The notes under the pieces are model-generated. The model made no database searches and was not told the DNA's origin. It saw only the letters and a program-made list of their open reading frames with translations. Shown here one piece after another: positions 1-64,000 of a DNA stretch of 64,000 bases. The translations under genes and the position numbers were made by a program. Source of the stretch: Qipengyuania flavescens (lineage in GTDB: Bacteria > Pseudomonadota > Alphaproteobacteria > Sphingomonadales > Sphingomonadaceae); contig NZ_JARULD010000002.1 in the NCBI RefSeq assembly GCF_029688735.1, positions 310,001 to 374,000 of the forward strand. Reading direction: 5' to 3'. The stretch's first letter is position 1. Each line of letters opens with the position of its first letter.

Positions 1-1
1 C

Positions 2-955
2 TCCGGCCCGGCGGGCTATTCCGCCGCCATCTACGCCGCGCGCGCGATGATGGAGCCGATCGTGGTGCAGGGCCTCCAGCCGGGCGGCCAGCTGACCATC
101 ACCACCGATGTCGAGAACTATCCCGGTTTTGCCGACGTCATCCAGGGCCCCTGGCTGATGGAGCAGATGCAGAAGCAGGCCGAGCACGTCGGCACGCGGA
201 TGATGTGGGACACGATCGTCGATGTCGATGTGGCCGGGGGTTCGCCGTTCACTGCTAAAGGCGACAGCGGTGACGAATATATCGCCGACGTGCTGGTAAT
301 TTGCACCGGCGCGCAGGCCAAGTGGCTGGGCGTACCGGGCGAGCAGGAACTGGGTGGCAAGGGCGTCTCGGCCTGCGCCACCTGCGACGGCTTCTTCTAT
401 CGCGGCAAGAAGGTCGCGGTGATCGGCGGCGGCAATACCGCGGTCGAGGAAGCGCTGTACCTCACCAACCATTCCGACGACGTGACGCTGATCCACCGCC
501 GCGACGAATTGCGGGCGGAGAAGATCCTGCAGGAGCGGCTGCTCAACCATCCGAAGATCTCGGTGCTGTGGAACAAAACGGTCGACAGCTTTGCAGCCGG
601 TCCGACTGGCGCGCTGGGTCATCTCAATCTCAAGGACACGCAGACCGGCGAGACGAGCGAGTTCGCAACCGATGGCGCTTTCGTCGCGATCGGCCACGCG
701 CCCGCGACCGAGCTGTTCAAGGGCAAGCTGCCGATGGACGATGGCGGCTATCTGCTGACCGAGCCGGGTTCGCCCAAGACCGACGTGCCCGGCGTGTTCG
801 CGGCGGGCGACGTGACCGACCATGTCTATCGCCAGGCGGTGACGGCGGCGGGCATGGGCTGCATGGCCGCCCTCGACGCCGAGCGCTTCCTCGCCAATCT
901 CGAGATCGACGCGGACGGTCACGCCCACGTGGCCGAGAAGGAAGCCGCTGAGTAG
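2..955 (+). CDS. trxB: Thioredoxin reductase, 5' end cut by window
   Basis: NADPH- and FAD-dependent reductase that keeps cytosolic thioredoxin reduced. The frame is open from base 2 and begins inside the FAD-binding loop (SGPAGYSAAIYAAR), so only the first few residues are missing. The redox pair is the CATC of ACATCDGFF. It is followed by the NADPH-binding GGGNTAVEEA loop and the C-terminal FAD segment GVFAAGDVTD that binds the flavin. Domain order FAD-NADPH-FAD is that of bacterial TrxB, and the length agrees with roughly 310-320 residues for the whole protein. It ends just before a palindromic repeat shared with the convergent MAPEG operon. Confidence 0.95.
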   Translation, partial: SGPAGYSAAIYAARAMMEPIVVQGLQPGGQLTITTDVENYPGFADVIQGPWLMEQMQKQAEHVGTRMMWDTIVDVDVAGGSPFTAKGDSGDEYIADVLVICTGAQAKWLGVPGEQELGGKGVSACATCDGFFYRGKKVAVIGGGNTAVEEALYLTNHSDDVTLIHRRDELRAEKILQERLLNHPKISVLWNKTVDSFAAGPTGALGHLNLKDTQTGETSEFATDGAFVAIGHAPATELFKGKLPMDDGGYLLTEPGSPKTDVPGVFAAGDVTDHVYRQAVTAAGMGCMAALDAERFLANLEIDADGHAHVAEKEAAE

Positions 956-961
956 GTGTCG

Positions 962-1033
962 TCCCAGCGAAAGCTGGGATCGCTCTCCCTCACGCGCAAC
1001 ATTGACTGAAACCGATCCCAGCTTTCGCTGGGA
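962..1033. repeat. Palindromic repeat family A, inverted pair
   Basis: Two perfect 21-bp inverted arms lie at 962-982 and 1013-1033. Each arm is itself a hairpin, CCCAGC-GAAA-GCTGGG, with a GNRA-type loop. The element fills the gap between convergent trxB and the MAPEG genes, so it could act as a two-way terminator. A diverged copy sits at 45766-45894, also between convergent genes. Confidence 0.85.
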
Positions 1034-1045
1034 AGACGGTCGCAA

Positions 1046-1480
1046 CTACATGTGAATGTCGAACGCGAAGATCGCCGCGTGGAAGATCAGCGCGATCAGC
1101 ACGAGGCTCGCCAGCGCGTAGAGCACGAAGCGCACCATCACCACATTGGCGGTCGCCTGCACCAGCGAATGCAGGATGCGCAAGCCGACATAGATCCACG
1201 CCAGCAACGCATTCATCCCGTCGCCCCAGCCGGCAATCGCGAGGATGATGCAGGTCGCGTAGAACACCGTCGGCTGTTCATGCAGATGGTTGTGATTGTG
1301 CGCCTTCCACTGGACCTCTGCCGGCAGCTTCTCGTCCAGTACACCGGTCTTGCGCGCATCGTTCGGCTCGATATTCGCCTTCGACATCGCCGGTATGCGC
1401 ACGATGTACATCCACAGCCACATGACCATGGTCCAGGCGAGCAGGACGACGACGGGCTGGAGTATTTCGGATCGGATCAT
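1046..1480 (-). CDS. MAPEG family membrane protein (first paralogue)
   Basis: A 144-residue integral membrane protein of the MAPEG family (membrane-associated proteins in eicosanoid and glutathione metabolism). It shows four hydrophobic segments, and a loop WKAHNHNHLHEQPTVFY between the first and second carries the family's conserved asparagine/histidine/glutamate/proline pattern. A GAGGAGAG ribosome site precedes the ATG and overlaps the end of the next gene upstream, only 10 nt away, so the two MAPEG genes are co-transcribed. The bacterial members have no firmly established substrate; a glutathione-linked detoxification role is inference from the family. Confidence 0.85.
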   Translation of the reverse strand: MIRSEILQPVVVLLAWTMVMWLWMYIVRIPAMSKANIEPNDARKTGVLDEKLPAEVQWKAHNHNHLHEQPTVFYATCIILAIAGWGDGMNALLAWIYVGLRILHSLVQATANVVMVRFVLYALASLVLIALIFHAAIFAFDIHM

Positions 1481-1490
1481 GGCTCTCTCC

Positions 1491-1946
1491 TCATCCCGTT
1501 ACGATCGACGGGTCGTGGAACAGGGTGGCAAGCACCGCGCGGACGGCCAGCACGGTCAGGGCGAGCGTGGACAGCAGGAAAATCAGGAAGCGGACCTTCA
1601 CGACATTGACGGTCGCCTGGTAGACCGAGTGGATGATCCGCAGCACGACATAAATCCATGCCAGCACCACGTCGATCGCACCTGCACCCATCACCGCCAG
1701 GATCACGACCGCCGCATAGAAGATTGTCGGCTGCTCCATCAGATGCGCATAATTATGCGCTTTCCAATTGACCTTGTCGGGGATCACACCTTCGAGGTTC
1801 TGACCCCGCCCGCCAGGCTTTGCGTTGTCCAGTACCCCACCGGCATTTTTCATGGCGGGGAAGCGCGTCAACGCCATCCAGTAAAGCATGATCAGCGACC
1901 ACACCACCAAGACGGCGGCCGGTGCGAGCATTTGTGCCTGCATCAT
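1491..1946 (-). CDS. MAPEG family membrane protein (second paralogue)
   Basis: A 151-residue four-helix membrane protein clearly paralogous to its downstream neighbour: WKAHNYAHLMEQPTIFYA here aligns with WKAHNHNHLHEQPTVFYA there. The start at 1946 (MMQAQMLAP) was chosen because AGGGAGAAACC stands directly before it. The longer reading from 2030 would overlap the dehydratase gene and adds a non-hydrophobic leader. The insert GGVLDNAKPGGRGQNLEG after the first helix is its main difference from the paralogue. The order dehydratase-MAPEG-MAPEG suggests one transcript, although the dehydratase need not be functionally linked. Confidence 0.85.
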   Translation of the reverse strand: MMQAQMLAPAAVLVVWSLIMLYWMALTRFPAMKNAGGVLDNAKPGGRGQNLEGVIPDKVNWKAHNYAHLMEQPTIFYAAVVILAVMGAGAIDVVLAWIYVVLRIIHSVYQATVNVVKVRFLIFLLSTLALTVLAVRAVLATLFHDPSIVTG

Positions 1947-1992
1947 GGTTTCTCCCTGTTTCGCGCAGGACTGCTGCGGGAGCGGCGCAAAG

Positions 1993-2955
1993 TCAAACCC
2001 CGGTGAGGGTCCGGGCAAAGCTTTCCGCATCGGTGTTACCGCCGGTCAGCATAATCACCGTATGGGCGTCCACCGGCACCTTGCCTGCGAGTGCCGCTGC
2101 CAGCGCTGCAGCGCCGCCCGGTTCGACCACCAGCCGCAGTTTCGCAAAGGCGAAGCGCTGAGCCTCGCGCACCTCTTCGTCGGTCACCGTGACGCCCGGC
2201 TCCGCGCGGCCCTGCAACACGCCGAGATTAATGGCTTTGGTCGCATCCGGCTGGAGCGCGTCGCAGATGGTGGCGGGTGGATCGTCGCCGACGCGCACGA
2301 TCTCGCCGGCTTCGAGGGACCGGCCGACCATGTCCCAACCCTGCGGCTCGACTACATGGATCGCCGCCGTGGGGCAGGCGAGGGCGAGACCGGCGGCGAG
2401 GCCCCCACCTCCGCAGCATACGATGAAGCGCGAGGGACTCTCGCCCAACTGCGCCGCAGCTTCATGCCCCGCACTACCCTGTCCCTCGATCACCCAGGGA
2501 TCGCCGAAGGCGTGGACCAGCACCGATCCGCGCTCCTCGATCAGCTTAGCCGCCACCTCGTCGCGATCTTCGCCGGGGCGATCGTAGAGCACGATTTCCG
2601 CTTCAAGAGCTCGGGTCGCTTCCAGCTTCACCTGCGGGGCATTACGCGGCATCACGATGGTCGCCGCGATGCCCAGTTTCCGCGCCGCCCATGCAACGCC
2701 TTGCGCATGATTGCCGGAGGAGACTGCCACGACCCCGCGCGTCCGCTCCTCCTCGGTAAGATTGACCAGCCGCCACCATGCGCCCCTGATCTTGAACGCG
2801 CCGACCGGTTGCAGCACCTCTGCCTTGACCCGGCACTGCACTTCGCCGATCTCGACCGGCAGCAGCGGTGTCATCGGCAGGCCGATCTCTTGCAAACTTT
2901 GCAGGGCCGAAAACGTGCCCTCGGCGGTCGGTGCGCGCATATCGTCTCGGATCAT
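1993..2955 (-). CDS. Threonine/serine dehydratase-like PLP enzyme
   Basis: A 320-residue fold-type II PLP enzyme of the threonine dehydratase / serine racemase group. The PLP lysine is K55 in GAFKIRGAW. The substrate loop is SSGNHAQG (residues 79-86) and the phosphate-binding glycine loop is GGGGL (182-186). It lacks the C-terminal ACT-like regulatory domain of biosynthetic IlvA, so it is a short catabolic-type enzyme that would turn threonine or serine into the 2-oxo acid and ammonia. It diverges from the carboxyspermidine operon with a 64-nt gap. Substrate choice (threonine, serine, hydroxyaspartate, or racemisation) cannot be settled from sequence. Confidence 0.88.
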   Translation of the reverse strand: MIRDDMRAPTAEGTFSALQSLQEIGLPMTPLLPVEIGEVQCRVKAEVLQPVGAFKIRGAWWRLVNLTEEERTRGVVAVSSGNHAQGVAWAARKLGIAATIVMPRNAPQVKLEATRALEAEIVLYDRPGEDRDEVAAKLIEERGSVLVHAFGDPWVIEGQGSAGHEAAAQLGESPSRFIVCCGGGGLAAGLALACPTAAIHVVEPQGWDMVGRSLEAGEIVRVGDDPPATICDALQPDATKAINLGVLQGRAEPGVTVTDEEVREAQRFAFAKLRLVVEPGGAAALAAALAGKVPVDAHTVIMLTGGNTDAESFARTLTGV

Positions 2956-3019
2956 TTGGCGCGCTTAGCGCATTTCGTTACAGGGCGCGCAAGAATCGAA
3001 TTCAGCCAAGAGGTTTTCC

Positions 3020-4231
<1,212 letters not shown>

Positions 4232-4237
4232 CCTGAG

Positions 4238-4771
4238 ATGAGCGCATCGCCGACAATTCTGAAGGTAGTGAAGGGCAACATCGTTTCGATGCGTTTCGAT
4301 GCGATCGTAAACGCCGCCAATAGCTCGCTTCTCGGCGGCGGCGGCGTTGATGGTGCTATCCATCGCGCAGCTGGCAAAGAATTGGTTCACGAGTGTCGTC
4401 TGCTCGGCGGTTGCAAGACCGGAGAGGCGAAAATCACAGGCGGTTACGATCTGCCGGCAGAATGGATTATCCACACCGTCGGGCCCGTTTGGCGCGGCGG
4501 TGGCAACGGTGAGGCCGAACTACTTGCGTCATGTTATCGCAATTCGTTGAAACGCGCTGCGGAGAAGGGAGCGAGAACAGTCGGCATTCCCGCTATTTCG
4601 ACTGGGATATACGGCTTCCCGTTGGCACGGGCGGCAGATGTCGCCGTTGCCGCATGCAAGGACTATCTCGCCAAGAAGGTCGATGCGTTCGATGAAATCG
4701 CATTCGTTTGCTTCGATGATAACGCGGAGGCCGCTTTCACTTCGGCCTTGGCAAACCAATGCGGCAGCTAA
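4238..4771 (+). CDS. Macrodomain protein, O-acetyl-ADP-ribose deacetylase type
   Basis: A 177-residue single macrodomain. The ADP-ribose site is recognisable as [20 protein letters not shown] (about residues 23-42) and the second loop as [14 protein letters not shown]. This is the MacroD/YmdB class, which hydrolyses O-acetyl-ADP-ribose or removes ADP-ribose from proteins. It starts 6 nt after the dehydrogenase and its end overlaps the next gene by 13 nt, so it is translated within the spermidine operon. Base composition looks less GC-rich than its neighbours, which may mean later insertion. No link between this activity and polyamines is established; the placement is noted as a finding. Confidence 0.9.
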
Positions 4772-5721
4772 AACCTCTCCTGCCTTTCATTGCCACCATC
4801 GCGGTTGCGTCCTGCAGTTCGCCTGCGACGGAAGAAGTGCCCCGCGCAACTATCGACGCAAGCTGGCCGCGCATCCCTGACGATGCCGTCTTCGGGCAGG
4901 TCAGCGCGGTTGAGGCGGATAGTCACGGGCATATCTTCGTCCTGCACCGGGCCGGTCGCGAGTGGGAGGAGCCCTTTCCCGCCGAGCCCATTGCCGAGCC
5001 GACGGTCTTCATGTTTTCACCCAGCGGCGTGCTGCTCGGCCAATGGGGCGCGGGCGAGTTCGTCATGCCGCATGGCCTCTCGGTCGATGCGGGCGACAAT
5101 GTCTGGATCACCGATGTCGCGCGCGAGCAGGTCGTCCAGTTCGATCACGAAGGCAACCAGCGAATGGTCCTCGGCGAGCGTGGCGTGTCGGGGCAGGACG
5201 AGAGCCATTTCGGCCGTCCAGCCGACATCGCCTTCATCGGCAATCGCGTGCTCGTCGCCGATGGCTATGTGAACACGCGGGTGGCGGAGTTCGACCGCAG
5301 CGGCGCATTCCTGAGCGAGTTCGGAAATTTCCGCCTCGCGCATGGCATCGCGGTGGACGAGGACCGTATCTATGTCGCCGACCGAGAGAATGGGCGCATC
5401 CAGGTGTTCGACCACGCCGGAAAACTGCTCGACAGCCGCGACACGCCGACCGGCGGGCGGCCCTATGGCGTCGCGACGCTGGGCGGGGGCTGGCTCGTCA
5501 CGGTCGAGGGCAGGGACCGGGCGGACAATTTCGGGGCGATCGTGCGCGTCTATACGCCCGAGGGTCAGCTCGAGCGTTCGCTCGATGTCGCGCTCGATGG
5601 GCGCAACGCAAGCCTCGGCCACGATATCGCCATCGGCCGCGACGGCATGGCCTATGTCACCGACGTCTATGGCGATCGCGTTGTTCGCTTCGAACTCTCG
5701 CCCGAACAGGAACCTGAATAA
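4759..5721 (+). CDS. PAL-like NHL beta-propeller lipoprotein
   Basis: A 320-residue secreted lipoprotein: signal helix [13 protein letters not shown] with lipobox cysteine C19, then a six-bladed NHL-type propeller. The blades line up with the catalytic part of animal peptidyl-alpha-hydroxyglycine alpha-amidating lyase. LHRAG (R64), MPHGLSVD (H105), VADGY (Y170), LAHGIAVD (H195), [10 protein letters not shown] (R209) and LGHDIA (H288) match, from memory of that enzyme, its catalytic arginines and tyrosine and its three zinc histidines. PAL cleaves N-C bonds in peptidyl-hydroxyglycine; whether the bacterial protein does so is unknown. It overlaps the macrodomain gene by 13 nt, and its stop shares one base with the nspC start (TAATG). 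Confidence 0.8.
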
Positions 5722-6899
5722 TGGAAACGAAAGCCGGCGATCCCGGAGCCTTCCGCAATTTCGACCTTAACCGCGTCGACAGCCCTGCCTTCGTGGTGGA
5801 TGCGGCGAAGCTGCGCGCCAATTGCCAGGTTCTGGCCGAGATCCGCGATGCGGCTGACATCAAAGTCCTCGCTGCGCTTAAGGCCTTCAGCATGTGGGCG
5901 ACTGCGCCCATTGTCGGCGAATATCTCGACGGCGTGTGCACGTCGGGCTTGTGGGAAGCGCGGCTGGCGAGCGAATTCTACGACGGCGAGATCGCCACCT
6001 ATTCTGCGGCCTACAAACCGGAGGAGCTGGAAGAGGTCTGCCGCCTGTCCGATCACGTTATCTTCAATTCGCCGGGCCAGATGGAGCGCGCGGCGCTGAT
6101 CCTCGAGGCTGCACGGGCGGCAGGGCAGGATTTCGACGTTGGCCTGCGGATCAATCCGATGCACCCGACGGGCGAGGTTCCGCGCTACGATCCCTCCAGC
6201 CCCGGCAGCCGCCTCGGCTTTCCGATCGACCAGTTGACGCCGGAGATCATGGAAGGTGTGGAGGGCATCCACTTCCACAACCTCTGCGAGCAGGATTTCG
6301 AGCCGCTCCACGCGACATGGGACAAGGTGTTCGACGCGATCGAGCCGTGGTTCGGCCAGCTCAAGTGGATCAACATGGGCGGCGGTCATCACATCACCCG
6401 CGCCGATTACCAGCGCGAGGAGCTGGTCGAGTTCCTGCGCGATGCGAAGGACGATACCGGCGCGGAGATCTACCTGGAACCGGGCGAGGCGGTAGCGCTC
6501 GATGCGGGCATCCTCGTCGGCACCATCCTCGACACCGGCTTCAACGGCGTGCCGCTCGCGGTCGCCGACATTTCGGCGACGTGCCACATGCCCGACGTGA
6601 TCGAAGCGCCTTATCGCCCCGCCATGCTGGGCGAAGCGCCCGACCGCGAGGTGCCCGAAGTACGCATCGGCGGCCCGTCCTGCCTCGCCGGCGACGTGAT
6701 CGGCGACTATCGCATTCCCGGCGGCGCGGAGGTGGGCAAGCGGTTCGCCTTCCTCGACCAGGCGCATTATTCGATGGTGAAGACCAATACCTTCAACGGT
6801 GTGCAGCTCCCGAGCATCTGGCTATGGGACAGCGAGACCGACCAGCTCGAGCTCATCCGCGAGTTCGGTTACGAGAGCTTCCGCGACCGGCTGAGCTGA
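5721..6899 (+). CDS. nspC: Carboxynorspermidine/carboxyspermidine decarboxylase
   Basis: A 392-residue fold-type III (alanine racemase-like) PLP decarboxylase that removes CO2 from carboxyspermidine to give spermidine. The PLP lysine is K54 in LAALKAFSMW, a form of the motif typical of NspC rather than of ornithine or diaminopimelate decarboxylase. Further marks are GLRINPMHP, NMGGGHHITR (phosphate-binding glycines), EPGEAV and the C-terminal HYSMVKTNTFNG. It is translationally coupled to the PAL-like gene and completes the pathway begun by the operon's first gene. Its stop at 6899 abuts the convergent DUF3137 gene. Confidence 0.93.
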   Translation: METKAGDPGAFRNFDLNRVDSPAFVVDAAKLRANCQVLAEIRDAADIKVLAALKAFSMWATAPIVGEYLDGVCTSGLWEARLASEFYDGEIATYSAAYKPEELEEVCRLSDHVIFNSPGQMERAALILEAARAAGQDFDVGLRINPMHPTGEVPRYDPSSPGSRLGFPIDQLTPEIMEGVEGIHFHNLCEQDFEPLHATWDKVFDAIEPWFGQLKWINMGGGHHITRADYQREELVEFLRDAKDDTGAEIYLEPGEAVALDAGILVGTILDTGFNGVPLAVADISATCHMPDVIEAPYRPAMLGEAPDREVPEVRIGGPSCLAGDVIGDYRIPGGAEVGKRFAFLDQAHYSMVKTNTFNGVQLPSIWLWDSETDQLELIREFGYESFRDRLS

Positions 6900-7856
6900 T
6901 CAGCCGTAGCGCTCTGCCGGGCGGATGCGGTTCATCGTCAGCGCGAGGTCCGCGATCCCGGCGAATTGCCGGATCGTCTGCGCCACCATCGCGCGGTCGG
7001 CCTGAGGGTTCAGCGAGCCGCTCTCGAACAGATTGCCGCCCTCCAGCGCCAGCACCATGTTGCCGCCAGTGAATATAACCGCGCTGCCCTTGCCCTGAAA
7101 GAGCCGCTCGAGGTTGAGCAGCCGCTCGATATATTCGGGGTTGATCAGCCAGCGCGCCTCGGTCTGATCGGTGGTGTAAACATCGAACCGGTCTTCGAAT
7201 TCCGGGCTGACCATGTCCGCGAGCTGCAGCACCTGCCCGTCCAGCTTGACGCTGTCCTTGGCCCCGCCGAACAGCTTCCTGAACTGCCCGTCCTTCGCCA
7301 GCAGCGTGGTTCCGTGGAACGGGCGCTCGAACGACACGGACACGATCGCGCCGCGAAAAACGGTGACCCAGCGGCGGTTCTTGCCCGATCCGCGCCGCTC
7401 CTGCAGGTGCGCTTCGTGCAGGGTGAAGTCGTGCCCCGCCGTCTCGCCTTCCCATAAATCCTCGAAATCGCGTTTCTGGTGCTTGGGGAGCAGCCGGTAT
7501 TCGCGGGCGATCTCGAAGGCATCGGAGGCCTCGCAATCGTGGCAATAGGTGAGACCGAGCGCGCCCGCGATCGCCTCGTTGATGCCGGTCTTGACCTGCT
7601 TCTTGGCCTTCTGCTTGGGAATTTGCGACCACGCCCATGCGCCAGCGAAGGCGAGGCCCGCCAACCACAGCTTCGGCGTGAATTCGATCGGTACGAGGAT
7701 GAAGAAAAACGCGGCTAGCGGCAGCAGCACCATGCCCGCCTTCCACACCCGGTCCCACGATTGCGCGACCGCATCGGCGCGGACCTGCGCCTGGCCTTCC
7801 AGCCACGCGCCTAGCTCGCCCGCCATCAGCCGGTCCGCATCGGGATACTCGATCAC
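6900..7856 (-). CDS. DUF3137 family membrane protein
   Basis: A 318-residue protein with two adjacent hydrophobic helices (about residues 38-70) and a large soluble C-terminal region containing FEDLWEGETAGHDFTLHEAHL and VFRGAIVSVSF. This arrangement and sequence fit the DUF3137 family. It is divergently arranged with lemA, a pairing repeated in many Proteobacteria, which suggests a joint envelope role. No catalytic motif can be seen and the molecular function is unknown. The ATG at 7856 leaves a 67-nt intergenic space to lemA that must hold both promoters. Confidence 0.75.
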   Translation of the reverse strand: MIEYPDADRLMAGELGAWLEGQAQVRADAVAQSWDRVWKAGMVLLPLAAFFFILVPIEFTPKLWLAGLAFAGAWAWSQIPKQKAKKQVKTGINEAIAGALGLTYCHDCEASDAFEIAREYRLLPKHQKRDFEDLWEGETAGHDFTLHEAHLQERRGSGKNRRWVTVFRGAIVSVSFERPFHGTTLLAKDGQFRKLFGGAKDSVKLDGQVLQLADMVSPEFEDRFDVYTTDQTEARWLINPEYIERLLNLERLFQGKGSAVIFTGGNMVLALEGGNLFESGSLNPQADRAMVAQTIRQFAGIADLALTMNRIRPAERYG

Positions 7857-7923
7857 GCCCTACTTCCCCCGCCAACCTCTTCGGTCTAACATAGGGGACG
7901 AAACGTAAAAGGGGGGTTTTACC

Positions 7924-8499
7924 GTGTTCGAAGTCGCCAGCGCATTCTGGACGTCCGTCGCCCTGTTTTTGGGTGCGGGCCTCGTGATCCTGCTGATCGT
8001 GATCTACAACAAGCTTGTCGCCCAGCGGCAGAACGTGAAGCAGGGCGTCGCCGATATCGATGCGCAACTGCGCCAGCGGCACGATCTCATCCCCAATCTG
8101 GTCGAGACGGTAAAGGGCTATGCCGGGCACGAGCGCGAGACGCTCGATGCGGTGATTTCCGCGCGCAACCAGGCCGCCAACGGCCCGATCACTTCCAGCG
8201 ACGAACAGGGCCTGCGCGTCGCGCTCGACCGCCTGCTGGCGTTGAGCGAGAACTACCCCGACCTCAAGGCATCCGCCAATTTCCAGGAATTGCAGCGCGA
8301 GCTTAGTCACGTCGAGGACAAGCTGGCCGCCGCCCGCCGCGCGCTGAACGCCGCCGTCTCACGCTACAACACCGTGCGCGAGAGCTTCCCGGCGGTGCTG
8401 TTCGCCGGCCTGCTGGGCTTCAAGGAGGCGGATTTCCACCGTCTCGACGACAGCGAGAAGGGTACGGTGGACCAAGTGCCGTCGATCAGCTTCCAGTAG
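7924..8499 (+). CDS. LemA family protein
   Basis: A 191-residue protein with an N-terminal membrane helix (about residues 9-29) followed by the LemA alpha-helical bundle. The signature is NKLVAQRQNVKQGVADIDAQL, then RHDLIPNLVETVKGYAGHE and SENYPDLKASANFQELQREL. LemA proteins are inner-membrane anchored with unclear function, often next to membrane proteins such as the DUF3137 neighbour here. The GTG or ATG choice at the start is not decisive: the coding frame opens with GTG at 7924, eight nt after a GGGG stretch. A 9-bp GC-rich hairpin follows the gene. Confidence 0.88.
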   Translation: MFEVASAFWTSVALFLGAGLVILLIVIYNKLVAQRQNVKQGVADIDAQLRQRHDLIPNLVETVKGYAGHERETLDAVISARNQAANGPITSSDEQGLRVALDRLLALSENYPDLKASANFQELQRELSHVEDKLAAARRALNAAVSRYNTVRESFPAVLFAGLLGFKEADFHRLDDSEKGTVDQVPSISFQ

Positions 8500-8531
8500 C
8501 GCCTTTTCGCGAACCACCCGTCGCAACACAG

Positions 8532-8554
8532 GCCCGCCGCATCCCGCGGCGGGC
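8532..8554 (+). terminator. GC-rich hairpin after lemA
   Basis: Perfect 9-bp stem GCCCGCCGC / GCGGCGGGC with a 5-nt loop, 33 nt after the lemA stop. It is followed by a short, interrupted T stretch rather than a strong T-run, so intrinsic termination is plausible but not certain. Confidence 0.55.
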
Positions 8555-8579
8555 TTGCACATTTTCGCCGTGTATTCAC

Positions 8580-8697
8580 TTGCGTTTCATGACCCACGAA
8601 CTATACGCCGCGCTCCCGCTGCCCCAAGGACCCTTCCTAACCGCAAGGCAGCTTGTCGTTTCATGGTCCGCGAGGACCGTTTAGGGGGTCCCTTGAG
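8580..8697 (+). promoter_or_regulatory. Ornithine decarboxylase promoter and structured leader
   Basis: A sigma-70-like pair TTGCGT (8580-8585) and TATACG (8602-8607), 16 nt apart, precedes a leader of about 85 nt. In it GGACC occurs at 8628-8632 and 8674-8678, and its complement GGTCC at 8665-8669 and 8687-8691. The inner pair forms a stem closed by a GCGA tetraloop (8665-8678). The outer pair, CAAGGACCC (8625-8633) with GGGTCCCTTG (8686-8695), would bury the ribosome site AGGGGG (8683-8688). The pairings exclude one another, as in a translational riboswitch. Rfam's speF leader motif lies before alphaproteobacterial ornithine decarboxylase genes; identity with it is my inference. Confidence 0.6.
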
Positions 8698-9900
8698 TTG
8701 CAGCATTTTCCCGACGCCCAGGCTGTAGTCCGCGCTCTTCGCCCCGAAGAGCCGGTCATCCTCAACCGCCCGCACGCCGCGGCGCGCGCTGCCCGTTTTT
8801 TCGTCGAGAAATTTCCGGGCAAGTCGCTTTATGCGGTAAAGGCCAATCCCTCGCCCGAGCTCCTGCAGATCCTGTGGGACAATGGCGTGACGCATTACGA
8901 CGTCGCCTCCATTGCGGAAGTGCGCCTGGTGCGTGCGACGCTACCGCAAGCGACGCTGTGCTTCATGCATCCGGTCAAATCGCCCGGCGCGATCCGCGAG
9001 GCCTATCACAGCCATGGCGTGAAGACGTTCAGCCTCGATAGCGTCGAGGAGCTGGAGAAGATCGTCGACGCCTGCCGCGACCAAGATGGCAATGCCGCAA
9101 CCGACCTGCGCCTCTGCATCCGCCTGCGCGTCTCCAGCGAGCATGCCGCGCTGAGCCTTGCCGCCAAGTTCGGCTGCGACCTCACCGAAGCGCCCACGCT
9201 GCTGCAGCAGACCCGCCAGCATTGCGACTGGCTGGGCGTGTGCTTCCACGTCGGCAGCCAGGCGATGAGCCCCTTCGCCTATGTCCAGGCGATCGACCGC
9301 GTGCGTGCAGCCATTGCCGAAGCCTCGGTCGTGATCGACATGATCGACGTCGGCGGCGGCTTTCCCAGCGTTTATCCCGGCATGGAGCCGCCACCGCTGG
9401 AAGATTACTTCAAGATCATCCACCAGCACTTCTACGCTCTGCCGATCGCCTATAACGCGGAACTATGGTGCGAGCCGGGCCGTGCACTTTGCGCTGAATA
9501 TTCCAGTCTGGTGGTGAAGGTCGAGAAGCGCCGCGGCGAGGAACTCTACATCAACGACGGTGCGTACGGCGCGCTGTTCGATGCCGCGCATGTGGACTGG
9601 AAATTCCCCGTCCGCGCGCTGGAGGATGATCTCATCAAGCCGGAGATGGACTTCGCCTTCTACGGCCCGACATGCGACGATGCCGATTACATGCCCGGCC
9701 CATTCGCCCTGCCGGAAGACATCCAGGCAGGCGACTACATCGAGATCGGTATGCTCGGCGCATATGGCGCGGCAATGAAGACCGATTTCAACGGTTTCGG
9801 CGCGGCAGAGCGGATCATCGTGCAGGACGAGCCGATGGCCAGCCTTTACGACGGCAGCCGCACCCGGCCCGAAGCGGACAATGTGGTCAGCTTGCGCTGA
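8698..9900 (+). CDS. Ornithine decarboxylase, type III PLP fold
   Basis: A 400-residue alanine-racemase-fold decarboxylase that makes putrescine from ornithine (some members also accept lysine). With a TTG start at 8698 the PLP lysine is K48 in LYAVKANPSPE. The other marks are DVGGGFPSVYPG, the phosphate-binding CEPGRAL, and GPTCDDAD carrying the active-site cysteine contributed by the partner subunit. TTG 8698 was preferred over TTG 8653 because AGGGGG lies nine nt before it and 8653 falls inside the structured leader. It supplies putrescine to the spermidine operon upstream on the same strand. Confidence 0.88.
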   Translation: MQHFPDAQAVVRALRPEEPVILNRPHAAARAARFFVEKFPGKSLYAVKANPSPELLQILWDNGVTHYDVASIAEVRLVRATLPQATLCFMHPVKSPGAIREAYHSHGVKTFSLDSVEELEKIVDACRDQDGNAATDLRLCIRLRVSSEHAALSLAAKFGCDLTEAPTLLQQTRQHCDWLGVCFHVGSQAMSPFAYVQAIDRVRAAIAEASVVIDMIDVGGGFPSVYPGMEPPPLEDYFKIIHQHFYALPIAYNAELWCEPGRALCAEYSSLVVKVEKRRGEELYINDGAYGALFDAAHVDWKFPVRALEDDLIKPEMDFAFYGPTCDDADYMPGPFALPEDIQAGDYIEIGMLGAYGAAMKTDFNGFGAAERIIVQDEPMASLYDGSRTRPEADNVVSLR

Positions 9901-9904
9901 GTGA

Positions 9905-10678
9905 TCAGCCGTGCTCGGCCCGATGGCGGTCGAGCACGGGTTTTACGCGGCCAAGTGCCTCGCCGATCAGCGTCGGGAATTCTTCCTCGCCGAGTTCACG
10001 CACGGCGTTGTGGGCGGCGGCCACGCGGCGCGCGTCGGCCCAGTCGATGCCGAGCTCGATCGCCCATTCCCTGAATTCGTCGGCTGCACCGGCCTTCGAG
10101 CTAAGCGCCTTGTCCAGCGTCGGGTGGAAGCTCAATCGCCCGGTCATCGGCAAGACCGAAAGCGGGAAGCCCTTGTCGAGATAGACCAGCGTATCGTCCA
10201 CATGGATCGTCCCGCTCGCGCGGTGCAGGGCGAGGATGGAGGAGAAATGCACTTCCTCGTCCTCGCAGACCAGCGGCATGCCCTTCGGCTGCGAGAAAGC
10301 GAAGGTATCGCCGAACTTCTCGGCCAGCGCCGGTTCTTCGCAGCGGGTCGCGTGCCAGGGCAGATCGGGCAGTTTCTCGTGATGGCGCGCGGTGCCGTAA
10401 AGTGTCGCATCCGGATAGGTGCGGTGCATCCATTCGCAATGCAGCGTGTGGAAGGGGTGCAAATTGATGATCGCATCGAGCTTGCGCCCCTCGTCGGTCA
10501 GCGCATCGACCTGCTGGCGGACCGGCGCGGGCAGGGTGTAGCTGTCGAGGAACACGAAGCGACCGTTTTCCCGCCGCACCAGCGAGCACTGCGTGCCGAT
10601 ATCGAGCAGGCCGCCGACCCGCACCTCGCCGGTTATGCGCCAGAAGCCATCGGCAAGTCGGGTCATCGTCTCGGGCAT
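9905..10678 (-). CDS. Metallo-beta-lactamase-fold-like protein, degenerate metal site
   Basis: A 257-residue protein starting at MPETMTRLADGFW after AAGGAATTGCG. The opening region (GFWRITGEVRVGG, then TQCSLVRRENGRFVFLDSYTL) and the segment DAIINLHPFHTLHCEWMH resemble the start of a metallo-beta-lactamase fold: beta strands followed by a histidine cluster. The usual HxHxDH is not intact, since H-P-F-H-T-L-H lacks the aspartate, so metal-dependent hydrolysis is doubtful. The longer reading to 11512 only shadows the GST gene and was rejected. Function unknown; it converges on the decarboxylase and diverges from the GST gene. Confidence 0.6.
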   Translation of the reverse strand: MPETMTRLADGFWRITGEVRVGGLLDIGTQCSLVRRENGRFVFLDSYTLPAPVRQQVDALTDEGRKLDAIINLHPFHTLHCEWMHRTYPDATLYGTARHHEKLPDLPWHATRCEEPALAEKFGDTFAFSQPKGMPLVCEDEEVHFSSILALHRASGTIHVDDTLVYLDKGFPLSVLPMTGRLSFHPTLDKALSSKAGAADEFREWAIELGIDWADARRVAAAHNAVRELGEEEFPTLIGEALGRVKPVLDRHRAEHG

Positions 10679-10816
10679 CGCAATTCCTTCGTTGGGGGTT
10701 GCTGACCCTACGCCCCCCGCGCCCGATATATCCCTGGTTATCGCGAGGTTTTGGAATTCCGCTTGCGTCCTCTCCAACCCCTGCCGACAATACAGGCGAG
10801 AGAGGAGGGGCCGCCG

Positions 10817-11515
10817 ATGATCGAGTTCTTCACCGCGCCAGCACCCAACGGGTGGAAGGTCGCCATCATGCTCGAAGAATGCGACCTTGAGTATGAGCCG
10901 CGCTGGGTGAACCTGGCTGCGGGCGACCAGCACACGGAGGACTACCTCGCGATCAATCCCAATGGCCGGATCCCTGCAATCACCGATCATGCGCCGGAGG
11001 ACGGCGGCGATCCGGTGACGATCTTCGAATCTGGTGCGGTGCTGTTGTATCTTGCGGAAAAGTCGGGCCGCTTCCTGCCCGATGATCTGCGCGGCCGGTC
11101 CCGTGTGCGACAATGGCTGTTCTGGCAGGTAGGGCATCTTGGCCCGACGCTGGGCCAGCACGGCCACTTCCACCTCTATGCCGAGGAGAAGCTGCCTTAC
11201 GCCATCGAGCGTTTCCACCGCGAGACGCTGCGCGTGTATGGCGTTATGGACCGCCAGCTCGCCGGTAACGAGCACATAGCGGGACAGGATTACACCATCG
11301 CCGACATGGCCTGCTTCCCCTGGGTGCGGACTTGGAAGGCGCAAGGAATCCCGCTGACAGACTTCGCCCATGTGAAGCGCTGGTACGATGCGCTCAAGCA
11401 GCGCGAGGGGCTGCGGCGCGGTGTCGCGCTCGGCAGCGACATGGCGCGGCGCGGGGAGATGAGCGAGGAAGAGCGCAAGAACCTGTTCGGCACCGACAAG
11501 GCGAGGGTGCAATGA
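10817..11515 (+). CDS. Glutathione S-transferase, YghU/YfcG-like
   Basis: A 232-residue cytosolic GST. The N-terminal thioredoxin-like domain begins IEFFTAPAPNGWKVAIMLEE, with NPNGRIPAITDH and the glutathione-binding FESGAVLLYLAE. The helical C-terminal domain holds DYTIADMACFPW. The TAPAPNGWK start is typical of the bacterial Nu-class (YfcG/YghU), whose members bind two glutathione molecules and can reduce disulfides or peroxides. A strong AGAGGAGGGG site fixes the ATG at 10817. Its stop overlaps the next start (ATGA), so it is co-translated with a second thioredoxin-fold enzyme. Confidence 0.9.
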   Translation: MIEFFTAPAPNGWKVAIMLEECDLEYEPRWVNLAAGDQHTEDYLAINPNGRIPAITDHAPEDGGDPVTIFESGAVLLYLAEKSGRFLPDDLRGRSRVRQWLFWQVGHLGPTLGQHGHFHLYAEEKLPYAIERFHRETLRVYGVMDRQLAGNEHIAGQDYTIADMACFPWVRTWKAQGIPLTDFAHVKRWYDALKQREGLRRGVALGSDMARRGEMSEEERKNLFGTDKARVQ

Positions 11516-12126
11516 GCGTCCCGGTCGAATTCTTCTTCGATCTGTCGAGCCCGTGGACGCGGCTCGCCTTCGCGAATATTCGCCCGGCGCTGGACGGTCT
11601 GGATTATACTATCCGCTGGCGGCCCTTCCTGGTGGGCGGGGTGTTCAATGCGGTGAACCCGACGGTCTATGAGAGTCGCAAGCCGGAAAATGCGGCGAAG
11701 CTGGCCCGCAGCTTCGAATGGCTGAAGCAATGGGCGCAGCTGGCCGGTGTAGGTATGAACTTTCCGACCGAGCATCATCCGCTAAAATCGGTCCACGCCA
11801 TGCGGTTCTGCTGCGCGCTCGAAGACGACCAGCAGGCGCTGGAGCGTTTCGCCCATGCCGCGTTCGAGGCCTATTTCACCGAGGGCCGCAATCTCGACGA
11901 TCCGGCGGTGCTGGTGGACGTGGCGGATGCCTGCGGCTTCGGTGGATCTGCTTTAAAGGAGCAAGCCACTAGCCAACCGGTAAAGGATCAGCTGCGCACC
12001 AATACCGAAAAAGCGATCGAGCGCGGCGCCTTCGGTTCGCCCACGCTGTTCGTCGGTAGCGAGCACATGTATTTCGGGAACGACCAACTGCCGCTGGTGC
12101 GGCAGAAGGTTGCCGAGCTGGCCTAG
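11512..12126 (+). CDS. 2-hydroxychromene-2-carboxylate isomerase-like (kappa GST/DsbA fold)
   Basis: A 204-residue DsbA-fold protein. The motif FFFDLSSPWTRLAFANI at the N-terminus has serine in place of the CxxC of true DsbA, and ERGAFGSPTLFVGSEHMYFGNDQL near the C-terminus is the cis-proline glutathione-binding loop. This is the HCCA isomerase / kappa-GST group, which performs glutathione-dependent cis-trans isomerisation in naphthalene-type degradation. Distant members act on unknown substrates, and no degradation pathway genes are nearby. It overlaps the GST gene by 4 nt and converges on the nitroreductase with a 4-nt overlap of stops. Confidence 0.88.
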   Translation: MSVPVEFFFDLSSPWTRLAFANIRPALDGLDYTIRWRPFLVGGVFNAVNPTVYESRKPENAAKLARSFEWLKQWAQLAGVGMNFPTEHHPLKSVHAMRFCCALEDDQQALERFAHAAFEAYFTEGRNLDDPAVLVDVADACGFGGSALKEQATSQPVKDQLRTNTEKAIERGAFGSPTLFVGSEHMYFGNDQLPLVRQKVAELA

Positions 12127-12818
12127 TCGTCGAACCCGACAAAACGCGCGGCTTCGTCCACCTCGCGGCGGGTTATCTTGACCGGATTGGCGGGGAAGTC
12201 TTCGTCCGGCCAGCCCATCGCGACGGCCTTCATGATCACCTGGTCGTCCGGGATGTTCGCATGTTCGCGCACAACCGGGCTTTGCATGATGCCTTGCGAA
12301 TTGATGACGCAGCCGAGCCCGCGCGACCATGCCGCATTGACCAGTGCCGTCGTCACCGCGCCGCAATCGAACGGCGTGTCGTCGCTGCCGGAGAGTTCCT
12401 TGTCGTAGGTAACGATCACGCAGACCGGCGCGTCGAACTGGCGGAAGCCGCGCAGCACCCAGTCCTGCCGCGCGTCCTTGTCGTCGCGCTCGATCCCCAT
12501 GGCCTCGAACAGCTGGACCGCGCAGCCGATCTGCCGCTCGCGGTGGACGCCGGCGAAGGGTTCGCCCCGGCGGAATTCGCGGCTGTCGGGCTCGCCGGCG
12601 AGAATGCGCTCGGTATTGCCCTTGCGGATCCGGTCGAGCGGCTCGCCGGTGATGACGTGGAAATTATAGGGCTGGGTGTTCATCGAGGACGGCGAGCGCA
12701 TGGCCAGCGCCAGCACTTCCTCGATCAGGTCGCGCGGCACCCGCTTGTCCAGATAGCCGCGGATGGAGCGGCGGCCGTTGACCACCTCGTCGAATGTCAT
12801 GTCCGGATTGCCGCTCAT
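12123..12818 (-). CDS. Nitroreductase family protein
   Basis: A 231-residue FMN-dependent nitroreductase-fold oxidoreductase. The FMN phosphate-binding arginines are in GRRSIRGYLDKRV, followed by AMRSPSSMNTQPYNFHV, and the C-terminal helix has RGLGCVINSQ. Such enzymes reduce nitroaromatics, quinones or enones with NAD(P)H. The start MSGNPDMTF at 12818 follows a GGGAGAG site; the 19 extra residues of the longer reading have no such support. Physiological substrate unknown. Confidence 0.88.
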   Translation of the reverse strand: MSGNPDMTFDEVVNGRRSIRGYLDKRVPRDLIEEVLALAMRSPSSMNTQPYNFHVITGEPLDRIRKGNTERILAGEPDSREFRRGEPFAGVHRERQIGCAVQLFEAMGIERDDKDARQDWVLRGFRQFDAPVCVIVTYDKELSGSDDTPFDCGAVTTALVNAAWSRGLGCVINSQGIMQSPVVREHANIPDDQVIMKAVAMGWPDEDFPANPVKITRREVDEAARFVGFDD

Positions 12819-12881
12819 TACTCTCTCCCGAATGCGTTTCGAAAGCGGACTTAGCGTGCAAAGCGTGCAGGTCAAAATACC

Positions 12882-14075
12882 CTACGGCCGCGCCTGCGGC
12901 AGGCAGGTGCCGATGGCCGGATCGGGGAATAGGCGGCAGTCGAAATAGACGATCGGGTCGCGACCCTGGCGGGCGGGCAGGTAGCTGAAGCGCAGGGTGC
13001 TGCGCGCGGCGAAGGGGAGGGGCAGTTCACCCGGCATGTCCGAAGCGCTGCTCCAGCCATAGACCTGGCAGTATCGATTGCCGGGGCACAACGCGCGCGC
13101 CTTGTCGACGAGTGCTTGCGGCGAATCGCCGCCGGAGACGAGAACGAAGTGGACGCCGGGATCGGGCGATCCGGGATTGGCAGTCGTAGAGGGCGAGGGG
13201 GCCGCGCTACTGCTGTCACTCGCGCCGTCAGCGGTAATGGTGCGGATCGCGACGCCTTCGTCCACCAGTTGCGGGAGGAGGTCGGCAGGCCGCTCGACAG
13301 CCTGCGCCCGGCTGCGCAGCGCCAGCGGGTCCGGCTCGCCCCCGGCATAGCGGGCCGAAAAGCCGCGCTGCGTTCCCCATGCGCCCTTCCAGCGCAGGAA
13401 GATATGCGGCCCGACCACGGCGACCTTGTCGAGCGAAGGCGACCAATAGGGGTAAACGTAGTCGGCATGGTAATGCGTCGCCGTGCCGACCGCCTGGTGG
13501 ACATAGCCGCCGAGCGCTTCCTCCGCGCGGGCGCGGGCATTGCGCCACGCCTCATCGGAATAGCGCCGCGCGAGCGAGCCGTCGCAGGTAAAGGTGAACT
13601 GGCAACCGGTGGGCCGCTGGGATCCTTCGAACACCACGCCGCAGACCGTATTCGCAAAGGCCGGATGGCGCGTGCGGTTGAGCACCACTTGCATCACCGC
13701 GCGCTGGTCCGCATCGCCGCCACCCGCTTCCGCCATCGCTGCCAGCGCCAGGCAATCGCGGGCGCGCGTGCGGTCGGCATTATCGCCGCGGAAGACGAAA
13801 GGCGCGATGGGCGAAAGCGCGTCGGAGTCGACCGGCACGGCGGCGTTCCGAGCCTGCGCGTCGTCTGCAGCGAGTTCGGATGTCAGCACCGTGTCCTCGG
13901 CAGACGCCGGCAGGTCGGGCATCACGAGCGGCTGCTCTGTTGCGTCCACCTGCCTCTGCTCGGGCGCGGGATGAGACTGAAAGATCGCGAGCAGCAGCAG
14001 CGGCAGCAGCACGAGCGCCGCCAGCGCAACGTATGGCCCGATACCGTCGGTCTTGTCGGATTGTTCTGCGACCAT
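12882..14075 (-). CDS. SleB-type cell-wall hydrolase, membrane-anchored
   Basis: A 397-residue protein starting MVAEQSDKTDG. It has one membrane helix (about residues 14-31, YVALAALVLLPLLLLAIF), then a linker and a Hydrolase_2 (SleB) domain. The domain is marked by CLALAAMAEAGGGDADQRAVMQVVLNR with the probable catalytic glutamate, CGVVFEGSQRPTGCQFTFTCDGS and THYHADYVYPYW. SleB domains cleave peptidoglycan, in spores as lytic transglycosylases and in Proteobacteria during wall remodelling. A serine/proline-rich linker (SSSAAPSPSTTANPG) separates a C-terminal region of unknown fold. Upstream residues of the longer reading overlap hemA and were excluded. Confidence 0.85.
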   Translation of the reverse strand: MVAEQSDKTDGIGPYVALAALVLLPLLLLAIFQSHPAPEQRQVDATEQPLVMPDLPASAEDTVLTSELAADDAQARNAAVPVDSDALSPIAPFVFRGDNADRTRARDCLALAAMAEAGGGDADQRAVMQVVLNRTRHPAFANTVCGVVFEGSQRPTGCQFTFTCDGSLARRYSDEAWRNARARAEEALGGYVHQAVGTATHYHADYVYPYWSPSLDKVAVVGPHIFLRWKGAWGTQRGFSARYAGGEPDPLALRSRAQAVERPADLLPQLVDEGVAIRTITADGASDSSSAAPSPSTTANPGSPDPGVHFVLVSGGDSPQALVDKARALCPGNRYCQVYGWSSASDMPGELPLPFAARSTLRFSYLPARQGRDPIVYFDCRLFPDPAIGTCLPQARP

Positions 14076-14121
14076 CACCGGCAATGTAGGAATGCGCGCG
14101 AACGCAAAACAGGTGCGGGCG

Positions 14122-15342
14122 TCAGGCCGCCTGCTTGAGCTCGAGCTCCAAGCGGCCCCAGATTTCGACCAGCGCATCGACCAGCTCGTCCATCATCGCG
14201 GGCGTATGGGCCGGGCCGGGGGTGAAGCGCAGGCGCTCGGTCCCGCGCGGCACGGTGGGGAAGTTGATCGGCTGCACGTAGACGCCGTATTCGGCCAGCA
14301 GGATATCGCTGATCTTCTTGGCTCGCACCGGGTCGCCGACCATCAGCGGCACAATGTGGGTGACGCTGTCCATCACCGGCAGGCCCGCATCGCGCATCTT
14401 CTGCTTGAGCGTGGCCGCAGCGGCCTGCTGGCCGTCTCGCTCTTCGCTGCTTGCCTTGAGATGGCGGACGGCGGCCAGCACGCCTGCGACCAGCACGGGG
14501 CTGAGCGAGGTCGTGAAGATGAAACCGGGTGCGTAAGAGCGAATGCAATCGATGATGCGCGTGTCGGCTGCGATGTAGCCGCCCATCACGCCGAACGCCT
14601 TGCCCAGCGTGCCTTCGATGATGTCGATGCGGTGGGCCGCCTCGTCACGCTCGGTGATGCCGCCGCCGCGCTTGCCGTACATTCCGACGGCGTGGACCTC
14701 GTCCACATAGGTCAGCGCATTGTACTTTTCGGCAAGGTCGCAGATCGCGTGGATCGGGGCGACGTCGCCATCCATCGAATAGACGCTTTCGAAGGCGATC
14801 AGCTTGGGTGTCGCCTCGTCCTCTGCGGCGAGCAGTTCTTCCAGATGCTCGAGATCGTTGTGACGAAAGACGCGCTTCTCGCAGCCCGAATTGCGGATGC
14901 CCGCGATCATGCTGGCGTGGTTGAGCTCGTCGGAAAAGATCACGCAGCCCGGCAACAATTTGGCGAGCGTCGAGAGCGTGGCGTCGTTCGAGACATAGCC
15001 GCTGGTAAACAGCAGCGCGCCGTCCTTGCCGTGAAGGTCGGCCAGCTCATGCTCCAGCCGGATGTGATAGTGCGTGTTGCCGCCGATGTTTCGCGTACCG
15101 CCCGACCCAGCGCCGACGTCGTGCAACGCCTCTTCCATCGCCTCGATCACCTTGGGGTGCTGACCCATGGCGAGGTAATCGTTCGAACACCACACGGTGA
15201 CCGGCTTCGGCCCATTATGGCTGGCAAAGCAGCGCGCATTGGGGAAGGCCCCTTTGTTGCGCAGGATGTCAATGAACACGCGATAGCGGCCCTCCGTGTG
15301 GAGGCGGTCTATGGCTTCGTCGAAGATCTGGTCGTAGTTCAC
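14122..15342 (-). CDS. hemA: 5-aminolevulinate synthase
   Basis: A 406-residue fold-type I PLP enzyme joining glycine and succinyl-CoA to 5-aminolevulinate, the first step of tetrapyrrole synthesis by the C4 route used by Alphaproteobacteria. With the GTG start at 15342 ([14 protein letters not shown]) the PLP lysine is K248 in EGTLGKAFG, and D214 and H217 fall in YVDEVHAVG. These are the same numbers as in the well-studied Rhodobacter enzyme, which supports this start over the longer reading. [11 protein letters not shown] is the substrate loop. The gene lies 109 nt downstream of murI on the same strand. Confidence 0.96.
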
Positions 15343-15451
15343 GCGGGAACCGTCCCGTATCGGCGCCGCGCGTTCGCGGCCAAGTTCGGGCGCGACATAG
15401 GGCGAATGGCGGCGCAATTCCACCGCGATCTTTGCGAATCGTTCGCAAGGT

Positions 15452-16255
15452 TCAGAGGTGAACGAGGCCCTTGAGGCCGTGCGCGGCAAAGGCTTCGGTC
15501 AGCTCCTCGAAATCGTCCATCGGTCCGGTGGTGACCGCGAAATCGGGCACCTCGCGTTCCATCTCCTGCCCTTGGACGAGGCGCGCGATCTGGCGGGCGA
15601 TGCCCTTTGCGCCGTCGATGAAGGTCACGTGCTTGCCGAAGGCCTCGCGCAATTCAGGTTCCAGCAGGGGAAAGTGGGTGCAGGCGAGGACCACGGTATC
15701 GAGGTCCTCGCCTCCCGGTTGGAGGACCAGCCCCGATGCGGCCTTGGTCACTTCGTCGACGCAAATCTCCTCGCCGCGCAGCTTGGCCTCGCCCAAGGCG
15801 ACCAGCCCGCTCGCGCCGTAGCGCAGCAGCGTCTTGCCCTGCGCGAATTCGCGTTCGAGGTCGTCGACATAACCTTGGCGGACGGTCGAATCGGTGCCGA
15901 GCAGGCCGATGGTTCCGGTCTTGGTAATCTCAGCGGCAGGCTTGATCGCAGGGACCGTGCCGACGATCGGCGTCTCCAGCACCTCGCGCACCATGCCCAG
16001 CGCAATCGTGCTGGCGGTGTTGCAGGCGATGCAGATCAGCCGGGGGTGCCAGCGTTCCGCCATGCGCCCGAGCAGTCCGGCGACGCGAGCGGCGACCTCG
16101 GCCTCGGTCTTGGTGCCATAGGGCAAGCCGGCCATGTCAGCGGCGTAGATAACCGGAGCATCGGGCAGCAGTTCGCGCAGCTCGGCCAGCACGGTCAGCC
16201 CGCCCACGCCGGAATCGAACAGCAGGATGGGGGCAGAGGGCGACAATTTATCCAA
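15452..16255 (-). CDS. murI: Glutamate racemase
   Basis: A 267-residue cofactor-independent racemase producing D-glutamate for peptidoglycan. The two catalytic cysteines are visible: C78 in CIACNTAS and C192 in [11 protein letters not shown]. The N-terminal [10 protein letters not shown] and [11 protein letters not shown] segments are family hallmarks, and the length is typical. It is divergent from plsY; the 109-bp space between them contains an inverted repeat (family B). Confidence 0.95.
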
Positions 16256-16260
16256 ATCCG

Positions 16261-16350
16261 TTCATCCTGAGCTTGTCGAAGGTTCGCCCTTCACCTTAAA
16301 CGCGGGGGGTAGAAGAAAATGCAGCCCTTCGACAAGCTTGGGGCGAACGG
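16261..16350. repeat. Palindromic repeat family B, inverted pair
   Basis: Arm one (16261-16282) contains GAGCTTGTCGAAGG and arm two (16326-16350) contains CCTTCGACAAGCTT, forming a 14-bp core match with flanking similarity. The same core occurs at 22694-22768 (a pair) and at 57979-58006 (single). This copy lies in the murI-plsY divergent promoter space. Confidence 0.8.
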
Positions 16351-16364
16351 TTAGGGGACATCGC

Positions 16365-16970
16365 ATGGATTTCGGAAGCGGTTTCACCATCACCACGCTC
16401 TATGCCGCGCTGCTCGGCTACGTCTTCGGCTCGATCCCCTTCGGCCTGATCCTCGCGAAGCTGGCGGGCAAGGGCGATATCCGCCAGCAGGGCAGTGGCA
16501 ATATCGGCGCGACCAATGTGCTGCGGACAGGCAGCAAGGGGCTGGCGGCGGCGACCCTGCTGCTGGATCTTTTGAAGGGATTCGTGCCGGTGTTCCTTGC
16601 CGGCATGTGGTTCTGGCAGGACATGGGCTGGGCGGCGCTGTTCGCCGTGCTCGGCCATTGCTTCCCAGTCTGGCTGGGCTTCAAGGGCGGCAAGGGCGTG
16701 GCGACCAATGCGGGCGTCGCCTTCGGCCTGATGTGGCCGTTGGGCGCGATCTACGCAGCGACCTGGGTCGGCCTGCTGGCCATCACGCGGATCAGCTCGC
16801 TCGCCGGGATGGCCGCTGTGGTGGTGACCGCGATTGCCGCGTGGTTCATGGACGTGCGCACCTTTGCCATCGTGATGACGCTGATTGCCGTGCTGGTGCT
16901 CTGGCTCCACCGCGAGAACATCAAGCGGCTTATGGCCGGGATCGAACCGAAAGTCGGCTCCAAGGGGTGA
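16365..16970 (+). CDS. plsY: Glycerol-3-phosphate acyltransferase PlsY
   Basis: A 201-residue inner-membrane acyltransferase using acyl-phosphate to acylate glycerol-3-phosphate, the first step of phospholipid synthesis. The three PlsY motifs are visible: FGSIPFGLILAKLAGKGDIR with SGNIGATNVLR, then GHCFPVWLGFKGGKGVAT, and the C-terminal HRENIKRLMAGIEPK. About five membrane helices are present. AGGGGA precedes the ATG at 16365. Its stop overlaps the dprA start (GTGA), matching the common plsY-dprA order. Confidence 0.96.
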   Translation: MDFGSGFTITTLYAALLGYVFGSIPFGLILAKLAGKGDIRQQGSGNIGATNVLRTGSKGLAAATLLLDLLKGFVPVFLAGMWFWQDMGWAALFAVLGHCFPVWLGFKGGKGVATNAGVAFGLMWPLGAIYAATWVGLLAITRISSLAGMAAVVVTAIAAWFMDVRTFAIVMTLIAVLVLWLHRENIKRLMAGIEPKVGSKG

Positions 16971-18061
16971 GCGCGCCGCTTTCGCAAGACGAGGCTTTCG
17001 CCCGCATCCGGCTGCTGCGCTCGCCCAATATCGGGCCGGTCAGCTATGCGCAGTTGCTTGCGCGTTTCGGCTCGGCGGCCGAGGCGTTAGAGGCGCTGCC
17101 CGAGCTGGGCAAGAAGGGCGGTCGGCAATATCGCGCCGCGCCTGTCGACAAGATCGAGCGCGAGGTGGACGGCGTGCGCAAGGCAGGCGCCCGATACCTC
17201 TTTCACGACCAGCCGGACTATCCCGCGCTGCTGGCGCAGATCGACGGTGCGCCGCCGATCCTGACGTGGCGCGGGGACATTACGCTGGCGGGCAAGCCCT
17301 GCGTGGCGATGGTCGGCGCGCGCAACGCCAGCGCTGCGGCGGTGAAGCTGGCGCGCGAGTTTGCGCAGGGGTTGGCGGAGGCGGGCTTCACGGTCGTCTC
17401 CGGTCTGGCGCGCGGAATCGACGGCGCGGCGCATGAAGGCGCCTTCCCGCGCACCATCGGCGTGATCGCCAGCGGGATCGACATCGCCTACCCGCCGCAG
17501 CACGCCGAGCTGCAGGAGCGGATCGCGAGCGAGGCGCTGCTGATCGCCGAACAGCCGCCGGGCACCGAACCGCGCGGCAGCCACTTTCCCAGCCGCAACC
17601 GCATCATCGCCGGGCTGGCGGGCGGCACGCTGGTGGTGGAGGCGGCGGTCAAGTCCGGCAGCCTCATCACCGCGCGGCTGGCAGGCGAGGCGGGGCGCGA
17701 AGTCATGGCTATCCCCGGCAGCCCCCTCGAAGCACGCAGCCACGGCTGCAACCACCTCATCCGCGAAGGCGCGGTGCTGGTGCAATCGCCCGAGGATGTG
17801 GTCGAGCTGCTGAGCACCTTCGACGGAAACCCGCGCAGCACCTTCCGCGAACCGGTCGAGCAGTTCGATTTCGAGCCGTCCGAACTCGCCGAGGCCGAAC
17901 CGGCGGACATCGCCTCGCTGCTGACCACCGCGCCGATCGCCATCGACGAACTGATCCGTCAGTCAGGGACAAGCGCGGCGGCGGTGCAATTGGCGCTGTT
18001 GGAGCTGGAGATTGCCGGGCGACTGGAGCGGCATGCTGCAGGGCGGGTGAGTTTGGCATGA
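16967..18061 (+). CDS. dprA: DNA-processing protein DprA
   Basis: A 364-residue DprA/Smf protein that loads RecA on incoming single-stranded DNA during natural transformation. The Rossmann-like core shows VAMVGARNAS, SGLARGIDGAAHEGA, GVIASGIDIAYPP and SRNRIIAGLAGGTLVVEA, followed by SGSLITARLAGEAGREVMAIPGSP. N-terminal residues 10-60 form a SAM-like helical region and the last about 60 residues a winged-helix (DprA_WH) domain. The GTG start at 16967 lies in the plsY stop. The gene is coupled at its own end (ATGA) to a small lipoprotein-like gene. Confidence 0.95.
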   Translation: MSAPLSQDEAFARIRLLRSPNIGPVSYAQLLARFGSAAEALEALPELGKKGGRQYRAAPVDKIEREVDGVRKAGARYLFHDQPDYPALLAQIDGAPPILTWRGDITLAGKPCVAMVGARNASAAAVKLAREFAQGLAEAGFTVVSGLARGIDGAAHEGAFPRTIGVIASGIDIAYPPQHAELQERIASEALLIAEQPPGTEPRGSHFPSRNRIIAGLAGGTLVVEAAVKSGSLITARLAGEAGREVMAIPGSPLEARSHGCNHLIREGAVLVQSPEDVVELLSTFDGNPRSTFREPVEQFDFEPSELAEAEPADIASLLTTAPIAIDELIRQSGTSAAAVQLALLELEIAGRLERHAAGRVSLA

Positions 18062-18492
18062 AGTGTCGAGGGATCTTTCTGGCCTACATGTGCTGTTCGA
18101 TTTCAGCTTGCGGTGTGTCCGCACGAGAACGGGCTGCTGATCGACCGGAGGCAGTTTTTCGGGAGAGCGGGCTCGCTGTCAATTCGGCAGGCGAATATTC
18201 CCAGTACTTCGCCAAGCTGGAAAGTGGCAGTGTCATGGGTGTTTTCGTGATTCACTTACCCAGTGACCACGAACGGCGCGAACTGGTCCGCACAGCATGC
18301 GAGAGAGATCGCATGGCCGAATATCCCTGTGACCAACAGGACTACGGGGTCGCCGATGCGGGAAAAAGGAAATGGGTTCCGTCCAAACTTGATCTTCCTG
18401 CAATGGCTGGAGGCGGATGTATGCTTGTCCGGATTGAATTCGATGCTCAACTCAATGAGATTTCGAATCCAAGATGCAACGGTCCCCACTGA
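18058..18492 (+). CDS. Putative small lipoprotein, unknown function
   Basis: A 144-residue protein whose ATG overlaps the dprA stop (ATGA). The start LAYMCCSISAC looks like a lipoprotein signal, with C18 as the likely lipidated cysteine. The mature part has four further cysteines (ACERDR, YPCDQQ, GGGCML, NPRCNG) that could form disulfides in the periplasm. Codon use and base composition are less GC-rich than dprA and topA. No family was recognised, and expression is inferred only from the coupling. Confidence 0.55.
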   Translation: MKCRGIFLAYMCCSISACGVSARERAADRPEAVFRESGLAVNSAGEYSQYFAKLESGSVMGVFVIHLPSDHERRELVRTACERDRMAEYPCDQQDYGVADAGKRKWVPSKLDLPAMAGGGCMLVRIEFDAQLNEISNPRCNGPH

Positions 18493-18622
18493 TACTCCTG
18501 CAAAAAGTCGATGTTGGCGATTTGAGTCTTTCGCAGATTAATCCAGCTTGACGCCCCCGAAACCCGAACCCCATTTTCGCGCGTATACGCATACGCACAC
18601 GTAAGGGACGTCCCAAACCACA

Positions 18623-21205
18623 ATGCAACTCGTCATCGTAGAATCGCCGGCCAAGGCGAAAACCATCGAGAAATACCTCGGCAAGGACTTCAAGGTCCTA
18701 GCTTCTTACGGCCATGTCCGCGACCTGCCGCCCAAGGATGGCAGCGTGCGGCCGGACGAAGGCTTCGAGATGGACTGGGAGCTTTATCGCGACAAGCAGA
18801 AGCGCTTCAAGGAGATCAGCGATGCGGCGAAGGGCGCGGACCGGCTGGTTCTGGCCACCGACCCCGACCGCGAGGGCGAGGCGATCAGCTGGCATGTCCG
18901 CGAACTGCTGGCCAAGCGCAAGACGCTGCCCAAGGAAGTCGACCGCGTCACCTTCAACGCGATCACCAAGCAGGCCGTTACCGATGCGATGAAGGCACCG
19001 CGCGAGCTCGACCAGCCGCTGATCGACGCCTATCTCGCCCGCCGCGCGCTGGACTATCTCTACGGCTTCACGCTGTCGCCAGTGCTGTGGCGCCGCCTTC
19101 CGGGTGCGAAGAGCGCGGGCCGCGTGCAGTCGGTCGCCCTGCGCCTGATCGTCGACCGGGAGATCGAGATCGAGCATTTCCGGCCCGACGAATACTGGTC
19201 TGTCATCGCCAAGCTGCAGCAGGACGGCAGCGAATTCGACGCCCGGCTGGTGAAGTTCGACGGCAAGAAGCTCGAAAAGCTGACACTCGGCGACGAAGGC
19301 AGCGCCATGGCTGCGAAAAAAGCGGTCGAGGGCGCTAACTTCACGGTCGAGGAGGTCGAGACCAAGCCGTTCAAGCGCAATCCTTCCCCGCCGTTCACCA
19401 CCTCCACCCTGCAGCAGGAAGCCGCGCGCAAGCTGGGCTTTTCGGCCAGCCACACCATGCGGCTCGCCCAATCGCTCTACGAGGCCGGCGCGATCACCTA
19501 TATGCGAACCGACGGCGTGAGCATGGACGGAAGCGCGATCGCCGCCTGCCGAAAAGCGGTGGCCGATCGCTATGGCGGTCACGCGCTCCCCGACAGCCCG
19601 CGGATGTACAAAACGAAGGCCAAGAATGCGCAGGAAGCGCACGAGGCGATCCGGCCGACCGAATTCAACCGCGACCGCGCCGGTTCTGGCGACGAGGGCA
19701 AGCTCTACGACCTCATCTACAAGCGCGCGATGGCGAGCCAGATGGCCGCTGCCCAGCTCGAACGCACCAGCGTGACCCTGCGCGATCCGACCGGCCGGCA
19801 CGAGCTGCGCGCGACCGGGCAGGTGGTGAAATATCCCGGCTTCCTCGCCGTCTACCAGGAAGGCCGCGACGATGCGGGCGACGATGACGAGGACGGCCTC
19901 CTGCCGGCTATCTCCAAGGGCGACAGCCCGCTGAAAAAGGGCGTCGAGGCGAACCAGCACTTCACCCAGCCGCCGCCGCGCTTCTCCGAGGCGAGCCTGG
20001 TCAAGCGGCTGGAGGAGCTCGGCATCGGGCGCCCCTCCACTTATGCCAGCACCATCCAGACCCTGCGCGACCGCAACTACGTCCGCATGGAGAAGAATCG
20101 CTTCTTCGCCGAGGAATCCGGCCGTTTGCTTACCGCCTTCCTCGAGCGGTTCTTCGAGCAGTATGTCGCATTCGATTACACCGCGGGCCTCGAGGACGAG
20201 CTCGACACGGTCAGCGACGGGCGCGAGGACTGGAAAAAATTGCTCGAAGCCTTCTGGCGCGACTTCAAGCCCAAGACCGAAGAGGTGATGGAGAAGAAGC
20301 CCTCGGAAGTGACCGAGGTGCTCGACGGCTTTCTGGCCGATTACCTCTTTCCCGAACGCGCCGACGGAAAAGACCCGCGGCATTGCCCGCTGTGTGAGAC
20401 CGAGGGCCGTGAGGGCGGCAGGCTCGCCTTGCGCGGTGGCCGCTACGGCGCTTTCGTCGCCTGTGCCAATTATCCCGAGTGCAAATATACCCGCCAGTTC
20501 GCCAAGCCCGGCGGTGCCGATGCCGATGACGGTGCGGACGATGGCGTGATGGGCGAGCATCCCGAAACCGGCCTGCCGATCGAGCGCAAGAGCGGGCGCT
20601 TCGGCCCCTACGTCCAGATGGGCGAGGGCAAGGAGGCGCAGCGCGCGAGCATCCCCAAGGACCTCGACGATTTCGATCTAGAATGGGCGATCAAGCTGCT
20701 CGGCCTGCCGCGCATCGTCGGCGAACATCCGGAGACCGGCAAGGAAATCGAAGCCGCCATCGGGCGTTACGGGCCGTACCTGCGGCACGATGGGAAATAT
20801 GCGAAGTTGCAATCGACCCGCGATGTCTTCGAAACGGGCATGAACGCGGCGGTCACGCTGCTCGCCGAAGCGGCTAACCGCAAGGGCGGCGGGCGCGGCA
20901 AGGCGGAGCCGATCAAGACGCTGGGCGAACACCCGACCAGCGGGGCCGAGATGAAGGTCATGCCGGGTCGCTACGGCCCCTATGTCACCGACGGCACGAC
21001 CAATGCGACGATCCCCAAGGACATGAAGCCCGAGGACCTGACCGAGGCGCAGGCCATCGAACTGATCGACGCCCGTGCGGCGAAGGGGCCGGCGAAAAAG
21101 AAGAAGGCTCCGGCAAAGAAGAAGGCTGCTGCGAAGAAAAAGGCCCCGGCCAAGAAAAAGGCCGCTCCGAAGAAAAAGCCTGCCGCGAAGAAGGCGGCCG
21201 ACTGA
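18623..21205 (+). CDS. topA: DNA topoisomerase I
   Basis: An 860-residue type IA topoisomerase that relaxes negative supercoils. TOPRIM begins VIVESPAKAKTI (E7) and carries DPDREGE (80-86). The catalytic tyrosine is Y293 in ITYMRTDG. After the core come a CPLC...ACANYPEC zinc-type motif and three C-terminal repeats, each starting GEHPETG or GEHPTSG and ending in GRFGPYV/GRYGPYL. The last about 40 residues are almost only Lys, Ala and Pro, a basic tail for non-specific DNA contact. The stop overlaps the next start (TGATG). An alternating pyrimidine-purine tract with CGTATACGCATACG lies just upstream. Confidence 0.97.
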   Translation: MQLVIVESPAKAKTIEKYLGKDFKVLASYGHVRDLPPKDGSVRPDEGFEMDWELYRDKQKRFKEISDAAKGADRLVLATDPDREGEAISWHVRELLAKRKTLPKEVDRVTFNAITKQAVTDAMKAPRELDQPLIDAYLARRALDYLYGFTLSPVLWRRLPGAKSAGRVQSVALRLIVDREIEIEHFRPDEYWSVIAKLQQDGSEFDARLVKFDGKKLEKLTLGDEGSAMAAKKAVEGANFTVEEVETKPFKRNPSPPFTTSTLQQEAARKLGFSASHTMRLAQSLYEAGAITYMRTDGVSMDGSAIAACRKAVADRYGGHALPDSPRMYKTKAKNAQEAHEAIRPTEFNRDRAGSGDEGKLYDLIYKRAMASQMAAAQLERTSVTLRDPTGRHELRATGQVVKYPGFLAVYQEGRDDAGDDDEDGLLPAISKGDSPLKKGVEANQHFTQPPPRFSEASLVKRLEELGIGRPSTYASTIQTLRDRNYVRMEKNRFFAEESGRLLTAFLERFFEQYVAFDYTAGLEDELDTVSDGREDWKKLLEAFWRDFKPKTEEVMEKKPSEVTEVLDGFLADYLFPERADGKDPRHCPLCETEGREGGRLALRGGRYGAFVACANYPECKYTRQFAKPGGADADDGADDGVMGEHPETGLPIERKSGRFGPYVQMGEGKEAQRASIPKDLDDFDLEWAIKLLGLPRIVGEHPETGKEIEAAIGRYGPYLRHDGKYAKLQSTRDVFETGMNAAVTLLAEAANRKGGGRGKAEPIKTLGEHPTSGAEMKVMPGRYGPYVTDGTTNATIPKDMKPEDLTEAQAIELIDARAAKGPAKKKKAPAKKKAAAKKKAPAKKKAAPKKKPAAKKAAD

Positions 21206-21387
21206 TGGGCAAGGAGCATTTCGAGCGCCACAAGCAGCCCTGGACCGGCGAGGAGGCGGGCCAGCTTCGCACGCTTGCCGCCAAGGGTCAGGGCCTCAAG
21301 CAGATCGCCAAGGCGCTGGGCCGCAGCGAGGAATCCACCAAGGATTTCGCCAAGAAGAACAAGATAAAGGTGGCGAAGAAGCGCTAG
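21205..21387 (+). CDS. Small Myb/HTH-like basic protein coupled to topA
   Basis: A 60-residue basic protein, translationally coupled to topA. PWTGEEAGQLRTLAAKG followed by LKQIAKALGRSEESTKDFAKK looks like a compact helix-turn-helix of the SANT/Myb or GcrA-N type, in which a W-x-x-E-E start and an A-x-x-L-G-R-S turn recur. DNA binding is inferred, not shown. An intrinsic terminator follows 37 nt later, so topA and this gene end together. Too short for confident family assignment. Confidence 0.7.
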   Translation: MGKEHFERHKQPWTGEEAGQLRTLAAKGQGLKQIAKALGRSEESTKDFAKKNKIKVAKKR

Positions 21388-21423
21388 CCCGCGACCGCCC
21401 ATCAATGTGTAGCTGCAAGAACA

Positions 21424-21461
21424 GGGGCAGCGTCGGATGAACCGGCGCCGCCCCCTTTTTT
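21424..21461 (+). terminator. Intrinsic terminator of topA operon
   Basis: A 13-bp imperfect stem, GGGGCAGCGTCGG with CCGGCGCCGCCCC, closes on a 5-nt loop and is followed by a run of six T. It stands 37 nt after the 60-residue gene and before the convergent small peptide gene. Confidence 0.85.
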
Positions 21462-21489
21462 ACGTATCGGCTAATCAGAAGCCGGTCGA

Positions 21490-21666
21490 CTAGTGATCGT
21501 AGCCAGATTCCATGTCCGGTGCGCCGTTCGGATAGAAGCTGTTCCCCACCCATTCGCCGCCGGGATAGCGTTCCATCAGATAGTCGTACCAGCTTTGGCC
21601 CGGAGCAGGATTGCCGCCGGCCACTGCAAGGGTTTCGGCGTCACTCATATCCTTGATGAACGTCAT
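21490..21666 (-). CDS. 58-residue peptide with double-glycine leader
   Basis: A short gene with a GGAGG ribosome site six nt before ATG 21666. The first 18 residues, MTFIKDMSDAETLAVAGG, fit the double-glycine leader cut by C39-type peptidase-transporters: counting back from the site, G-1, G-2, V-4, E-8, S-11 and M-12. The predicted core has 40 residues, no cysteine, several aromatics (SWYDYL, EWVGNSFYP) and two further GG or NG turns. No C39 transporter, immunity or modification gene is in the window. It lies 108 nt after era on the same strand. It could be a bacteriocin-like or signalling peptide; product and function are inference. Confidence 0.65.
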   Translation of the reverse strand: MTFIKDMSDAETLAVAGGNPAPGQSWYDYLMERYPGGEWVGNSFYPNGAPDMESGYDH

Positions 21667-21774
21667 TGCATGCCTCCATGTGAGTAGGGAGGCACAGCTT
21701 GCCGGGCGAACGCGATGAGCGCGATGGGTCAGGCGGGCTAGTACGGATGGGCTAAGTGCGGTCGACGGAAGCCG

Positions 21775-22671
21775 TCAGCTCTTCCACTCCAGCCCCATTT
21801 CCTCGAACATTTCCTTGTCCTCGCTCCAGCGTTCGTCGGTCTTGACATGCAGGAACAGGTGGACCTTCTGGCCGAGTAGTTCGGAGAGCTCCTTGCGCGC
21901 TGCTTCGCCGATGGACTTGATGCGGCTGCCGCCCTTGCCGAGCACGATGGCGCGCTGGTTGTCGCGCATCACCACGATCTGCTGGTGGATCTCGACGCTG
22001 CCGTCCTTGCGCTGGAGGTATTTCTCCGGCCGCACCGCGCTGTCGTAAGGCAGTTCCTCGTGCAGCTGCTGGTAGAGCTGCTCGCGCGTGATTTCGGTGG
22101 CGAGCAGGCGTTCGGAGGCATCGCTCACCTGGTCTTCGGGATACATCCACGGGCCTTCGGGCATCAGGTCCGCCAGCGCCTGTTTCATTTCCGGCACGCC
22201 GTCGCCGGTGAGGGCGGAAACGAAATAGATCTCCGCGAAGTCGACCTTCTCGCCCAGCTCCTGCGCCAGCGCGAGCAACGGCTCTTTCTTGGCGACATCG
22301 ACCTTGTTGAGAACCAGGATCTTGCGCTCCGGACGGCTGGCGACCTGTTCCAGCAGCGGCTCCAGCTCGTGGCGGCGCTGCTTGACCGGATCGACCAGTA
22401 GCAGCACCGCATCGGCCGCTTCCGCGCCTTCCCACGCGGCGCTGACCATCGCGCGGTCGAGCCGGCGCTTCGGCGCGAAGATGCCGGGCGTGTCGACGAG
22501 GATCACTTGCGTCTTGCCGTGCAGCGCGATGCCCATCATCCGCGCGCGGGTGGTCTGTGCCTTGGCGCTGGTGATAGCGACCTTCTGGCCGACCAGCTGG
22601 TTGACCAGCGTGCTCTTGCCCGCATTGGGCGCGCCGAGGACGGCGACGACGCCGCATTTCGTGTCGGTCAT
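21775..22671 (-). CDS. era: GTPase Era
   Basis: A 298-residue GTPase needed for 30S subunit maturation. G1 is GAPNAGKS (13-20), the switch region has TSAKAQTTRARMMGI, G3 is DTPG and G4 is NKVD. The C-terminal KH domain, which binds the 3' end of 16S rRNA, contains IVLGKGGSRIKSIGEAAR. It is last in the lepB-rnc-era group, separated from rnc by 106 nt that carry an inverted family B repeat. Confidence 0.97.
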   Translation of the reverse strand: MTDTKCGVVAVLGAPNAGKSTLVNQLVGQKVAITSAKAQTTRARMMGIALHGKTQVILVDTPGIFAPKRRLDRAMVSAAWEGAEAADAVLLLVDPVKQRRHELEPLLEQVASRPERKILVLNKVDVAKKEPLLALAQELGEKVDFAEIYFVSALTGDGVPEMKQALADLMPEGPWMYPEDQVSDASERLLATEITREQLYQQLHEELPYDSAVRPEKYLQRKDGSVEIHQQIVVMRDNQRAIVLGKGGSRIKSIGEAARKELSELLGQKVHLFLHVKTDERWSEDKEMFEEMGLEWKS

Positions 22672-22693
22672 TGTTTTTCCCCACGGCGCGTGG

Positions 22694-22768
22694 CCTTCGA
22701 CAGGCTCAGGCTGAACGGATTTAAAAATTGGAGCGAGACCCGCTCATCCTGAGCTTGTCGAAGGACAG
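22694..22768. repeat. Palindromic repeat family B, inverted pair
   Basis: CCTTCGACAGGCTCAGG (from 22694) and CCTGAGCTTGTCGAAGG (ending about 22764) are inverted copies of the family B core, lying between rnc and era. The hairpin could give an RNase III or terminator-like structure in the rnc-era transcript. Confidence 0.8.
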
Positions 22769-22777
22769 TCGCACACG

Positions 22778-23452
22778 TCATCCGAACTGCTCCATGAATG
22801 CCTGTGCGGCGGCCTTTTCGGCTTCGCCCTTGCTGGTCGCGCTGCCTTGCGCCTCGCCGACCTTGTGTACACTGACGCGGACGGTGAACCGCTGCGCGTG
22901 GTCGGGGCCGGAGCGCTCGACGATCTCGTATTGCGGCGGCGCGCGGCGATTGCCCGCGGCCCATTCCTGCAGCGCGCTCTTGGGATGCTTGGCCTTGCCC
23001 GCACCGCTTTCCAGCGCCGGGCGGAACAGCTGGTGGACGAGCTCTTTCGATGCCTCGAACCCGTTGTCGAGGAATTGCGCGCCGAGCAGGCTTTCGACTA
23101 CATCGCCGAGGATGTTGTCGCTGTCGCGTCCGCCATCGGCGCGCGCCTGCTTGGAAATGCGGATATGGTCCGCCAGCCCGATGCCGCGCGCGACCTGTGC
23201 GCACATCTCGCGGCTGACGATCGCGTTGAGGCGCTGGGCGAGCTTGCCCTCCGGTGCCTCGCTCTGGGCGAACAGCCAGTCGGCGATGGACAGGCCGAGC
23301 ACGCGGTCGCCGAGGAATTCGAGTCGCTCGTAATCGCGTGTTTCGCCCATGCTGCCATGCGTCAGCGCGGCGACCCAGCGGGCCTCGTCCTTCACGGTGA
23401 AGCCGTTCGTGGCGAGGAAGTCGCGGGTCTCGGGTTCAAGTGTCTGGGTCAT
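22778..23452 (-). CDS. rnc: Ribonuclease III
   Basis: A 224-residue double-strand-specific endonuclease for rRNA and mRNA processing. The signature ERLEFLGDRVL (from residue 42) holds the catalytic acidic residues. DNILGDVVESLLGA is the second acidic cluster. The last about 70 residues are a dsRNA-binding domain with SALQEWAAGN and GSATSKGEAEKAAAQAFM. The ATG at 23452 overlaps the lepB stop by 4 nt; the longer upstream frame is an antiparallel shadow of nothing known and was trimmed. Confidence 0.96.
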   Translation of the reverse strand: MTQTLEPETRDFLATNGFTVKDEARWVAALTHGSMGETRDYERLEFLGDRVLGLSIADWLFAQSEAPEGKLAQRLNAIVSREMCAQVARGIGLADHIRISKQARADGGRDSDNILGDVVESLLGAQFLDNGFEASKELVHQLFRPALESGAGKAKHPKSALQEWAAGNRRAPPQYEIVERSGPDHAQRFTVRVSVHKVGEAQGSATSKGEAEKAAAQAFMEQFG

Positions 23453-24267
23453 ATGTCGCTCCCGATCCGGTCCCAGCGGGCGGCGGTGAACCAGGTCCAC
23501 GGCAGCAGCCATTCCGCGCTGCCGTCCGTCGACCACAGCACCATGCTGGCGCGCGCCACCAGCAGGCGCTGATCGACGAGGCCCACGCCGCCGCCGGCCT
23601 GCGCGGGAAAGCGGCTGTCCTGCGAATTGTCGCGATTGTCGCCCATCACGAACAGCTGGCCTTCGGGCACCACCACCGGATCGAAATCGTCCTTGGGCCA
23701 GGGGCCGAGGTCGATCACCGGATAGCTCTTGCCGTTCGGCAGTGTCTCGAGGAACTGCGTGTAGCGGCATGCAGGACCATCGGGCGTCTGCACTTCTTCG
23801 GCACGCATGTTGCACTGCGTGTTGAGGCTCATCGGCAGCAAGATCGGAGGTGCTGCCTGCTGCGGCACCGGTTCGCCATTGAGGAACACGGTCCCGCCGC
23901 GCATCGCCACCGTATCGCCCGGCAGGCCGATCACGCGCTTGACGTAATCGAAGCGGTCGACCGGATGCTTGAACACCACAACATCGCCGCGCTCCGGCAC
24001 ATTGCCGAATATTCGCTCGTCGGGCCCAGGCAGGCCGAGCGGCAGCGAATTCTCGTTATAGCCGTAGGGCCACTTGGCCGCGATCAGATAGTCGCCGGTG
24101 CGCAGGCTGGGCAGCATGCTTTCGCTGGGGATCGTGAAGAAGCTGAAGGCCAGCGTGCGGAACAGCAGCACGGCCAGCACCAGCTTGGCGCAGAACCACA
24201 GGAAGCTGGCCCAGCTTTCCTGTTTCGGCTCGTCGGCGGAACTTGCTTCGGCGCTCTTCGCTGTCAT
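23449..24267 (-). CDS. lepB: Signal peptidase I
   Basis: A 272-residue inner-membrane serine protease that removes signal peptides from exported proteins. One N-terminal membrane helix (about residues 23-44) precedes the catalytic serine S50 in IPSESMLPSL. The general base is K110 in FDYVKRVIGLPGD, and GDNRDNSQDSR is the conserved C-terminal box. It heads lepB-rnc-era and diverges from pgi. Confidence 0.96.
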   Translation of the reverse strand: MTAKSAEASSADEPKQESWASFLWFCAKLVLAVLLFRTLAFSFFTIPSESMLPSLRTGDYLIAAKWPYGYNENSLPLGLPGPDERIFGNVPERGDVVVFKHPVDRFDYVKRVIGLPGDTVAMRGGTVFLNGEPVPQQAAPPILLPMSLNTQCNMRAEEVQTPDGPACRYTQFLETLPNGKSYPVIDLGPWPKDDFDPVVVPEGQLFVMGDNRDNSQDSRFPAQAGGGVGLVDQRLLVARASMVLWSTDGSAEWLLPWTWFTAARWDRIGSDI

Positions 24268-24337
24268 GCGGGGTTCTCAATCATCGCCCAGTCCCCTAGT
24301 CGCAGCCCTCGCAACCATCAAAGGATTTTCGCCCGCC

Positions 24338-25894
24338 ATGCCGACCGCTGCCGAACTCTGGGACACTCTCGAAAACCTGCCGCGCCCGACCCTGGGCGAG
24401 CTGTTCAGCGCGAGCCGCGACGGCGGCGAGGGGGTGGACGAGCCGGGCGGGGACGAGCGTGTCGCGATGCTTTCGGGCCGGATCGAGCTGGAGGAGGGCG
24501 GCATCCTGTTCGACTGGTCGAAAACGCATCTCGACCGCGCGGTGATCGCTGCTTTCGAAGAGCTGGCCGAGGCGATGGACTTCGCGGGCATGCGGGCGAA
24601 GCTGTTCGGCGGCGAGGTGGTCAATCCGACCGAGGGTCGGGCGGCCGACCACGCGACCCTGCGCGGAACCGGCGACGAGGCGAAGGTCGAGGAAGCCGCC
24701 GCGCTGATCGACCGCATGGGCATGCTGGTCGAGGCGATCCATCAGGGCGCGCTGGGAGAGATCGAGCACCTGATCCACATCGGTATCGGCGGCAGCGCGC
24801 TGGGCCCGGCGCTGGGCGTCGACGCACTCTCTCGCGACCTCAGCTATTGCGACGTTCACGTCGTCTCCAACATCGACGGCGTGGCGCTGGAGGCCGCTTT
24901 TGCGAAATGCGATCCCGCCAAAACGCTGATAGCGGTGGCCAGCAAGACCTTTACGACCATCGAGACCATGACCAATGCGGAAAGCGCGCTGAAATGGCTG
25001 CGCGAGAACGGCGTGTCGGACCCCTCGGGCAGCGTCATCGCGCTGACGGCCAATCCCCAAGGGGCTGTCGAATGGGGCGTGGACGAGACGCGTATCCTGC
25101 CGTTCCAGGAAAGCGTCGGCGGGCGTTATTCGATCTGGTCCTCCATCGGCTTTCCCATCGCCATGGCCGTCGGGATGGACGATTTCCGAGCGATGCTGGC
25201 AGGGGCCAAGGCGGTGGACGAGCATTTCCGCGACACCGACGGCGTAACCAATCTCGTGCTGCGCGCGGCTTTCGCCGATCTCTATTACACTCGCGTGCGC
25301 GGCTGCCAGACGCGGGCGGTCTTCGCCTATGACGAGCGGCTCGGCCTGTTCCCCGACTACCTCCAGCAGCTGGAGATGGAATCGAACGGCAAGCGTGTGA
25401 CCGCCGACATGAAGCCCGTCGACGGGCCGACCGCGCCGATCACCTGGGGCGGGGTGGGAACCGATGCGCAGCACGCGGTCTTCCAACTGCTCCACCAGGG
25501 CACGCATCTGATCCCGGTGGACTTCATCGCCAGCATCGCGCCGGGCGACGATCTCGACCCGGCGCATCACCGCATCCTGCTGATGAATTGCTTCGCGCAA
25601 GGCGCGGCGCTGATGGCAGGGAAGAAGGGCCTGGATCCGGCGCGCAACTATCCCGGCGACCGTCCCTCGGCGACGATCCTGTGCGACGACCTCGACGCGG
25701 CGGCACTGGGCGCGCTGATCGCGTTTCACGAACACCGCACCTTCGCTAATGCCGTGCTGATGGGAATCAACCCGTTCGACCAGTTCGGCGTGGAACTGGG
25801 CAAGCAGATGGCCAAGGCGATCGAGCAAGGCGGCGAGAGCTTCGATGCAAGCACCGAAGCATTGCTTAGTATCGCCGGATTGCAGCAGGCTTAG
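24338..25894 (+). CDS. pgi: Glucose-6-phosphate isomerase
   Basis: A 518-residue enzyme interconverting glucose-6-phosphate and fructose-6-phosphate. Signatures include IGIGGSALGPALG, VASKTFTTIETMTNA (phosphate-binding), VGGRYSIWSSIGFP and, near the C-terminus, NPFDQFGVELGKQMA with the catalytic lysine. The start MPTAAELWDTLE was chosen because the 80 preceding residues of the open frame overlap lepB on the other strand. AAGGA lies 12 nt before it, a rather long spacing. Confidence 0.95.
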   Translation: MPTAAELWDTLENLPRPTLGELFSASRDGGEGVDEPGGDERVAMLSGRIELEEGGILFDWSKTHLDRAVIAAFEELAEAMDFAGMRAKLFGGEVVNPTEGRAADHATLRGTGDEAKVEEAAALIDRMGMLVEAIHQGALGEIEHLIHIGIGGSALGPALGVDALSRDLSYCDVHVVSNIDGVALEAAFAKCDPAKTLIAVASKTFTTIETMTNAESALKWLRENGVSDPSGSVIALTANPQGAVEWGVDETRILPFQESVGGRYSIWSSIGFPIAMAVGMDDFRAMLAGAKAVDEHFRDTDGVTNLVLRAAFADLYYTRVRGCQTRAVFAYDERLGLFPDYLQQLEMESNGKRVTADMKPVDGPTAPITWGGVGTDAQHAVFQLLHQGTHLIPVDFIASIAPGDDLDPAHHRILLMNCFAQGAALMAGKKGLDPARNYPGDRPSATILCDDLDAAALGALIAFHEHRTFANAVLMGINPFDQFGVELGKQMAKAIEQGGESFDASTEALLSIAGLQQA

Positions 25895-25975
25895 AGTGGC
25901 CTTAACATTTGAAATATTTGACTTAATTAAACGTATTGAGCTATCCGGCGCCCATTGCTGTGAGGGGAATGACGC

Positions 25976-26167
25976 TTGGCACTGGCCGACCGGGAATTGA
26001 TGCTGCAGGAGTTCCGAAAGGCTTACGACCGGCTGGAAGCAGTCCGGAAGGCAGCGAAGGAAACTAGCGACGCGCGCGCCTTGTCGCATGCCGAGCATAA
26101 TTTTCATGCGGTCGCGGAAAGTCTCGCGCGCCTCCTCACCCGTGCGGAGAAGCGCGCCAACGATTAG
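25976..26167 (+). CDS. Small conserved-looking hypothetical, 63 residues
   Basis: Begins with TTG at 25976 after a GAGGGG site. The sequence is almost entirely helical (LADRELMLQEFRKAYDRLEAVRK ... EHNFHAVAESLARLLTRAEK) and highly charged, suggesting a small coiled-coil or helical hairpin. No family was recognised. Upstream, TTGACT and TATCCG 18 nt apart in an AT-rich stretch could be its promoter. Confidence 0.55.
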   Translation: MALADRELMLQEFRKAYDRLEAVRKAAKETSDARALSHAEHNFHAVAESLARLLTRAEKRAND

Positions 26168-26230
26168 GCTGGCATGGCGATTGAAGTGCGTGCTGGAAAG
26201 TGCGCGGCGCTTGGCCTAAGCGCCGGCTCT

Positions 26231-27214
26231 ATGACGACGACTATCCTGCTCTTGCTCGCGGGTTTAGCCTTGCTTCTGCTGGGCGGCGAACTGCTGGTTC
26301 GCGGTGCTTCGCGACTTGCCGAAAGGTTCGGACTCTCGCCGATGCTGGTCGGTCTGGTGATCGTAGGACTGGGAACCTCGACGCCCGAACTCGCGGCCAG
26401 CGTGCAGGCATCGCTCGCCGGATCGCCGGGTATCGCGATCGGCAATATCGTCGGATCGAACCTCGCCAACATCCTGCTGATCCTCGGCACCGCAGCGCTG
26501 ATTGCGCCGATTGCCGTGGGTGCAAACGCCTTGTGGCGGGACGGCATGGTGGGGGTCGGCGGCGTGCTTCTGCTTTTGCTCGCCGGTTCTACCACCGGTC
26601 TCTCGCAACTGGCCGGTGGCGCATTCCTGCTGATCCTCGCGGCCTATCTCGCTCTCGCTTACCGGCAGGAGACGGCAAGCGCCGGCGCTTCGGCGGCAGG
26701 ACAGCGCACCGCGGCTGCCGAGCATGCCGATCCGGGACTCCATCCCGAGGGTAGCGGCACGGCCGGCATCGCTGTGCCGATCCTGCTGTTCGTGGTCGGC
26801 ACCGCCATCATCGTTGCCGGCGGTTACATCCTCGTCGATGCCGCCATCGACATGGCCGCGCGGCTGGGCGTCTCGGACGAAGTCATCGGCCTGACCGTGG
26901 TCGCTGCCGGCACATCGGCTCCCGAACTCGCCACCAGCGCCATCGCCGCCTTCCGCAAGGAGAGCGACATCGCGCTCGGCAACGTGCTGGGCTCCAACAT
27001 CTACAACATCTTCTTCATCGGCGGCGTGACCGGCCTCGTCGCCCCCGGCCCGATACCCGGCGGGATCATGACGGTGGACCTCTGGGTGCTGCTCGCCGCA
27101 TCGATCGTCGCCATTATTTTCGCCTACACTGGCGGTCGGCTCGGTCGGCGCGAGGGCGGACTGCTGGTTGTGGGCTATGTTGCCTTCCTCGCTGTCACGG
27201 CCGGTCTGGTCTGA
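26231..27214 (+). CDS. Sodium/calcium exchanger, CaxA/YrbG type
   Basis: A 327-residue inner-membrane antiporter of the CaCA superfamily. The two inverted alpha-repeats are plain: GLGTSTPELAAS with GNIVGSNLANI in the first half, AAGTSAPELATS with GNVLGSNIYNIF in the second. The conserved acidic residues of the repeats bind the cation. About ten hydrophobic segments are visible, with a cytosolic loop holding a charged, low-complexity stretch between the halves. MTTTILLL at 26231 was preferred; a longer start at 26174 would add 19 non-hydrophobic residues. Confidence 0.92.
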   Translation: MTTTILLLLAGLALLLLGGELLVRGASRLAERFGLSPMLVGLVIVGLGTSTPELAASVQASLAGSPGIAIGNIVGSNLANILLILGTAALIAPIAVGANALWRDGMVGVGGVLLLLLAGSTTGLSQLAGGAFLLILAAYLALAYRQETASAGASAAGQRTAAAEHADPGLHPEGSGTAGIAVPILLFVVGTAIIVAGGYILVDAAIDMAARLGVSDEVIGLTVVAAGTSAPELATSAIAAFRKESDIALGNVLGSNIYNIFFIGGVTGLVAPGPIPGGIMTVDLWVLLAASIVAIIFAYTGGRLGRREGGLLVVGYVAFLAVTAGLV

Positions 27215-27243
27215 GGGATACCTTCTCGCGATCCACGCTCAGC

Positions 27244-27262
27244 ATGCGAAAAATTTTCGCAT
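27244..27262. promoter_or_regulatory. 19-bp perfect palindrome
   Basis: ATGCGAAAA and TTTTCGCAT flank one central base. It lies 29 nt after the caxA-like gene and 168 nt before the next start. It may be an operator or a short two-way terminator, and nothing in the sequence decides which. Confidence 0.45.
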
Positions 27263-27429
27263 CGCTAATGCATGTTATCGCGCACGTGCATCTCTTAAGA
27301 TATTAAGTTGCGGCAGCCGACCGTAGGACGAACGATCTTACTGTCCCAAACAGCGACAAATTGTCGACCCATCTGTTCGTCCACCCGCTTTTGCGGGGCG
27401 TCGGTTGCGTTCTTTTTCGGGAGGGGCCC

Positions 27430-27666
27430 ATGCCGAGATACGTGTTGCACTACAGGGAAAATCGACACCAGGTCGAACACAAGATTGAATTCCAATCTGT
27501 CTGCCCGGCGAGCGTGCTGGATGTCGTCGCTCGCAAGAAGCAAGGGCTGGACGCCGATCTTTACGAAGACGGTCGGCCTCTATGCCATCTGACCAATCTC
27601 GGTCCGGAAGAGGTGTGGCTGGTGAGCCGGTTCAACGGTGATCGACGAGCTCGATGTGTACGGTGA
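27430..27666 (+). CDS. Small hypothetical protein, 78 residues
   Basis: ATG at 27430 follows a GAGGGG site with good spacing. MPRYVLHYRENRHQVEHKIEFQ is followed by a segment rich in charged residues (DVVARKKQGLDADLYEDGRPL). No family was recognised. Its 3' end overlaps the convergent DUF6894-like gene by 35 bp, unusual for two real genes, so one of the two 3' ends may be misplaced. Both proteins begin MPRY, which may be chance. Confidence 0.5.
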   Translation: MPRYVLHYRENRHQVEHKIEFQSVCPASVLDVVARKKQGLDADLYEDGRPLCHLTNLGPEEVWLVSRFNGDRRARCVR

Positions 27667-27871
27667 AGAGGATGGTCCCATCCTCGTCCCGCGCATCGAC
27701 AGCCAGTCCCTTGCTATCAAGGATCGATGGCTCGTTCTTCAGGATCTCGCCCGCAAATTCGACAGCTGCGACCTGTGCCGCGCGCTGGCTATCGAGTTCC
27801 GTGCCAAGCCGGTCGAACTCGCTCGAATGGTCGTGCAAGTCGAAAAAGTAGCGCGGCATCGAGCTGTCCAT
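27632..27871 (-). CDS. DUF6894-like small protein
   Basis: A 79-residue protein with the short-family pattern MPRYFFDLHDH ... DRLGTELDSQRAAQVAAVEFAGEIL ... VDARDEDGTILFTVHIEL, which fits DUF6894, a group of small alphaproteobacterial proteins of unknown function. AGAAGGAACTATT before ATG 27871 fixes the start. It lies downstream of the broken Crp/Fnr gene on the same strand, after its own ribosome site. Confidence 0.7.
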   Translation of the reverse strand: MDSSMPRYFFDLHDHSSEFDRLGTELDSQRAAQVAAVEFAGEILKNEPSILDSKGLAVDARDEDGTILFTVHIELVDHR

Positions 27872-27934
27872 AATAGTTCCTTCTGTTAAACGCTCGAAGA
27901 TAGATAAGTATTCCGTATTTCCGTGCTGGTTCGA

Positions 27935-28648
27935 TCAACGGCGTTCCAGATGGAGATAGTCGCTGTTGAATTCAGCGATATCCTTTAGCTTGTCGATGTC
28001 GCAAATTTTCAGACGCCGCTGTTCGAATTCGATCAGACCCTCGCTGCGCATGCGCTGAAGGGTTCGATTGACGTGGACCGGTGTAAGTCCGATCGTATCG
28101 CCCAACTGGTTTTGCGTTAGCGGCAGGTGGAATTCGTCGCCGTCTGCAAGCCCGACGATTGTCATGCGTAGCCATAGTTCGCAGAAGATGTGCGCCATGC
28201 GTTCGTAAGCGAAGCGCTGACCCAGATTTGTCAGCCACTGGCGCAGGATCGATTCGTCCACGAGGCTCGACCACCACAAACCTCTCGCGATGCGCGGGCT
28301 CGAATTGAAGGCCTCGAGAATCTGATCTTTGGACACCGCTGCACATTTGAGGTCGCTGAGAGCACCGATTCCGTGATCCATCCGCTTAAGGACGAAGACG
28401 AAGGGATCGCAAATGTCGCCCGGCAGGAGATAGCCGGTAATCTGCCGCTTGCCTTAGGGCAGCAGCTTGTAACGAAAAGCCCACCCTTCCAGCTGAATGA
28501 AGACCTGTTTCGGTGGAGCAGATTCCTCGATCAGATCGTCCCCGGCACTCAGCGTGCGAACATCGGAGCACAGCTCGGTAAGGATCGCGCGATCGTCTCC
28601 ATCCAGATCGGTGAAGCAGCTAAGTCGTCTTTCGAGCGGAGTGCTCAT
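27935..28648 (-). pseudogene. Crp/Fnr-family regulator with an in-frame stop at codon 65
   Basis: One reading frame from ATG 28648 to 27935 encodes a 237-residue Crp/Fnr-type regulator: a cyclic-nucleotide-binding-like barrel (from STPLERRLSCFTDL), a long helix, and a C-terminal winged helix with LPLTQNQLGDTIGLTPVHVNR. It is interrupted by one TAA at 28456-28454, between RYKLLP and GKRQITGYLLPGD. Related proteins usually have an acidic residue there, so GAA or GAG to TAA is a one-base change. The frame is intact on both sides. Either the gene is recently inactivated, the stop is read through, or it is a sequencing error. Confidence 0.8.
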
Positions 28649-28954
28649 TCTCGGTCTTCCCCCCGGATCATGCGCCTTGTTGGTCAAACGCCTGTCCAAT
28701 TCGATCGGTCAGGCGCAATAACAAAAGTTACAGGGCATCGCATTATGCGCGCATTAGATTGACTTTTTGCACTGCAGCATCCACATGGCGGCCATCGAAG
28801 CGCGCTAGCCAGCGTGAAGCGGCGATAGGAGAGACATCCATCGCCCCGGCCGCGCCTCGGTCCAGTTTCCAAGACTTCCCTTTTCACGCGGGTGGTTCCA
28901 ACCCCCGCGCCGCGCGACCCTTGCGTCTGCGCGCCGCATATTTTGCGAGTATTC
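28649..28954. other. Intergenic region between Crp/Fnr gene and helicase
   Basis: 306 bp with no credible coding frame. The left part is AT-richer (AATAACAAAAGTTACAGGG, TTGACTTTTTGC) and probably holds the divergent promoters. The right part is GC-rich and precedes the helicase start without an obvious ribosome site. Confidence 0.6.
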
Positions 28955-30334
28955 ATGACCAAATTCACCGACCTCGGGCTGTCGCAGCCCGTACTCCAGG
29001 CCCTCGACATGAAGGGCTACGACACGCCGACGCCGATCCAGGCGCAGGCCATCCCGCCGGTCCTCGAAGGTCGCGACCTGATGGGCATTGCCCAGACCGG
29101 CACCGGCAAAACCGCGGCTTTCATGCTGCCGAGCATCGACAATCTGCGCGAGGCGGACAACCAGACGCCGTTCAAGTCCTGCCGCATGCTGGTGCTCGCG
29201 CCAACGCGCGAACTCGCCGGACAGATCGCCCAGAGCGCCAAGGATTACGGCGCGATGGCGGGCCTCAAGGTCCAGTCGATCGTCGGCGGCACCTCGGTCA
29301 ACAAGGACCGCAACAAGCTGCATCGCGGCACCGACATCCTCGTCGCTACGCCCGGCCGCCTGCTCGACCTCATCGACCAGAAGGCCTTCACCCTCGACAA
29401 GGTCGAGATCCTCGTCCTCGACGAGGCGGACCAGATGCTGGACCTCGGCTTCATCCACGCGCTGCGCCGCATCAGCCAGCTGGTGCCCGAAGACCGGCAG
29501 ACGCTGTTCTTCAGTGCCACCATGCCCAAGCAGATCCAGGAGCTGGTCGGCAAATATTGCCGCAATCCGGTCAAGGTCAGCGTGACGCCCGAAAGCACCA
29601 CGGCAGAACGGATCGACCAGTATCTCTTCATGGTCCAGCAGGATGAGAAGCAGACGTTGCTCGAGATGATCCTGAAGGAACGCCACGAGGTGCCCGGCAA
29701 GTTCGAGCGTGTGTTGATCTTCGCCCGCACCAAGCATGGCTGCGACCGTATCGTGAAGAAGCTCGGCCAGGCGGGCGTCCCGGCCAATGCCATCCACGGC
29801 AACAAGAGCCAGCCGCAGCGCGAACGCGCGCTCGACGAGTTCAAGCGCGCCAAGACGCCGATCCTCGTCGCGACCGATGTCGCGGCCCGCGGGATCGACA
29901 TTCCCGGCGTCAGCCACGTGCTGAATTACGAGCTGCCCAACGTGCCCGAGCAATACGTCCACCGTATCGGCCGTACCGCGCGTGCAGGCCGCGATGGCGT
30001 GGCGATCGCCTTCTGCGCCGAGGACGAGCGCGATTATCTCAAGGATATCCGCAAGAAGACCGATGCGGAGTTCGAGCGCTTGCCGCTACCGGACAATTTC
30101 CGCGCCGTGGTGGAAGGCGTCGGCCCGACCAAGCGCGAACAGAAACCGCGTCTTGCCAAACCCAAGGTGCGCCCTGCGGGCGGCGCGGCGAAGAAGCCCA
30201 AGCCGAAGCAGAAGCACACCGCGCGCAAAGGCAAGCCCGACGGCGCAGGGCAGGGCCGTCCGCAGGGCGGGAAGCCCGGTGGCGGCCGCAACCGGAACCG
30301 CAATCGCAACCGCTCGCGTGCGGCGCAGGGCTGA
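28955..30334 (+). CDS. rhlE: DEAD-box RNA helicase, RhlE-like
   Basis: A 459-residue ATP-dependent RNA helicase. In order: Q-motif TPTPIQAQAIPP, Walker A AQTGTGKT, PTRELAGQ, TPGRLLDL, DEAD box in VLDEADQML, SAT, then domain 2 with FARTKHGCDRI, VATDVAARGIDIPGVSHV and HRIGRTARAGRDG. The C-terminal 80 residues are basic, ending in an Asn/Arg-rich NRNRNRNRSR tail, typical of RhlE-type proteins that act on structured RNA. The start MTKFTDLGL is preferred although no ribosome site is plain upstream. Confidence 0.92.
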   Translation: MTKFTDLGLSQPVLQALDMKGYDTPTPIQAQAIPPVLEGRDLMGIAQTGTGKTAAFMLPSIDNLREADNQTPFKSCRMLVLAPTRELAGQIAQSAKDYGAMAGLKVQSIVGGTSVNKDRNKLHRGTDILVATPGRLLDLIDQKAFTLDKVEILVLDEADQMLDLGFIHALRRISQLVPEDRQTLFFSATMPKQIQELVGKYCRNPVKVSVTPESTTAERIDQYLFMVQQDEKQTLLEMILKERHEVPGKFERVLIFARTKHGCDRIVKKLGQAGVPANAIHGNKSQPQRERALDEFKRAKTPILVATDVAARGIDIPGVSHVLNYELPNVPEQYVHRIGRTARAGRDGVAIAFCAEDERDYLKDIRKKTDAEFERLPLPDNFRAVVEGVGPTKREQKPRLAKPKVRPAGGAAKKPKPKQKHTARKGKPDGAGQGRPQGGKPGGGRNRNRNRNRSRAAQG

Positions 30335-30400
30335 CCGACTGGACACTCGTGCCCGCCACGCGCAAATATCCTTAGATCTACGGCAGGCTGGAGCTGACTG

Positions 30401-31087
30401 ATGGAATCGGGTTTCAAACCGAAGATAACTCCGATCGACCGCATCCAGGAAAACCTCGTCGCTCGCGTCGAGCGCAAGGCTCTCAACTGGCTATGCGCGC
30501 GGCTGCCGCGGCGGGTTTCGCCCGACATGCTGACCGCTCTGGGCATGGTCGGAGCGGTTCTGGTATTCGTGGGGTATCTTGGAAGCAATGCGGACCGCGA
30601 CTGGCTCTGGCTCGCAGTGGCCGGATATGTGGTTCACTGGTTCGGAGATTCGCTCGACGGCAGTCTGGCGCGTTACCGGAAGATCGAACGCCCGCGATAT
30701 GGCTATTTCCTCGATCATAGCTGCGATGGATTGGCGACGACGCTGCTGGTCGTCGGCATCGGACTAAGCCCCTACGTCGAACTCGAGGTCGCGCTCATCG
30801 CCCTGGCCGGATATCTGCTGATGTCCATTCATGCCTTCCTGTCGGTTCGCGTTCTCGGCGAGCTGCGGCTGTCCTACATGAATGCCGGACCCACCGAGCT
30901 GCGCCTTGTCCTCATCGCGCTGACCCTGGCGATGTATTATGCAGGGCCCGAGGCGCCGATCCTCTGGCAGCTCAACGGTTTCGACCTGTTTGTCGGAGCG
31001 GTAGGCTGCCTGTTGGTGGCGCTGTTCGTCATCCAGACGGTACAGGTCGCAAGGCGACTGGCGGTGGAAGAACCGCCGCGAAATTGA
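30401..31087 (+). CDS. CDP-alcohol phosphatidyltransferase family protein
   Basis: A 228-residue membrane enzyme with about six helices. The catalytic motif reads GDSLDGSLARYRKIERPRYGYFLDHSCD: the DG..AR..G...D...D pattern that binds CDP and metal, with nine rather than eight residues between AR and G. This group makes phospholipids by displacing CMP from CDP-diacylglycerol or a CDP-alcohol. The acceptor (glycerol-phosphate, inositol-phosphate, choline or other) cannot be read from the motif. It follows the helicase by 66 nt. Confidence 0.85.
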   Translation: MESGFKPKITPIDRIQENLVARVERKALNWLCARLPRRVSPDMLTALGMVGAVLVFVGYLGSNADRDWLWLAVAGYVVHWFGDSLDGSLARYRKIERPRYGYFLDHSCDGLATTLLVVGIGLSPYVELEVALIALAGYLLMSIHAFLSVRVLGELRLSYMNAGPTELRLVLIALTLAMYYAGPEAPILWQLNGFDLFVGAVGCLLVALFVIQTVQVARRLAVEEPPRN

Positions 31088-31214
31088 CGCTGCCTCTCGG
31101 TCTGTCGAAACGAAATGGCCGTCTATCCCAATTTCCGGCGTGGCTGCCTTTAGCGAGAGACCGGCGCAGAGATAACATCATCCCGCGCCGCCGCCGGAGC
31201 CGCATTGGCACGGG

Positions 31215-32297
31215 TCAATTGGGAACGGCTTCCATCTCCGGAGAGGCTATGCGCAGCCGCGCGAAGGCTTCGGGCATCGTTTCGGCCAGCCAGTCGAGCA
31301 TGCCTTCGCGAATGTCACAGCGCAAATCGAACAGCGCGGAGGAATCCTTGGCGCTCATCAACAGACGGACCTCGATCGCATCCCGCATTGTCTCGGTGAC
31401 CTGCGCCACCTGAACGCGTCCGTCCCAAAGGGCGTTCGCGTTGATCTGCCGTTCGAATTCGGCCCGGATCGGCGCAATCTTCGTCGCGGGGTCGAGGTAG
31501 AGCATCACCGAGCCGAGCAGCTGAGCGGTCTTCTTCGTCCAGTTCTGAAATGCGTCTTCGAGAAAACGCATGGTTGGCACGATCAGTCGCCGTTCGTCCC
31601 AGATTTTCACCACGACATAGGTGGTGCGGATGTCCTCGATCCGGCCCCACTCGCCCTCGATGATGACGACGTCGTCGATATTGATCGGCTCGGTCAGTGC
31701 CATCTGCGCCCCGGCGATCAATGACTTGAGCGCGGGTTGCGCCGCCGCCCCAACCGCAAGACCCGCCAGCCCCGCCGATGCGACAAGCGTTACGCCGATA
31801 TCGCGGACGCCGGGGATCGAAAGCAGCATCAACCCCACGGTCACGAAGACGATGATGAAAGTGACGATCCGGCTGAGCATGGTCAGCCGTGTGCGCCGTC
31901 GCCGGGCGGCAAGATTGTCTGCCACGGTGATGTCGGCGCGCAGTTTCATCGCCTCCACCAGTGCGTGCAGGGTTGCCAGTGCGATCCAGCCGATCAGTGC
32001 AGGCATTATGAAGCCAGCAAGTTTTTGCCAAATCGCTTCGAAAGCGGGAATCTCGCGCGCGGTTATAACCAGGGCTAGCGCAATCAACGCTACCCGCGTC
32101 GGCATCGCCAGCCGTCTGACAAGCATATTGTCGGATTCGCTGTTCGACGATCTGGCGAAGCGGCGCAGCAGGCGGAAGGCCAGCCAGTGGACGGCAAGCG
32201 CCACCGCGGTCGCCGCAGCGGCGAAAGCGAGGTAGTTCCACGGATAGGGCAGGAACTCGGCTCCACCGTCGATAATTTCGGCAATCGGTTGCTTCAT
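31215..32297 (-). CDS. MscS-family mechanosensitive channel
   Basis: A 360-residue membrane protein: four N-terminal helices, then the pore helix region GVTLVASAGLAGLAVGAAAQPALKSL with Gly/Ala packing, and the beta domain EPINIDDVVIIEGEWGRIEDIRTTYVVVKIWDERRLIVPTMRFLE. This is the MscS core, here with extra N-terminal helices as in YbdG/YnaI-type paralogues. Such channels release solutes on hypo-osmotic shock. It diverges from gor with a 178-nt space. Confidence 0.9.
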   Translation of the reverse strand: MKQPIAEIIDGGAEFLPYPWNYLAFAAAATAVALAVHWLAFRLLRRFARSSNSESDNMLVRRLAMPTRVALIALALVITAREIPAFEAIWQKLAGFIMPALIGWIALATLHALVEAMKLRADITVADNLAARRRRTRLTMLSRIVTFIIVFVTVGLMLLSIPGVRDIGVTLVASAGLAGLAVGAAAQPALKSLIAGAQMALTEPINIDDVVIIEGEWGRIEDIRTTYVVVKIWDERRLIVPTMRFLEDAFQNWTKKTAQLLGSVMLYLDPATKIAPIRAEFERQINANALWDGRVQVAQVTETMRDAIEVRLLMSAKDSSALFDLRCDIREGMLDWLAETMPEAFARLRIASPEMEAVPN

Positions 32298-32475
32298 GCT
32301 GTCTCCCGATGTGTTGCGGGTTCGGGCAGCATCCCCTCCCAGAGACTATCGTTGCAATGGATCGCACAGGCTTGCGGTTCCCCTGCGCAGCGGCACGGAA
32401 CGGATCGGGTAAGGCCCTTGTGCTGTTCACCCGAAAGCCCCAATTGCACCGGCGAACAGAGATTGGAGACAGATT

Positions 32476-33840
32476 TTGGCGACAGAACCCGGCGGCGAAT
32501 ACGATTTCGACCTCTTTACTATCGGTGCGGGTTCGGGCGGGGTGCGCGCATCGCGCGTGTCCGCCGCACACGGAGCGAAGGTGGCGATCGCGGAGGAGCA
32601 CCGGGTCGGTGGCACCTGCGTTATTCGCGGGTGCGTGCCCAAGAAGATGCTCGTCTACGGCGCGCATTTCGCCGAGGATCTGGAAGATTGCCAGCGCTTC
32701 GGCTGGGAAATCGGCGAGCGCAAGTTCGACTGGAAGACCTTGCGCGACAATGTCCTCGACGACGTGACGCGGATCGAGGGTGCCTATACCGACACGCTCG
32801 AGAACCATGACGTCTCCATCTTCAAGGAACGTGCCGAAATCACCGGCCCGCACGAGATCACGCTGGCGAGCGGCAAGACCGTCACCGCGAAATACATCCT
32901 GATCGCCACCGGCGCGCGCCCGCGCATGCCCGAATGCCAGGGGGCGGAGCATGCCATCAGCTCCAACGAGGCTTTCCACCTCGACGCGCTCCCGGAAAAG
33001 ATCATCATCGCGGGTGGCGGCTACATCGCCAACGAGTTCGCCGGTATCTTCAACGAGTTCGGCTGCGATGTGCACATCGTCAATCGCGGCGACCGCCTGC
33101 TGCGCAGTTACGACGAGGCTGTGCGCGACCGGCTGCTGCAGATCAGCACGATGAAGGGGATCAAGTTCCGCTTCAACACGACTTTCGAATACATCAAGCC
33201 ATGCGACGAGGGCGGATACTTCGTGAAGATGTCCGATTGCGACGAGGAGAAGGCCGACCTCGTCATGTTCGCCGTGGGGCGGATTCCGAACACGGAAGGA
33301 CTCGGCCTCGACACGGCGGGCGTGGAGCTGGGCGATGGCGGCGAGGTCAAGGTCGACCGCTTCAGCAAGACCAATGTCGATCACATTTATGCCGTCGGCG
33401 ACGTGACCGACCGCGTGCAGCTGACCCCGGTTGCCATCCGCGAGGGCCAGGCCTTCGCCGACACCGTTTTTGGCGGGCACGATCCGGTCGCGGTCGACCA
33501 CAGCTGTATCCCCAGCGCCGTCTTCAGCCACCCGCCGATCGCGGCGGTCGGAATGACCGAAGGCGAGGCGAAGAATGCGCTTGGCAGCGTGAAGGTCTAT
33601 CTCTCCGATTTCCGGCCGATGAAGAATGTTCTGGCGGGCCGCAACGAGCGCAGCCTGATGAAGATGGTCTGCGACGGCGATAGCGGCAAGATCGTCGGCA
33701 TCCACATGATCGCTCCCGAAGCGCCGGAAATGATGCAAGCCGCCGCGATCGCGGTGAAGGCGGGTCTTACGAAGGCCGATTTCGATGCGACCACCGCGAT
33801 CCACCCGACCATGGCGGAAGAGCTGGTGTTGATGCGCTAG
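32476..33840 (+). CDS. gor: Glutathione-disulfide reductase
   Basis: A 454-residue FAD/NADPH enzyme reducing glutathione disulfide. GAGSGGVRA (17-25) is the FAD loop; the redox pair is C48 and C53 in GGTCVIRGCVPKK. GGGYIANEFAGIF binds NADPH, and the C-terminal AIHPTMAEE carries the His-Glu pair that finishes the active site across the dimer. The start is TTG at 32476, after GGAGA. Together with two GST-fold genes it points to active glutathione metabolism. Confidence 0.93.
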   Translation: MATEPGGEYDFDLFTIGAGSGGVRASRVSAAHGAKVAIAEEHRVGGTCVIRGCVPKKMLVYGAHFAEDLEDCQRFGWEIGERKFDWKTLRDNVLDDVTRIEGAYTDTLENHDVSIFKERAEITGPHEITLASGKTVTAKYILIATGARPRMPECQGAEHAISSNEAFHLDALPEKIIIAGGGYIANEFAGIFNEFGCDVHIVNRGDRLLRSYDEAVRDRLLQISTMKGIKFRFNTTFEYIKPCDEGGYFVKMSDCDEEKADLVMFAVGRIPNTEGLGLDTAGVELGDGGEVKVDRFSKTNVDHIYAVGDVTDRVQLTPVAIREGQAFADTVFGGHDPVAVDHSCIPSAVFSHPPIAAVGMTEGEAKNALGSVKVYLSDFRPMKNVLAGRNERSLMKMVCDGDSGKIVGIHMIAPEAPEMMQAAAIAVKAGLTKADFDATTAIHPTMAEELVLMR

Positions 33841-34946
33841 GCGAAGCGACCCGGCGATAGCTGTTCCGGCGTCACGCCAACAGTCTGCAATTCCTCCGGC
33901 CATTTCGCGCCGGTCGCCAGTGCTTCGGCGGCGAGCGCCATTGCAGGCGAGGTCTGCAAGCCGAAGCCGCCTTGTCCGGCCAGCCAGAAGAAGCCCGGAG
34001 CTTGCGGATCGAAGCCGCAGACCGGCAACCGGTCGGGCGTGAAGGTCCTGAGGCCGGCCCACTTGCTCGCGAGGCGAGGGATGGCGAGCGTCGTCGCCTG
34101 CTCGACGCGCCAAGCGGCAAGGGCGATATCCTCCTCTTCTGGCTGCGCATCGCACGGGTCCGACGGATGCTCGTCCATCGGGCAGGCCAGCAGGCGGCCG
34201 CGCCCTTCCGGCTCGATGTAGAAGCTGGGACCGACCGTCTTGGTGAAGGGCCATGCCGAGACGTCCATGCCATCGGGCACATCGAAGGTAATGACCGTGC
34301 GCCGCAGCGGCACGAGGCCGAGAGGAGCGATGCCCGCCAGCCGCGCGATTGCGTCGGCCCAGGCCCCGGCGGCGTTGACCACGACCTTCGCTGAGTAGCT
34401 GTTGACCGACGTATCGACGATCCAAGCCGCGCCGTCGTGACGCAGCGACGTTACCGGCGATTGTGTCGCGATCTCGCCTCCTGCCGCGAGCAAGGCGTGC
34501 CTGTGCCCTTCGAGCAGCGCGTGGGCATCGAGTTTGCGACCGGCTTCGTCCAGCAGCGCGCCGATGATCCCGTTCTTGCCTTCGCGGAGCACAGGCACGA
34601 GCGAGCGCGCCTCGTCCGAGGATAGCCGCCGCAAGTCCGGCTGCCATTCGCGATAGCCGGCCTCGACGCGGTCGAGATCGCTCTCCTGCCCCTCCAAGGC
34701 GATGAACAGCGCGGGGTGCCTGCGCGCTCCCGGTTCCTCGAGCAGCGGCAGGCTCGCTGCGGTGAGCGCGCGCACCAGCGGGGCATCCATGTCGAAATGC
34801 GCGAAGGCGGCACTGCGGCCCGAGGAGTGTACGCCGGGAGAACCCTCCGCCTCGCAAACTACTACGCGGCCATGCTGCGCCAGCCGCGCGGCAGCGGAGA
34901 GGCCTGCGATGCCCGCTCCGATCACGAGGAAGTCGACCGTCTGCAT
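33837..34946 (-). CDS. FAD-dependent amino acid oxidase (DAO family)
   Basis: A 369-residue DAO-type flavoprotein. The N-terminal dinucleotide loop is DFLVIGAGIAGLSAAARLA, the adenine-binding acid is in VVVCEAEG, and the C-terminal FAD contact is WLAGQGGFGLQTSPAMALAAE. It is related to glycine oxidase / D-amino acid dehydrogenase and similar enzymes; the substrate is unclear. The start at 34946 (MQTVDFLVIG) is fixed by the fold; the 84 residues upstream of it in the open frame lie over the tspO promoter region. It converges on gor with overlapping stops. Confidence 0.88.
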   Translation of the reverse strand: MQTVDFLVIGAGIAGLSAAARLAQHGRVVVCEAEGSPGVHSSGRSAAFAHFDMDAPLVRALTAASLPLLEEPGARRHPALFIALEGQESDLDRVEAGYREWQPDLRRLSSDEARSLVPVLREGKNGIIGALLDEAGRKLDAHALLEGHRHALLAAGGEIATQSPVTSLRHDGAAWIVDTSVNSYSAKVVVNAAGAWADAIARLAGIAPLGLVPLRRTVITFDVPDGMDVSAWPFTKTVGPSFYIEPEGRGRLLACPMDEHPSDPCDAQPEEEDIALAAWRVEQATTLAIPRLASKWAGLRTFTPDRLPVCGFDPQAPGFFWLAGQGGFGLQTSPAMALAAEALATGAKWPEELQTVGVTPEQLSPGRFA

Positions 34947-35097
34947 GATCTGCGCACGATAGGCCGCTATAGCGGTGTCGCATAGCGCCAGCCTAGCCCA
35001 ATCGCACCGGATCGGGACGAAGCGGCGCCGCGCATTGCGCCTGCGGGCATGGCTCGCCACAACCTGCTCAACGATTCGCCGATTTCGGGGAGATTGC

Positions 35098-35649
35098 ATG
35101 AACACGCTGGCTTCGCGCGGACAATTGCGCGCGAGTTTCATTCGCTGGGCGCTCTTTACCGTGCCGCTGGTTTTCCTGCTGGGCTTCCTTAGCGGCATGG
35201 TCGGCAGCCCGGATTCGGCCTGGTTCCAGTCGCTTGAAAAGCCTGCGATCTATCCCGAGCCCAAGTGGTTCGGCATCGTCTGGTCGGTGCTCTATGTGAT
35301 GATCGGCCTTGCCGTCGCCATGGTCGCCTCGGCCTGGGGCGCGCGGGGCCGCACGGCAGCCTTGTGGATGTTCGCTGCGCATTTCGTGCTCAATCTTGCG
35401 TGGACGCCGGTGTTTTTCGGGGCCCAGCAGATCACGGGGGCACTGGTGGTCATCGCATTGATGGCGGTCACGCTGGTGGCAGTGATCGGTCTGTTCTGGA
35501 AAGTCCGCAAAGCGGCAGGACTGCTGCTGCTGCCCTATCTGGCCTGGGTGTTGTTTGCCGGGGTGCTCAACTTCCAGTTCCTGCAGCTGAACCCCGATGG
35601 TGGAGCCGCCGCGAAAGACAGCGGCGCGGTCGAGCGGGTGAGAATTTAG
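35098..35649 (+). CDS. tspO: TspO/MBR family tryptophan-rich sensor
   Basis: A 183-residue five-helix membrane protein. The motif KPAIYPEPKWFGIVWSVLYVMIGLA and the stretch NLAWTPVFF are TspO signatures, and the second half holds LLPYLAWVLFAGVLNFQFLQLN. TspO binds porphyrins and in Alphaproteobacteria tunes tetrapyrrole and photosynthesis gene expression. GGGGAGA precedes the ATG at 35098. A T-run after the stop has no stem before it. Confidence 0.92.
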   Translation: MNTLASRGQLRASFIRWALFTVPLVFLLGFLSGMVGSPDSAWFQSLEKPAIYPEPKWFGIVWSVLYVMIGLAVAMVASAWGARGRTAALWMFAAHFVLNLAWTPVFFGAQQITGALVVIALMAVTLVAVIGLFWKVRKAAGLLLLPYLAWVLFAGVLNFQFLQLNPDGGAAAKDSGAVERVRI

Positions 35650-35691
35650 TCTTTTTTTTGCGTGCGTGCCGGACAACCGTCCGGCCCTTGC

Positions 35692-35803
35692 GGCGGTACC
35701 AGCCCACACCCCCACCCGGCCACCCACGGCACGGTATTTTATGGGTGGCCGGGGGGGGGTGTGGGCTGGTGCCGCAAGCCTTCGACGGATGTCGAGGGCG
35801 CAC
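35692..35803. repeat. Long inverted repeat plus REP-like hairpin
   Basis: Two 34-nt arms (35693-35726 and 35742-35775) match as inverted repeats with two differences, around a 15-nt centre. They are rich in CCACCC/GGGTGG. Directly after them comes GCAAGCC, a hairpin with a GGAT loop (TCGAC-GGAT-GTCGA) and GGGCGCACCC. The same arrangement recurs at 58481-58716. Confidence 0.85.
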
Positions 35804-35853
35804 CCAACAAAGAACTCTAGACAAACTCGTGCCCACCAACCATCTGCATCCCC

Positions 35854-36099
35854 ATGCAATCCAAGAACCCCCTCGTCGCCGATTTCGTCAAACTCGCCAA
35901 CTCGGCGGCCGGTACCTTGGCCGGCATGGGCCGCGAAGCGCGCGATGCGGCGCGGGAGCGGGCGAAGGAAACCTTCGGCGGGATGGATTTCGTCAGCCGC
36001 GAGGAATTCGATGCGGTCAAGATGATGGCCAGCAAGGCCCGCGAAGAAGCGGAAGACCTGAAAGCCCGCGTGGCGGCTCTGGAAGCCAAGGCGAAGTGA
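35854..36099 (+). CDS. ubiK: Accessory factor UbiK family protein (BMFP)
   Basis: An 81-residue helical protein. Residues 1-45 hold an amphipathic region (PLVADFVKLANSAAGTLAGMGREARD), and VSREEFDAVKMMASKAREEAEDLKARVAALEAK forms the C-terminal coiled coil. This matches the BMFP family, including UbiK, which assists the ubiquinone-synthesis complex and associates with membranes. It is followed by recO after 32 nt. Confidence 0.85.
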   Translation: MQSKNPLVADFVKLANSAAGTLAGMGREARDAARERAKETFGGMDFVSREEFDAVKMMASKAREEAEDLKARVAALEAKAK

Positions 36100-36131
36100 T
36101 CGTCGCCCCTGCCATCAGGTAGGGGACGGGA

Positions 36132-36731
36132 ATGCACCTTACAGCCCCTGCCATACTGCTTGCCGCGCGTCCGCATGGCGAGACTGCGGTGATCGCACGC
36201 ATGCTGACCGAGCAGAGCGGCGTGGTCGCGGCCTATGTCGCGGGTGGTCGCGGGCGGCTGCTGCGGCCGGTGGTGATCCCGGGCAACATCGTGCAGGCGG
36301 AAATCCGCGCGAAGTCGGACAATCAGCTTCCCTTCGCCCGGATCGAGCTGATGACGAGCCGCGGGCCGTGGCTGTCGGAGCCGCTCCCCGCCGCCGCGAT
36401 CGCATGGATTACGGCGCTGACCGCCGCCGTGCTGCCGGAGCGCAATGCCTATCCCACGCTCTACACGGCGCTCGGCGCATTGCTGGATGCCATCTGTTCT
36501 TCCGATGCCGCGCGGCAGTGGGTGGAGGCGCTGGCGGTCTACGAGGCGCTGCTGCTGCGCGAACTGGGCTATGGCGGACAGCGGCCTGCGATAGCCGACC
36601 TTGGGCAGGCCTTGGAAATTCTCGACCGCCAGGAGCCGCTGATCGCGCGCTACCTGCTTGCCGACACCCGCGCCGACGTTCTAGCCGCAAGACAGCTCCT
36701 GAGGCAGCGGCTGGCACGGATGGTGGAATGA
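36132..36731 (+). CDS. recO: DNA repair protein RecO
   Basis: A 199-residue RecO, which anneals single strands and helps RecR load RecA. An N-terminal OB fold (PAILLAARPHGETAVIARMLTEQSGVVAAYVAGGRG) is followed by a helical domain. It is shorter than the roughly 240 residues of many RecO proteins and has no cysteine zinc knuckle, a condensed form seen in this group of bacteria. The stop overlaps the leuB start by 4 nt. Confidence 0.9.
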   Translation: MHLTAPAILLAARPHGETAVIARMLTEQSGVVAAYVAGGRGRLLRPVVIPGNIVQAEIRAKSDNQLPFARIELMTSRGPWLSEPLPAAAIAWITALTAAVLPERNAYPTLYTALGALLDAICSSDAARQWVEALAVYEALLLRELGYGGQRPAIADLGQALEILDRQEPLIARYLLADTRADVLAARQLLRQRLARMVE

Positions 36732-37795
36732 AGATCGCGATATTTTCCGGCGACGGGATCGGACCCGAAGTGACGGCACAGGCGCGCCGCGTTCTCGATG
36801 CGCTCGACCTGCCGGGGCTGACCCTGTTCGAAGGCGATGTCGGCGCGGTCGCCTATCGCCGCCATGGCCACCCGCTTCCCGAAGAGACGCTGGAGATGGC
36901 GCGCGCAGCCGACGCCGTGCTGTTCGGCGCGGTCGGCGATTTTTCTTGCGACGACCTGCCGCGCGAGCTGCGCCCCGAACAGGCGATCCTCGGCCTGCGC
37001 AGCGAGCTCGGCCTGTTCGCCAACCTGCGCCCGGCGGCGGGCTTTCCGGGCCTCGAGCACTTGTCCTCGCTCAAGCCCGATGTCGCCCGCAGCATCGACC
37101 TGCTGGTTGTGCGCGAATTGAATGGCGACGTCTATTTTGGCGACAAGGGCGAGCGCGACAGCACCGGTGGGCGCGAGGGCTGGGACGCCATGTCCTATAA
37201 CGAGGCCGAGGTGCGCCGCATCGCGCATGTCGCGTTTCGTGCGGCCATGGGGCGGGGCAAGCGCCTGACCAGCGTCGACAAGGCCAATGTCCTCGAAACC
37301 AGCCGCATCTGGCGCGAGACGGTAATCGAGGTGGCGGAGGACTATCCCGAGGTCGAGCTCGATCACATGTATGTCGACAATGCCGCCATGCAGCTGGTGA
37401 AATCGCCCGACCAGTTCGACACGATCGTCACCGGCAATCTGTTCGGCGACATCCTGTCCGATCAGGCCAGTGCTTGCGTCGGCTCCATCGGTCTGCTCGC
37501 CAGCGCCAGCCTCGGGGAGCGGCAGACGGAGTACGGGACCTTCGGCCTCTACGAACCGATCCACGGGAGCGCGCCCGATATCGCCGGGCAGGGCAAGGCC
37601 AATCCTGTGGCGGCCGTCCTCAGCCTCGCCATGCTGCTGCGCCACTCGCTGGGCCGCGAGGAAGATGCCGTGCGGGTCGAGCGCGCGGTTGAGGGCATCC
37701 TTGCAGACGGCGTCTTCGGCGGCGACCTCGGCGGCAGCGCTTCGACCTCGGAGATCGGAGACGCCATTGTTAGGAAGCTGCTAACCATATCTTGA
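36728..37795 (+). CDS. leuB: 3-isopropylmalate dehydrogenase
   Basis: A 355-residue NAD-dependent oxidative decarboxylase of leucine synthesis. [10 protein letters not shown] opens the fold, and GDVYFGDKG lies in the substrate region. [51 protein letters not shown] and [19 protein letters not shown] are the family hallmarks of cofactor and Mg-substrate binding. It is coupled to recO (ATGA), although the two have no evident shared function. No leuCD genes are in the window. Confidence 0.93.
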
Positions 37796-37821
37796 GGAAT
37801 GGCGGATATTCGCGTCATGCA

Positions 37822-38958
37822 ATGGATATGAACCCGCAAACGCAGCCCGTCGTGGCCGGCCGGACCGGACCGCTGGACCTCGCCATCATCCTGCCGACGC
37901 TCAACGAGCGCGACAATCTTGCCCCGCTGGTCGAGCGGATCGAAGGGGCGCTGGGCGCAACCGGCTGGGAAGTCCTGATCGTGGACGACAATTCTGCCGA
38001 CGGCACCAGCGACGAAGCTCGCCGCCTGTCGCTGACCGACAGCCGCGTCCGCGTGATCCAGCGCATCGGCCGGCGCGGGCTCTCGAGCGCAGCCATCGAA
38101 GGCTTCTGCGCCACCGCTGCGCCCTATGTCGCAGTCATGGACGCCGACCACCAGCACGATCCCAAGCTGCTCGTGGACATGCTCGCCGCAGTAAAATCGG
38201 GCGAGGCCGAAGTCGCCGTCGCCAGCCGCTTCGCCGAGGGCGCGAGCATGGAGGAATGGGGGCGTCCCGACCGCGAGAAGCTGTCGAGCGTCGCCAATTT
38301 CCTCGCTCGTAAGCTGACCGGCGTCGAGCTTTCGGACCCGATGAGCGGCTTTTTCCTGCTGCCCGCCGACACCGCGCGGAAGCTGGTACCCAATCTTTCA
38401 GGAATCGGGTTCAAGATCCTGCTCGACCTGCTCGCCACTTCGGACACACCGCTCAAGGTGAAGGATTTTCCGATGAACTTCTCCGCCCGCCGCTCCGGCG
38501 AATCCAAGCTCGATCGCGCGATCGCGCTCGATTTCCTCGCCGGGCTTTACGACAAGAGCTTCGGCCGCGTGATCCCGACCCGCTTCGCGCTGTTCGGTAC
38601 GGTCGGCGTGCTGGGCATCGGCGTGCACATGGCGATCCTCTACGCCTTCCTGCTGGTCGCAGGCACCGATTTCAGCTGGAGCCAGGCGGTCGCAACCTTC
38701 GGGGCGATGACCTTCAACTTCTGGCTCAATAATTTCCTCACCTATCGCGACCGGCGCCTGAAATCGGCGGACAAGGTGTTCTGGGGCTGGCTCAGCTTCA
38801 TCGCCGCCTGCTCCATCGGTGCCTTCGCCAATGTCGCCGTGGCCACGACCCTGCACGACCGCGGCCTGCACGAAGTGCTCGCCGCACTGGTCGGCATCGG
38901 CATCGGCTCGGTATGGAACTACGCCCTCTCAAGCCGCTTCGTGTGGGGTAGGTATTAA
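37822..38958 (+). CDS. Glycosyltransferase: DPM1-like domain fused to GtrA domain
   Basis: A 378-residue fusion. Residues about 20-230 form a GT2 dolichyl-phosphate-mannose-synthase-like domain (ILPTLNERDNLAPLVERIE, VDDNSADGT, DxD in VMDADHQHDP, DPMSGFFLL). The C-terminal about 130 residues form a four-helix GtrA-like membrane domain (FALFGTVGVLGIGVHM, FNFWLNNFLTYRDRR). Such proteins charge polyprenyl phosphate with a sugar and flip or anchor it for later transfer. The adjacent PMT-like gene is a plausible user. The start at 37822 (MDMNPQTQ) was preferred over TTG 37792. Confidence 0.88.
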   Translation: MDMNPQTQPVVAGRTGPLDLAIILPTLNERDNLAPLVERIEGALGATGWEVLIVDDNSADGTSDEARRLSLTDSRVRVIQRIGRRGLSSAAIEGFCATAAPYVAVMDADHQHDPKLLVDMLAAVKSGEAEVAVASRFAEGASMEEWGRPDREKLSSVANFLARKLTGVELSDPMSGFFLLPADTARKLVPNLSGIGFKILLDLLATSDTPLKVKDFPMNFSARRSGESKLDRAIALDFLAGLYDKSFGRVIPTRFALFGTVGVLGIGVHMAILYAFLLVAGTDFSWSQAVATFGAMTFNFWLNNFLTYRDRRLKSADKVFWGWLSFIAACSIGAFANVAVATTLHDRGLHEVLAALVGIGIGSVWNYALSSRFVWGRY

Positions 38959-39008
38959 GTTTTATGGTGTGCGCTATCGTCATCCGTTGATAGCTTGCTG
39001 AACAGCAA

Positions 39009-39037
39009 GGTCAGGACTGATGTCCTGACCGCACCCC
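39009..39037. repeat. REP-like hairpin, possible two-way terminator
   Basis: GGTCAGGAC-TGAT-GTCCTGACC followed by GCACCCC: a 9-bp stem with the GAT-containing loop and the trailing GCAC/CCC box of the family C repeats. A second small hairpin (CTTGCTG/CAGCAAG) stands just before it. It sits between two convergent genes. Confidence 0.75.
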
Positions 39038-39044
39038 TCAAAAA

Positions 39045-40316
39045 TTACCTCCACGCCTCGATCCAGGTCCAAACGGCGAAGCTGTCCGGACCCGCCAGCG
39101 GCTCGGCGCTGAGGATCGAGTAGAACCACGCGAACACCAGTAGGCTGCCCACGATCGGGGCGAGGGCGGTCTTGCGCCAGCCGTTGCGCCATAGCGCGTC
39201 GCAGGCGAGCGCCAGTGCGGCCAGCAGCGGGAAGCTCGGCAGCGAATAGTGGTAGTAGAACTGGATCGGCTTGGCCGCGACGATCCAGAAGCCGAGGCTG
39301 ACCGCATACAGGATCACCACGCCCAGCGCGGCCCAGTTGCGGCTCAGCAAGCCGTGGAACAGGCACCACGCCAGCCCGGCAAGGCCGAGATACATCGTCA
39401 GCGGATTGCCGATCAGCATGATCCCGCGCTGCACGCCGTTTACCGGCTCGTAGAGATACCAGATCGAGCGCGCGTTCAGCACCCAATCCTGCCAGGTCGA
39501 CTGGTAGGGATGCGATTTCAGCACCTGCGTCTGCAGGTCGAGCATGAACCGGTGGTGGAACACCAGCCCCTCGGTGATCGGGTTCACGGCAAAGCGATAG
39601 GCCGGGAGGAAGGTCGCGGCATAGACCAGCAGCGGGACCCCGCCGAGCCAAAGCGCCGCTTCCACCAGCGTGATGCCAGGCACGGGTGCGCCGCGGCGGC
39701 TCAGCAGCAGGCGGCGGCGGCCAGCGAGCGTGCGGGCGATCAGAAAGGTCAGCCCCGGAAGGGTAGCAACCACCAGCGCGTTCCACTTCGATCCCATAGC
39801 GAGGCCAAGCGCCACGCCGGTCAGCGCCAGCCGCCAGCGGCCCTGCTCGGGCTGGCGGATCGCGGCGGCGAACTGCCATGCGGCCACGCTCAGGAAGGCG
39901 AGGTAGAAGATGTCGAGCATGGCGATGCGGGCATGCACGAACAGGTGGAAGCCGGTCGCCAGCAGCACGCCATAGGTCAGCGTCGCGAAGCGGCTGCACG
40001 TGGCGAACCACAAGGCACGCATGTTGGCGAACAGCGCGAGCGCGCCGAACAGCGTCGGCAGCAAGCGCCAGCCCCAAGGATTGTCGCCGAACAACGCGAT
40101 GCCGAGCGCGATCAGCTCCTTGCCGACCAGCGGATGCTCGCGATTGGTGAACTCGCCCAACATAAGCAGCTCGCGCGCGGCGGGCAGGTAATGGACCTCG
40201 TCGAAATAGGCGTGCTGGACGACCGTCAGGAACGGCAGCGTCGCCAGCCAGAATGTCAGCGCCAGCGCGACGCACCAGCGCAGGGGATCGACGGGTTGCT
40301 CGGGCGCGCGGCTCAT
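39045..40316 (-). CDS. PMT-like polyprenyl-phosphate glycosyltransferase
   Basis: A 423-residue protein with about ten membrane helices. The first extracytoplasmic loop carries YFDEVHYLPAARELL followed by NREHPLVGKELIALG: the Asp-Glu pair and HP motif of the PMT (protein O-mannosyltransferase, GT39) fold. It would move a sugar from a lipid carrier to a protein or glycan on the outside of the inner membrane. Its neighbour across the REP hairpin is a lipid-carrier charging enzyme. The start MSRAPEQP at 40316 was chosen because upstream residues overlap the next gene. Confidence 0.85.
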   Translation of the reverse strand: MSRAPEQPVDPLRWCVALALTFWLATLPFLTVVQHAYFDEVHYLPAARELLMLGEFTNREHPLVGKELIALGIALFGDNPWGWRLLPTLFGALALFANMRALWFATCSRFATLTYGVLLATGFHLFVHARIAMLDIFYLAFLSVAAWQFAAAIRQPEQGRWRLALTGVALGLAMGSKWNALVVATLPGLTFLIARTLAGRRRLLLSRRGAPVPGITLVEAALWLGGVPLLVYAATFLPAYRFAVNPITEGLVFHHRFMLDLQTQVLKSHPYQSTWQDWVLNARSIWYLYEPVNGVQRGIMLIGNPLTMYLGLAGLAWCLFHGLLSRNWAALGVVILYAVSLGFWIVAAKPIQFYYHYSLPSFPLLAALALACDALWRNGWRKTALAPIVGSLLVFAWFYSILSAEPLAGPDSFAVWTWIEAWR

Positions 40317-40359
40317 CGCGCGATGGCTTAGGCAGAGGCCCGCGCCCCGACAAGCGCGT

Positions 40360-40746
40360 TCACGAAGTTGTGCGCGACTCCAGCCAGAACAGGCGCGCGA
40401 CCATCGCAAGGAGGCCGATACTGGCAGTCGCGGCGACAAACAGGATCCACAGCGGGACCTTCATGCCCTGCGCTCTCGCACGCGGCAAGACCAGGAAGAC
40501 GGCCACGCCCATTGCGAAAAGCAGGTCCCACCAGACCTGCACACCCCACAGATTGCTCGTGTGGTTGAGCCAGACGGGCATCACGCCCTCGGTCGCAATC
40601 GTGACGGCCGTGTAGGCACCGAAGGCGGCCGAGAGCATGGCTGCCAGAATCGGGCTGCCAGTTTTATCGCGGCTTGCGAGCATGTAGCCGAGCGCGGCGA
40701 GGATGGCGACAAGTCCCCCGATAAAAAGAGCAATATACGGCGTCAT
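40360..40746 (-). CDS. Four-helix membrane protein under TetR control
   Basis: A 128-residue membrane protein: about four helices (IALFIGGLVAILAALGYML, ILAAMLSAAFGAYTAV, WWDLLFAMGVAVFLVL, LWILFVAATASIGLLAMVA). Family not recognised. The start codon lies 23 nt from two TetR-type operators shared with the divergent regulator, so it is probably the regulator's main target. A role in export or sensing is a guess from that arrangement. Confidence 0.75.
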   Translation of the reverse strand: MTPYIALFIGGLVAILAALGYMLASRDKTGSPILAAMLSAAFGAYTAVTIATEGVMPVWLNHTSNLWGVQVWWDLLFAMGVAVFLVLPRARAQGMKVPLWILFVAATASIGLLAMVARLFWLESRTTS

Positions 40747-40768
40747 GACGGCAGGCTCCCGAGTCGAA

Positions 40769-40812
40769 TGTAGCGAGTGCTACACTTGTAGCGCTTTGTA
40801 GCACTCGCTACA
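40769..40812. promoter_or_regulatory. Double TetR operator in divergent promoter
   Basis: Two 16-bp palindromes of the form TGTAGC-N4-GCTACA, at 40769-40784 and 40797-40812, are centred 28 bp apart, with the inner bases GAGT and ACTC so that the whole 44-bp site is also an inverted repeat. Between them is CTTGTAGCGCTT. They fill the space between the membrane-protein gene and the TetR gene. Confidence 0.85.
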
Positions 40813-40821
40813 AGCGTCGCC

Positions 40822-41361
40822 ATGCCGCCTGCCCGGATGTCTCGCGAAACACTGCTGCCGCCGCTCGCCGCCTACGTAATGCAGCATGGGCTCGCCGATG
40901 CCTCGCTCCGCCCGCTGGCGAAGGCGGCGGGCACCAGCGATCGGATGCTGCTCTACCACTTTGGCAACAAGGACGCTCTGGTCGCCGCTCTCCTCGAATA
41001 TCTGGCCGGCATGTTCGCCGATGCGCTCGATACCGCCTTTCCGCTGCAGCGTGCACCATCGCGTCGTGCCTGTGCGAAGACGGTGTATGACATTACCGGC
41101 AGGCCTGAATTCGCGCCTTTTCTTCGCGTCTGGTGGGACATCGTCGCCGGGTGCTCGAACAACAATGCAGCCTATTTCGACGCGGCAGGAGGAATCATGG
41201 ACGTATTGCTCGACTGGGTGGTCGACCATCTGCCGGAAGGCGACCCCGACCCCCAGGCGGGTGCGCGCGCAGTGATGACCGTGATCGAGGGGGCGCAAAT
41301 GCTGCGGTCTGTCGGGCGCCCCGATGTCGGCGAAGCGGGGCTTGCCGCGCTGGAAGGCTGA
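40822..41361 (+). CDS. TetR family transcriptional regulator
   Basis: A 179-residue TetR-type repressor. Residues about 8-54 form the DNA-binding domain: RETLLPPLAAYVMQHG, LADASLRPLAKAAGTSDRMLLYHFGNKDALVAAL has the classic helix-turn-helix with the LYHFGNKD turn. The rest is a helical ligand-binding and dimer domain. Its start lies 9 nt after a double palindrome, so it likely represses itself and the divergent membrane-protein gene. Ligand unknown. Confidence 0.92.
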   Translation: MPPARMSRETLLPPLAAYVMQHGLADASLRPLAKAAGTSDRMLLYHFGNKDALVAALLEYLAGMFADALDTAFPLQRAPSRRACAKTVYDITGRPEFAPFLRVWWDIVAGCSNNNAAYFDAAGGIMDVLLDWVVDHLPEGDPDPQAGARAVMTVIEGAQMLRSVGRPDVGEAGLAALEG

Positions 41362-41401
41362 CCCGCTTGCCGCTTCGCGCGCCTATGCTATCGCGCGGCC
41401 C

Positions 41402-42607
41402 ATGAAGAAAACCACCGGCACCGACCGCTCGATCACCAGCAAATGGCGTCCCGCGACGCAGGCCGTGCGCGGCGGCACCTGGCGCAGCGAACATGGCGAG
41501 ACCAGCGAGGCGCTGTTCCTCACCAGCGGCTACACCTACGACGACGCGCAGACCCCCGCCGATCGCTTCGCGGGCGAAATACAGGGCATGACCTATTCGC
41601 GCCTCCAGAACCCGACCGTCGCCATGCTGGAAGAGCGCATCGCGCTGATGGAGGGGGCAGAGGCCTGCCGTGCGCAGGCGAGCGGAATGGCGGCGATGAC
41701 CACCGCGCTGCTGTGCCAGCTATCGGCGGGCGATCACGTGGTGGGTGCGCGTGCGGCTTTCGGCTCGTGCCGCTGGCTGCTCGATCATCTGCTGCCACGC
41801 TTCGGCATCGAGACCAGCGTGATCGACAGCGCTGACGACGATGCCTGGGAAGCGGCGATCAAGCCGAACACCAAGGCCTTCTTCTTCGAGACACCTGCGA
41901 ACCCGACGCTCGACGTGGTCGACCTCGCCCATGTCTGCGGCGTGGCGAAGGCGCATGGCATCACTACCGTGGTCGATAATGCTTTCGCCACCAGTGCGCT
42001 GCAGAAACCGATGGATTTTGGCGCGGACGTGGTAGCCTATAGTGCGACCAAGCTGATGGACGGGCAGGGCAGGGTGCTCGCCGGCGCGGTCTGTGGATCG
42101 CAGGAATGGATCGACGAGGTGTTGCTGCCGTTCCAGCGCAACACCGGCCCCAATTGCGCGCCGTTCAATGCCTGGGTCGTGCTGAAGGGCCTGGAGACCC
42201 TCGACCTGCGCGCCCGCCGCCAGAGCGAGAATGCCGTTGCGCTGGGTGCTTTCATCGAGCCGCGCGTGCCGAAGATGCTCCACCCCGGCTTACCGAGCCA
42301 TCCGCGCCACGATCTGGCGATGAAACAGATGGTCGCGACCGGCCCGATCTTCGCCTTCGACGTCGGCGATCGCACTACGGCCTTCGCCGTGCTCGACGCG
42401 CTCGAGCTGGTCGATATCTCCAACAATATCGGCGATGCGCGCAGCCTGATGTGCCATCCGGCCAGCACGACCCACGCCAATATGGGCGAGGAGGGCCGCG
42501 CCACAATGGGGGTTACCGAGGGGCTGCTGCGGATCAATGTCGGGCTGGAGGATGTCGAGGATCTCAAAGAGGACCTCGACCGCGCGCTATCCGCTGCAGG
42601 GCTCTAG
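41402..42607 (+). CDS. metZ: O-succinylhomoserine sulfhydrylase
   Basis: A 401-residue Cys/Met-metabolism PLP enzyme converting O-succinyl- (or O-acetyl-) homoserine and sulfide to homocysteine. The PLP lysine is K217 in YSATKLMDGQGR; MTYSRLQNPT and EALFLTSGYTYD are the family's phosphate and substrate elements. VLAGAVCGS and FHRAITHPAST-like SLMCHPASTTHANM complete the signature. The MetZ label over MetB/MetC is based on overall resemblance. It starts 40 nt after the TetR gene, and no SAM riboswitch is visible in that gap. Confidence 0.88.
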   Translation: MKKTTGTDRSITSKWRPATQAVRGGTWRSEHGETSEALFLTSGYTYDDAQTPADRFAGEIQGMTYSRLQNPTVAMLEERIALMEGAEACRAQASGMAAMTTALLCQLSAGDHVVGARAAFGSCRWLLDHLLPRFGIETSVIDSADDDAWEAAIKPNTKAFFFETPANPTLDVVDLAHVCGVAKAHGITTVVDNAFATSALQKPMDFGADVVAYSATKLMDGQGRVLAGAVCGSQEWIDEVLLPFQRNTGPNCAPFNAWVVLKGLETLDLRARRQSENAVALGAFIEPRVPKMLHPGLPSHPRHDLAMKQMVATGPIFAFDVGDRTTAFAVLDALELVDISNNIGDARSLMCHPASTTHANMGEEGRATMGVTEGLLRINVGLEDVEDLKEDLDRALSAAGL

Positions 42608-43020
42608 CCGCCCCGCCAGCCCTTGCGCGCGGCCAGCTCGCCCAGTTCCTCTCCGAGCGCTTGCGCTGCCGAGCGAGCGCGGTGGCAGGGCGCATCGTCG
42701 GTCAGCGCAGCATAGGTGGCTAGGTCGGCATTGCGCAGGAGATCGATCATCAGCGCCTCGTCGCGTGTCATGCCCGTGGCGCAACAGGGCGCGAGCGTGA
42801 GTGTCCGGCGCGAGGACCGTGCAAGCTCGACGACGAAGCACCTTGTCAGAACCAGCAAACGGCGAAATCCGCTTCCCGCTACGTCCAGCGCCAGCATTGC
42901 CGCACGCGAGTCGTCGGGGCCTGCTATGGCCATGCGCCTGACGAGAACCAGCGCCAGCGACAATTCGCGCCGGGCAGGCAGGGGCAGGTCGAGCGCGGGC
43001 GCGGTGGATCGGTGGGTCAT
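42604..43020 (-). CDS. Conserved hypothetical (DUF6628-like), possibly iron-regulated
   Basis: A 138-residue soluble protein converging on metZ with a 4-nt overlap of ends. It is rich in Arg/Leu and has CC in LAPCCATGMTRDEALMIDLL, a segment I associate with sphingomonad DUF6628 proteins (moderate certainty). GGAGGAA precedes the ATG. A 15-bp near-palindrome resembling alphaproteobacterial Fur boxes lies 36 nt upstream. Function unknown. Confidence 0.7.
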   Translation of the reverse strand: MTHRSTAPALDLPLPARRELSLALVLVRRMAIAGPDDSRAAMLALDVAGSGFRRLLVLTRCFVVELARSSRRTLTLAPCCATGMTRDEALMIDLLRNADLATYAALTDDAPCHRARSAAQALGEELGELAARKGWRGG

Positions 43021-43055
43021 CGCAAATTCCTCCTTCGACCGCGATCATATGCTAC

Positions 43056-43070
43056 TGCAAATCATTCGCA
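43056..43070. promoter_or_regulatory. Fur-like box
   Basis: TGCAAATCATTCGCA is a palindrome with one mismatch (TGCRAAT-N-ATTYGCA), the shape of Fur sites in Alphaproteobacteria. It stands 36 nt before the DUF6628-like start, overlapping where a promoter would be. Confidence 0.5.
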
Positions 43071-43122
43071 AGTCAGAAAGTGGGAAGTGCGGGGGATTTC
43101 CTGCCTGCGCTCTAGTGGCTGC

Positions 43123-43863
43123 TCACTCCATGGGCGCGGGCATCATGTCCAACGACGTCATGCTCCCCTCGAAGAACTCCATCAACACAGGCAGCCGGTA
43201 GGCACGGCGCAAGACATCGCACTGCGAAAGCGCGTCATCAACCACGCCTTCCTTTTTCGAGTTGCCGATCATCAAATAGACCGCCCAGGAGCGCGACGGT
43301 GAGCCGCCCTCTCCCGGCAGTGTAGGCAGCAGTTGCCGTGCGGTCGGCCCTCCATGTTCGCGGCGCGCCATGAATTCGCCATGCGAGAGCGGCGCATCGT
43401 AGCGCACCACCACCGGCACATCCTTCGCCCGGTCGCGGAGCGGCGGTGGGCGGATCGAGCCGGAACCGGTGACCACGATCTCGTATATGAGAGGCGGAGG
43501 AGCGTCCGTCAGCGCAGCCCCCGGACGCGGCGCGAAATCATAGCCGACACCGGCATAGGCGAGGCGACCTGTCAGGTTCTCCCGCGCCCAGCGGGCAAGC
43601 CAGAGACTGTCGGAGCGGACCTCGCGTAGGCGCGTCCGTACCTCCGGTTCACCTGTCCAAGCGGGTCGCTCCATCTCACGGGCAAGGCACGGCTCCCCGG
43701 GCACTTCGGCAAAGGCAGACATTTCGAGCATGCGCTGAAGATCGGGAGGGTAATCGGGAGTTTCGGTTGTGGCGCTGACCTGTGGTGCGCTCGGCATAGA
43801 GCTTTGCGCCCGCCGGTCGACCGGCGGAGTCTCAGTCGGCGCGCAAGCCGCCATCAGGCTCAC
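43123..43863 (-). CDS. Putative lipoprotein with disrupted signal peptide
   Basis: Open from GTG 43863, encoding 246 residues. The mature part has proline-rich N-terminus (APTETPPVDRRAQSSMPSAP) and no recognised domain. The reading frame continues upstream as GPLGLGAACVSLMAAC, a good lipoprotein signal with lipobox, to an ATG at 43899 that overlaps the mgtC stop (ATGA). However, codon 3 from that ATG is TGA (43893-43891). As it stands the only start left is GTG 43863, which gives a signal too short to work. The gene is either newly damaged or the base is wrong. Confidence 0.6.
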   Translation of the reverse strand: MSLMAACAPTETPPVDRRAQSSMPSAPQVSATTETPDYPPDLQRMLEMSAFAEVPGEPCLAREMERPAWTGEPEVRTRLREVRSDSLWLARWARENLTGRLAYAGVGYDFAPRPGAALTDAPPPLIYEIVVTGSGSIRPPPLRDRAKDVPVVVRYDAPLSHGEFMARREHGGPTARQLLPTLPGEGGSPSRSWAVYLMIGNSKKEGVVDDALSQCDVLRRAYRLPVLMEFFEGSMTSLDMMPAPME

Positions 43864-43895
43864 GCAAGCTGCACCCAGACCGAGAGGCCCTCACG

Positions 43896-44378
43896 TCATT
43901 CCTCGTCAGCCCCCTTGGTCGATCCAGGATCCCAGCGTTCGGTGAACGGGCTACTGACGACCAACAACAAGAACACGATAATGGAAACGATCGCGCCCAG
44001 CCACAATTCGCCCATGCCGCAAACGAGGCCGATCGCACCGGCGCACCAGATCGATGCGGCAGAGCCTGCGCCCTGCACGTAATTCCCTTCGCGGAACATC
44101 GCGCCTGCCCCGATGAAACCGATGCCGGTGATGACGCCCTCGATGACGCGCGTCGGGTCGATCTGCGCCTGGCTGTCGTTGCTCGACTGCAGCAGTTCGA
44201 TGGAACCGATTAGCAGTCCGCAGGCCGCCACCGAGATGATGACGAAGGGTCGGAAGTCGATGGGCTTCTTGTGAAAGAACCGCTCCAGCCCGACGATCAG
44301 GGGAAACAAGGTCGCTGCGCCCAACCGCCAGGCAACATCGAACCAGCTGAGCGAGGAGGGGTGCAACATATCCGTCAT
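43896..44378 (-). CDS. MgtC/SapB family membrane protein
   Basis: A 160-residue inner-membrane protein with four to five helices. GLERFFHKKPIDFRPFVIISVAACG and VITGIGFIGAGAMFREGNYVQGAGSAASIWCAGAIGLVCGMGE are the hallmark MgtC/SapB segments. MgtC proteins act in magnesium adaptation and modulate F-type ATPase in pathogens; the environmental members' roles are less clear. The gene overlaps the ancestral start of the lipoprotein gene and diverges from the HCCA-isomerase-like gene. Confidence 0.88.
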   Translation of the reverse strand: MTDMLHPSSLSWFDVAWRLGAATLFPLIVGLERFFHKKPIDFRPFVIISVAACGLLIGSIELLQSSNDSQAQIDPTRVIEGVITGIGFIGAGAMFREGNYVQGAGSAASIWCAGAIGLVCGMGELWLGAIVSIIVFLLLVVSSPFTERWDPGSTKGADEE

Positions 44379-44445
44379 AAACAGGGCAACGTTGCGCGGT
44401 GCTTTCGTTTCCGCCTAAGTCCCGGTGCGAAAGGCAGGAAACCGC

Positions 44446-45057
44446 ATGACCCGCACCATCGAATACATCCTCGATCTCGCCGCGCCAAACGGGTATCTCG
44501 CGTGGTATCCGCTCAAGGCCATCGCAGAGCGGACCGGGGTGGATCTGGTAGTAACGCCAGTTTTCCTCGGCGGGATGCACAAGCTGACCGGCAATGCTCC
44601 GCCGATGTTCCGAGATAAGGACGTGAAGGGCAAGGTTCCCTATGCCGCGCTTGAATTCCAGCGTTTCCTCGACCGGCACGGGATGAGCGAGTTTCGTATG
44701 CATCCTGCGCTGCCGTTCAATTCGATCCTGCTCCAGCGCATCCTCGTCGCCGCGCGGGACGAAGAAGAGCGGGGGGCGCTGGTGGAGGCGTTCCAGCCTG
44801 CCGTGTGGGAGCGCAATATAGACTGCGGGGACGTGGAGGCGGTCCGCGCGGTGCTGGAAGGAGGGGGATTCGAAGCGGGCCGCCTGCTTGCCGCGACGCA
44901 GGAGGCCGAGGTCAAGCAGAGGCTGATCGACAACACGAGCCACGCCGTCGAACGCGGCGCCTTCGGCATACCGACCGTCTTCGTCGGCGAGGAAATGTGG
45001 TTCGGGAAGGAACGCCTCGGGCAGATCGAGGACTATCTGTCGGGCGGAAAGCCCTGA
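44446..45057 (+). CDS. 2-hydroxychromene-2-carboxylate isomerase-like DsbA-fold protein
   Basis: A 203-residue DsbA-fold protein. The N-terminal EYILDLAAPNGYLAWYPL takes the place of the redox CxxC, and VERGAFGIPTVFVGEEMWFGKERL is the cis-proline glutathione loop, so it belongs to the HCCA isomerase/kappa-GST group. It is paralogous to the gene at 11512. The start MTRTIEYIL at 44446 follows AGGAAA. Substrate unknown. Confidence 0.85.
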   Translation: MTRTIEYILDLAAPNGYLAWYPLKAIAERTGVDLVVTPVFLGGMHKLTGNAPPMFRDKDVKGKVPYAALEFQRFLDRHGMSEFRMHPALPFNSILLQRILVAARDEEERGALVEAFQPAVWERNIDCGDVEAVRAVLEGGGFEAGRLLAATQEAEVKQRLIDNTSHAVERGAFGIPTVFVGEEMWFGKERLGQIEDYLSGGKP

Positions 45058-45354
45058 CCTAGAGCGCGAGCAGCGCCGCGCTGGCGAGAGTCAGTGGTGC
45101 CAACCATACCGTCGCGAGCCCGCTCTGTTCGCGCACGAGGCGCTGGATGAATGCGAATACCATCGAAACTGTCCCGTTGCTTCGGTCGTCCGACCCCTCG
45201 GACTGCCGTAACGTAAGCATGCGGAACTTAGCGCTCCCTCTCACAATGCGGTAAATCGAAATTAACCTTTCGTGCAAACCCCGCATGGAGGATAACTGCC
45301 GCTTTTCCGCGGCCGAAGGGTTGCACAGCGCCACCTGCGCCTTACGTTGGGGAT
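45058..45354. other. Intergenic region before apaG
   Basis: 297 bp with no convincing gene. A 34-codon minus-strand frame (45163-45059) ending in a hydrophobic stretch lacks a ribosome site. The right half probably contains the apaG promoter. Confidence 0.5.
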
Positions 45355-45756
45355 GTGATCAAGGAGCTTTTCCAGCATGCCGCCACGACCGACGGGATTA
45401 CCGTCCGGGTCGCGGTGAACTTCCTGCCCGAGCAGTCCCAGCCCGAAGCGGGCAAGTGGTTCTGGGTCTATCACATCCGCATCGAGAACGGCTCGCACGA
45501 GCGCGTCCAGCTGATGACCCGCCACTGGCGCATTACCGATGGGCGCGGCATGGTCGCACATGTCGATGGCGAGGGCGTGGTCGGCGAACAGCCGGTGCTG
45601 CATCCGGGCGAGAGCCACGATTACGTCAGCGGCTGCCCGCTGGAAACGCCGCACGGGTCGATGGAAGGCTTCTACACCTTCCACGCCGAAGACGGCTCGC
45701 CGCTGGAAATCCGCATCCCGTTCTTCCCGCTCGCGGCGCCTGCGACGGCGGATTGA
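45355..45756 (+). CDS. apaG: Co2+/Mg2+ efflux-associated protein ApaG
   Basis: A 133-residue single immunoglobulin-like domain. GITVRVAVNFLPEQS, FWVYHIRIENGS, LMTRHWRITDGRG, GEQPVLHPGESHDYVSGCPL and GSMEGFYTF are the consecutive strands of the ApaG/DUF525 fold. In enterobacteria apaG affects Co2+ resistance and Mg2+ efflux; the mechanism is not established. GTG at 45355 is the start. Confidence 0.93.
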   Translation: MIKELFQHAATTDGITVRVAVNFLPEQSQPEAGKWFWVYHIRIENGSHERVQLMTRHWRITDGRGMVAHVDGEGVVGEQPVLHPGESHDYVSGCPLETPHGSMEGFYTFHAEDGSPLEIRIPFFPLAAPATAD

Positions 45757-45765
45757 TTCCCAAAT

Positions 45766-45894
45766 CGTCATCCCAGCGAAGGCTGGGATCGTTGTCGTTC
45801 AGGCAAAACGGTTCAAGAGAATTCCCGATCCTAATCGGCGTCTTTAAAACGTGGGAGCTTGCCGCGAGCGATCTCAGCTTTTGCTAGGATGACG
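45766..45894. repeat. Palindromic repeat family A, diverged inverted pair
   Basis: CGTCATCCCAGCGAAGGCTG (from 45766) and CAGCTTTTGCTAGGATGACG (ending 45894) are inverted copies of the same arm as at 962-1033, with more differences and a longer spacer. It lies between convergent apaG and ppx, the same type of site as the first copy. Confidence 0.75.
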
Positions 45895-45911
45895 GGCCGC
45901 CGAGGCGGCAA

Positions 45912-47390
45912 TCAAATCCCCTCCACCCGCGCTTGCAGCCCCAGCCAATTGGCCAGCCGCTCCAGCTCCGTTTCTACCGGCCCTGCCGCCAGTGCCGCGC
46001 GTTCCGGATCGAGCTGCAAGACCAGCGTCCCGTTCTCGCGCCGTAGCGCGCTGTGCGACAGGCTTTCGCGCGTGCCTGCGCCGAGCCTTTGCGCCAGCCG
46101 CAGGCCGAGCCCCCAGGTCATGCCCTCGCGCAGGTCGTCGTCGCTGGCGAGATCGCGCAGGCGGTCGGGCAATTCGGTGCGCCCGAGCGATCCGACCAGC
46201 GCAGCGCAGATCATCGCGCGGCCGCGTGGGCTGAGGTCGATCCAGCGTTTGTCGAGCGACCATTCGATCGCGTTTTTCAGCCGCAGATTCGGCTCCACCC
46301 GGCGCAGCGAGGCGGCAAGCTGCGCGGCGGCGATCCGCTTGCGTTCATCACCGGGCTGGGATCTTTCGACCAGGTCGGCAGTCCAGGCCGAGACCAGCGT
46401 GGCGTCGATCACATGGCTATCGCGCGCGGCGGCGAAGGCGCCCACTCCGGCCAGCAGAGGGTCGCGTGCCTGCTGCGCTGCATCGAGCCTTGCGTAGAGC
46501 AGCCCTTCGCGAATGCCCCAGCTCGAGAACACGAGCTCTTCCGGTTCGAACTCCACCAGCAGCGGGCGAAGCAGGGCAGCCGCATCGGGCAGATACTCCG
46601 ACCGCATGCTGGAGATGCCGCTGATGTTCGACAGCTTCTCCGGTTTCGCCTCGACCAGCTCGGCCGCCATGCGATCGGCATCTTCGACCGACAGGACGAA
46701 GCCGTGCGGATCATCGAGCGGGTAGTCGAGCTCGCGCATGGCGTAGGCCGCCAGCGCGCGCCAGGTGCCGCCGATCATGTACATCGGGCCGGAGTGGTCC
46801 GCAGCCCAATCGACGTCGTTGATCGAGCTCCGCACGCGATCTTCGAACCCGCCCGCTGCTCGAAACGCGGGAAGGCGCAGGGTGCCGAAAGGCAGGGAGA
46901 TGGCATCGTGGCACGCGTTCTGCCCGATCGAGACCAGTTCGAGGCTGCCCCCGCCAAGATCGGCGACCACGCCATGCGAGCCGGGAAAGGCACCCAATGC
47001 GCCATGCGCGGAAATGCGCGCTTCCTCCTCGCCGCTCAGCAGGCGCGGTTCCAGCCCCAGATCCGACACGGCTGCCAGAAATTCCGGCCCGTTTTCAGCA
47101 TCGCGCGGAGCCGCCGTTGCAACGGTCTGAACGTCCTCGATGCCGAGATCGCGAATGATCAGAGCGTAGCGGGCCAGTGCGGCAAGCGCCTCGTCCTGCG
47201 CCTCTGGCGGAATGCGTCCGGTTTCCGACAGGTCGCGCCCGAGCCGCGCGGCGACCTTTTCGTTCCAGACCGTTTCGGGCGCGCGCTTGCTGCCTTCGTA
47301 GATGACCAGCCGCACGGTGTTCGATCCGATGTCGATCACGGCGCGCGGCGGTTTCAGCAGGCGCGCGGCAGCCCCGCGCTTGCGGTTCAC
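45912..47390 (-). CDS. ppx: Exopolyphosphatase / GppA family
   Basis: A 492-residue ASKHA-fold phosphatase releasing phosphate from polyphosphate ends. VIDIGSNTVRLVIYEG is the phosphate-1 loop and VADLGGGSLELVSI the phosphate-2 loop; the C-terminal third is helical, as in full-length Ppx. The GTG start overlaps the ppk stop (GTGA), forming a ppk-ppx operon. Ppx versus GppA (pppGpp hydrolysis) cannot be separated here, but the ppk pairing favours Ppx. Confidence 0.92.
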   Translation of the reverse strand: MNRKRGAAARLLKPPRAVIDIGSNTVRLVIYEGSKRAPETVWNEKVAARLGRDLSETGRIPPEAQDEALAALARYALIIRDLGIEDVQTVATAAPRDAENGPEFLAAVSDLGLEPRLLSGEEEARISAHGALGAFPGSHGVVADLGGGSLELVSIGQNACHDAISLPFGTLRLPAFRAAGGFEDRVRSSINDVDWAADHSGPMYMIGGTWRALAAYAMRELDYPLDDPHGFVLSVEDADRMAAELVEAKPEKLSNISGISSMRSEYLPDAAALLRPLLVEFEPEELVFSSWGIREGLLYARLDAAQQARDPLLAGVGAFAAARDSHVIDATLVSAWTADLVERSQPGDERKRIAAAQLAASLRRVEPNLRLKNAIEWSLDKRWIDLSPRGRAMICAALVGSLGRTELPDRLRDLASDDDLREGMTWGLGLRLAQRLGAGTRESLSHSALRRENGTLVLQLDPERAALAAGPVETELERLANWLGLQARVEGI

Positions 47391-49567
47391 GTGTGCTCGC
47401 CCTTCAGGGTGAGGCGCGGGACGTCATGGGCCTTCAGCGCATTGCCGCGGCCCGACAGGGATGGGTTCTCCATGAAATATTCGTGGCAGTTGAAGCCTTC
47501 GTCGCCAACCCGCATCCGCTCGTATTGCCCGTCTGCGCCCAAGCGCCAGCTGCGCTCGGTATCGAGAATATTGGCCAGCATCACCTGATCGACCAGCTGG
47601 TCGTGCACGGTCTTGTTGGTGACCGGCACCATCACTTCGACGCGGTGCTCCAGATTGCGGCTCATCGCATCGGCGCTGGTGATCCAGACGTCGGCTTTCT
47701 TGCTCGGCAGGTCCGCGCCATTGGCAAAGGCCCACATGCGGCTGTGTTCGAGGAAGCGGCCAATGATCGATTTGACGCTGATATTGTCGGACAGGCCGGG
47801 GACCCCTGCGCGCAGGCTGCAGATCCCGCGCACCACAAGCACGATCTCCACGCCTGCCGCGCTCGCTTCGTAGAGCTTGTCGATCACGCCCTGATTGGTG
47901 ATCGAATTCATCTTGGCCCAGATGCCCGCCGGCTTGCCCTTGGCGGCATTGGCGATTTCGCGATCGATCAGTTCGTAGAGCTTGTCCTGCAAGCCGATCG
48001 GCGAGATGGCCAGTTTTTCCAGATCGGTCGGCTCGATATAGCCGGTGACGAAGTTGAACATCTTCGCCGCATCGCGCCCCAGGGCAGGGTCGGCGGTGAA
48101 ATAGCTGAAATCGGTATAGATGCGTGCGTTGACCGGGTGGTAATTGCCGGTGCCGAAATGGCAGTAGGTGGCATAACCTTCCTCGTCGCGGCGCACGACC
48201 AGGCTGACCTTGGCGTGGGTCTTCCATTCGGTGAAGCCGTAGATCACCTGCACGCCGGCGCGCTCCAGCTCGGTCGCCCACTGGAGATTGCGCTCCTCGT
48301 CGAAGCGGGCCTTCAGCTCGACTACGGCGGTCACCGCCTTGCCGTTTTCCGCTGCCTCGATCAGCGCGGCGATCACCGGCGACTGGTCCCCTGCACGATA
48401 GAGCGTCTGCTTGATCGAAACGACCGCCGGATCGCGCGCCGCCTGGCGCAGGAAATCGACCACCACTTCGAAACTTTCATAGGGGTGGTGGATGACGATG
48501 TCCTTCTCGCGAATGGCTGAAAAGCAATCGCCGTCATGCGCCAGGATGCGCTCGGGATAGCGGGGGCTGAAGGGCGTGAATTTGAGATCGGGGCGCGGTT
48601 CGCTGCACACGGCGGCAAGATCGGCCAGGCCCAGCATGCCGCTGGTCTTGACCGTCATCTCTTCGTCGACTTCGAATTGCTCGCGCAGCAGCGCTTCGGC
48701 CACCTCGTCGCATTCGTCGTCCAGCTCCAGCAGCACCACATTGCCACGGCGGCGGCGCTGAATGGCAGTACGGAAGAAGCGGACGAGGTCTTCCGCCTCT
48801 TCCTCCACCTCGATGTCGCTGTCGCGCAGTACGCGGAACAGCCCGTCGCCAAGGATCTTGAAGCCGGGAAACAGCAGCTCCGCAAATTCCACCACCAGCT
48901 GCTCGATGGAGACGTAGATCGCCTTCTCGCCCGGGACGCGCACGAAGCGCGGCGCGGCGGTGGGGATGAGGACCATCTCCATCAGATCCGCCTTGCGCTT
49001 GCCGCGCTTCAGCCGGAAAATCACGCCCGCCCCGAAATTGGCGACGAAGGGGAAGGGGTGGCTCGGGTCGATCGCCTGCGGCGTGATCAGCGGCAGGATG
49101 TCGCTTTCGAAATAGTCGCGCAGCCAGCCCTTTTGCCCCTTGTCGAGATCCTCGAAGGTCGCGATCCAGATACCTTCTATGGCAAGCAGGCGGCGCAGAT
49201 CGTCCAGCACGCGCTGCTGGCGCACGACCAGCGCCCCCATCTGCTCGCGGATCGCCTCCAGCTGCTGCTGCGGATCGCGGCCGTCGATGCCCAGCGTCTC
49301 CAGCCCTCGGCTCGCTTGCCCTTCCAGCCCGGCGACGCGGATCATGACGAATTCGTCGAGATTGCTGGCGCTGATCGAGAGAAAGCGCAGCCGTTCGAGG
49401 TGCGGGAACGCCTCGTTCTCCGCTTCGGCCAGCACCCGGCGGTTGAAGCTCAGCCAGGATAGCTCGCGATTGACGTAGCGCGTCTCCGGCGTGTCGAACC
49501 GCGCAGGCGCTTCGGGCGCGGGATCGGGCGAAACGTCGTCGTTCATGGCGAGCGGGGTCTTCGGCAT
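47387..49567 (-). CDS. ppk: Polyphosphate kinase 1
   Basis: A 726-residue enzyme that polymerises ATP gamma-phosphates to polyphosphate. The N-terminal domain opens YVNRELSWLSFNRRVLAEAEN. The two phospholipase-D-like domains hold the catalytic histidine in YCHFGTGNYHPVNARIY and EVMVPVTNKTVHDQLVDQVM. MPKTPLAMNDDVS at 49567 was chosen; MNDDVS (49546) and MRHTVG (49585) are alternatives. It heads ppk-ppx and diverges from a LysR gene. Confidence 0.93.
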   Translation of the reverse strand: MPKTPLAMNDDVSPDPAPEAPARFDTPETRYVNRELSWLSFNRRVLAEAENEAFPHLERLRFLSISASNLDEFVMIRVAGLEGQASRGLETLGIDGRDPQQQLEAIREQMGALVVRQQRVLDDLRRLLAIEGIWIATFEDLDKGQKGWLRDYFESDILPLITPQAIDPSHPFPFVANFGAGVIFRLKRGKRKADLMEMVLIPTAAPRFVRVPGEKAIYVSIEQLVVEFAELLFPGFKILGDGLFRVLRDSDIEVEEEAEDLVRFFRTAIQRRRRGNVVLLELDDECDEVAEALLREQFEVDEEMTVKTSGMLGLADLAAVCSEPRPDLKFTPFSPRYPERILAHDGDCFSAIREKDIVIHHPYESFEVVVDFLRQAARDPAVVSIKQTLYRAGDQSPVIAALIEAAENGKAVTAVVELKARFDEERNLQWATELERAGVQVIYGFTEWKTHAKVSLVVRRDEEGYATYCHFGTGNYHPVNARIYTDFSYFTADPALGRDAAKMFNFVTGYIEPTDLEKLAISPIGLQDKLYELIDREIANAAKGKPAGIWAKMNSITNQGVIDKLYEASAAGVEIVLVVRGICSLRAGVPGLSDNISVKSIIGRFLEHSRMWAFANGADLPSKKADVWITSADAMSRNLEHRVEVMVPVTNKTVHDQLVDQVMLANILDTERSWRLGADGQYERMRVGDEGFNCHEYFMENPSLSGRGNALKAHDVPRLTLKGEHT

Positions 49568-49663
49568 TCCCACTGTGTGCCGCATGTTGCAGCCCTGTGA
49601 CAAGCTTCTCGCGAACCGCAGCGACTTGTGCGGCAGCGCAGCATTGCCTAAGTCGCCTGCCTG

Positions 49664-50449
49664 ATGAAGCGCACGCACCTGCCCCTGAACGCCTTGCGCG
49701 TATACGATGCCGCCGCGCGGCACCTCTCGTTCACCCGCGCTGCGGACGAGTTGGCGGTGACGCCCGCCGCCGTCGGCCAGCAGATCCGCGCGCTGGAGGA
49801 TCACCTCGGCACGGTGCTGTTCCGGCGTACCAGCAAGGGGCTGGAGCTGACACAGGAAGGCGCGGCCGGGCTCGATGCCTTGCGCGAAGGCTTCCTCAAG
49901 TTCGAGGAAAGCGTGTCTGCCATGCAGGCAGGGCAGGCGAACGACAGCTACACCATCGCCGTGCCGCGCGAATTCTATGCGCAATGGCTCGCCCCGCGGC
50001 TGGCGAAGTACACGGCCGAGAACCCCGATATCAGCTTCACTTTCGTGCCCGACGAGAATGCCGATTTCACCGAAGTCAATCTCGACTTCGCGATCCGGCT
50101 GGTGGACGGGCCGGGCGATCTGCAGGGCGTCGAACTTGCCGCCGCACGCCGCGTGACGGTGGCCGCGCCCGGTGCGCCCGATCGCTGGATCGACTGGGGC
50201 CTGCCGCTGCAGGACGGTCAGCCGGCGCATGTCACTGTCAGCAATGCCGGACAGGCGCTGTCCTCCGCGATGGCGGGGATGGGCCGGGCGATCCTGCCCG
50301 AACTGCTGGCCAAGGACGCGATCGAGGCCGGGCGGCTGGAGCTGCTCGACGGGCCGGAGCCTGGCACGCGCGCCTACTGGCTGGTCGCCCCGACGCCGCA
50401 ATGGCGCACGAAGAAGGTCAAGGCGCTGGTCGCTTTCCTAACATCCTAG
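49664..50449 (+). CDS. LysR-family regulator, GcvA-like
   Basis: A 261-residue LysR-type regulator. The winged helix-turn-helix is LPLNALRVYDAAARHLSFTRAADELAVTPAAVGQQIRALEDHLG (residues 6-50), the GcvA-like form. The effector domain is shorter than usual: the second half of the periplasmic-binding-protein-like fold ends soon after SNAGQALSSAMAGMGRAILPELLA. No adjacent gene is an obvious target. It diverges from ppk. Confidence 0.9.
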   Translation: MKRTHLPLNALRVYDAAARHLSFTRAADELAVTPAAVGQQIRALEDHLGTVLFRRTSKGLELTQEGAAGLDALREGFLKFEESVSAMQAGQANDSYTIAVPREFYAQWLAPRLAKYTAENPDISFTFVPDENADFTEVNLDFAIRLVDGPGDLQGVELAAARRVTVAAPGAPDRWIDWGLPLQDGQPAHVTVSNAGQALSSAMAGMGRAILPELLAKDAIEAGRLELLDGPEPGTRAYWLVAPTPQWRTKKVKALVAFLTS

Positions 50450-50563
50450 TTTTGCGCAGCCGCATTCGCGGCTGCGTCCTCGCTAGACGTGCAGCAGGCT
50501 GCACCCGCTGCGGGCGCGTGGTCACGCTTGCCTCGGCTGGTGCCTCGGTTATCCCCGCGCACC

Positions 50564-51088
50564 ATGACCGACTCCACATTTCACACCGACCGCTTTACCC
50601 TGCGCCCCCTCCGCGCAGGCGACGAGCAGGCGCTGTTCCCCACGCTGGGCGACGAGGCGCAGTGCCTCTATCTCTCACGTCCAGCCTTCGCCTCGGCGGA
50701 GGAGCTGTGGGGCTGGCTCGCCGAACCCGATTGGCCGGGGCGCACCTGGATCGCGGAGGATGGCGAGGGCCGGGTGGCGGGCCGCTTCGTCGCCGTGCCA
50801 GCTCACGAGGAGGGCGTGCTGGAGATCGGCTACATCACCTGCATTGACCGGCAGGGCGAGGGCGTCGCGCGCGAATGCACCGCCGCGCTGGTCGACCACC
50901 TGCTGGACACCGGCGCCCGCAAGCTCATCGCCGAGGTGGATGTCGAGAACACCCCCTCGATCCGCCTGCTCGAACGGCTCGGCTTCACCCGCGAGGCGCT
51001 GTTTCGCGAGCACGAGACCACGCACAATGGCCTGTGCGACGTCGCGGTCTACGGTCGGCTTGCTTCCGATTCCAGACGGTCGAAGTAA
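50564..51088 (+). CDS. GNAT acetyltransferase, RimJ/RimL type
   Basis: A 174-residue GNAT. TDRFTLRPLRAGDEQALFPTL is the start typical of the RimJ/RimL group that acetylates protein or small-molecule amines; GYITCIDRQGEGVARECTAALVDHLL is the acetyl-CoA loop region, and VENTPSIRLLERLGFTREALFREHE closes the fold. The ATG at 50564 is preferred. Its 3' end overlaps the next, convergent GNAT gene by 40 bp. Confidence 0.85.
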   Translation: MTDSTFHTDRFTLRPLRAGDEQALFPTLGDEAQCLYLSRPAFASAEELWGWLAEPDWPGRTWIAEDGEGRVAGRFVAVPAHEEGVLEIGYITCIDRQGEGVARECTAALVDHLLDTGARKLIAEVDVENTPSIRLLERLGFTREALFREHETTHNGLCDVAVYGRLASDSRRSK

Positions 51089-51708
51089 GCGAAGACGTCC
51101 GCCAGCCCCGGCGGGTCCGTTTCCCCCCGCAGCTTGGCGAGCGCCGGCGCGACCTCCAGCCGATACTCCGTCTCCGGCCCCTGGCTCCCCACACGCTCCG
51201 CCCCCAGCTTGCGGATGAAGCCGCGCGCCGCGTCGTTTTCCGCCAGCACATGCGCGCTGAACGCATCGACCGCCTCGTCCGCCGCATCCAGCAGCAGCGT
51301 CGCCGTCAGCAACCGCCCGAGGCCGAGCCCGTGGTAAGCGTCCACCACGCCGACCGAGAACTCCATCACCCGGTCCGCCGCATCGGGCCGCATCGCATGG
51401 ACCACCGCCATCGCTGGCTCCTCCGGGTCCGACAGGTCGATCGCCCCCCAGGCGAGGTGGAGCGTGCCGTCGGCATCCAGCAGCCGCTCGATCACCCAGT
51501 CGGGCGGGCTCGTCGCGCCGGAGAAGAAGCGCAAATAGCGCGAGCGCGGGCTCATCCGCGCGATCCCGGCGCGCAGCCGCGCCTCGTCGGCCGGCGTCAC
51601 CGTGCGGATGCAGATGCGCCGCCCGTCCTCCAGCCGCGTCTGGATGGAAGCATCGCCGCACGCGCCGCTCCAGCGGGTTTTCGTTCCGGGTGTATTGGCA
51701 TGGTCCAT
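51049..51708 (-). CDS. GNAT acetyltransferase
   Basis: A 219-residue GNAT protein. RICIRTVTPADEARLRAGIARMSPRSRYLRFF is the N-terminal half seen in protein lysine acetyltransferase-like GNATs; VGVVDAYHGLGLGRLLTATLL is the acetyl-CoA pyrophosphate loop. Starts MDHANTPG at 51708; a GTG nine nt upstream is possible. The overlap of 40 bp with the convergent GNAT gene is longer than most and is real coding on both strands in my reading. Confidence 0.8.
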   Translation of the reverse strand: MDHANTPGTKTRWSGACGDASIQTRLEDGRRICIRTVTPADEARLRAGIARMSPRSRYLRFFSGATSPPDWVIERLLDADGTLHLAWGAIDLSDPEEPAMAVVHAMRPDAADRVMEFSVGVVDAYHGLGLGRLLTATLLLDAADEAVDAFSAHVLAENDAARGFIRKLGAERVGSQGPETEYRLEVAPALAKLRGETDPPGLADVFAYFDRLESEASRP

Positions 51709-51788
51709 GGTGCGCACTTTTCAGTTTGTGCAGGCACTATACTCCGAGCCGGCGGGCGTGGCGAGGCTATCGCCGTGAGCGCTTGCGG

Positions 51789-52718
51789 TCAGAACCGTCG
51801 CATCACGCCGATCCTGCCTTGAATATAGTCGTAGCCGGACCCGATCGTTGCCGTGTTGGAAGGCGTATCGGTGTAGGTCACGTCGCCGAACGCGGTCCAG
51901 TTCTGGGCATTTCGCGGGCTGTGGAAACGGAGGTGGGCAAAGTTCGATTGGCGCCAATCCGTATTGGCATCGCGCTGCGCCCCGATGCCCCCGGCCCCGA
52001 CGAGTTCCCAGCCGCCGACGAAGCGGCGCAGTTGCACCACGGGCAGGGCCTGCGCGTACCAGCGCGGTGAATAGTAATCGAACTCGCCCGGATCGCTGTC
52101 GCGGAAGTAACGCCCCCGCAGTTGCAAGCTCAGGCCCCATTCGGGTTTGACCACGTGCACGTAGTTCGCCCGCGCATGAAGGCGAAGGTTGTCACCGGTG
52201 AACTCCTGCACGCCGCCCAACACCGTGACGATGTTTCGCTCGTTCAACGGCAAGTCGATCGCCGCGCCGATGAAGGTGGAATAGATATCCTCGTCCAGCC
52301 CGCGCTGCGTTTCGACCACGTCGCGCTCGATGAAGACTTCCTTGCGAAATGCGGAATTGTCGTGGGCGGACGCGGAGCCGATGATCGTATGGCCGTCGGT
52401 GCCGGCCAGTATCGCAATGTCCCAATCGCCGCTGGTAGTCGCGAAGCGTCCGAACACGCGCTCGCGCTCGCGCGTGCCCGTGCCGGAAGGATCGTACCAC
52501 GCTTTCTCGACGCGGACGCCGATCCGGTCGTTCTCGCCTGCATTGCGCAGGTCGAAGTCGATTGCGGTGCGCAGGATGTCGGTGTCGTCGCTGTCGCTGG
52601 AGGTGAAGACCTCGGCCCCGACCGCGGGGCCCGGCTCGATTTCCTGTGCCGCAAGCGCAGCAGGCATCGCCGTCGCCAGCGTGATTGCCGCGATTGCGCT
52701 CTTGTATCTCAATTCCAC
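51789..52718 (-). CDS. Outer-membrane-type protein, YaiO-like
   Basis: A 309-residue exported protein: signal ELRYKSAIAAITLATAMPAALA cut before AQEIEPG, then alternating strands (RIGVRVEKAWYD, WDIAILAGTDGHTI, LSLQLRGRYFRDSD) ending in F, as in outer-membrane beta-barrels. It resembles YaiO-type proteins found with exopolysaccharide synthases. The GTG start at 52718 lies 9 nt inside the synthase gene, so the two are translationally coupled; TTG 52712 is an alternative. Confidence 0.7.
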   Translation of the reverse strand: MELRYKSAIAAITLATAMPAALAAQEIEPGPAVGAEVFTSSDSDDTDILRTAIDFDLRNAGENDRIGVRVEKAWYDPSGTGTRERERVFGRFATTSGDWDIAILAGTDGHTIIGSASAHDNSAFRKEVFIERDVVETQRGLDEDIYSTFIGAAIDLPLNERNIVTVLGGVQEFTGDNLRLHARANYVHVVKPEWGLSLQLRGRYFRDSDPGEFDYYSPRWYAQALPVVQLRRFVGGWELVGAGGIGAQRDANTDWRQSNFAHLRFHSPRNAQNWTAFGDVTYTDTPSNTATIGSGYDYIQGRIGVMRRF

Positions 52719-54088
52719 TGTTTGCGGCCTCCGAATAGTTCGGCGAAATAGCCCCACACCGAAACCGGTTGCATCAGCAGCGGATAGATGAAGGCATAGA
52801 GGAGAAAGCCGGGCAGGCTTTTCTCCATTTCGATGTCGTTGCGCTTCAGCATCCGGGTCTGGATGCGATAGATGACGATGTTCCAAAGCGCCGCCAATGG
52901 CAGCACGAGCAGGGTTATCGGACCCGCCAGCCAGTAAATTCCGAGAAATGCCAGGATCAGTCCGGGGATGAAGGCAAAGGTGAAGGTCAGGTCGATGCTG
53001 ACGAACAGCAGGTTCCACCAGATGAACATGGTGCGCAACTTGCGCATCTTCAGAAGCGGTTTGTGGATCGCCAGCGCCTCGATCATGCCGCGGGCCCAGC
53101 GTTTGCGCTGTTTGGCCAGTCCCTTGAATGTCTCGGGCGCGTGGGTCCAGGCCACGGCGTCTTCCGCGTGGCCGGTTTTATAGCCCTTGCGGAGCAGCGA
53201 CCACGTCAGCACGATATCCTCGCCCACTGTGTCCGGCCAGCCGCCTGCCTCTATCAGCGCGTCCTTGTGATAGATCGAGAACGCGCCCTGTGCGACCAGC
53301 GTGCCGTTATACATGCCCTGCATGCGCTTTACGGCGGCGATGCCGTGGAAATAATCCCACTGCTGTGCCCGGGTGACCCAGCTTTCGTCGTGGTTCGCGA
53401 CCAGCACCGAGCCGGCGACCGCCTTGGTTTCGGGCGGGCTGGCATGGAGGTGTTCGACCAGCGAGACCAGGCATCCCTTCTCCAGTAGCGTGTCGGCGTC
53501 GATGGTGACGATGAGGTCGTGCGAAGCGAGCTCCAGGCCGTGATTGAGGACGCGCGCCTTGCCCCGGTTCTTTCGCTCGCTCACCAGTTGCAGTTCCATG
53601 CGCGGGTGGCCTCCGAACAGCGCCTCCTGTGCGTGCACCGCATCGGCCGTCCCGTCGGTCGAGCCGTCGTCCAGCACCATGATCTGCAGCTTGCCGGGAT
53701 ACTCCAACTCCGACAGGCTCCGCAATGTCTCGCCGATCAGCGCCTCTTCGTTATAGGCGGCGATCAGGATGCTGAGCGAGGGCCAGTGCGCGGACGTGCG
53801 GCGCAACGGATCGGGGCGGAACACCAGGCTGAACAGCAGGAAGGCGTTCATGAACCCCGGCACATAGGCGACGAAGGCCAGCACGAACAGCGCGACGATC
53901 GGATGGCTCAGATTGCCCAGGTCGCTCAGCCAGGGCAGCGACAGCCAGATGTTGAACACCACCCATGCCATGGCCAATGCGATCGAAACGGTGAAGCGCA
54001 GGGCCGACTTGCGGTCGCGCCGGTCCCAGTATTTGCGGCTGAGCGCTGCGCTTCCGCCGGCAGGGGAGGGGGCGGCGATTTCGGTCAT
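52709..54088 (-). CDS. Family 2 glycan synthase (poly-GlcNAc/hyaluronan-synthase-like)
   Basis: A 459-residue processive GT2 with membrane helices on both sides of the catalytic domain. The D-D-D-QxxRW pattern is plain: AAYNEE, LDDGSTDG, IDADT, GEDIVLTW and QRKRWARGM. It would polymerise a beta-linked sugar from a nucleotide donor and pass it through the membrane. Coupled to an outer-membrane-type protein, it may secrete a small exopolysaccharide; the sugar is unknown. Confidence 0.88.
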   Translation of the reverse strand: MTEIAAPSPAGGSAALSRKYWDRRDRKSALRFTVSIALAMAWVVFNIWLSLPWLSDLGNLSHPIVALFVLAFVAYVPGFMNAFLLFSLVFRPDPLRRTSAHWPSLSILIAAYNEEALIGETLRSLSELEYPGKLQIMVLDDGSTDGTADAVHAQEALFGGHPRMELQLVSERKNRGKARVLNHGLELASHDLIVTIDADTLLEKGCLVSLVEHLHASPPETKAVAGSVLVANHDESWVTRAQQWDYFHGIAAVKRMQGMYNGTLVAQGAFSIYHKDALIEAGGWPDTVGEDIVLTWSLLRKGYKTGHAEDAVAWTHAPETFKGLAKQRKRWARGMIEALAIHKPLLKMRKLRTMFIWWNLLFVSIDLTFTFAFIPGLILAFLGIYWLAGPITLLVLPLAALWNIVIYRIQTRMLKRNDIEMEKSLPGFLLYAFIYPLLMQPVSVWGYFAELFGGRKQWN

Positions 54089-54262
54089 GTAGTCTAGGCC
54101 CGTCTTTTCCCTGATGCGATCCGGTTCGTTGTCGTAGCTTGCAGCGCGAACAAAAGTTCCAGCAAATTCAGTGGACTATGGTTAACGGCTGGATAACCCT
54201 GATCCCGAACGCTTCGCTAAACCCGCACTGTCATGGTGATCCCGAAGCCAAGGGGATTTTCC

Positions 54263-54355
54263 ATGTACGACACGCTTGCCAATCGCCTTATCGACGGGGC
54301 GCTCGCTCTGGTCGTGCTCGGCGGGAATGCGGCTGCTGCGCTGATTGGTTTTTGA
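54263..54355 (+). CDS. 30-residue hydrophobic micro-protein
   Basis: ATG at 54263 after AGGGGATTTTCC encodes a short protein with a membrane-helix-like stretch (GALALVVLGGNAAAALIGF). It lies upstream of and divergent from the glycan synthase gene. There is no family; the ribosome site and hydrophobic helix are the only support. Confidence 0.4.
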   Translation: MYDTLANRLIDGALALVVLGGNAAAALIGF

Positions 54356-54365
54356 GCCAGCGGCA

Positions 54366-54632
54366 TCACTCGCCATCCCGTGCCGCCGCGCGGCCCTCGC
54401 GCCCGATCCGGTCGGCAGCGGCATGTGCCTTGTCCCCGACCTTCTCGACCACGTTTTTCAGGTCCGGCGGTTCGGCCAGCCGGTGTTCGCGGGTTGCGTC
54501 TTCCAGCGTCGACCAGGCCCCCCAGACCAGCAGCAGCGCCCCGGCCGCAGCCACCCCGGCGAGGGCGAAAACGCCGCCGGCGCGCGTCTTGCCGTAGTTG
54601 TAGTCGGCCTCGCCTGACTGCACATCGTTCAT
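54366..54632 (-). CDS. Small single-helix membrane protein
   Basis: An 88-residue protein: a charged N-terminus, one membrane helix (GGVFALAGVAAAGALLLVWGA), then a lysine- and alanine-rich soluble tail (NVVEKVGDKAHAAADRIGREGRAAARD) that resembles a short stress-type amphipathic helix. No family recognised. Its 5' side contains inverted GGTGCAC/GTGCACC motifs. Confidence 0.55.
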   Translation of the reverse strand: MNDVQSGEADYNYGKTRAGGVFALAGVAAAGALLLVWGAWSTLEDATREHRLAEPPDLKNVVEKVGDKAHAAADRIGREGRAAARDGE

Positions 54633-54722
54633 AGTGGACCCTTGTTCTTCGCGGTTGGCCGCGCCCTGGTTCGTTGTGGTAGGGAAGAAACCCGCTGATC
54701 ACCCTGTTGGATGCAGACAGGT

Positions 54723-54748
54723 GGTGCACTTTATCGCTGCAGTGCACC
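54723..54748. promoter_or_regulatory. Inverted GGTGCAC motifs
   Basis: GGTGCAC (54723-54729) and GTGCACC (54742-54748) form a 7-bp inverted repeat with 12 nt between, about 90 nt upstream of the small membrane protein. GTTAAC occurs twice more nearby. Possible operator; low certainty. Confidence 0.35.
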
Positions 54749-54901
54749 ATCTCGTCGGCCGTTAACCATAGTCGTTAACCTTTGCACTGCTTCCGCGATG
54801 CTGGCGCTACGTCGCCCGGCCGAGTGAAGCTTGCGCGCAGCTCGAATGCGCTCCCGCCAGGTCGCACCCGCGCCAGAGCGTCTCGATCGGCGGCGAGAGC
54901 G

Positions 54902-55402
54902 TCAGACCAGCCCTTCCTCCGCCAGCACCTCGTCGCGGATGTTTTCGTAGAGCGGGTGGCCGGGGACGATGCGCCGCATGTCCTCGCGATACTGGCCGCG
55001 ATAGGCGAGGATAAAGCACAATAGCGAATTGGCCCGCGGGTTGGATAACCCCTCGGCCAGCGCCCGCTCCGTCGCGCAGTCCTCCAGCCGCCACACGCCG
55101 TATTCGACTGCCTCGTCCCACGCCGCCGCGAACCCCTCGGCCCCGGGCAGTTTCCGCAGCTTGTAGAGCGCCTCCATGCTCTTCCCGATGGAGCGCGCCG
55201 CCTGCACGACGATCCCGGTCGCCGCCAGCGTGGCGACGAAGCGCCGCTGGAGATCGGGCGTGATCGAATTGCGGCGCGGCCGCTTGTGGAGATAGGGGGT
55301 GAAGGCGAGGAGCGGATCGTCCTCCTCCGGCAGGTCGGAGGTGTAGGCGACGGCGGAGGTCGCCTGGCGAGGCGTGGCGCGGGTGGGGGTGGGGGATGTC
55401 AT
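54902..55402 (-). CDS. Hypothetical protein with HTH-like region
   Basis: A 166-residue protein starting MTSPTPTRATPRQ after GGAGAG. LQRRFVATLAATGIVVQAARSIGKSMEALYKLRKLPGAEGF could hold a helix-turn-helix like that in small phage-type DNA-binding proteins; the rest has no recognised fold. The reading frame extends upstream only into a palindromic repeat (55412-55513), so the longer version is not accepted. Accessory-looking location. Confidence 0.6.
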   Translation of the reverse strand: MTSPTPTRATPRQATSAVAYTSDLPEEDDPLLAFTPYLHKRPRRNSITPDLQRRFVATLAATGIVVQAARSIGKSMEALYKLRKLPGAEGFAAAWDEAVEYGVWRLEDCATERALAEGLSNPRANSLLCFILAYRGQYREDMRRIVPGHPLYENIRDEVLAEEGLV

Positions 55403-55411
55403 CGTGCTCTC

Positions 55412-55513
55412 CGTCATTGCGAGGAGCCGCAGGCGACGCGGCAATCCAGCTTCCGACCTTGCAGAAAGTCGCGAGGGCAGGAGATGGATTGCTTCGCTAC
55501 GCTCGCAAAGACG
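55412..55513. repeat. Palindromic repeat family D
   Basis: The left arm, from 55412, contains CGTCATTGCGAGGAGCCGCA and GGCAATCCA. The right arm, ending 55513, contains TGGATTGCTTCGCTACGCTC. The arms are inverted and nearly complementary at their ends. This type of repeat is widespread in sphingomonad genomes. It lies against the start of the 54902 gene. Confidence 0.75.
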
Positions 55514-55675
55514 AGTAGGAAAACGGTTTCTATCTGGCGAAATCACCGAGCCGCAGGCGAGGCAAGGGCGACCGCCCGCCCGAGCTTATACGAGGAAGCC
55601 AAGGAGCGCGGATGCGCTCCGCCCGGCGTTTGAGGGCGAGAACAAAAAAACCAAAGTAGGAAAACGCTTTCGCCC

Positions 55676-55954
55676 CTACGCACCGCCCCCCTTGAGCCAC
55701 GCCAGCGCGCCCGCTTCCATCCCCTTGAACTTGGGCCAGCCGTCGGGATCGTCCGCCAGCGGCGCGCAGGCGAGGGCGGTGCCATCGGGCAATTGCCACT
55801 TGATCCGATGATAGAGTTTGGAGCGGGTGAGGTCGGAACGCACCAGCCAGAGGCCCTCGGCCAGCGGATGCGCGTCGCCATGCATGTCGAGCGGCTCCGC
55901 CGGCTCGGCTCCGGGTTCGTACCAGATCAGGTAGAGCGATGTGTCGTCGGCCAC
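55676..55954 (-). CDS. Small hypothetical protein, 92 residues
   Basis: MADDTSLYLIWYEPGAEPAEPLDMHGDAHPLAEGLWLVRSD ... HRIKWQLPDGTALACAPLADDPDGW. It is small, acidic and without a membrane segment. No family recognised. It begins 9 nt after the next small gene, so the two form an operon. A hairpin with a GGAT loop (GGAGCGC/GCGCTCC at 55604-55621) follows its end. Confidence 0.6.
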   Translation of the reverse strand: MADDTSLYLIWYEPGAEPAEPLDMHGDAHPLAEGLWLVRSDLTRSKLYHRIKWQLPDGTALACAPLADDPDGWPKFKGMEAGALAWLKGGGA

Positions 55955-55963
55955 GCCGCCGTC

Positions 55964-56125
55964 CTAGCTCAACAATCCGAATATTAGTGCCAGCAGCACG
56001 AAGCCGACCAGCCCGGCAATGAAGATGCCCCGGTTGCGGCGCTTGGTCAGAATAATCTCCGCCCCGCGCGCTTTGTCGGCGTCATAGTGGATGGGTTCGT
56101 CGTTTCGGTCCGGTGGTGTCGGCAT
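55964..56125 (-). CDS. 53-residue single-helix membrane protein
   Basis: ATG 56125 follows a strong AAGGAGG. A charged N-terminus (NDEPIHYDADKARGAEIILTKRRNR) leads into one membrane helix (GIFIAGLVGFVLLALIFGLLS) that ends the protein. Too short for family assignment, but the ribosome site and topology are good. First gene of a two-gene operon. Confidence 0.65.
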   Translation of the reverse strand: MPTPPDRNDEPIHYDADKARGAEIILTKRRNRGIFIAGLVGFVLLALIFGLLS

Positions 56126-56318
56126 GGCGTCCTCCTTGTGGAAACAACGGTTGAGGGGCGCGGGATGGTTCCAGGCGAGTCATGTATATCGTTCTCGGCA
56201 TGTCCTTTGCTTACCGCAGAACTCACTTTTGACGTTTTCTCACGAAATTGTGGAACGCCGCTCTTGATAGAAGGATGGAAAAGATGAAGTAAGGCTCAGA
56301 TTCATTTTGGAGCTGTAG

Positions 56319-57713
56319 ATGTCAGTTTGGGATAGAGATCTCTTCGCGCGGAGGAAGTTGGCTGAGAATATAATAAAATATGCCAACACGGTTAGTTCTG
56401 CTGGTGTTTTGGATGAAGAACGATCTCTCGTCCTCTCAGTGGATGCGGAATATGGAATCGGAAAGACCTTTTTTTTGAAAGGTCTTGAAGAGATAATTTC
56501 TGAAGATCATCCAGTTGCCTATATAGATGCATGGTCCGACGACCTCTTTGATGAACCATTAACAGCACTTGCGTCGGTACTTCGCCAAGCTGTCGAGCCG
56601 CTAATTCGGGCTGACGATAGTTTGAAGAGTAAGTGGGCCAAATATGCCCAAGCTGCGGGCAAAGTGTTGAAGTTAAGCTCTAAAGGTTTAGCAGTACGCG
56701 GAGCGCAGTTACTTGTAACTAAAGAGGCTGTTGATGGTATAAGCTCTGCTTTTTCAATTAGTTCAAAAGGTGATACCGAGATTTTGGACAAAGAGGTGGA
56801 GGGTGCGGTTGAAGATATAAAATCTGACATTGAGCGGCAGTTAAAGGCGATTGGAAAAAACGACCTTATGACTGAAAGGATTGAGGAGTTTGAGGCTGGA
56901 GTTAAAGCCGTCGCTGACATGAGAAGTTCACTAAAGGCGCTAGTGAATGCTCTGGATGGCACCCAAAGAAAACCGCCTGTTTTTATAATTGTAGACGAAC
57001 TAGATCGATGTAGGCCAAGCTATTCGGTAAAGATACTTGAGGAAATAAAACACCTTTTTGCGGTGCCAGAAGTTATTTTTATTCTTGGACTAAATTCTGA
57101 CCAATTGTCCAAATCAATTTCCGGAATATATGGGGAGAAATTTGCGGGGCGAGCGTATCTCGATCGCTTTATTGACCGAAAAATTTCCTTGCCGTTTCCG
57201 GACTTGGAGGCTCTCTGTCGTTCGCTATTAGAAAAAATAGATCCGAATAAGAGAATAAGAATGCCGTCTATCTCGGTGGAGGGAAAGGTAATACAGAATA
57301 AAGAGAGATACTTTGCCGAGTTGCTTCAGTTTTACAATATCGGGCCTAGAGGTACGTTCAAGTTTTTCGACAGACTTCAGACCTCTATCGCCGTTCTTGG
57401 AAGTTTTGAATTGGATTACCTATATTTATCGGAGTGTATTGCTTTAGAGATCGCGGGGCGGGTGGGTGATAGTGGCCGCCCTTGGAGCGTCGGGTTCCGA
57501 GACTTTGGGCAGTTTGAGTGGGTAGAGGGTGACGCGGTTTGGAGTCGCATGAGAACTATATTTAGTATGCATCCTACGGAGGCTAGCAAAAGCCTTACAG
57601 GAAACACACCTTTCGAAGACTATCTTTCTTTCGGGGTGCATACGGGAAATGTGCGTCCTGCCTTCGAATACCCCCTGGTTCTTCAAGAGGTTGCAGATCT
57701 GGGTGGCGAGTGA
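56319..57713 (+). CDS. KAP-family P-loop NTPase, AT-rich island
   Basis: A 464-residue KAP-type P-loop NTPase. Walker A is AEYGIGKT (43-50) and Walker B is VFIIVDELD (221-229). The family's YIDAWSDDLFDEPLTAL and DRCRPSYSVKILEEIKHLFAVPEVIFILGLN are also present. Unlike many KAP proteins it has no obvious membrane insertion between the motifs. The gene is far more AT-rich than everything around it, with matching codon use, so it was probably acquired by transfer. Some KAP proteins act in phage exclusion or plasmid functions; here no partner gene is adjacent, and the role is unknown. Confidence 0.85.
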   Translation: MSVWDRDLFARRKLAENIIKYANTVSSAGVLDEERSLVLSVDAEYGIGKTFFLKGLEEIISEDHPVAYIDAWSDDLFDEPLTALASVLRQAVEPLIRADDSLKSKWAKYAQAAGKVLKLSSKGLAVRGAQLLVTKEAVDGISSAFSISSKGDTEILDKEVEGAVEDIKSDIERQLKAIGKNDLMTERIEEFEAGVKAVADMRSSLKALVNALDGTQRKPPVFIIVDELDRCRPSYSVKILEEIKHLFAVPEVIFILGLNSDQLSKSISGIYGEKFAGRAYLDRFIDRKISLPFPDLEALCRSLLEKIDPNKRIRMPSISVEGKVIQNKERYFAELLQFYNIGPRGTFKFFDRLQTSIAVLGSFELDYLYLSECIALEIAGRVGDSGRPWSVGFRDFGQFEWVEGDAVWSRMRTIFSMHPTEASKSLTGNTPFEDYLSFGVHTGNVRPAFEYPLVLQEVADLGGE

Positions 57714-58087
57714 ACTCTCGCCCTCCCTTGACCCCACCCCCCATTCCCCCTAAGTGCGCGGCCATCCGGTGTTGGATTCGTCCACCGTCGGTCAGATAGA
57801 GCTGAACATTGCCGGTCATGTCCCGGGGCCTGGTGCGTCATGCACTCGGGCTCTTTTCTATTGCGGCGGGGGTATCCCTCTCGCCGGTGGGCAGCCGTCA
57901 AAGTAACCCGGTGGCCGTGGGGCCGGTGGGTGGAGTGTTTCAGGCTCGTGCGGTTTCGCGTGTTCGCGCGTCGGTGACTGTCCTTCGACAGGCTCAGGAC
58001 GAGCGGGATCAGCGCAAGGTCGCCAGCCAGAACACATCATCCAAACCCCTAGTCGTCACCTTCATACGGTGAAGAGAAAGACCTCAT
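57714..58087. other. Intergenic region between KAP gene and rpsL
   Basis: 374 bp without a credible gene. It marks the return from the AT-rich KAP gene to the high-GC backbone. The right half contains GC-rich inverted segments (AAAGTAACCCGGTGGCCGTG) and should hold the str operon promoter and leader. A single family B repeat lies at 57979-58006. Confidence 0.6.
57979..58006. repeat. Palindromic repeat family B, single copy
   Basis: Contains CTGTCCTTCGACAGGCTCAG, the core also seen at 22694-22768 and, in variant form, at 16261-16350. Confidence 0.75.
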
Positions 58088-58459
58088 ATGCCGACGATCA
58101 ACCAGCTGGTCCGCAAGGGCCGCGTTCCGCAGAAGGCCAAGTCCAAGGTCCCTGCGATGGAGCAGAACCCGCAGAAGCGCGGCGTTTGCACACGCGTCTA
58201 TACGACGACTCCGAAGAAGCCGAACTCGGCTCTGCGTAAAGTTGCCAAGGTCCGCCTGACCAACCAGCGCGAAGTCATCTCCTACATCCCGGGCGAAGGC
58301 CACAACCTGCAGGAGCACAGCGTCGTGCTGATCCGCGGCGGCCGTGTGCGCGACCTTCCCGGCGTGCGCTATCACGTGCTGCGCGGCGTGCTCGACACGC
58401 AGGGCGTGAAGGACCGCAAGCAGTCGCGCTCGAAGTACGGCGCGAAGCGTCCGAAGTAA
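58088..58459 (+). CDS. rpsL: 30S ribosomal protein S12
   Basis: A 123-residue S12, first gene of the str operon. [11 protein letters not shown] opens it, and [21 protein letters not shown] and the conserved [17 protein letters not shown] complete the decoding-site protein. The lysine at KKPNS-type position 43 is the wild-type, streptomycin-sensitive residue. It is followed by a 274-bp spacer holding repeats, larger than usual between rpsL and rpsG. Confidence 0.97.
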
Positions 58460-58480
58460 GTAGGAGTCTTTGTAGGGTGC

Positions 58481-58716
58481 GGTCATCACATCCGTGATGA
58501 CCTCTGTGCCAGCCCGTCTCCCCCTCCCGACCACCCATGAGATTGTCCGATAGGATGGTCGGGAGAGGGAGCCGGGCCGACACAGACCCGAAGAGGCAAG
58601 TTTCAACGCGGGGACAGTCCTCTCCTCCGCCCGGACACCATACGAAGGTAGTCTCTGGGTGGCCGGGTGGGGGAGAGGGCTGGCACCGCAAGCCCCGACG
58701 GATGTCGGGGCGCACT
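58481..58716. repeat. REP doublet and long inverted repeat inside the str operon
   Basis: At one end is the hairpin GGTCATCAC-ATCC-GTGATGACC (58481-58502). At the other end is CCCCGAC-GGAT-GTCGGGG with GCGCAC (58694-58716), which is the first hairpin's reverse form. Between them are inverted arms 58507-58537 and 58656-58685, rich in CCACCCA/TGGGTGG, the same as at 35692-35775 but with a longer centre. The element fills most of the rpsL-rpsG gap. Confidence 0.85.
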
Positions 58717-58733
58717 CCGAAGGAGTTTTAAAC

Positions 58734-59204
58734 ATGTCACGTCGTCGTCGTCCCGAGAAGCGGGAGATCCTGCCTGATCCGAAGTTCGGTGATCAGGTCC
58801 TGTCGAAGTTCATGAACAACCTCATGCTCGACGGTAAGAAGGCCGTTGCCGAAGGTATCGTGTATACCGCGCTCGACACGGTCGAAGCCAAGGCCAAGGC
58901 CAATCCGGTCGAGCTGTTCCATGCAGCGCTCGACAACATCAAGCCGCAGGTCGAAGTGCGCAGCCGCCGTGTCGGCGGTGCGACCTACCAGGTGCCGGTC
59001 GAGGTGCGCCCCGAGCGTGCCCAGGCCCTCGCGATCCGCTGGCTGATCACGGCTGCGCGCGGCCGTCCGGAGACCACCATGGCCGCACGCCTGTCGGGCG
59101 AGCTGATGGATGCGTCGAACAACCGCGGCAACGCCGTCAAGAAGCGCGAAGACACGCACCGCATGGCGGACGCGAACCGCGCCTTCTCGCACTACCGCTG
59201 GTAA
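58734..59204 (+). CDS. rpsG: 30S ribosomal protein S7
   Basis: A 156-residue S7 that nucleates assembly of the 30S head. [36 protein letters not shown] is the N-terminus; [28 protein letters not shown] and the C-terminal [10 protein letters not shown] complete it. The start at 58734 follows AGGAG. A 6-bp hairpin (GGGGGT/ACCCCC, 59270-59292) lies between it and fusA. Confidence 0.97.
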
Positions 59205-59311
59205 GGCGGGGCATGTTTGAGGCCGGGGGCATGTTCCCGGTCTCGAAACTGTCGCACTAATCCCTACATGGGGGTCGAGTTAGCTCACCCCCGACTTACG
59301 AGGAATTCCAC

Positions 59312-61405
<2,094 letters not shown>

Positions 61406-61496
61406 GGCAGCATCTCCGTCTAGGGGCGGCGCCTGATTCCGCGGGCGCCGTTTCCAACCCGCAGAAATTCACTTTCAGATTAGAGGTTATTGGAAA

Positions 61497-62672
61497 ATGG
61501 CGAAGGAAAAGTTCGAGCGTAATAAGCCGCACGTTAACGTCGGCACCATCGGTCACGTCGACCACGGCAAGACCACGCTGACCGCGGCGATCACCAAGGT
61601 CATGGGTTCGGCCGTCGATTTCGCAAACATCGACAAGGCGCCCGAAGAGCGTGAGCGCGGCATCACCATCTCGACCGCACACGTCGAGTACGAAACCGAC
61701 AACCGCCACTATGCGCACGTCGACTGCCCGGGTCACGCCGACTACGTGAAGAACATGATCACCGGTGCCGCCCAGATGGACGGCGCAATCCTGGTCGTGA
61801 ACGCAGCCGACGGCCCGATGCCGCAGACCCGCGAGCACATCCTGCTCGCTCGTCAGGTCGGCGTTCCGCAGCTGGTCGTTTACATGAACAAGGTCGACCA
61901 GGTCGACGACGAGGAAATCCTCGAGCTCGTCGAACTGGAAGTCCGTGAACTGCTCAGCTCGTACGACTTCGACGGCGACAACATTCCGATCATCAAGGGT
62001 TCGGCTCTCGCCGCTCTCGAAGGTCGCGACGAGGAAATCGGCGAAAACAGCATCAAGGAACTGATGGCTGCCGTCGACGAATACATCCCGACTCCGGATC
62101 GTCCGGTCGACAAGCCCTTCCTGATGCCGATCGAAGACGTGTTCTCGATCTCGGGTCGCGGTACGGTTGTCACCGGCCGTGTCGAAACCGGCGTCGTGAA
62201 TGTTGGCGACGAAGTCGAAATCGTCGGCATCAAGGACACCAGCAAAACGACCGTCACCGGCGTCGAAATGTTCCGCAAGCTGCTCGATCGCGGTGAAGCC
62301 GGCGACAACATCGGTGCACTGATCCGCGGCGTCGGCCGTGAAGACGTCGAGCGTGGCCAGGTCCTGGCGAAGCCCGGTTCGGTTACGCCGCACACCGAGT
62401 TCAGCGCTGAAGTCTACGTCCTGTCGAAGGACGAAGGCGGCCGTCACACGCCGTTCTTCGCGAACTATCGTCCGCAGTTCTACTTCCGCACCACCGACGT
62501 CACCGGCGAAGTGATCCTTCCCGAAGGCACGGAAATGGTGATGCCGGGCGACAACGTGACCATCTCGGTCAAGCTGATCGCTCCGATCGCCATGGACGAA
62601 GGTTTGCGCTTCGCTATCCGCGAAGGCGGCCGCACCGTCGGCTCGGGCGTGGTTGCTTCGATCCAGAAGTAA
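61497..62672 (+). CDS. tuf: Elongation factor Tu
   Basis: A 391-residue GTPase delivering aminoacyl-t[17 protein letters not shown] is G1, [13 protein letters not shown] is G3, NKVD is G4; the beta domains hold [13 protein letters not shown] and [12 protein letters not shown]. It closes the str block; a stem-loop (about 62692-62722, GGGCC/GGCCC) follows 19 nt later. Confidence 0.98.
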
Positions 62673-62691
62673 GTCGCAAACGACAAAGCAG

Positions 62692-62722
62692 GGCCTGTCC
62701 TTCCTTCGGGGAGGGCGGGCCC
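62692..62722 (+). terminator. Stem-loop after tuf
   Basis: GGGCCTGTCC pairs imperfectly with GGGCGGGCCC around a CCTTCGGGG loop, shortly after the tuf stop, but without a strong T-run, so partial or Rho-linked termination is likely. Confidence 0.5.
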
Positions 62723-62810
62723 TTCGCTATTTATGAGGGCGAATGGCGGAATGTGATGCACGTTTCGTCGTCTCCCGGAACCGCGCAGCGAAATGCACGG
62801 ATTTCGGGGG

Positions 62811-62934
62811 TTGTCAGATCGGGGTCTCCCCCGTATATGCGCGCCCACAGGCAGGGATTCGTCTCCGCCAACCCAATTCAGAAAGGCCGCCCGCTGCGGG
62901 AAACCGGGCATAGCGGGGCCGGCCTTTGTTTTTT
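62811..62934 (+). promoter_or_regulatory. rpsJ promoter and attenuator-like terminator
   Basis: TTGTCA (62811-62816) and TATATG (62834-62839), 17 nt apart, look like a sigma-70 promoter. About 40 nt later AAAGGCC (62882-62888) pairs with GGCCTTT (62921-62927), enclosing a GC-rich inner stem, and is followed by GTTTTTT. This terminator is 61 nt before the rpsJ start, so transcripts from this promoter must pass it. That suggests regulated read-through of the S10 operon. Confidence 0.6.
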
Positions 62935-62995
62935 GAGGGTTGCCCAAATTTTCGGATGAAGGCGGCCCTTTGGCTCTTTCGCATCGGTGTAGGTA

Positions 62996-63307
62996 ATGGA
63001 AGCTCAGAATATCCGCATTCGCCTCAAGGCGTTCGACCATCGCGTTCTCGACCAGGCAACTGGCGAAATCGCAGAAACCGCACGTCGTACGGGTGCCCTT
63101 ATTCGTGGTCCCATTCCCATGCCGACGCGCATCGAGAAGTTCACCGTGAACCGCGGCCCGCACATCGACAAGAAGTCGCGCGAGCAGTTCGAGGTGCGCA
63201 CCTACAAGCGGCTGCTCGACATCGTGCAGCCCAACGCCCAGACCGTCGACGCGCTGATGAAGCTCGACCTCGCGGCTGGCGTCAATGTCGAGATCAAGCT
63301 CGCTTAA
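62996..63307 (+). CDS. rpsJ: 30S ribosomal protein S10
   Basis: A 103-residue S10. [31 protein letters not shown] is the N-terminus, and [39 protein letters not shown] carries the loop that contacts 16S rRNA and NusB/NusG. It opens the S10 operon. A 246-bp gap to rplC is unusually long. Confidence 0.97.
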
Positions 63308-63553
63308 CTCGGCTACGTCCCCGGCAGGACGTTAAATCGACCGGAAGTTCAGGGGCGCTCGATAGCCCCGCCCGATCTTCGGATCTGGCAAGACATCGGG
63401 ATACCGCCGGATTTTATCCGGGTCTGCGTCCCCCGTCTCGCTCTCCAGGGCTTCGGCCACGGATGGCACTCAGCCCGGACGGGGCGACGCATCATGAAAC
63501 GGGCTGGCAAGCACGCGGGATGGGCCCGTGTGCCTCTGTGTTAGGAGTTTACG

Positions 63554-64000
63554 ATGCGCACAGGCGTTATCGCAAAGAAAGTCGGGATGACCCGCCTCTT
63601 CCAAGAGGACGGTCGGCACGTGCCGGTCACCGTTCTCGCGCTGGAAGATTGCCAGGTGACTGCCCACCGCACTGCCGATCGCGATGGCTATTTCGCGGTC
63701 CAGGTCGGTTCGGGTGAAGCCAAGCAGAAGAACGTCAACAAGCCGCAGCGCGAAGCCTTTGCCAAGGCAGAGGTTCCGCTCAAGATGAAGGTTGCCGAAT
63801 TCCGCGTCGACACCGAGGAAGGTCTGCTTCCGGTCGGTGCCCGCATTTCGGCAGAGCACTTCATCGCCGGCCAGAAGGTCGACATCACCGGCCACACTCA
63901 GGGTAAGGGCTTTGCCGGCGCCATGAAGCGTTGGGGCTTCGGCGGTTTGCGCGCCACCCACGGTGTCTCGATCTCGCACCGTTCGCACGGTTCGACGGGT
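63554..64000 (+). CDS. rplC: 50S ribosomal protein L3, 3' end cut by window
   Basis: 149 residues of L3 are visible, starting [29 protein letters not shown] after [45 protein letters not shown] holds the loop reaching toward the peptidyl-transferase centre. The gene continues past base 64000. Confidence 0.97.

Follow-up and report, generated by a model that had tools for sequence, protein, structure and literature searches.

A probable odc1-type leader RNA with tandem UUG starts and a short overlapping frame ahead of an ornithine decarboxylase gene of Qipengyuania flavescens

The window analysed here is a stretch of 64,000 nucleotides from Qipengyuania flavescens (contig NZ_JARULD010000002.1), and the part of it considered in this work holds a decarboxylase gene together with the leader RNA that is predicted to precede it. 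The features of the locus, in positions of the window, are as follows.

6900-7856, minus strand: DUF3137 protein, between the two decarboxylase genes discussed below
7924-8496, plus strand: LemA protein, also between the two decarboxylase genes
8580..8609, plus strand: putative promoter (loose pattern), with -35 element TTGCGT at 8580-8585
8602-8607 or 8604-8609, plus strand: putative -10 element, either TATACG as read by eye (8602-8607, spacer of 16 nt) or TACGCC as picked by the script pattern (8604-8609, spacer of 18 nt)
8618-8623 with 8647-8652, plus strand: helix forming a pseudoknot, GCUGCC with GGCAGC, from comparative pairing
8628-8635 with 8684-8691, plus strand: stem containing the ribosome site (named P1 in the odc1 report, PMC8632094), GGACCCUU with GGGGGUCC, from computed pairing
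8665-8669 with 8674-8678, plus strand: optional hairpin P2, GGTCC with GGACC, loop GCGA, by strict pattern
8683-8688, plus strand: Shine-Dalgarno sequence AGGGGG, spaced 4 nt from UUG1 and 9 nt from UUG2
8693-8728, plus strand: overlapping short frame, start TTG 8693 (UUG1), 11 codons, stop TAG 8726-8728
8698-9900, plus strand: putative ornithine (or ornithine/lysine) decarboxylase (ODC), start TTG 8698 (UUG2), from Pfam and solved relatives

The product of the gene at 8698-9900 matches the Pfam domain Orn_Arg_deC_N with 125.8 bits, which places it in the Orn/DAP/Arg decarboxylase family. Its closest solved relatives are the lysine/ornithine decarboxylases 5gjm and 2plj, followed by eukaryotic ornithine decarboxylase, while the NCBIfam models that match it all score below their cut-offs; it is best described as a putative ornithine or ornithine/lysine decarboxylase. 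The gene at 5721-6896 resembles carboxynorspermidine decarboxylase (nspC model, 367.9 bits, below the curated 409.05), and its presence nearby fits a polyamine context. In three related loci (L125, L132 and L144) the end of an nspC-like gene was seen by eye directly before the leader.

Of 122 distinct regions upstream of the leader, 115 have the loose -35/-10 pattern, which in 114 of the 122 ends 1-7 nt ahead of the leader, compared with a mean of 3.3 and a maximum of 7 in 50 letter shuffles; a scan for the sigma-70 consensus gave 0 matches. Transcription is expected from these sequence patterns to start near 8614, so that the whole structure described below should be contained in the RNA. A strong hairpin at 8530-8556, after the LemA gene and just before the putative promoter, is perhaps the terminator of that gene, though it is not listed by the terminator scan.

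A protein scan with the decarboxylase gave 146 relatives, the best 80 of which were kept as loci, and all of these 80 share the leader except L041, whose contig begins inside the ODC gene and gave no leader. From 139 ODC places, 60 further upstream regions were taken from the order, and 30 places were taken as loci. Among the 60 regions, all 36 from the window's own family carry the leader and two (L155 and L156) carry a divergent form of it, and the leader pattern found nothing in L157-L178, 22 ODC genes that come from other families within the order. A covariance model built from 75 distinct leaders scores 75.5 bits at the window leader in its own genome, where the only other match is a partial one of 16 bits (E 0.7). 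In 196 genomes of the order, which were searched with stricter filters able to lose weak matches, the model matches 112 genomes once each at E<=0.01, two of these matches being poor (G308 partial, G305 weak with E 0.0025). All 112 matches lie on the same strand as an ODC match and at most 110 nt from it, and no other gene was seen under this RNA in the window's own genome or in the 196 genomes of the order. The one genome of the family listed without a leader (G309) is also without an ODC match at E<=1e-60. A search of 385 genomes of the class returned five members of the family and three weak matches (L191-L193, E 0.003-0.008), and chance matches are expected at such E-values over 385 genomes. 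The divergent leaders L155 and L156 score 21.0 and 15.3 bits and their genomes are unmatched at E<=0.01; because of these low scores and missing genome matches, their kinship with the other leaders rests on layout.

The two divergent leaders belong to another family of the order (f153). There, two ODC genes (L155/L194 and L156/L195) are preceded by a look-alike leader whose starts are AUG/AUG and whose overlapping frame has 6 codons; ODC matches were obtained in 6 of the 32 genomes of this family searched, and the look-alike leader was seen in two of the six. A degraded leader (25.3 bits) with a short frame of 22 codons occurs at 1345-1473 of L110, in a genome with an 87%-identical ODC. On a tree of 80 ODC rows (window 8614-8700 and L004-L083) the leader types are patchily distributed: the P2 cassette needs 11 changes, the GGACCC loop needs 6 changes, at least three of them forced by well supported branches, and a near-identical P2 cassette appears in distant rows, for example L045 and L082. 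This patchiness of types suggests that leaders have been exchanged between species.

The fold of the leader was evaluated by comparison across relatives, since the plain fold energy of the window sequence is unremarkable (8614-8730: z -1.39, with 21 of 200 shuffles folding equally well). The helix at 8618-8623/8647-8652, which the earlier note had overlooked, is conserved: 98.7% of its cells are paired in the 75 distinct leaders, two of its six pairs show two-sided changes, U-A is replaced by A-U in L121 and, by eye, in L034, and more paired variants are seen by eye in L153, L155 and L156. In the ribosome-site stem 95.6% of cells are paired, and six of the nine pairs vary on one side only and none on both, because the 3' strand of this stem is almost invariant. 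The structure as a whole, which is paired at 96.8%, drops to 39-61% once its partners are slid. When partners were shuffled, the covariation score was matched in none of 500 trials, while the number of pairs with two-sided changes was reached in 30 of 500 and the number of pair types in 48 of 500. Covariation support for the whole structure is modest.

The near-invariance of the 3' strand of the ribosome-site stem requires that the 5' strand be evaluated separately, by shuffling the loop. The pairing between the loop and the ribosome site of the window was equalled by one of 200 loop shuffles, and in 111 of 113 leaders, which are related so that their results are not independent, at most 5% of the 200 shuffles did as well (the exceptions are L024 and L026). 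The window belongs to a minority of 7 of the 80 rows in which the loop sequence is GGACCC and not the usual GGGGAC; the two differ jointly in three bases, and the pairing survives the change with a shifted register. Highly conserved positions are also found outside the stems, including CCGCAAGG and others.

An alternative arrangement of the same sequence had been proposed in the earlier note, in which four GGACC and GGTCC elements compete and the resulting choices exclude each other. The elements themselves were confirmed by reading the sequence: GGACC stands at 8628 and 8674 and GGTCC at 8665 and 8687, the inner stem 8665-8669/8674-8678 is capped by GCGA, the outer complementarity joins 8625-8633 with 8686-8695 with one bulged C, and AGGGGG at 8683-8688 (GGAGG in many relatives) lies ahead of the ODC start at TTG 8698. 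The design built on them did not survive comparison. The inner pair lies nested within the outer one, so that both can form at once, and only the cross-pairs are mutually exclusive. P2 is present, by a strict pattern, in only 23 of 113 distinct leaders, and its stem pairs in 22 of the 23 while its sequence drifts. In these 23 leaders all five pairs can form in the outer pairing in 23, in the inner in 22, in the cross-pairing of 8674 with 8687 in 15 and in that of 8628 with 8665 in 19, where the outer and 8628 x 8665 counts take the best match anywhere in the loop and are generous to both. Four-way competition was therefore rejected as a conserved design, the leaders of relatives not keeping it; it may form transiently in the window sequence alone. 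The leader peptide proposed to run from ATG 8663 to TAG 8726 was likewise rejected: the frame is present but has no support from relatives, since its ATG lies within the optional P2 stretch and the conserved start of the same frame is TTG 8693.

Leaving aside L157-L178 and L095 (the window's own copy), tandem starts are found in 147 of 148 loci, 144 of them TTG/TTG with 2 nt between the starts and 3 of them ATG/ATG with 1 or 2 nt; the 147 loci amount to 129 distinct 60-nt starts, because the two collections repeat some species. The short frame opened by the first start has 11 codons in 138 of the 147 loci, 9 in three, 6 in two, and 16 and 22 in one each, and it runs off the sequence end in two; its stop is TAG in 138, TGA in 6, TAA in 1 and open in 2. 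The length variants occur in divergent members.

Counted without a length filter, the distinct full-length genes number 97, and in 94 of them the first stop of the short frame is codon 12 (the filtered figure of 94 of 95, which drops L024 and L110 with their 16 and 22 codons, is partly circular), compared with an expected 4.3% when synonymous codons are redrawn from whole-gene usage and 19.4% when they are redrawn from the usage of codons 12-30. In the family loci L125-L154, L179 and L180 the stop lies exactly at codon 12 in 30 of 32, with one earlier and one open at the end. The stop coincides with ODC codon 10, where GTA encodes 94 of 94 valines, against 4.1% from codon 31 on. Across 125 distinct starts the stop context is GTA-G in 99, CTA-G in 18, CTG-A in 3, ATA-G, TTA-G and GTA-A in one each, and open in 2, so that the stop is formed through rare GTA and CTA codons and by all three stop codons; all of the counts given for the frame are inflated by relatedness, the 80-row tree showing only three changes of stop context. 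The off-frame identity of the peptide, 0.498, is within the range of five control windows (0.477-0.658), and the ratios of this identity to two redrawn nulls (1.31 and 1.14) lie within those of the controls (1.05-1.48 and 0.98-1.30); L024 and L110 were left out of these analyses of codon usage and peptide identity. As judged by these sequence comparisons, selection acts on the stop codon, while none is detectable on the peptide. At ODC codons 5, 7, 9 and 10 almost no third position is G although the residues permit it, so that some constraint may act on the peptide or on the RNA.

A frameshift from the short frame into ODC was also considered and was rejected by eye: the conserved ODC residues before the stop are retained while their third positions vary (codon 4, for instance, is TTT or TTC, and codon 5 is CCC, CCT or CCA). 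This pattern indicates that ODC most likely starts at UUG2.

A published family of RNAs resembles this leader closely. The odc1 motif (uORF-25-1) was reported in 2021 as a candidate gene switch with 272 alphaproteobacterial examples, and the text of that report describes a ribosome site within a stem, a pseudoknot made by the 5' end, two UUG codons 2 nt apart and an upstream frame of 11 amino acids (PMC8632094). Every odc1 feature that can be evaluated from this text is found in the window leader, which lies directly before an ODC gene, has TTG 8693 and TTG 8698 separated by 2 nt and an 11-codon upstream frame at 8693-8728, and is predicted by computation to pair 8628-8635 with 8684-8691, which puts the ribosome site into P1's right shoulder, and to form the pseudoknot from 5' terminus to loop (8618-8623 x 8647-8652). 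The comparison is with the description given in the published text. On this footing the window leader is probably a member of the odc1 leader RNAs, with an 11-codon frame that serves mainly as an abortive decoy and a fold that sets access to the starts and the split between them.

The mechanism that these results suggest may be outlined as follows. The transcript would begin near 8614 and fold into the pseudoknot, in which, according to the comparative fold, the loop strand 8628-8635 would pair with the ribosome site 8684-8691 and make both starts hard to reach. When the stem opens, a single Shine-Dalgarno sequence would serve both UUG1 at 8693, which leads into the 11-codon frame ending at TAG 8726 inside ODC, and UUG2 at 8698, which leads into ODC itself. 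The first frame would be mainly an abortive decoy, with selection keeping its ending and not its peptide, and the folded RNA, as we infer from the sequence evidence, would make the ribosome site less accessible. The fold would thereby determine both how readily the starts are reached and how ribosomes are divided between them, which is most simply understood as feedback on the synthesis of polyamines. A polyamine-type ligand is a plausible candidate trigger; that a ligand of the polyamine pathway closes the stem as feedback is a guess, both as to the ligand and as to the sign of control. The fullest version of this scheme is a ligand-sensing riboswitch that controls polyamine synthesis through the choice between two overlapping start codons, sending ribosomes down a dead end of 11 codons of which the peptide is irrelevant; it is put forward tentatively, as a possibility more doubtful than not. 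The start-codon-choice design may extend to the divergent AUG/AUG form with its 6-codon dead end (L155, L156).

The decoy has to be weighed against the possibility that the 11-residue peptide itself acts, for example by stalling the ribosome on ornithine or a polyamine, as the speFL peptide of enterobacteria stalls its own ribosome in response to one of these. The prevalence of the length of 11 among the 147 loci and the near-absence of third-position G at several overlapped ODC codons would fit such a peptide, and the text of the odc1 report describes most of its residues as highly conserved and suggests a functional role for it (PMC8632094). Against it stand an off-frame identity that does not exceed that of the control windows taken from the gene itself, C-terminal residues that vary (RL, GP, LL, WG, DP) and frames of 6, 9, 16 and 22 codons; a stop that is strongly kept over a peptide no better conserved than the controls favours the abortive decoy, and a working peptide is judged unlikely. 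It is more improbable still that the frame is incidental, in that UUG1 persists because the RNA fold needs it, while the stop does no more than limit the harm of stray initiation. CCUUG can indeed lengthen the ribosome-site stem in leaders with an AAGG loop, but leaders with an ATGG loop keep UUG1 despite losing pairs to it, and where UUG1 has changed it has become AUG along with UUG2 (L153, L155, L156). In reporters of the S. echinoides odc1 RNA assayed in E. coli, moreover, both starts work and the upstream one does so about three times better (PMC8632094).

A structured leader that has no specific ligand and responds in a general way to temperature, Mg2+ or bulk polyamine, or that simply fixes ODC expression at a low level, is rather unlikely, if a serious contender. 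It would be consistent with the absence of a known ligand for odc1, with the unremarkable fold energy of the window and with the ability of polyamines to associate broadly with RNAs (PMC10853860). A specific core is suggested instead by highly conserved positions that lie outside the stems, among them CCGCAAGG, and mutations at strictly conserved odc1 positions are described as affecting one start more than the other: M4 to M6 lower main-frame expression in the S. echinoides reporters, and M4 and M5 barely affect the upstream frame (PMC8632094). The options that the same report raises for odc1 are that its peptide is functional, that ribosomes choose between the starts and that the RNA is a riboswitch; its text names no ligand.

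The remaining alternative concerns family. Rfam's speF leader (RF00518) is located upstream of ornithine decarboxylase genes in alphaproteobacteria, and the earlier note had taken the present leader for a member or relative of it. The leader is indeed structured, is able to hide the ODC ribosome site and carries an overlapping short frame, as that note had said; its assignment to speF did not stand. The shared type of downstream gene speaks for speF. Against it, no Rfam family reaches its gathering score anywhere in the 64-kb window, speF is missing from the four weak matches that a permissive scan lists for 8300-8900, and when RF00518 was run on the window's own genome at E<=10 it matched weakly at three places, all of them away from this locus. 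Among 190 genomes of the class, 10 have an RF00518 match at E<=0.01, which in four is above the cut-off, and the consensus of the genuine speF RNAs differs from that of the window leader. With no match at the locus at the thresholds tried and a different consensus, membership in speF is ruled out, and even kinship with it retains almost no probability. An sRNA ar45 (RF02347) match lies 7-8 nt upstream of the speF match in all four loci above the cut-off, and an ar45 match is also present in L088, whose speF match is below it (loci L084-L088).

These results matter because odc1 is a candidate riboswitch with an unusual two-start design, and term searches of the open-licence literature found no later papers treating the motif. 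The layout of odc1 has already been published; what appears from the sequence comparisons to be new here is the selected stop, the slight variation in length and the AUG/AUG pairs. The question of peptide or decoy thereby becomes a simple test, in which the stop is found to be under selection and the peptide not detectably so. If a ligand of the polyamine pathway exists, the leader would join the spermidine riboswitch, the sole class of polyamine riboswitch found in the literature searched.

Among known systems, speF shares with the window leader the type of gene downstream and differs from it in sequence and structure. The speFL leader of enterobacteria, in which a conserved arrest peptide is encoded upstream of the ODC gene, is alike in placing a short frame ahead of that gene, whereas the window frame runs across the ODC start and has a peptide without excess conservation. 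The spermidine riboswitch shares RNA control of polyamine genes; its text describes a SAM-I variant with a SAM-I-like aptamer that acts through transcription termination (PMC10853860), while the SAM family models that were run give no match at gathering score anywhere in the window and none among the four permissive matches in 8300-8900. The closest likeness is to odc1, with which the window shares, as far as the published text describes it, the ODC gene, the alphaproteobacterial host, the ribosome-site stem, the 5'-end pseudoknot, the tandem UUG codons and the 11-codon frame. The present leaders differ from it in that the loop strand of the window is GGACCC in place of the usual GGGGAC, with a shifted register and the same 3' strand, in that AUG/AUG start pairs occur among the relatives, and in that the short frames of the relatives also have 6, 9, 16 or 22 codons, whereas the odc1 report found the length to be invariant (PMC8632094).
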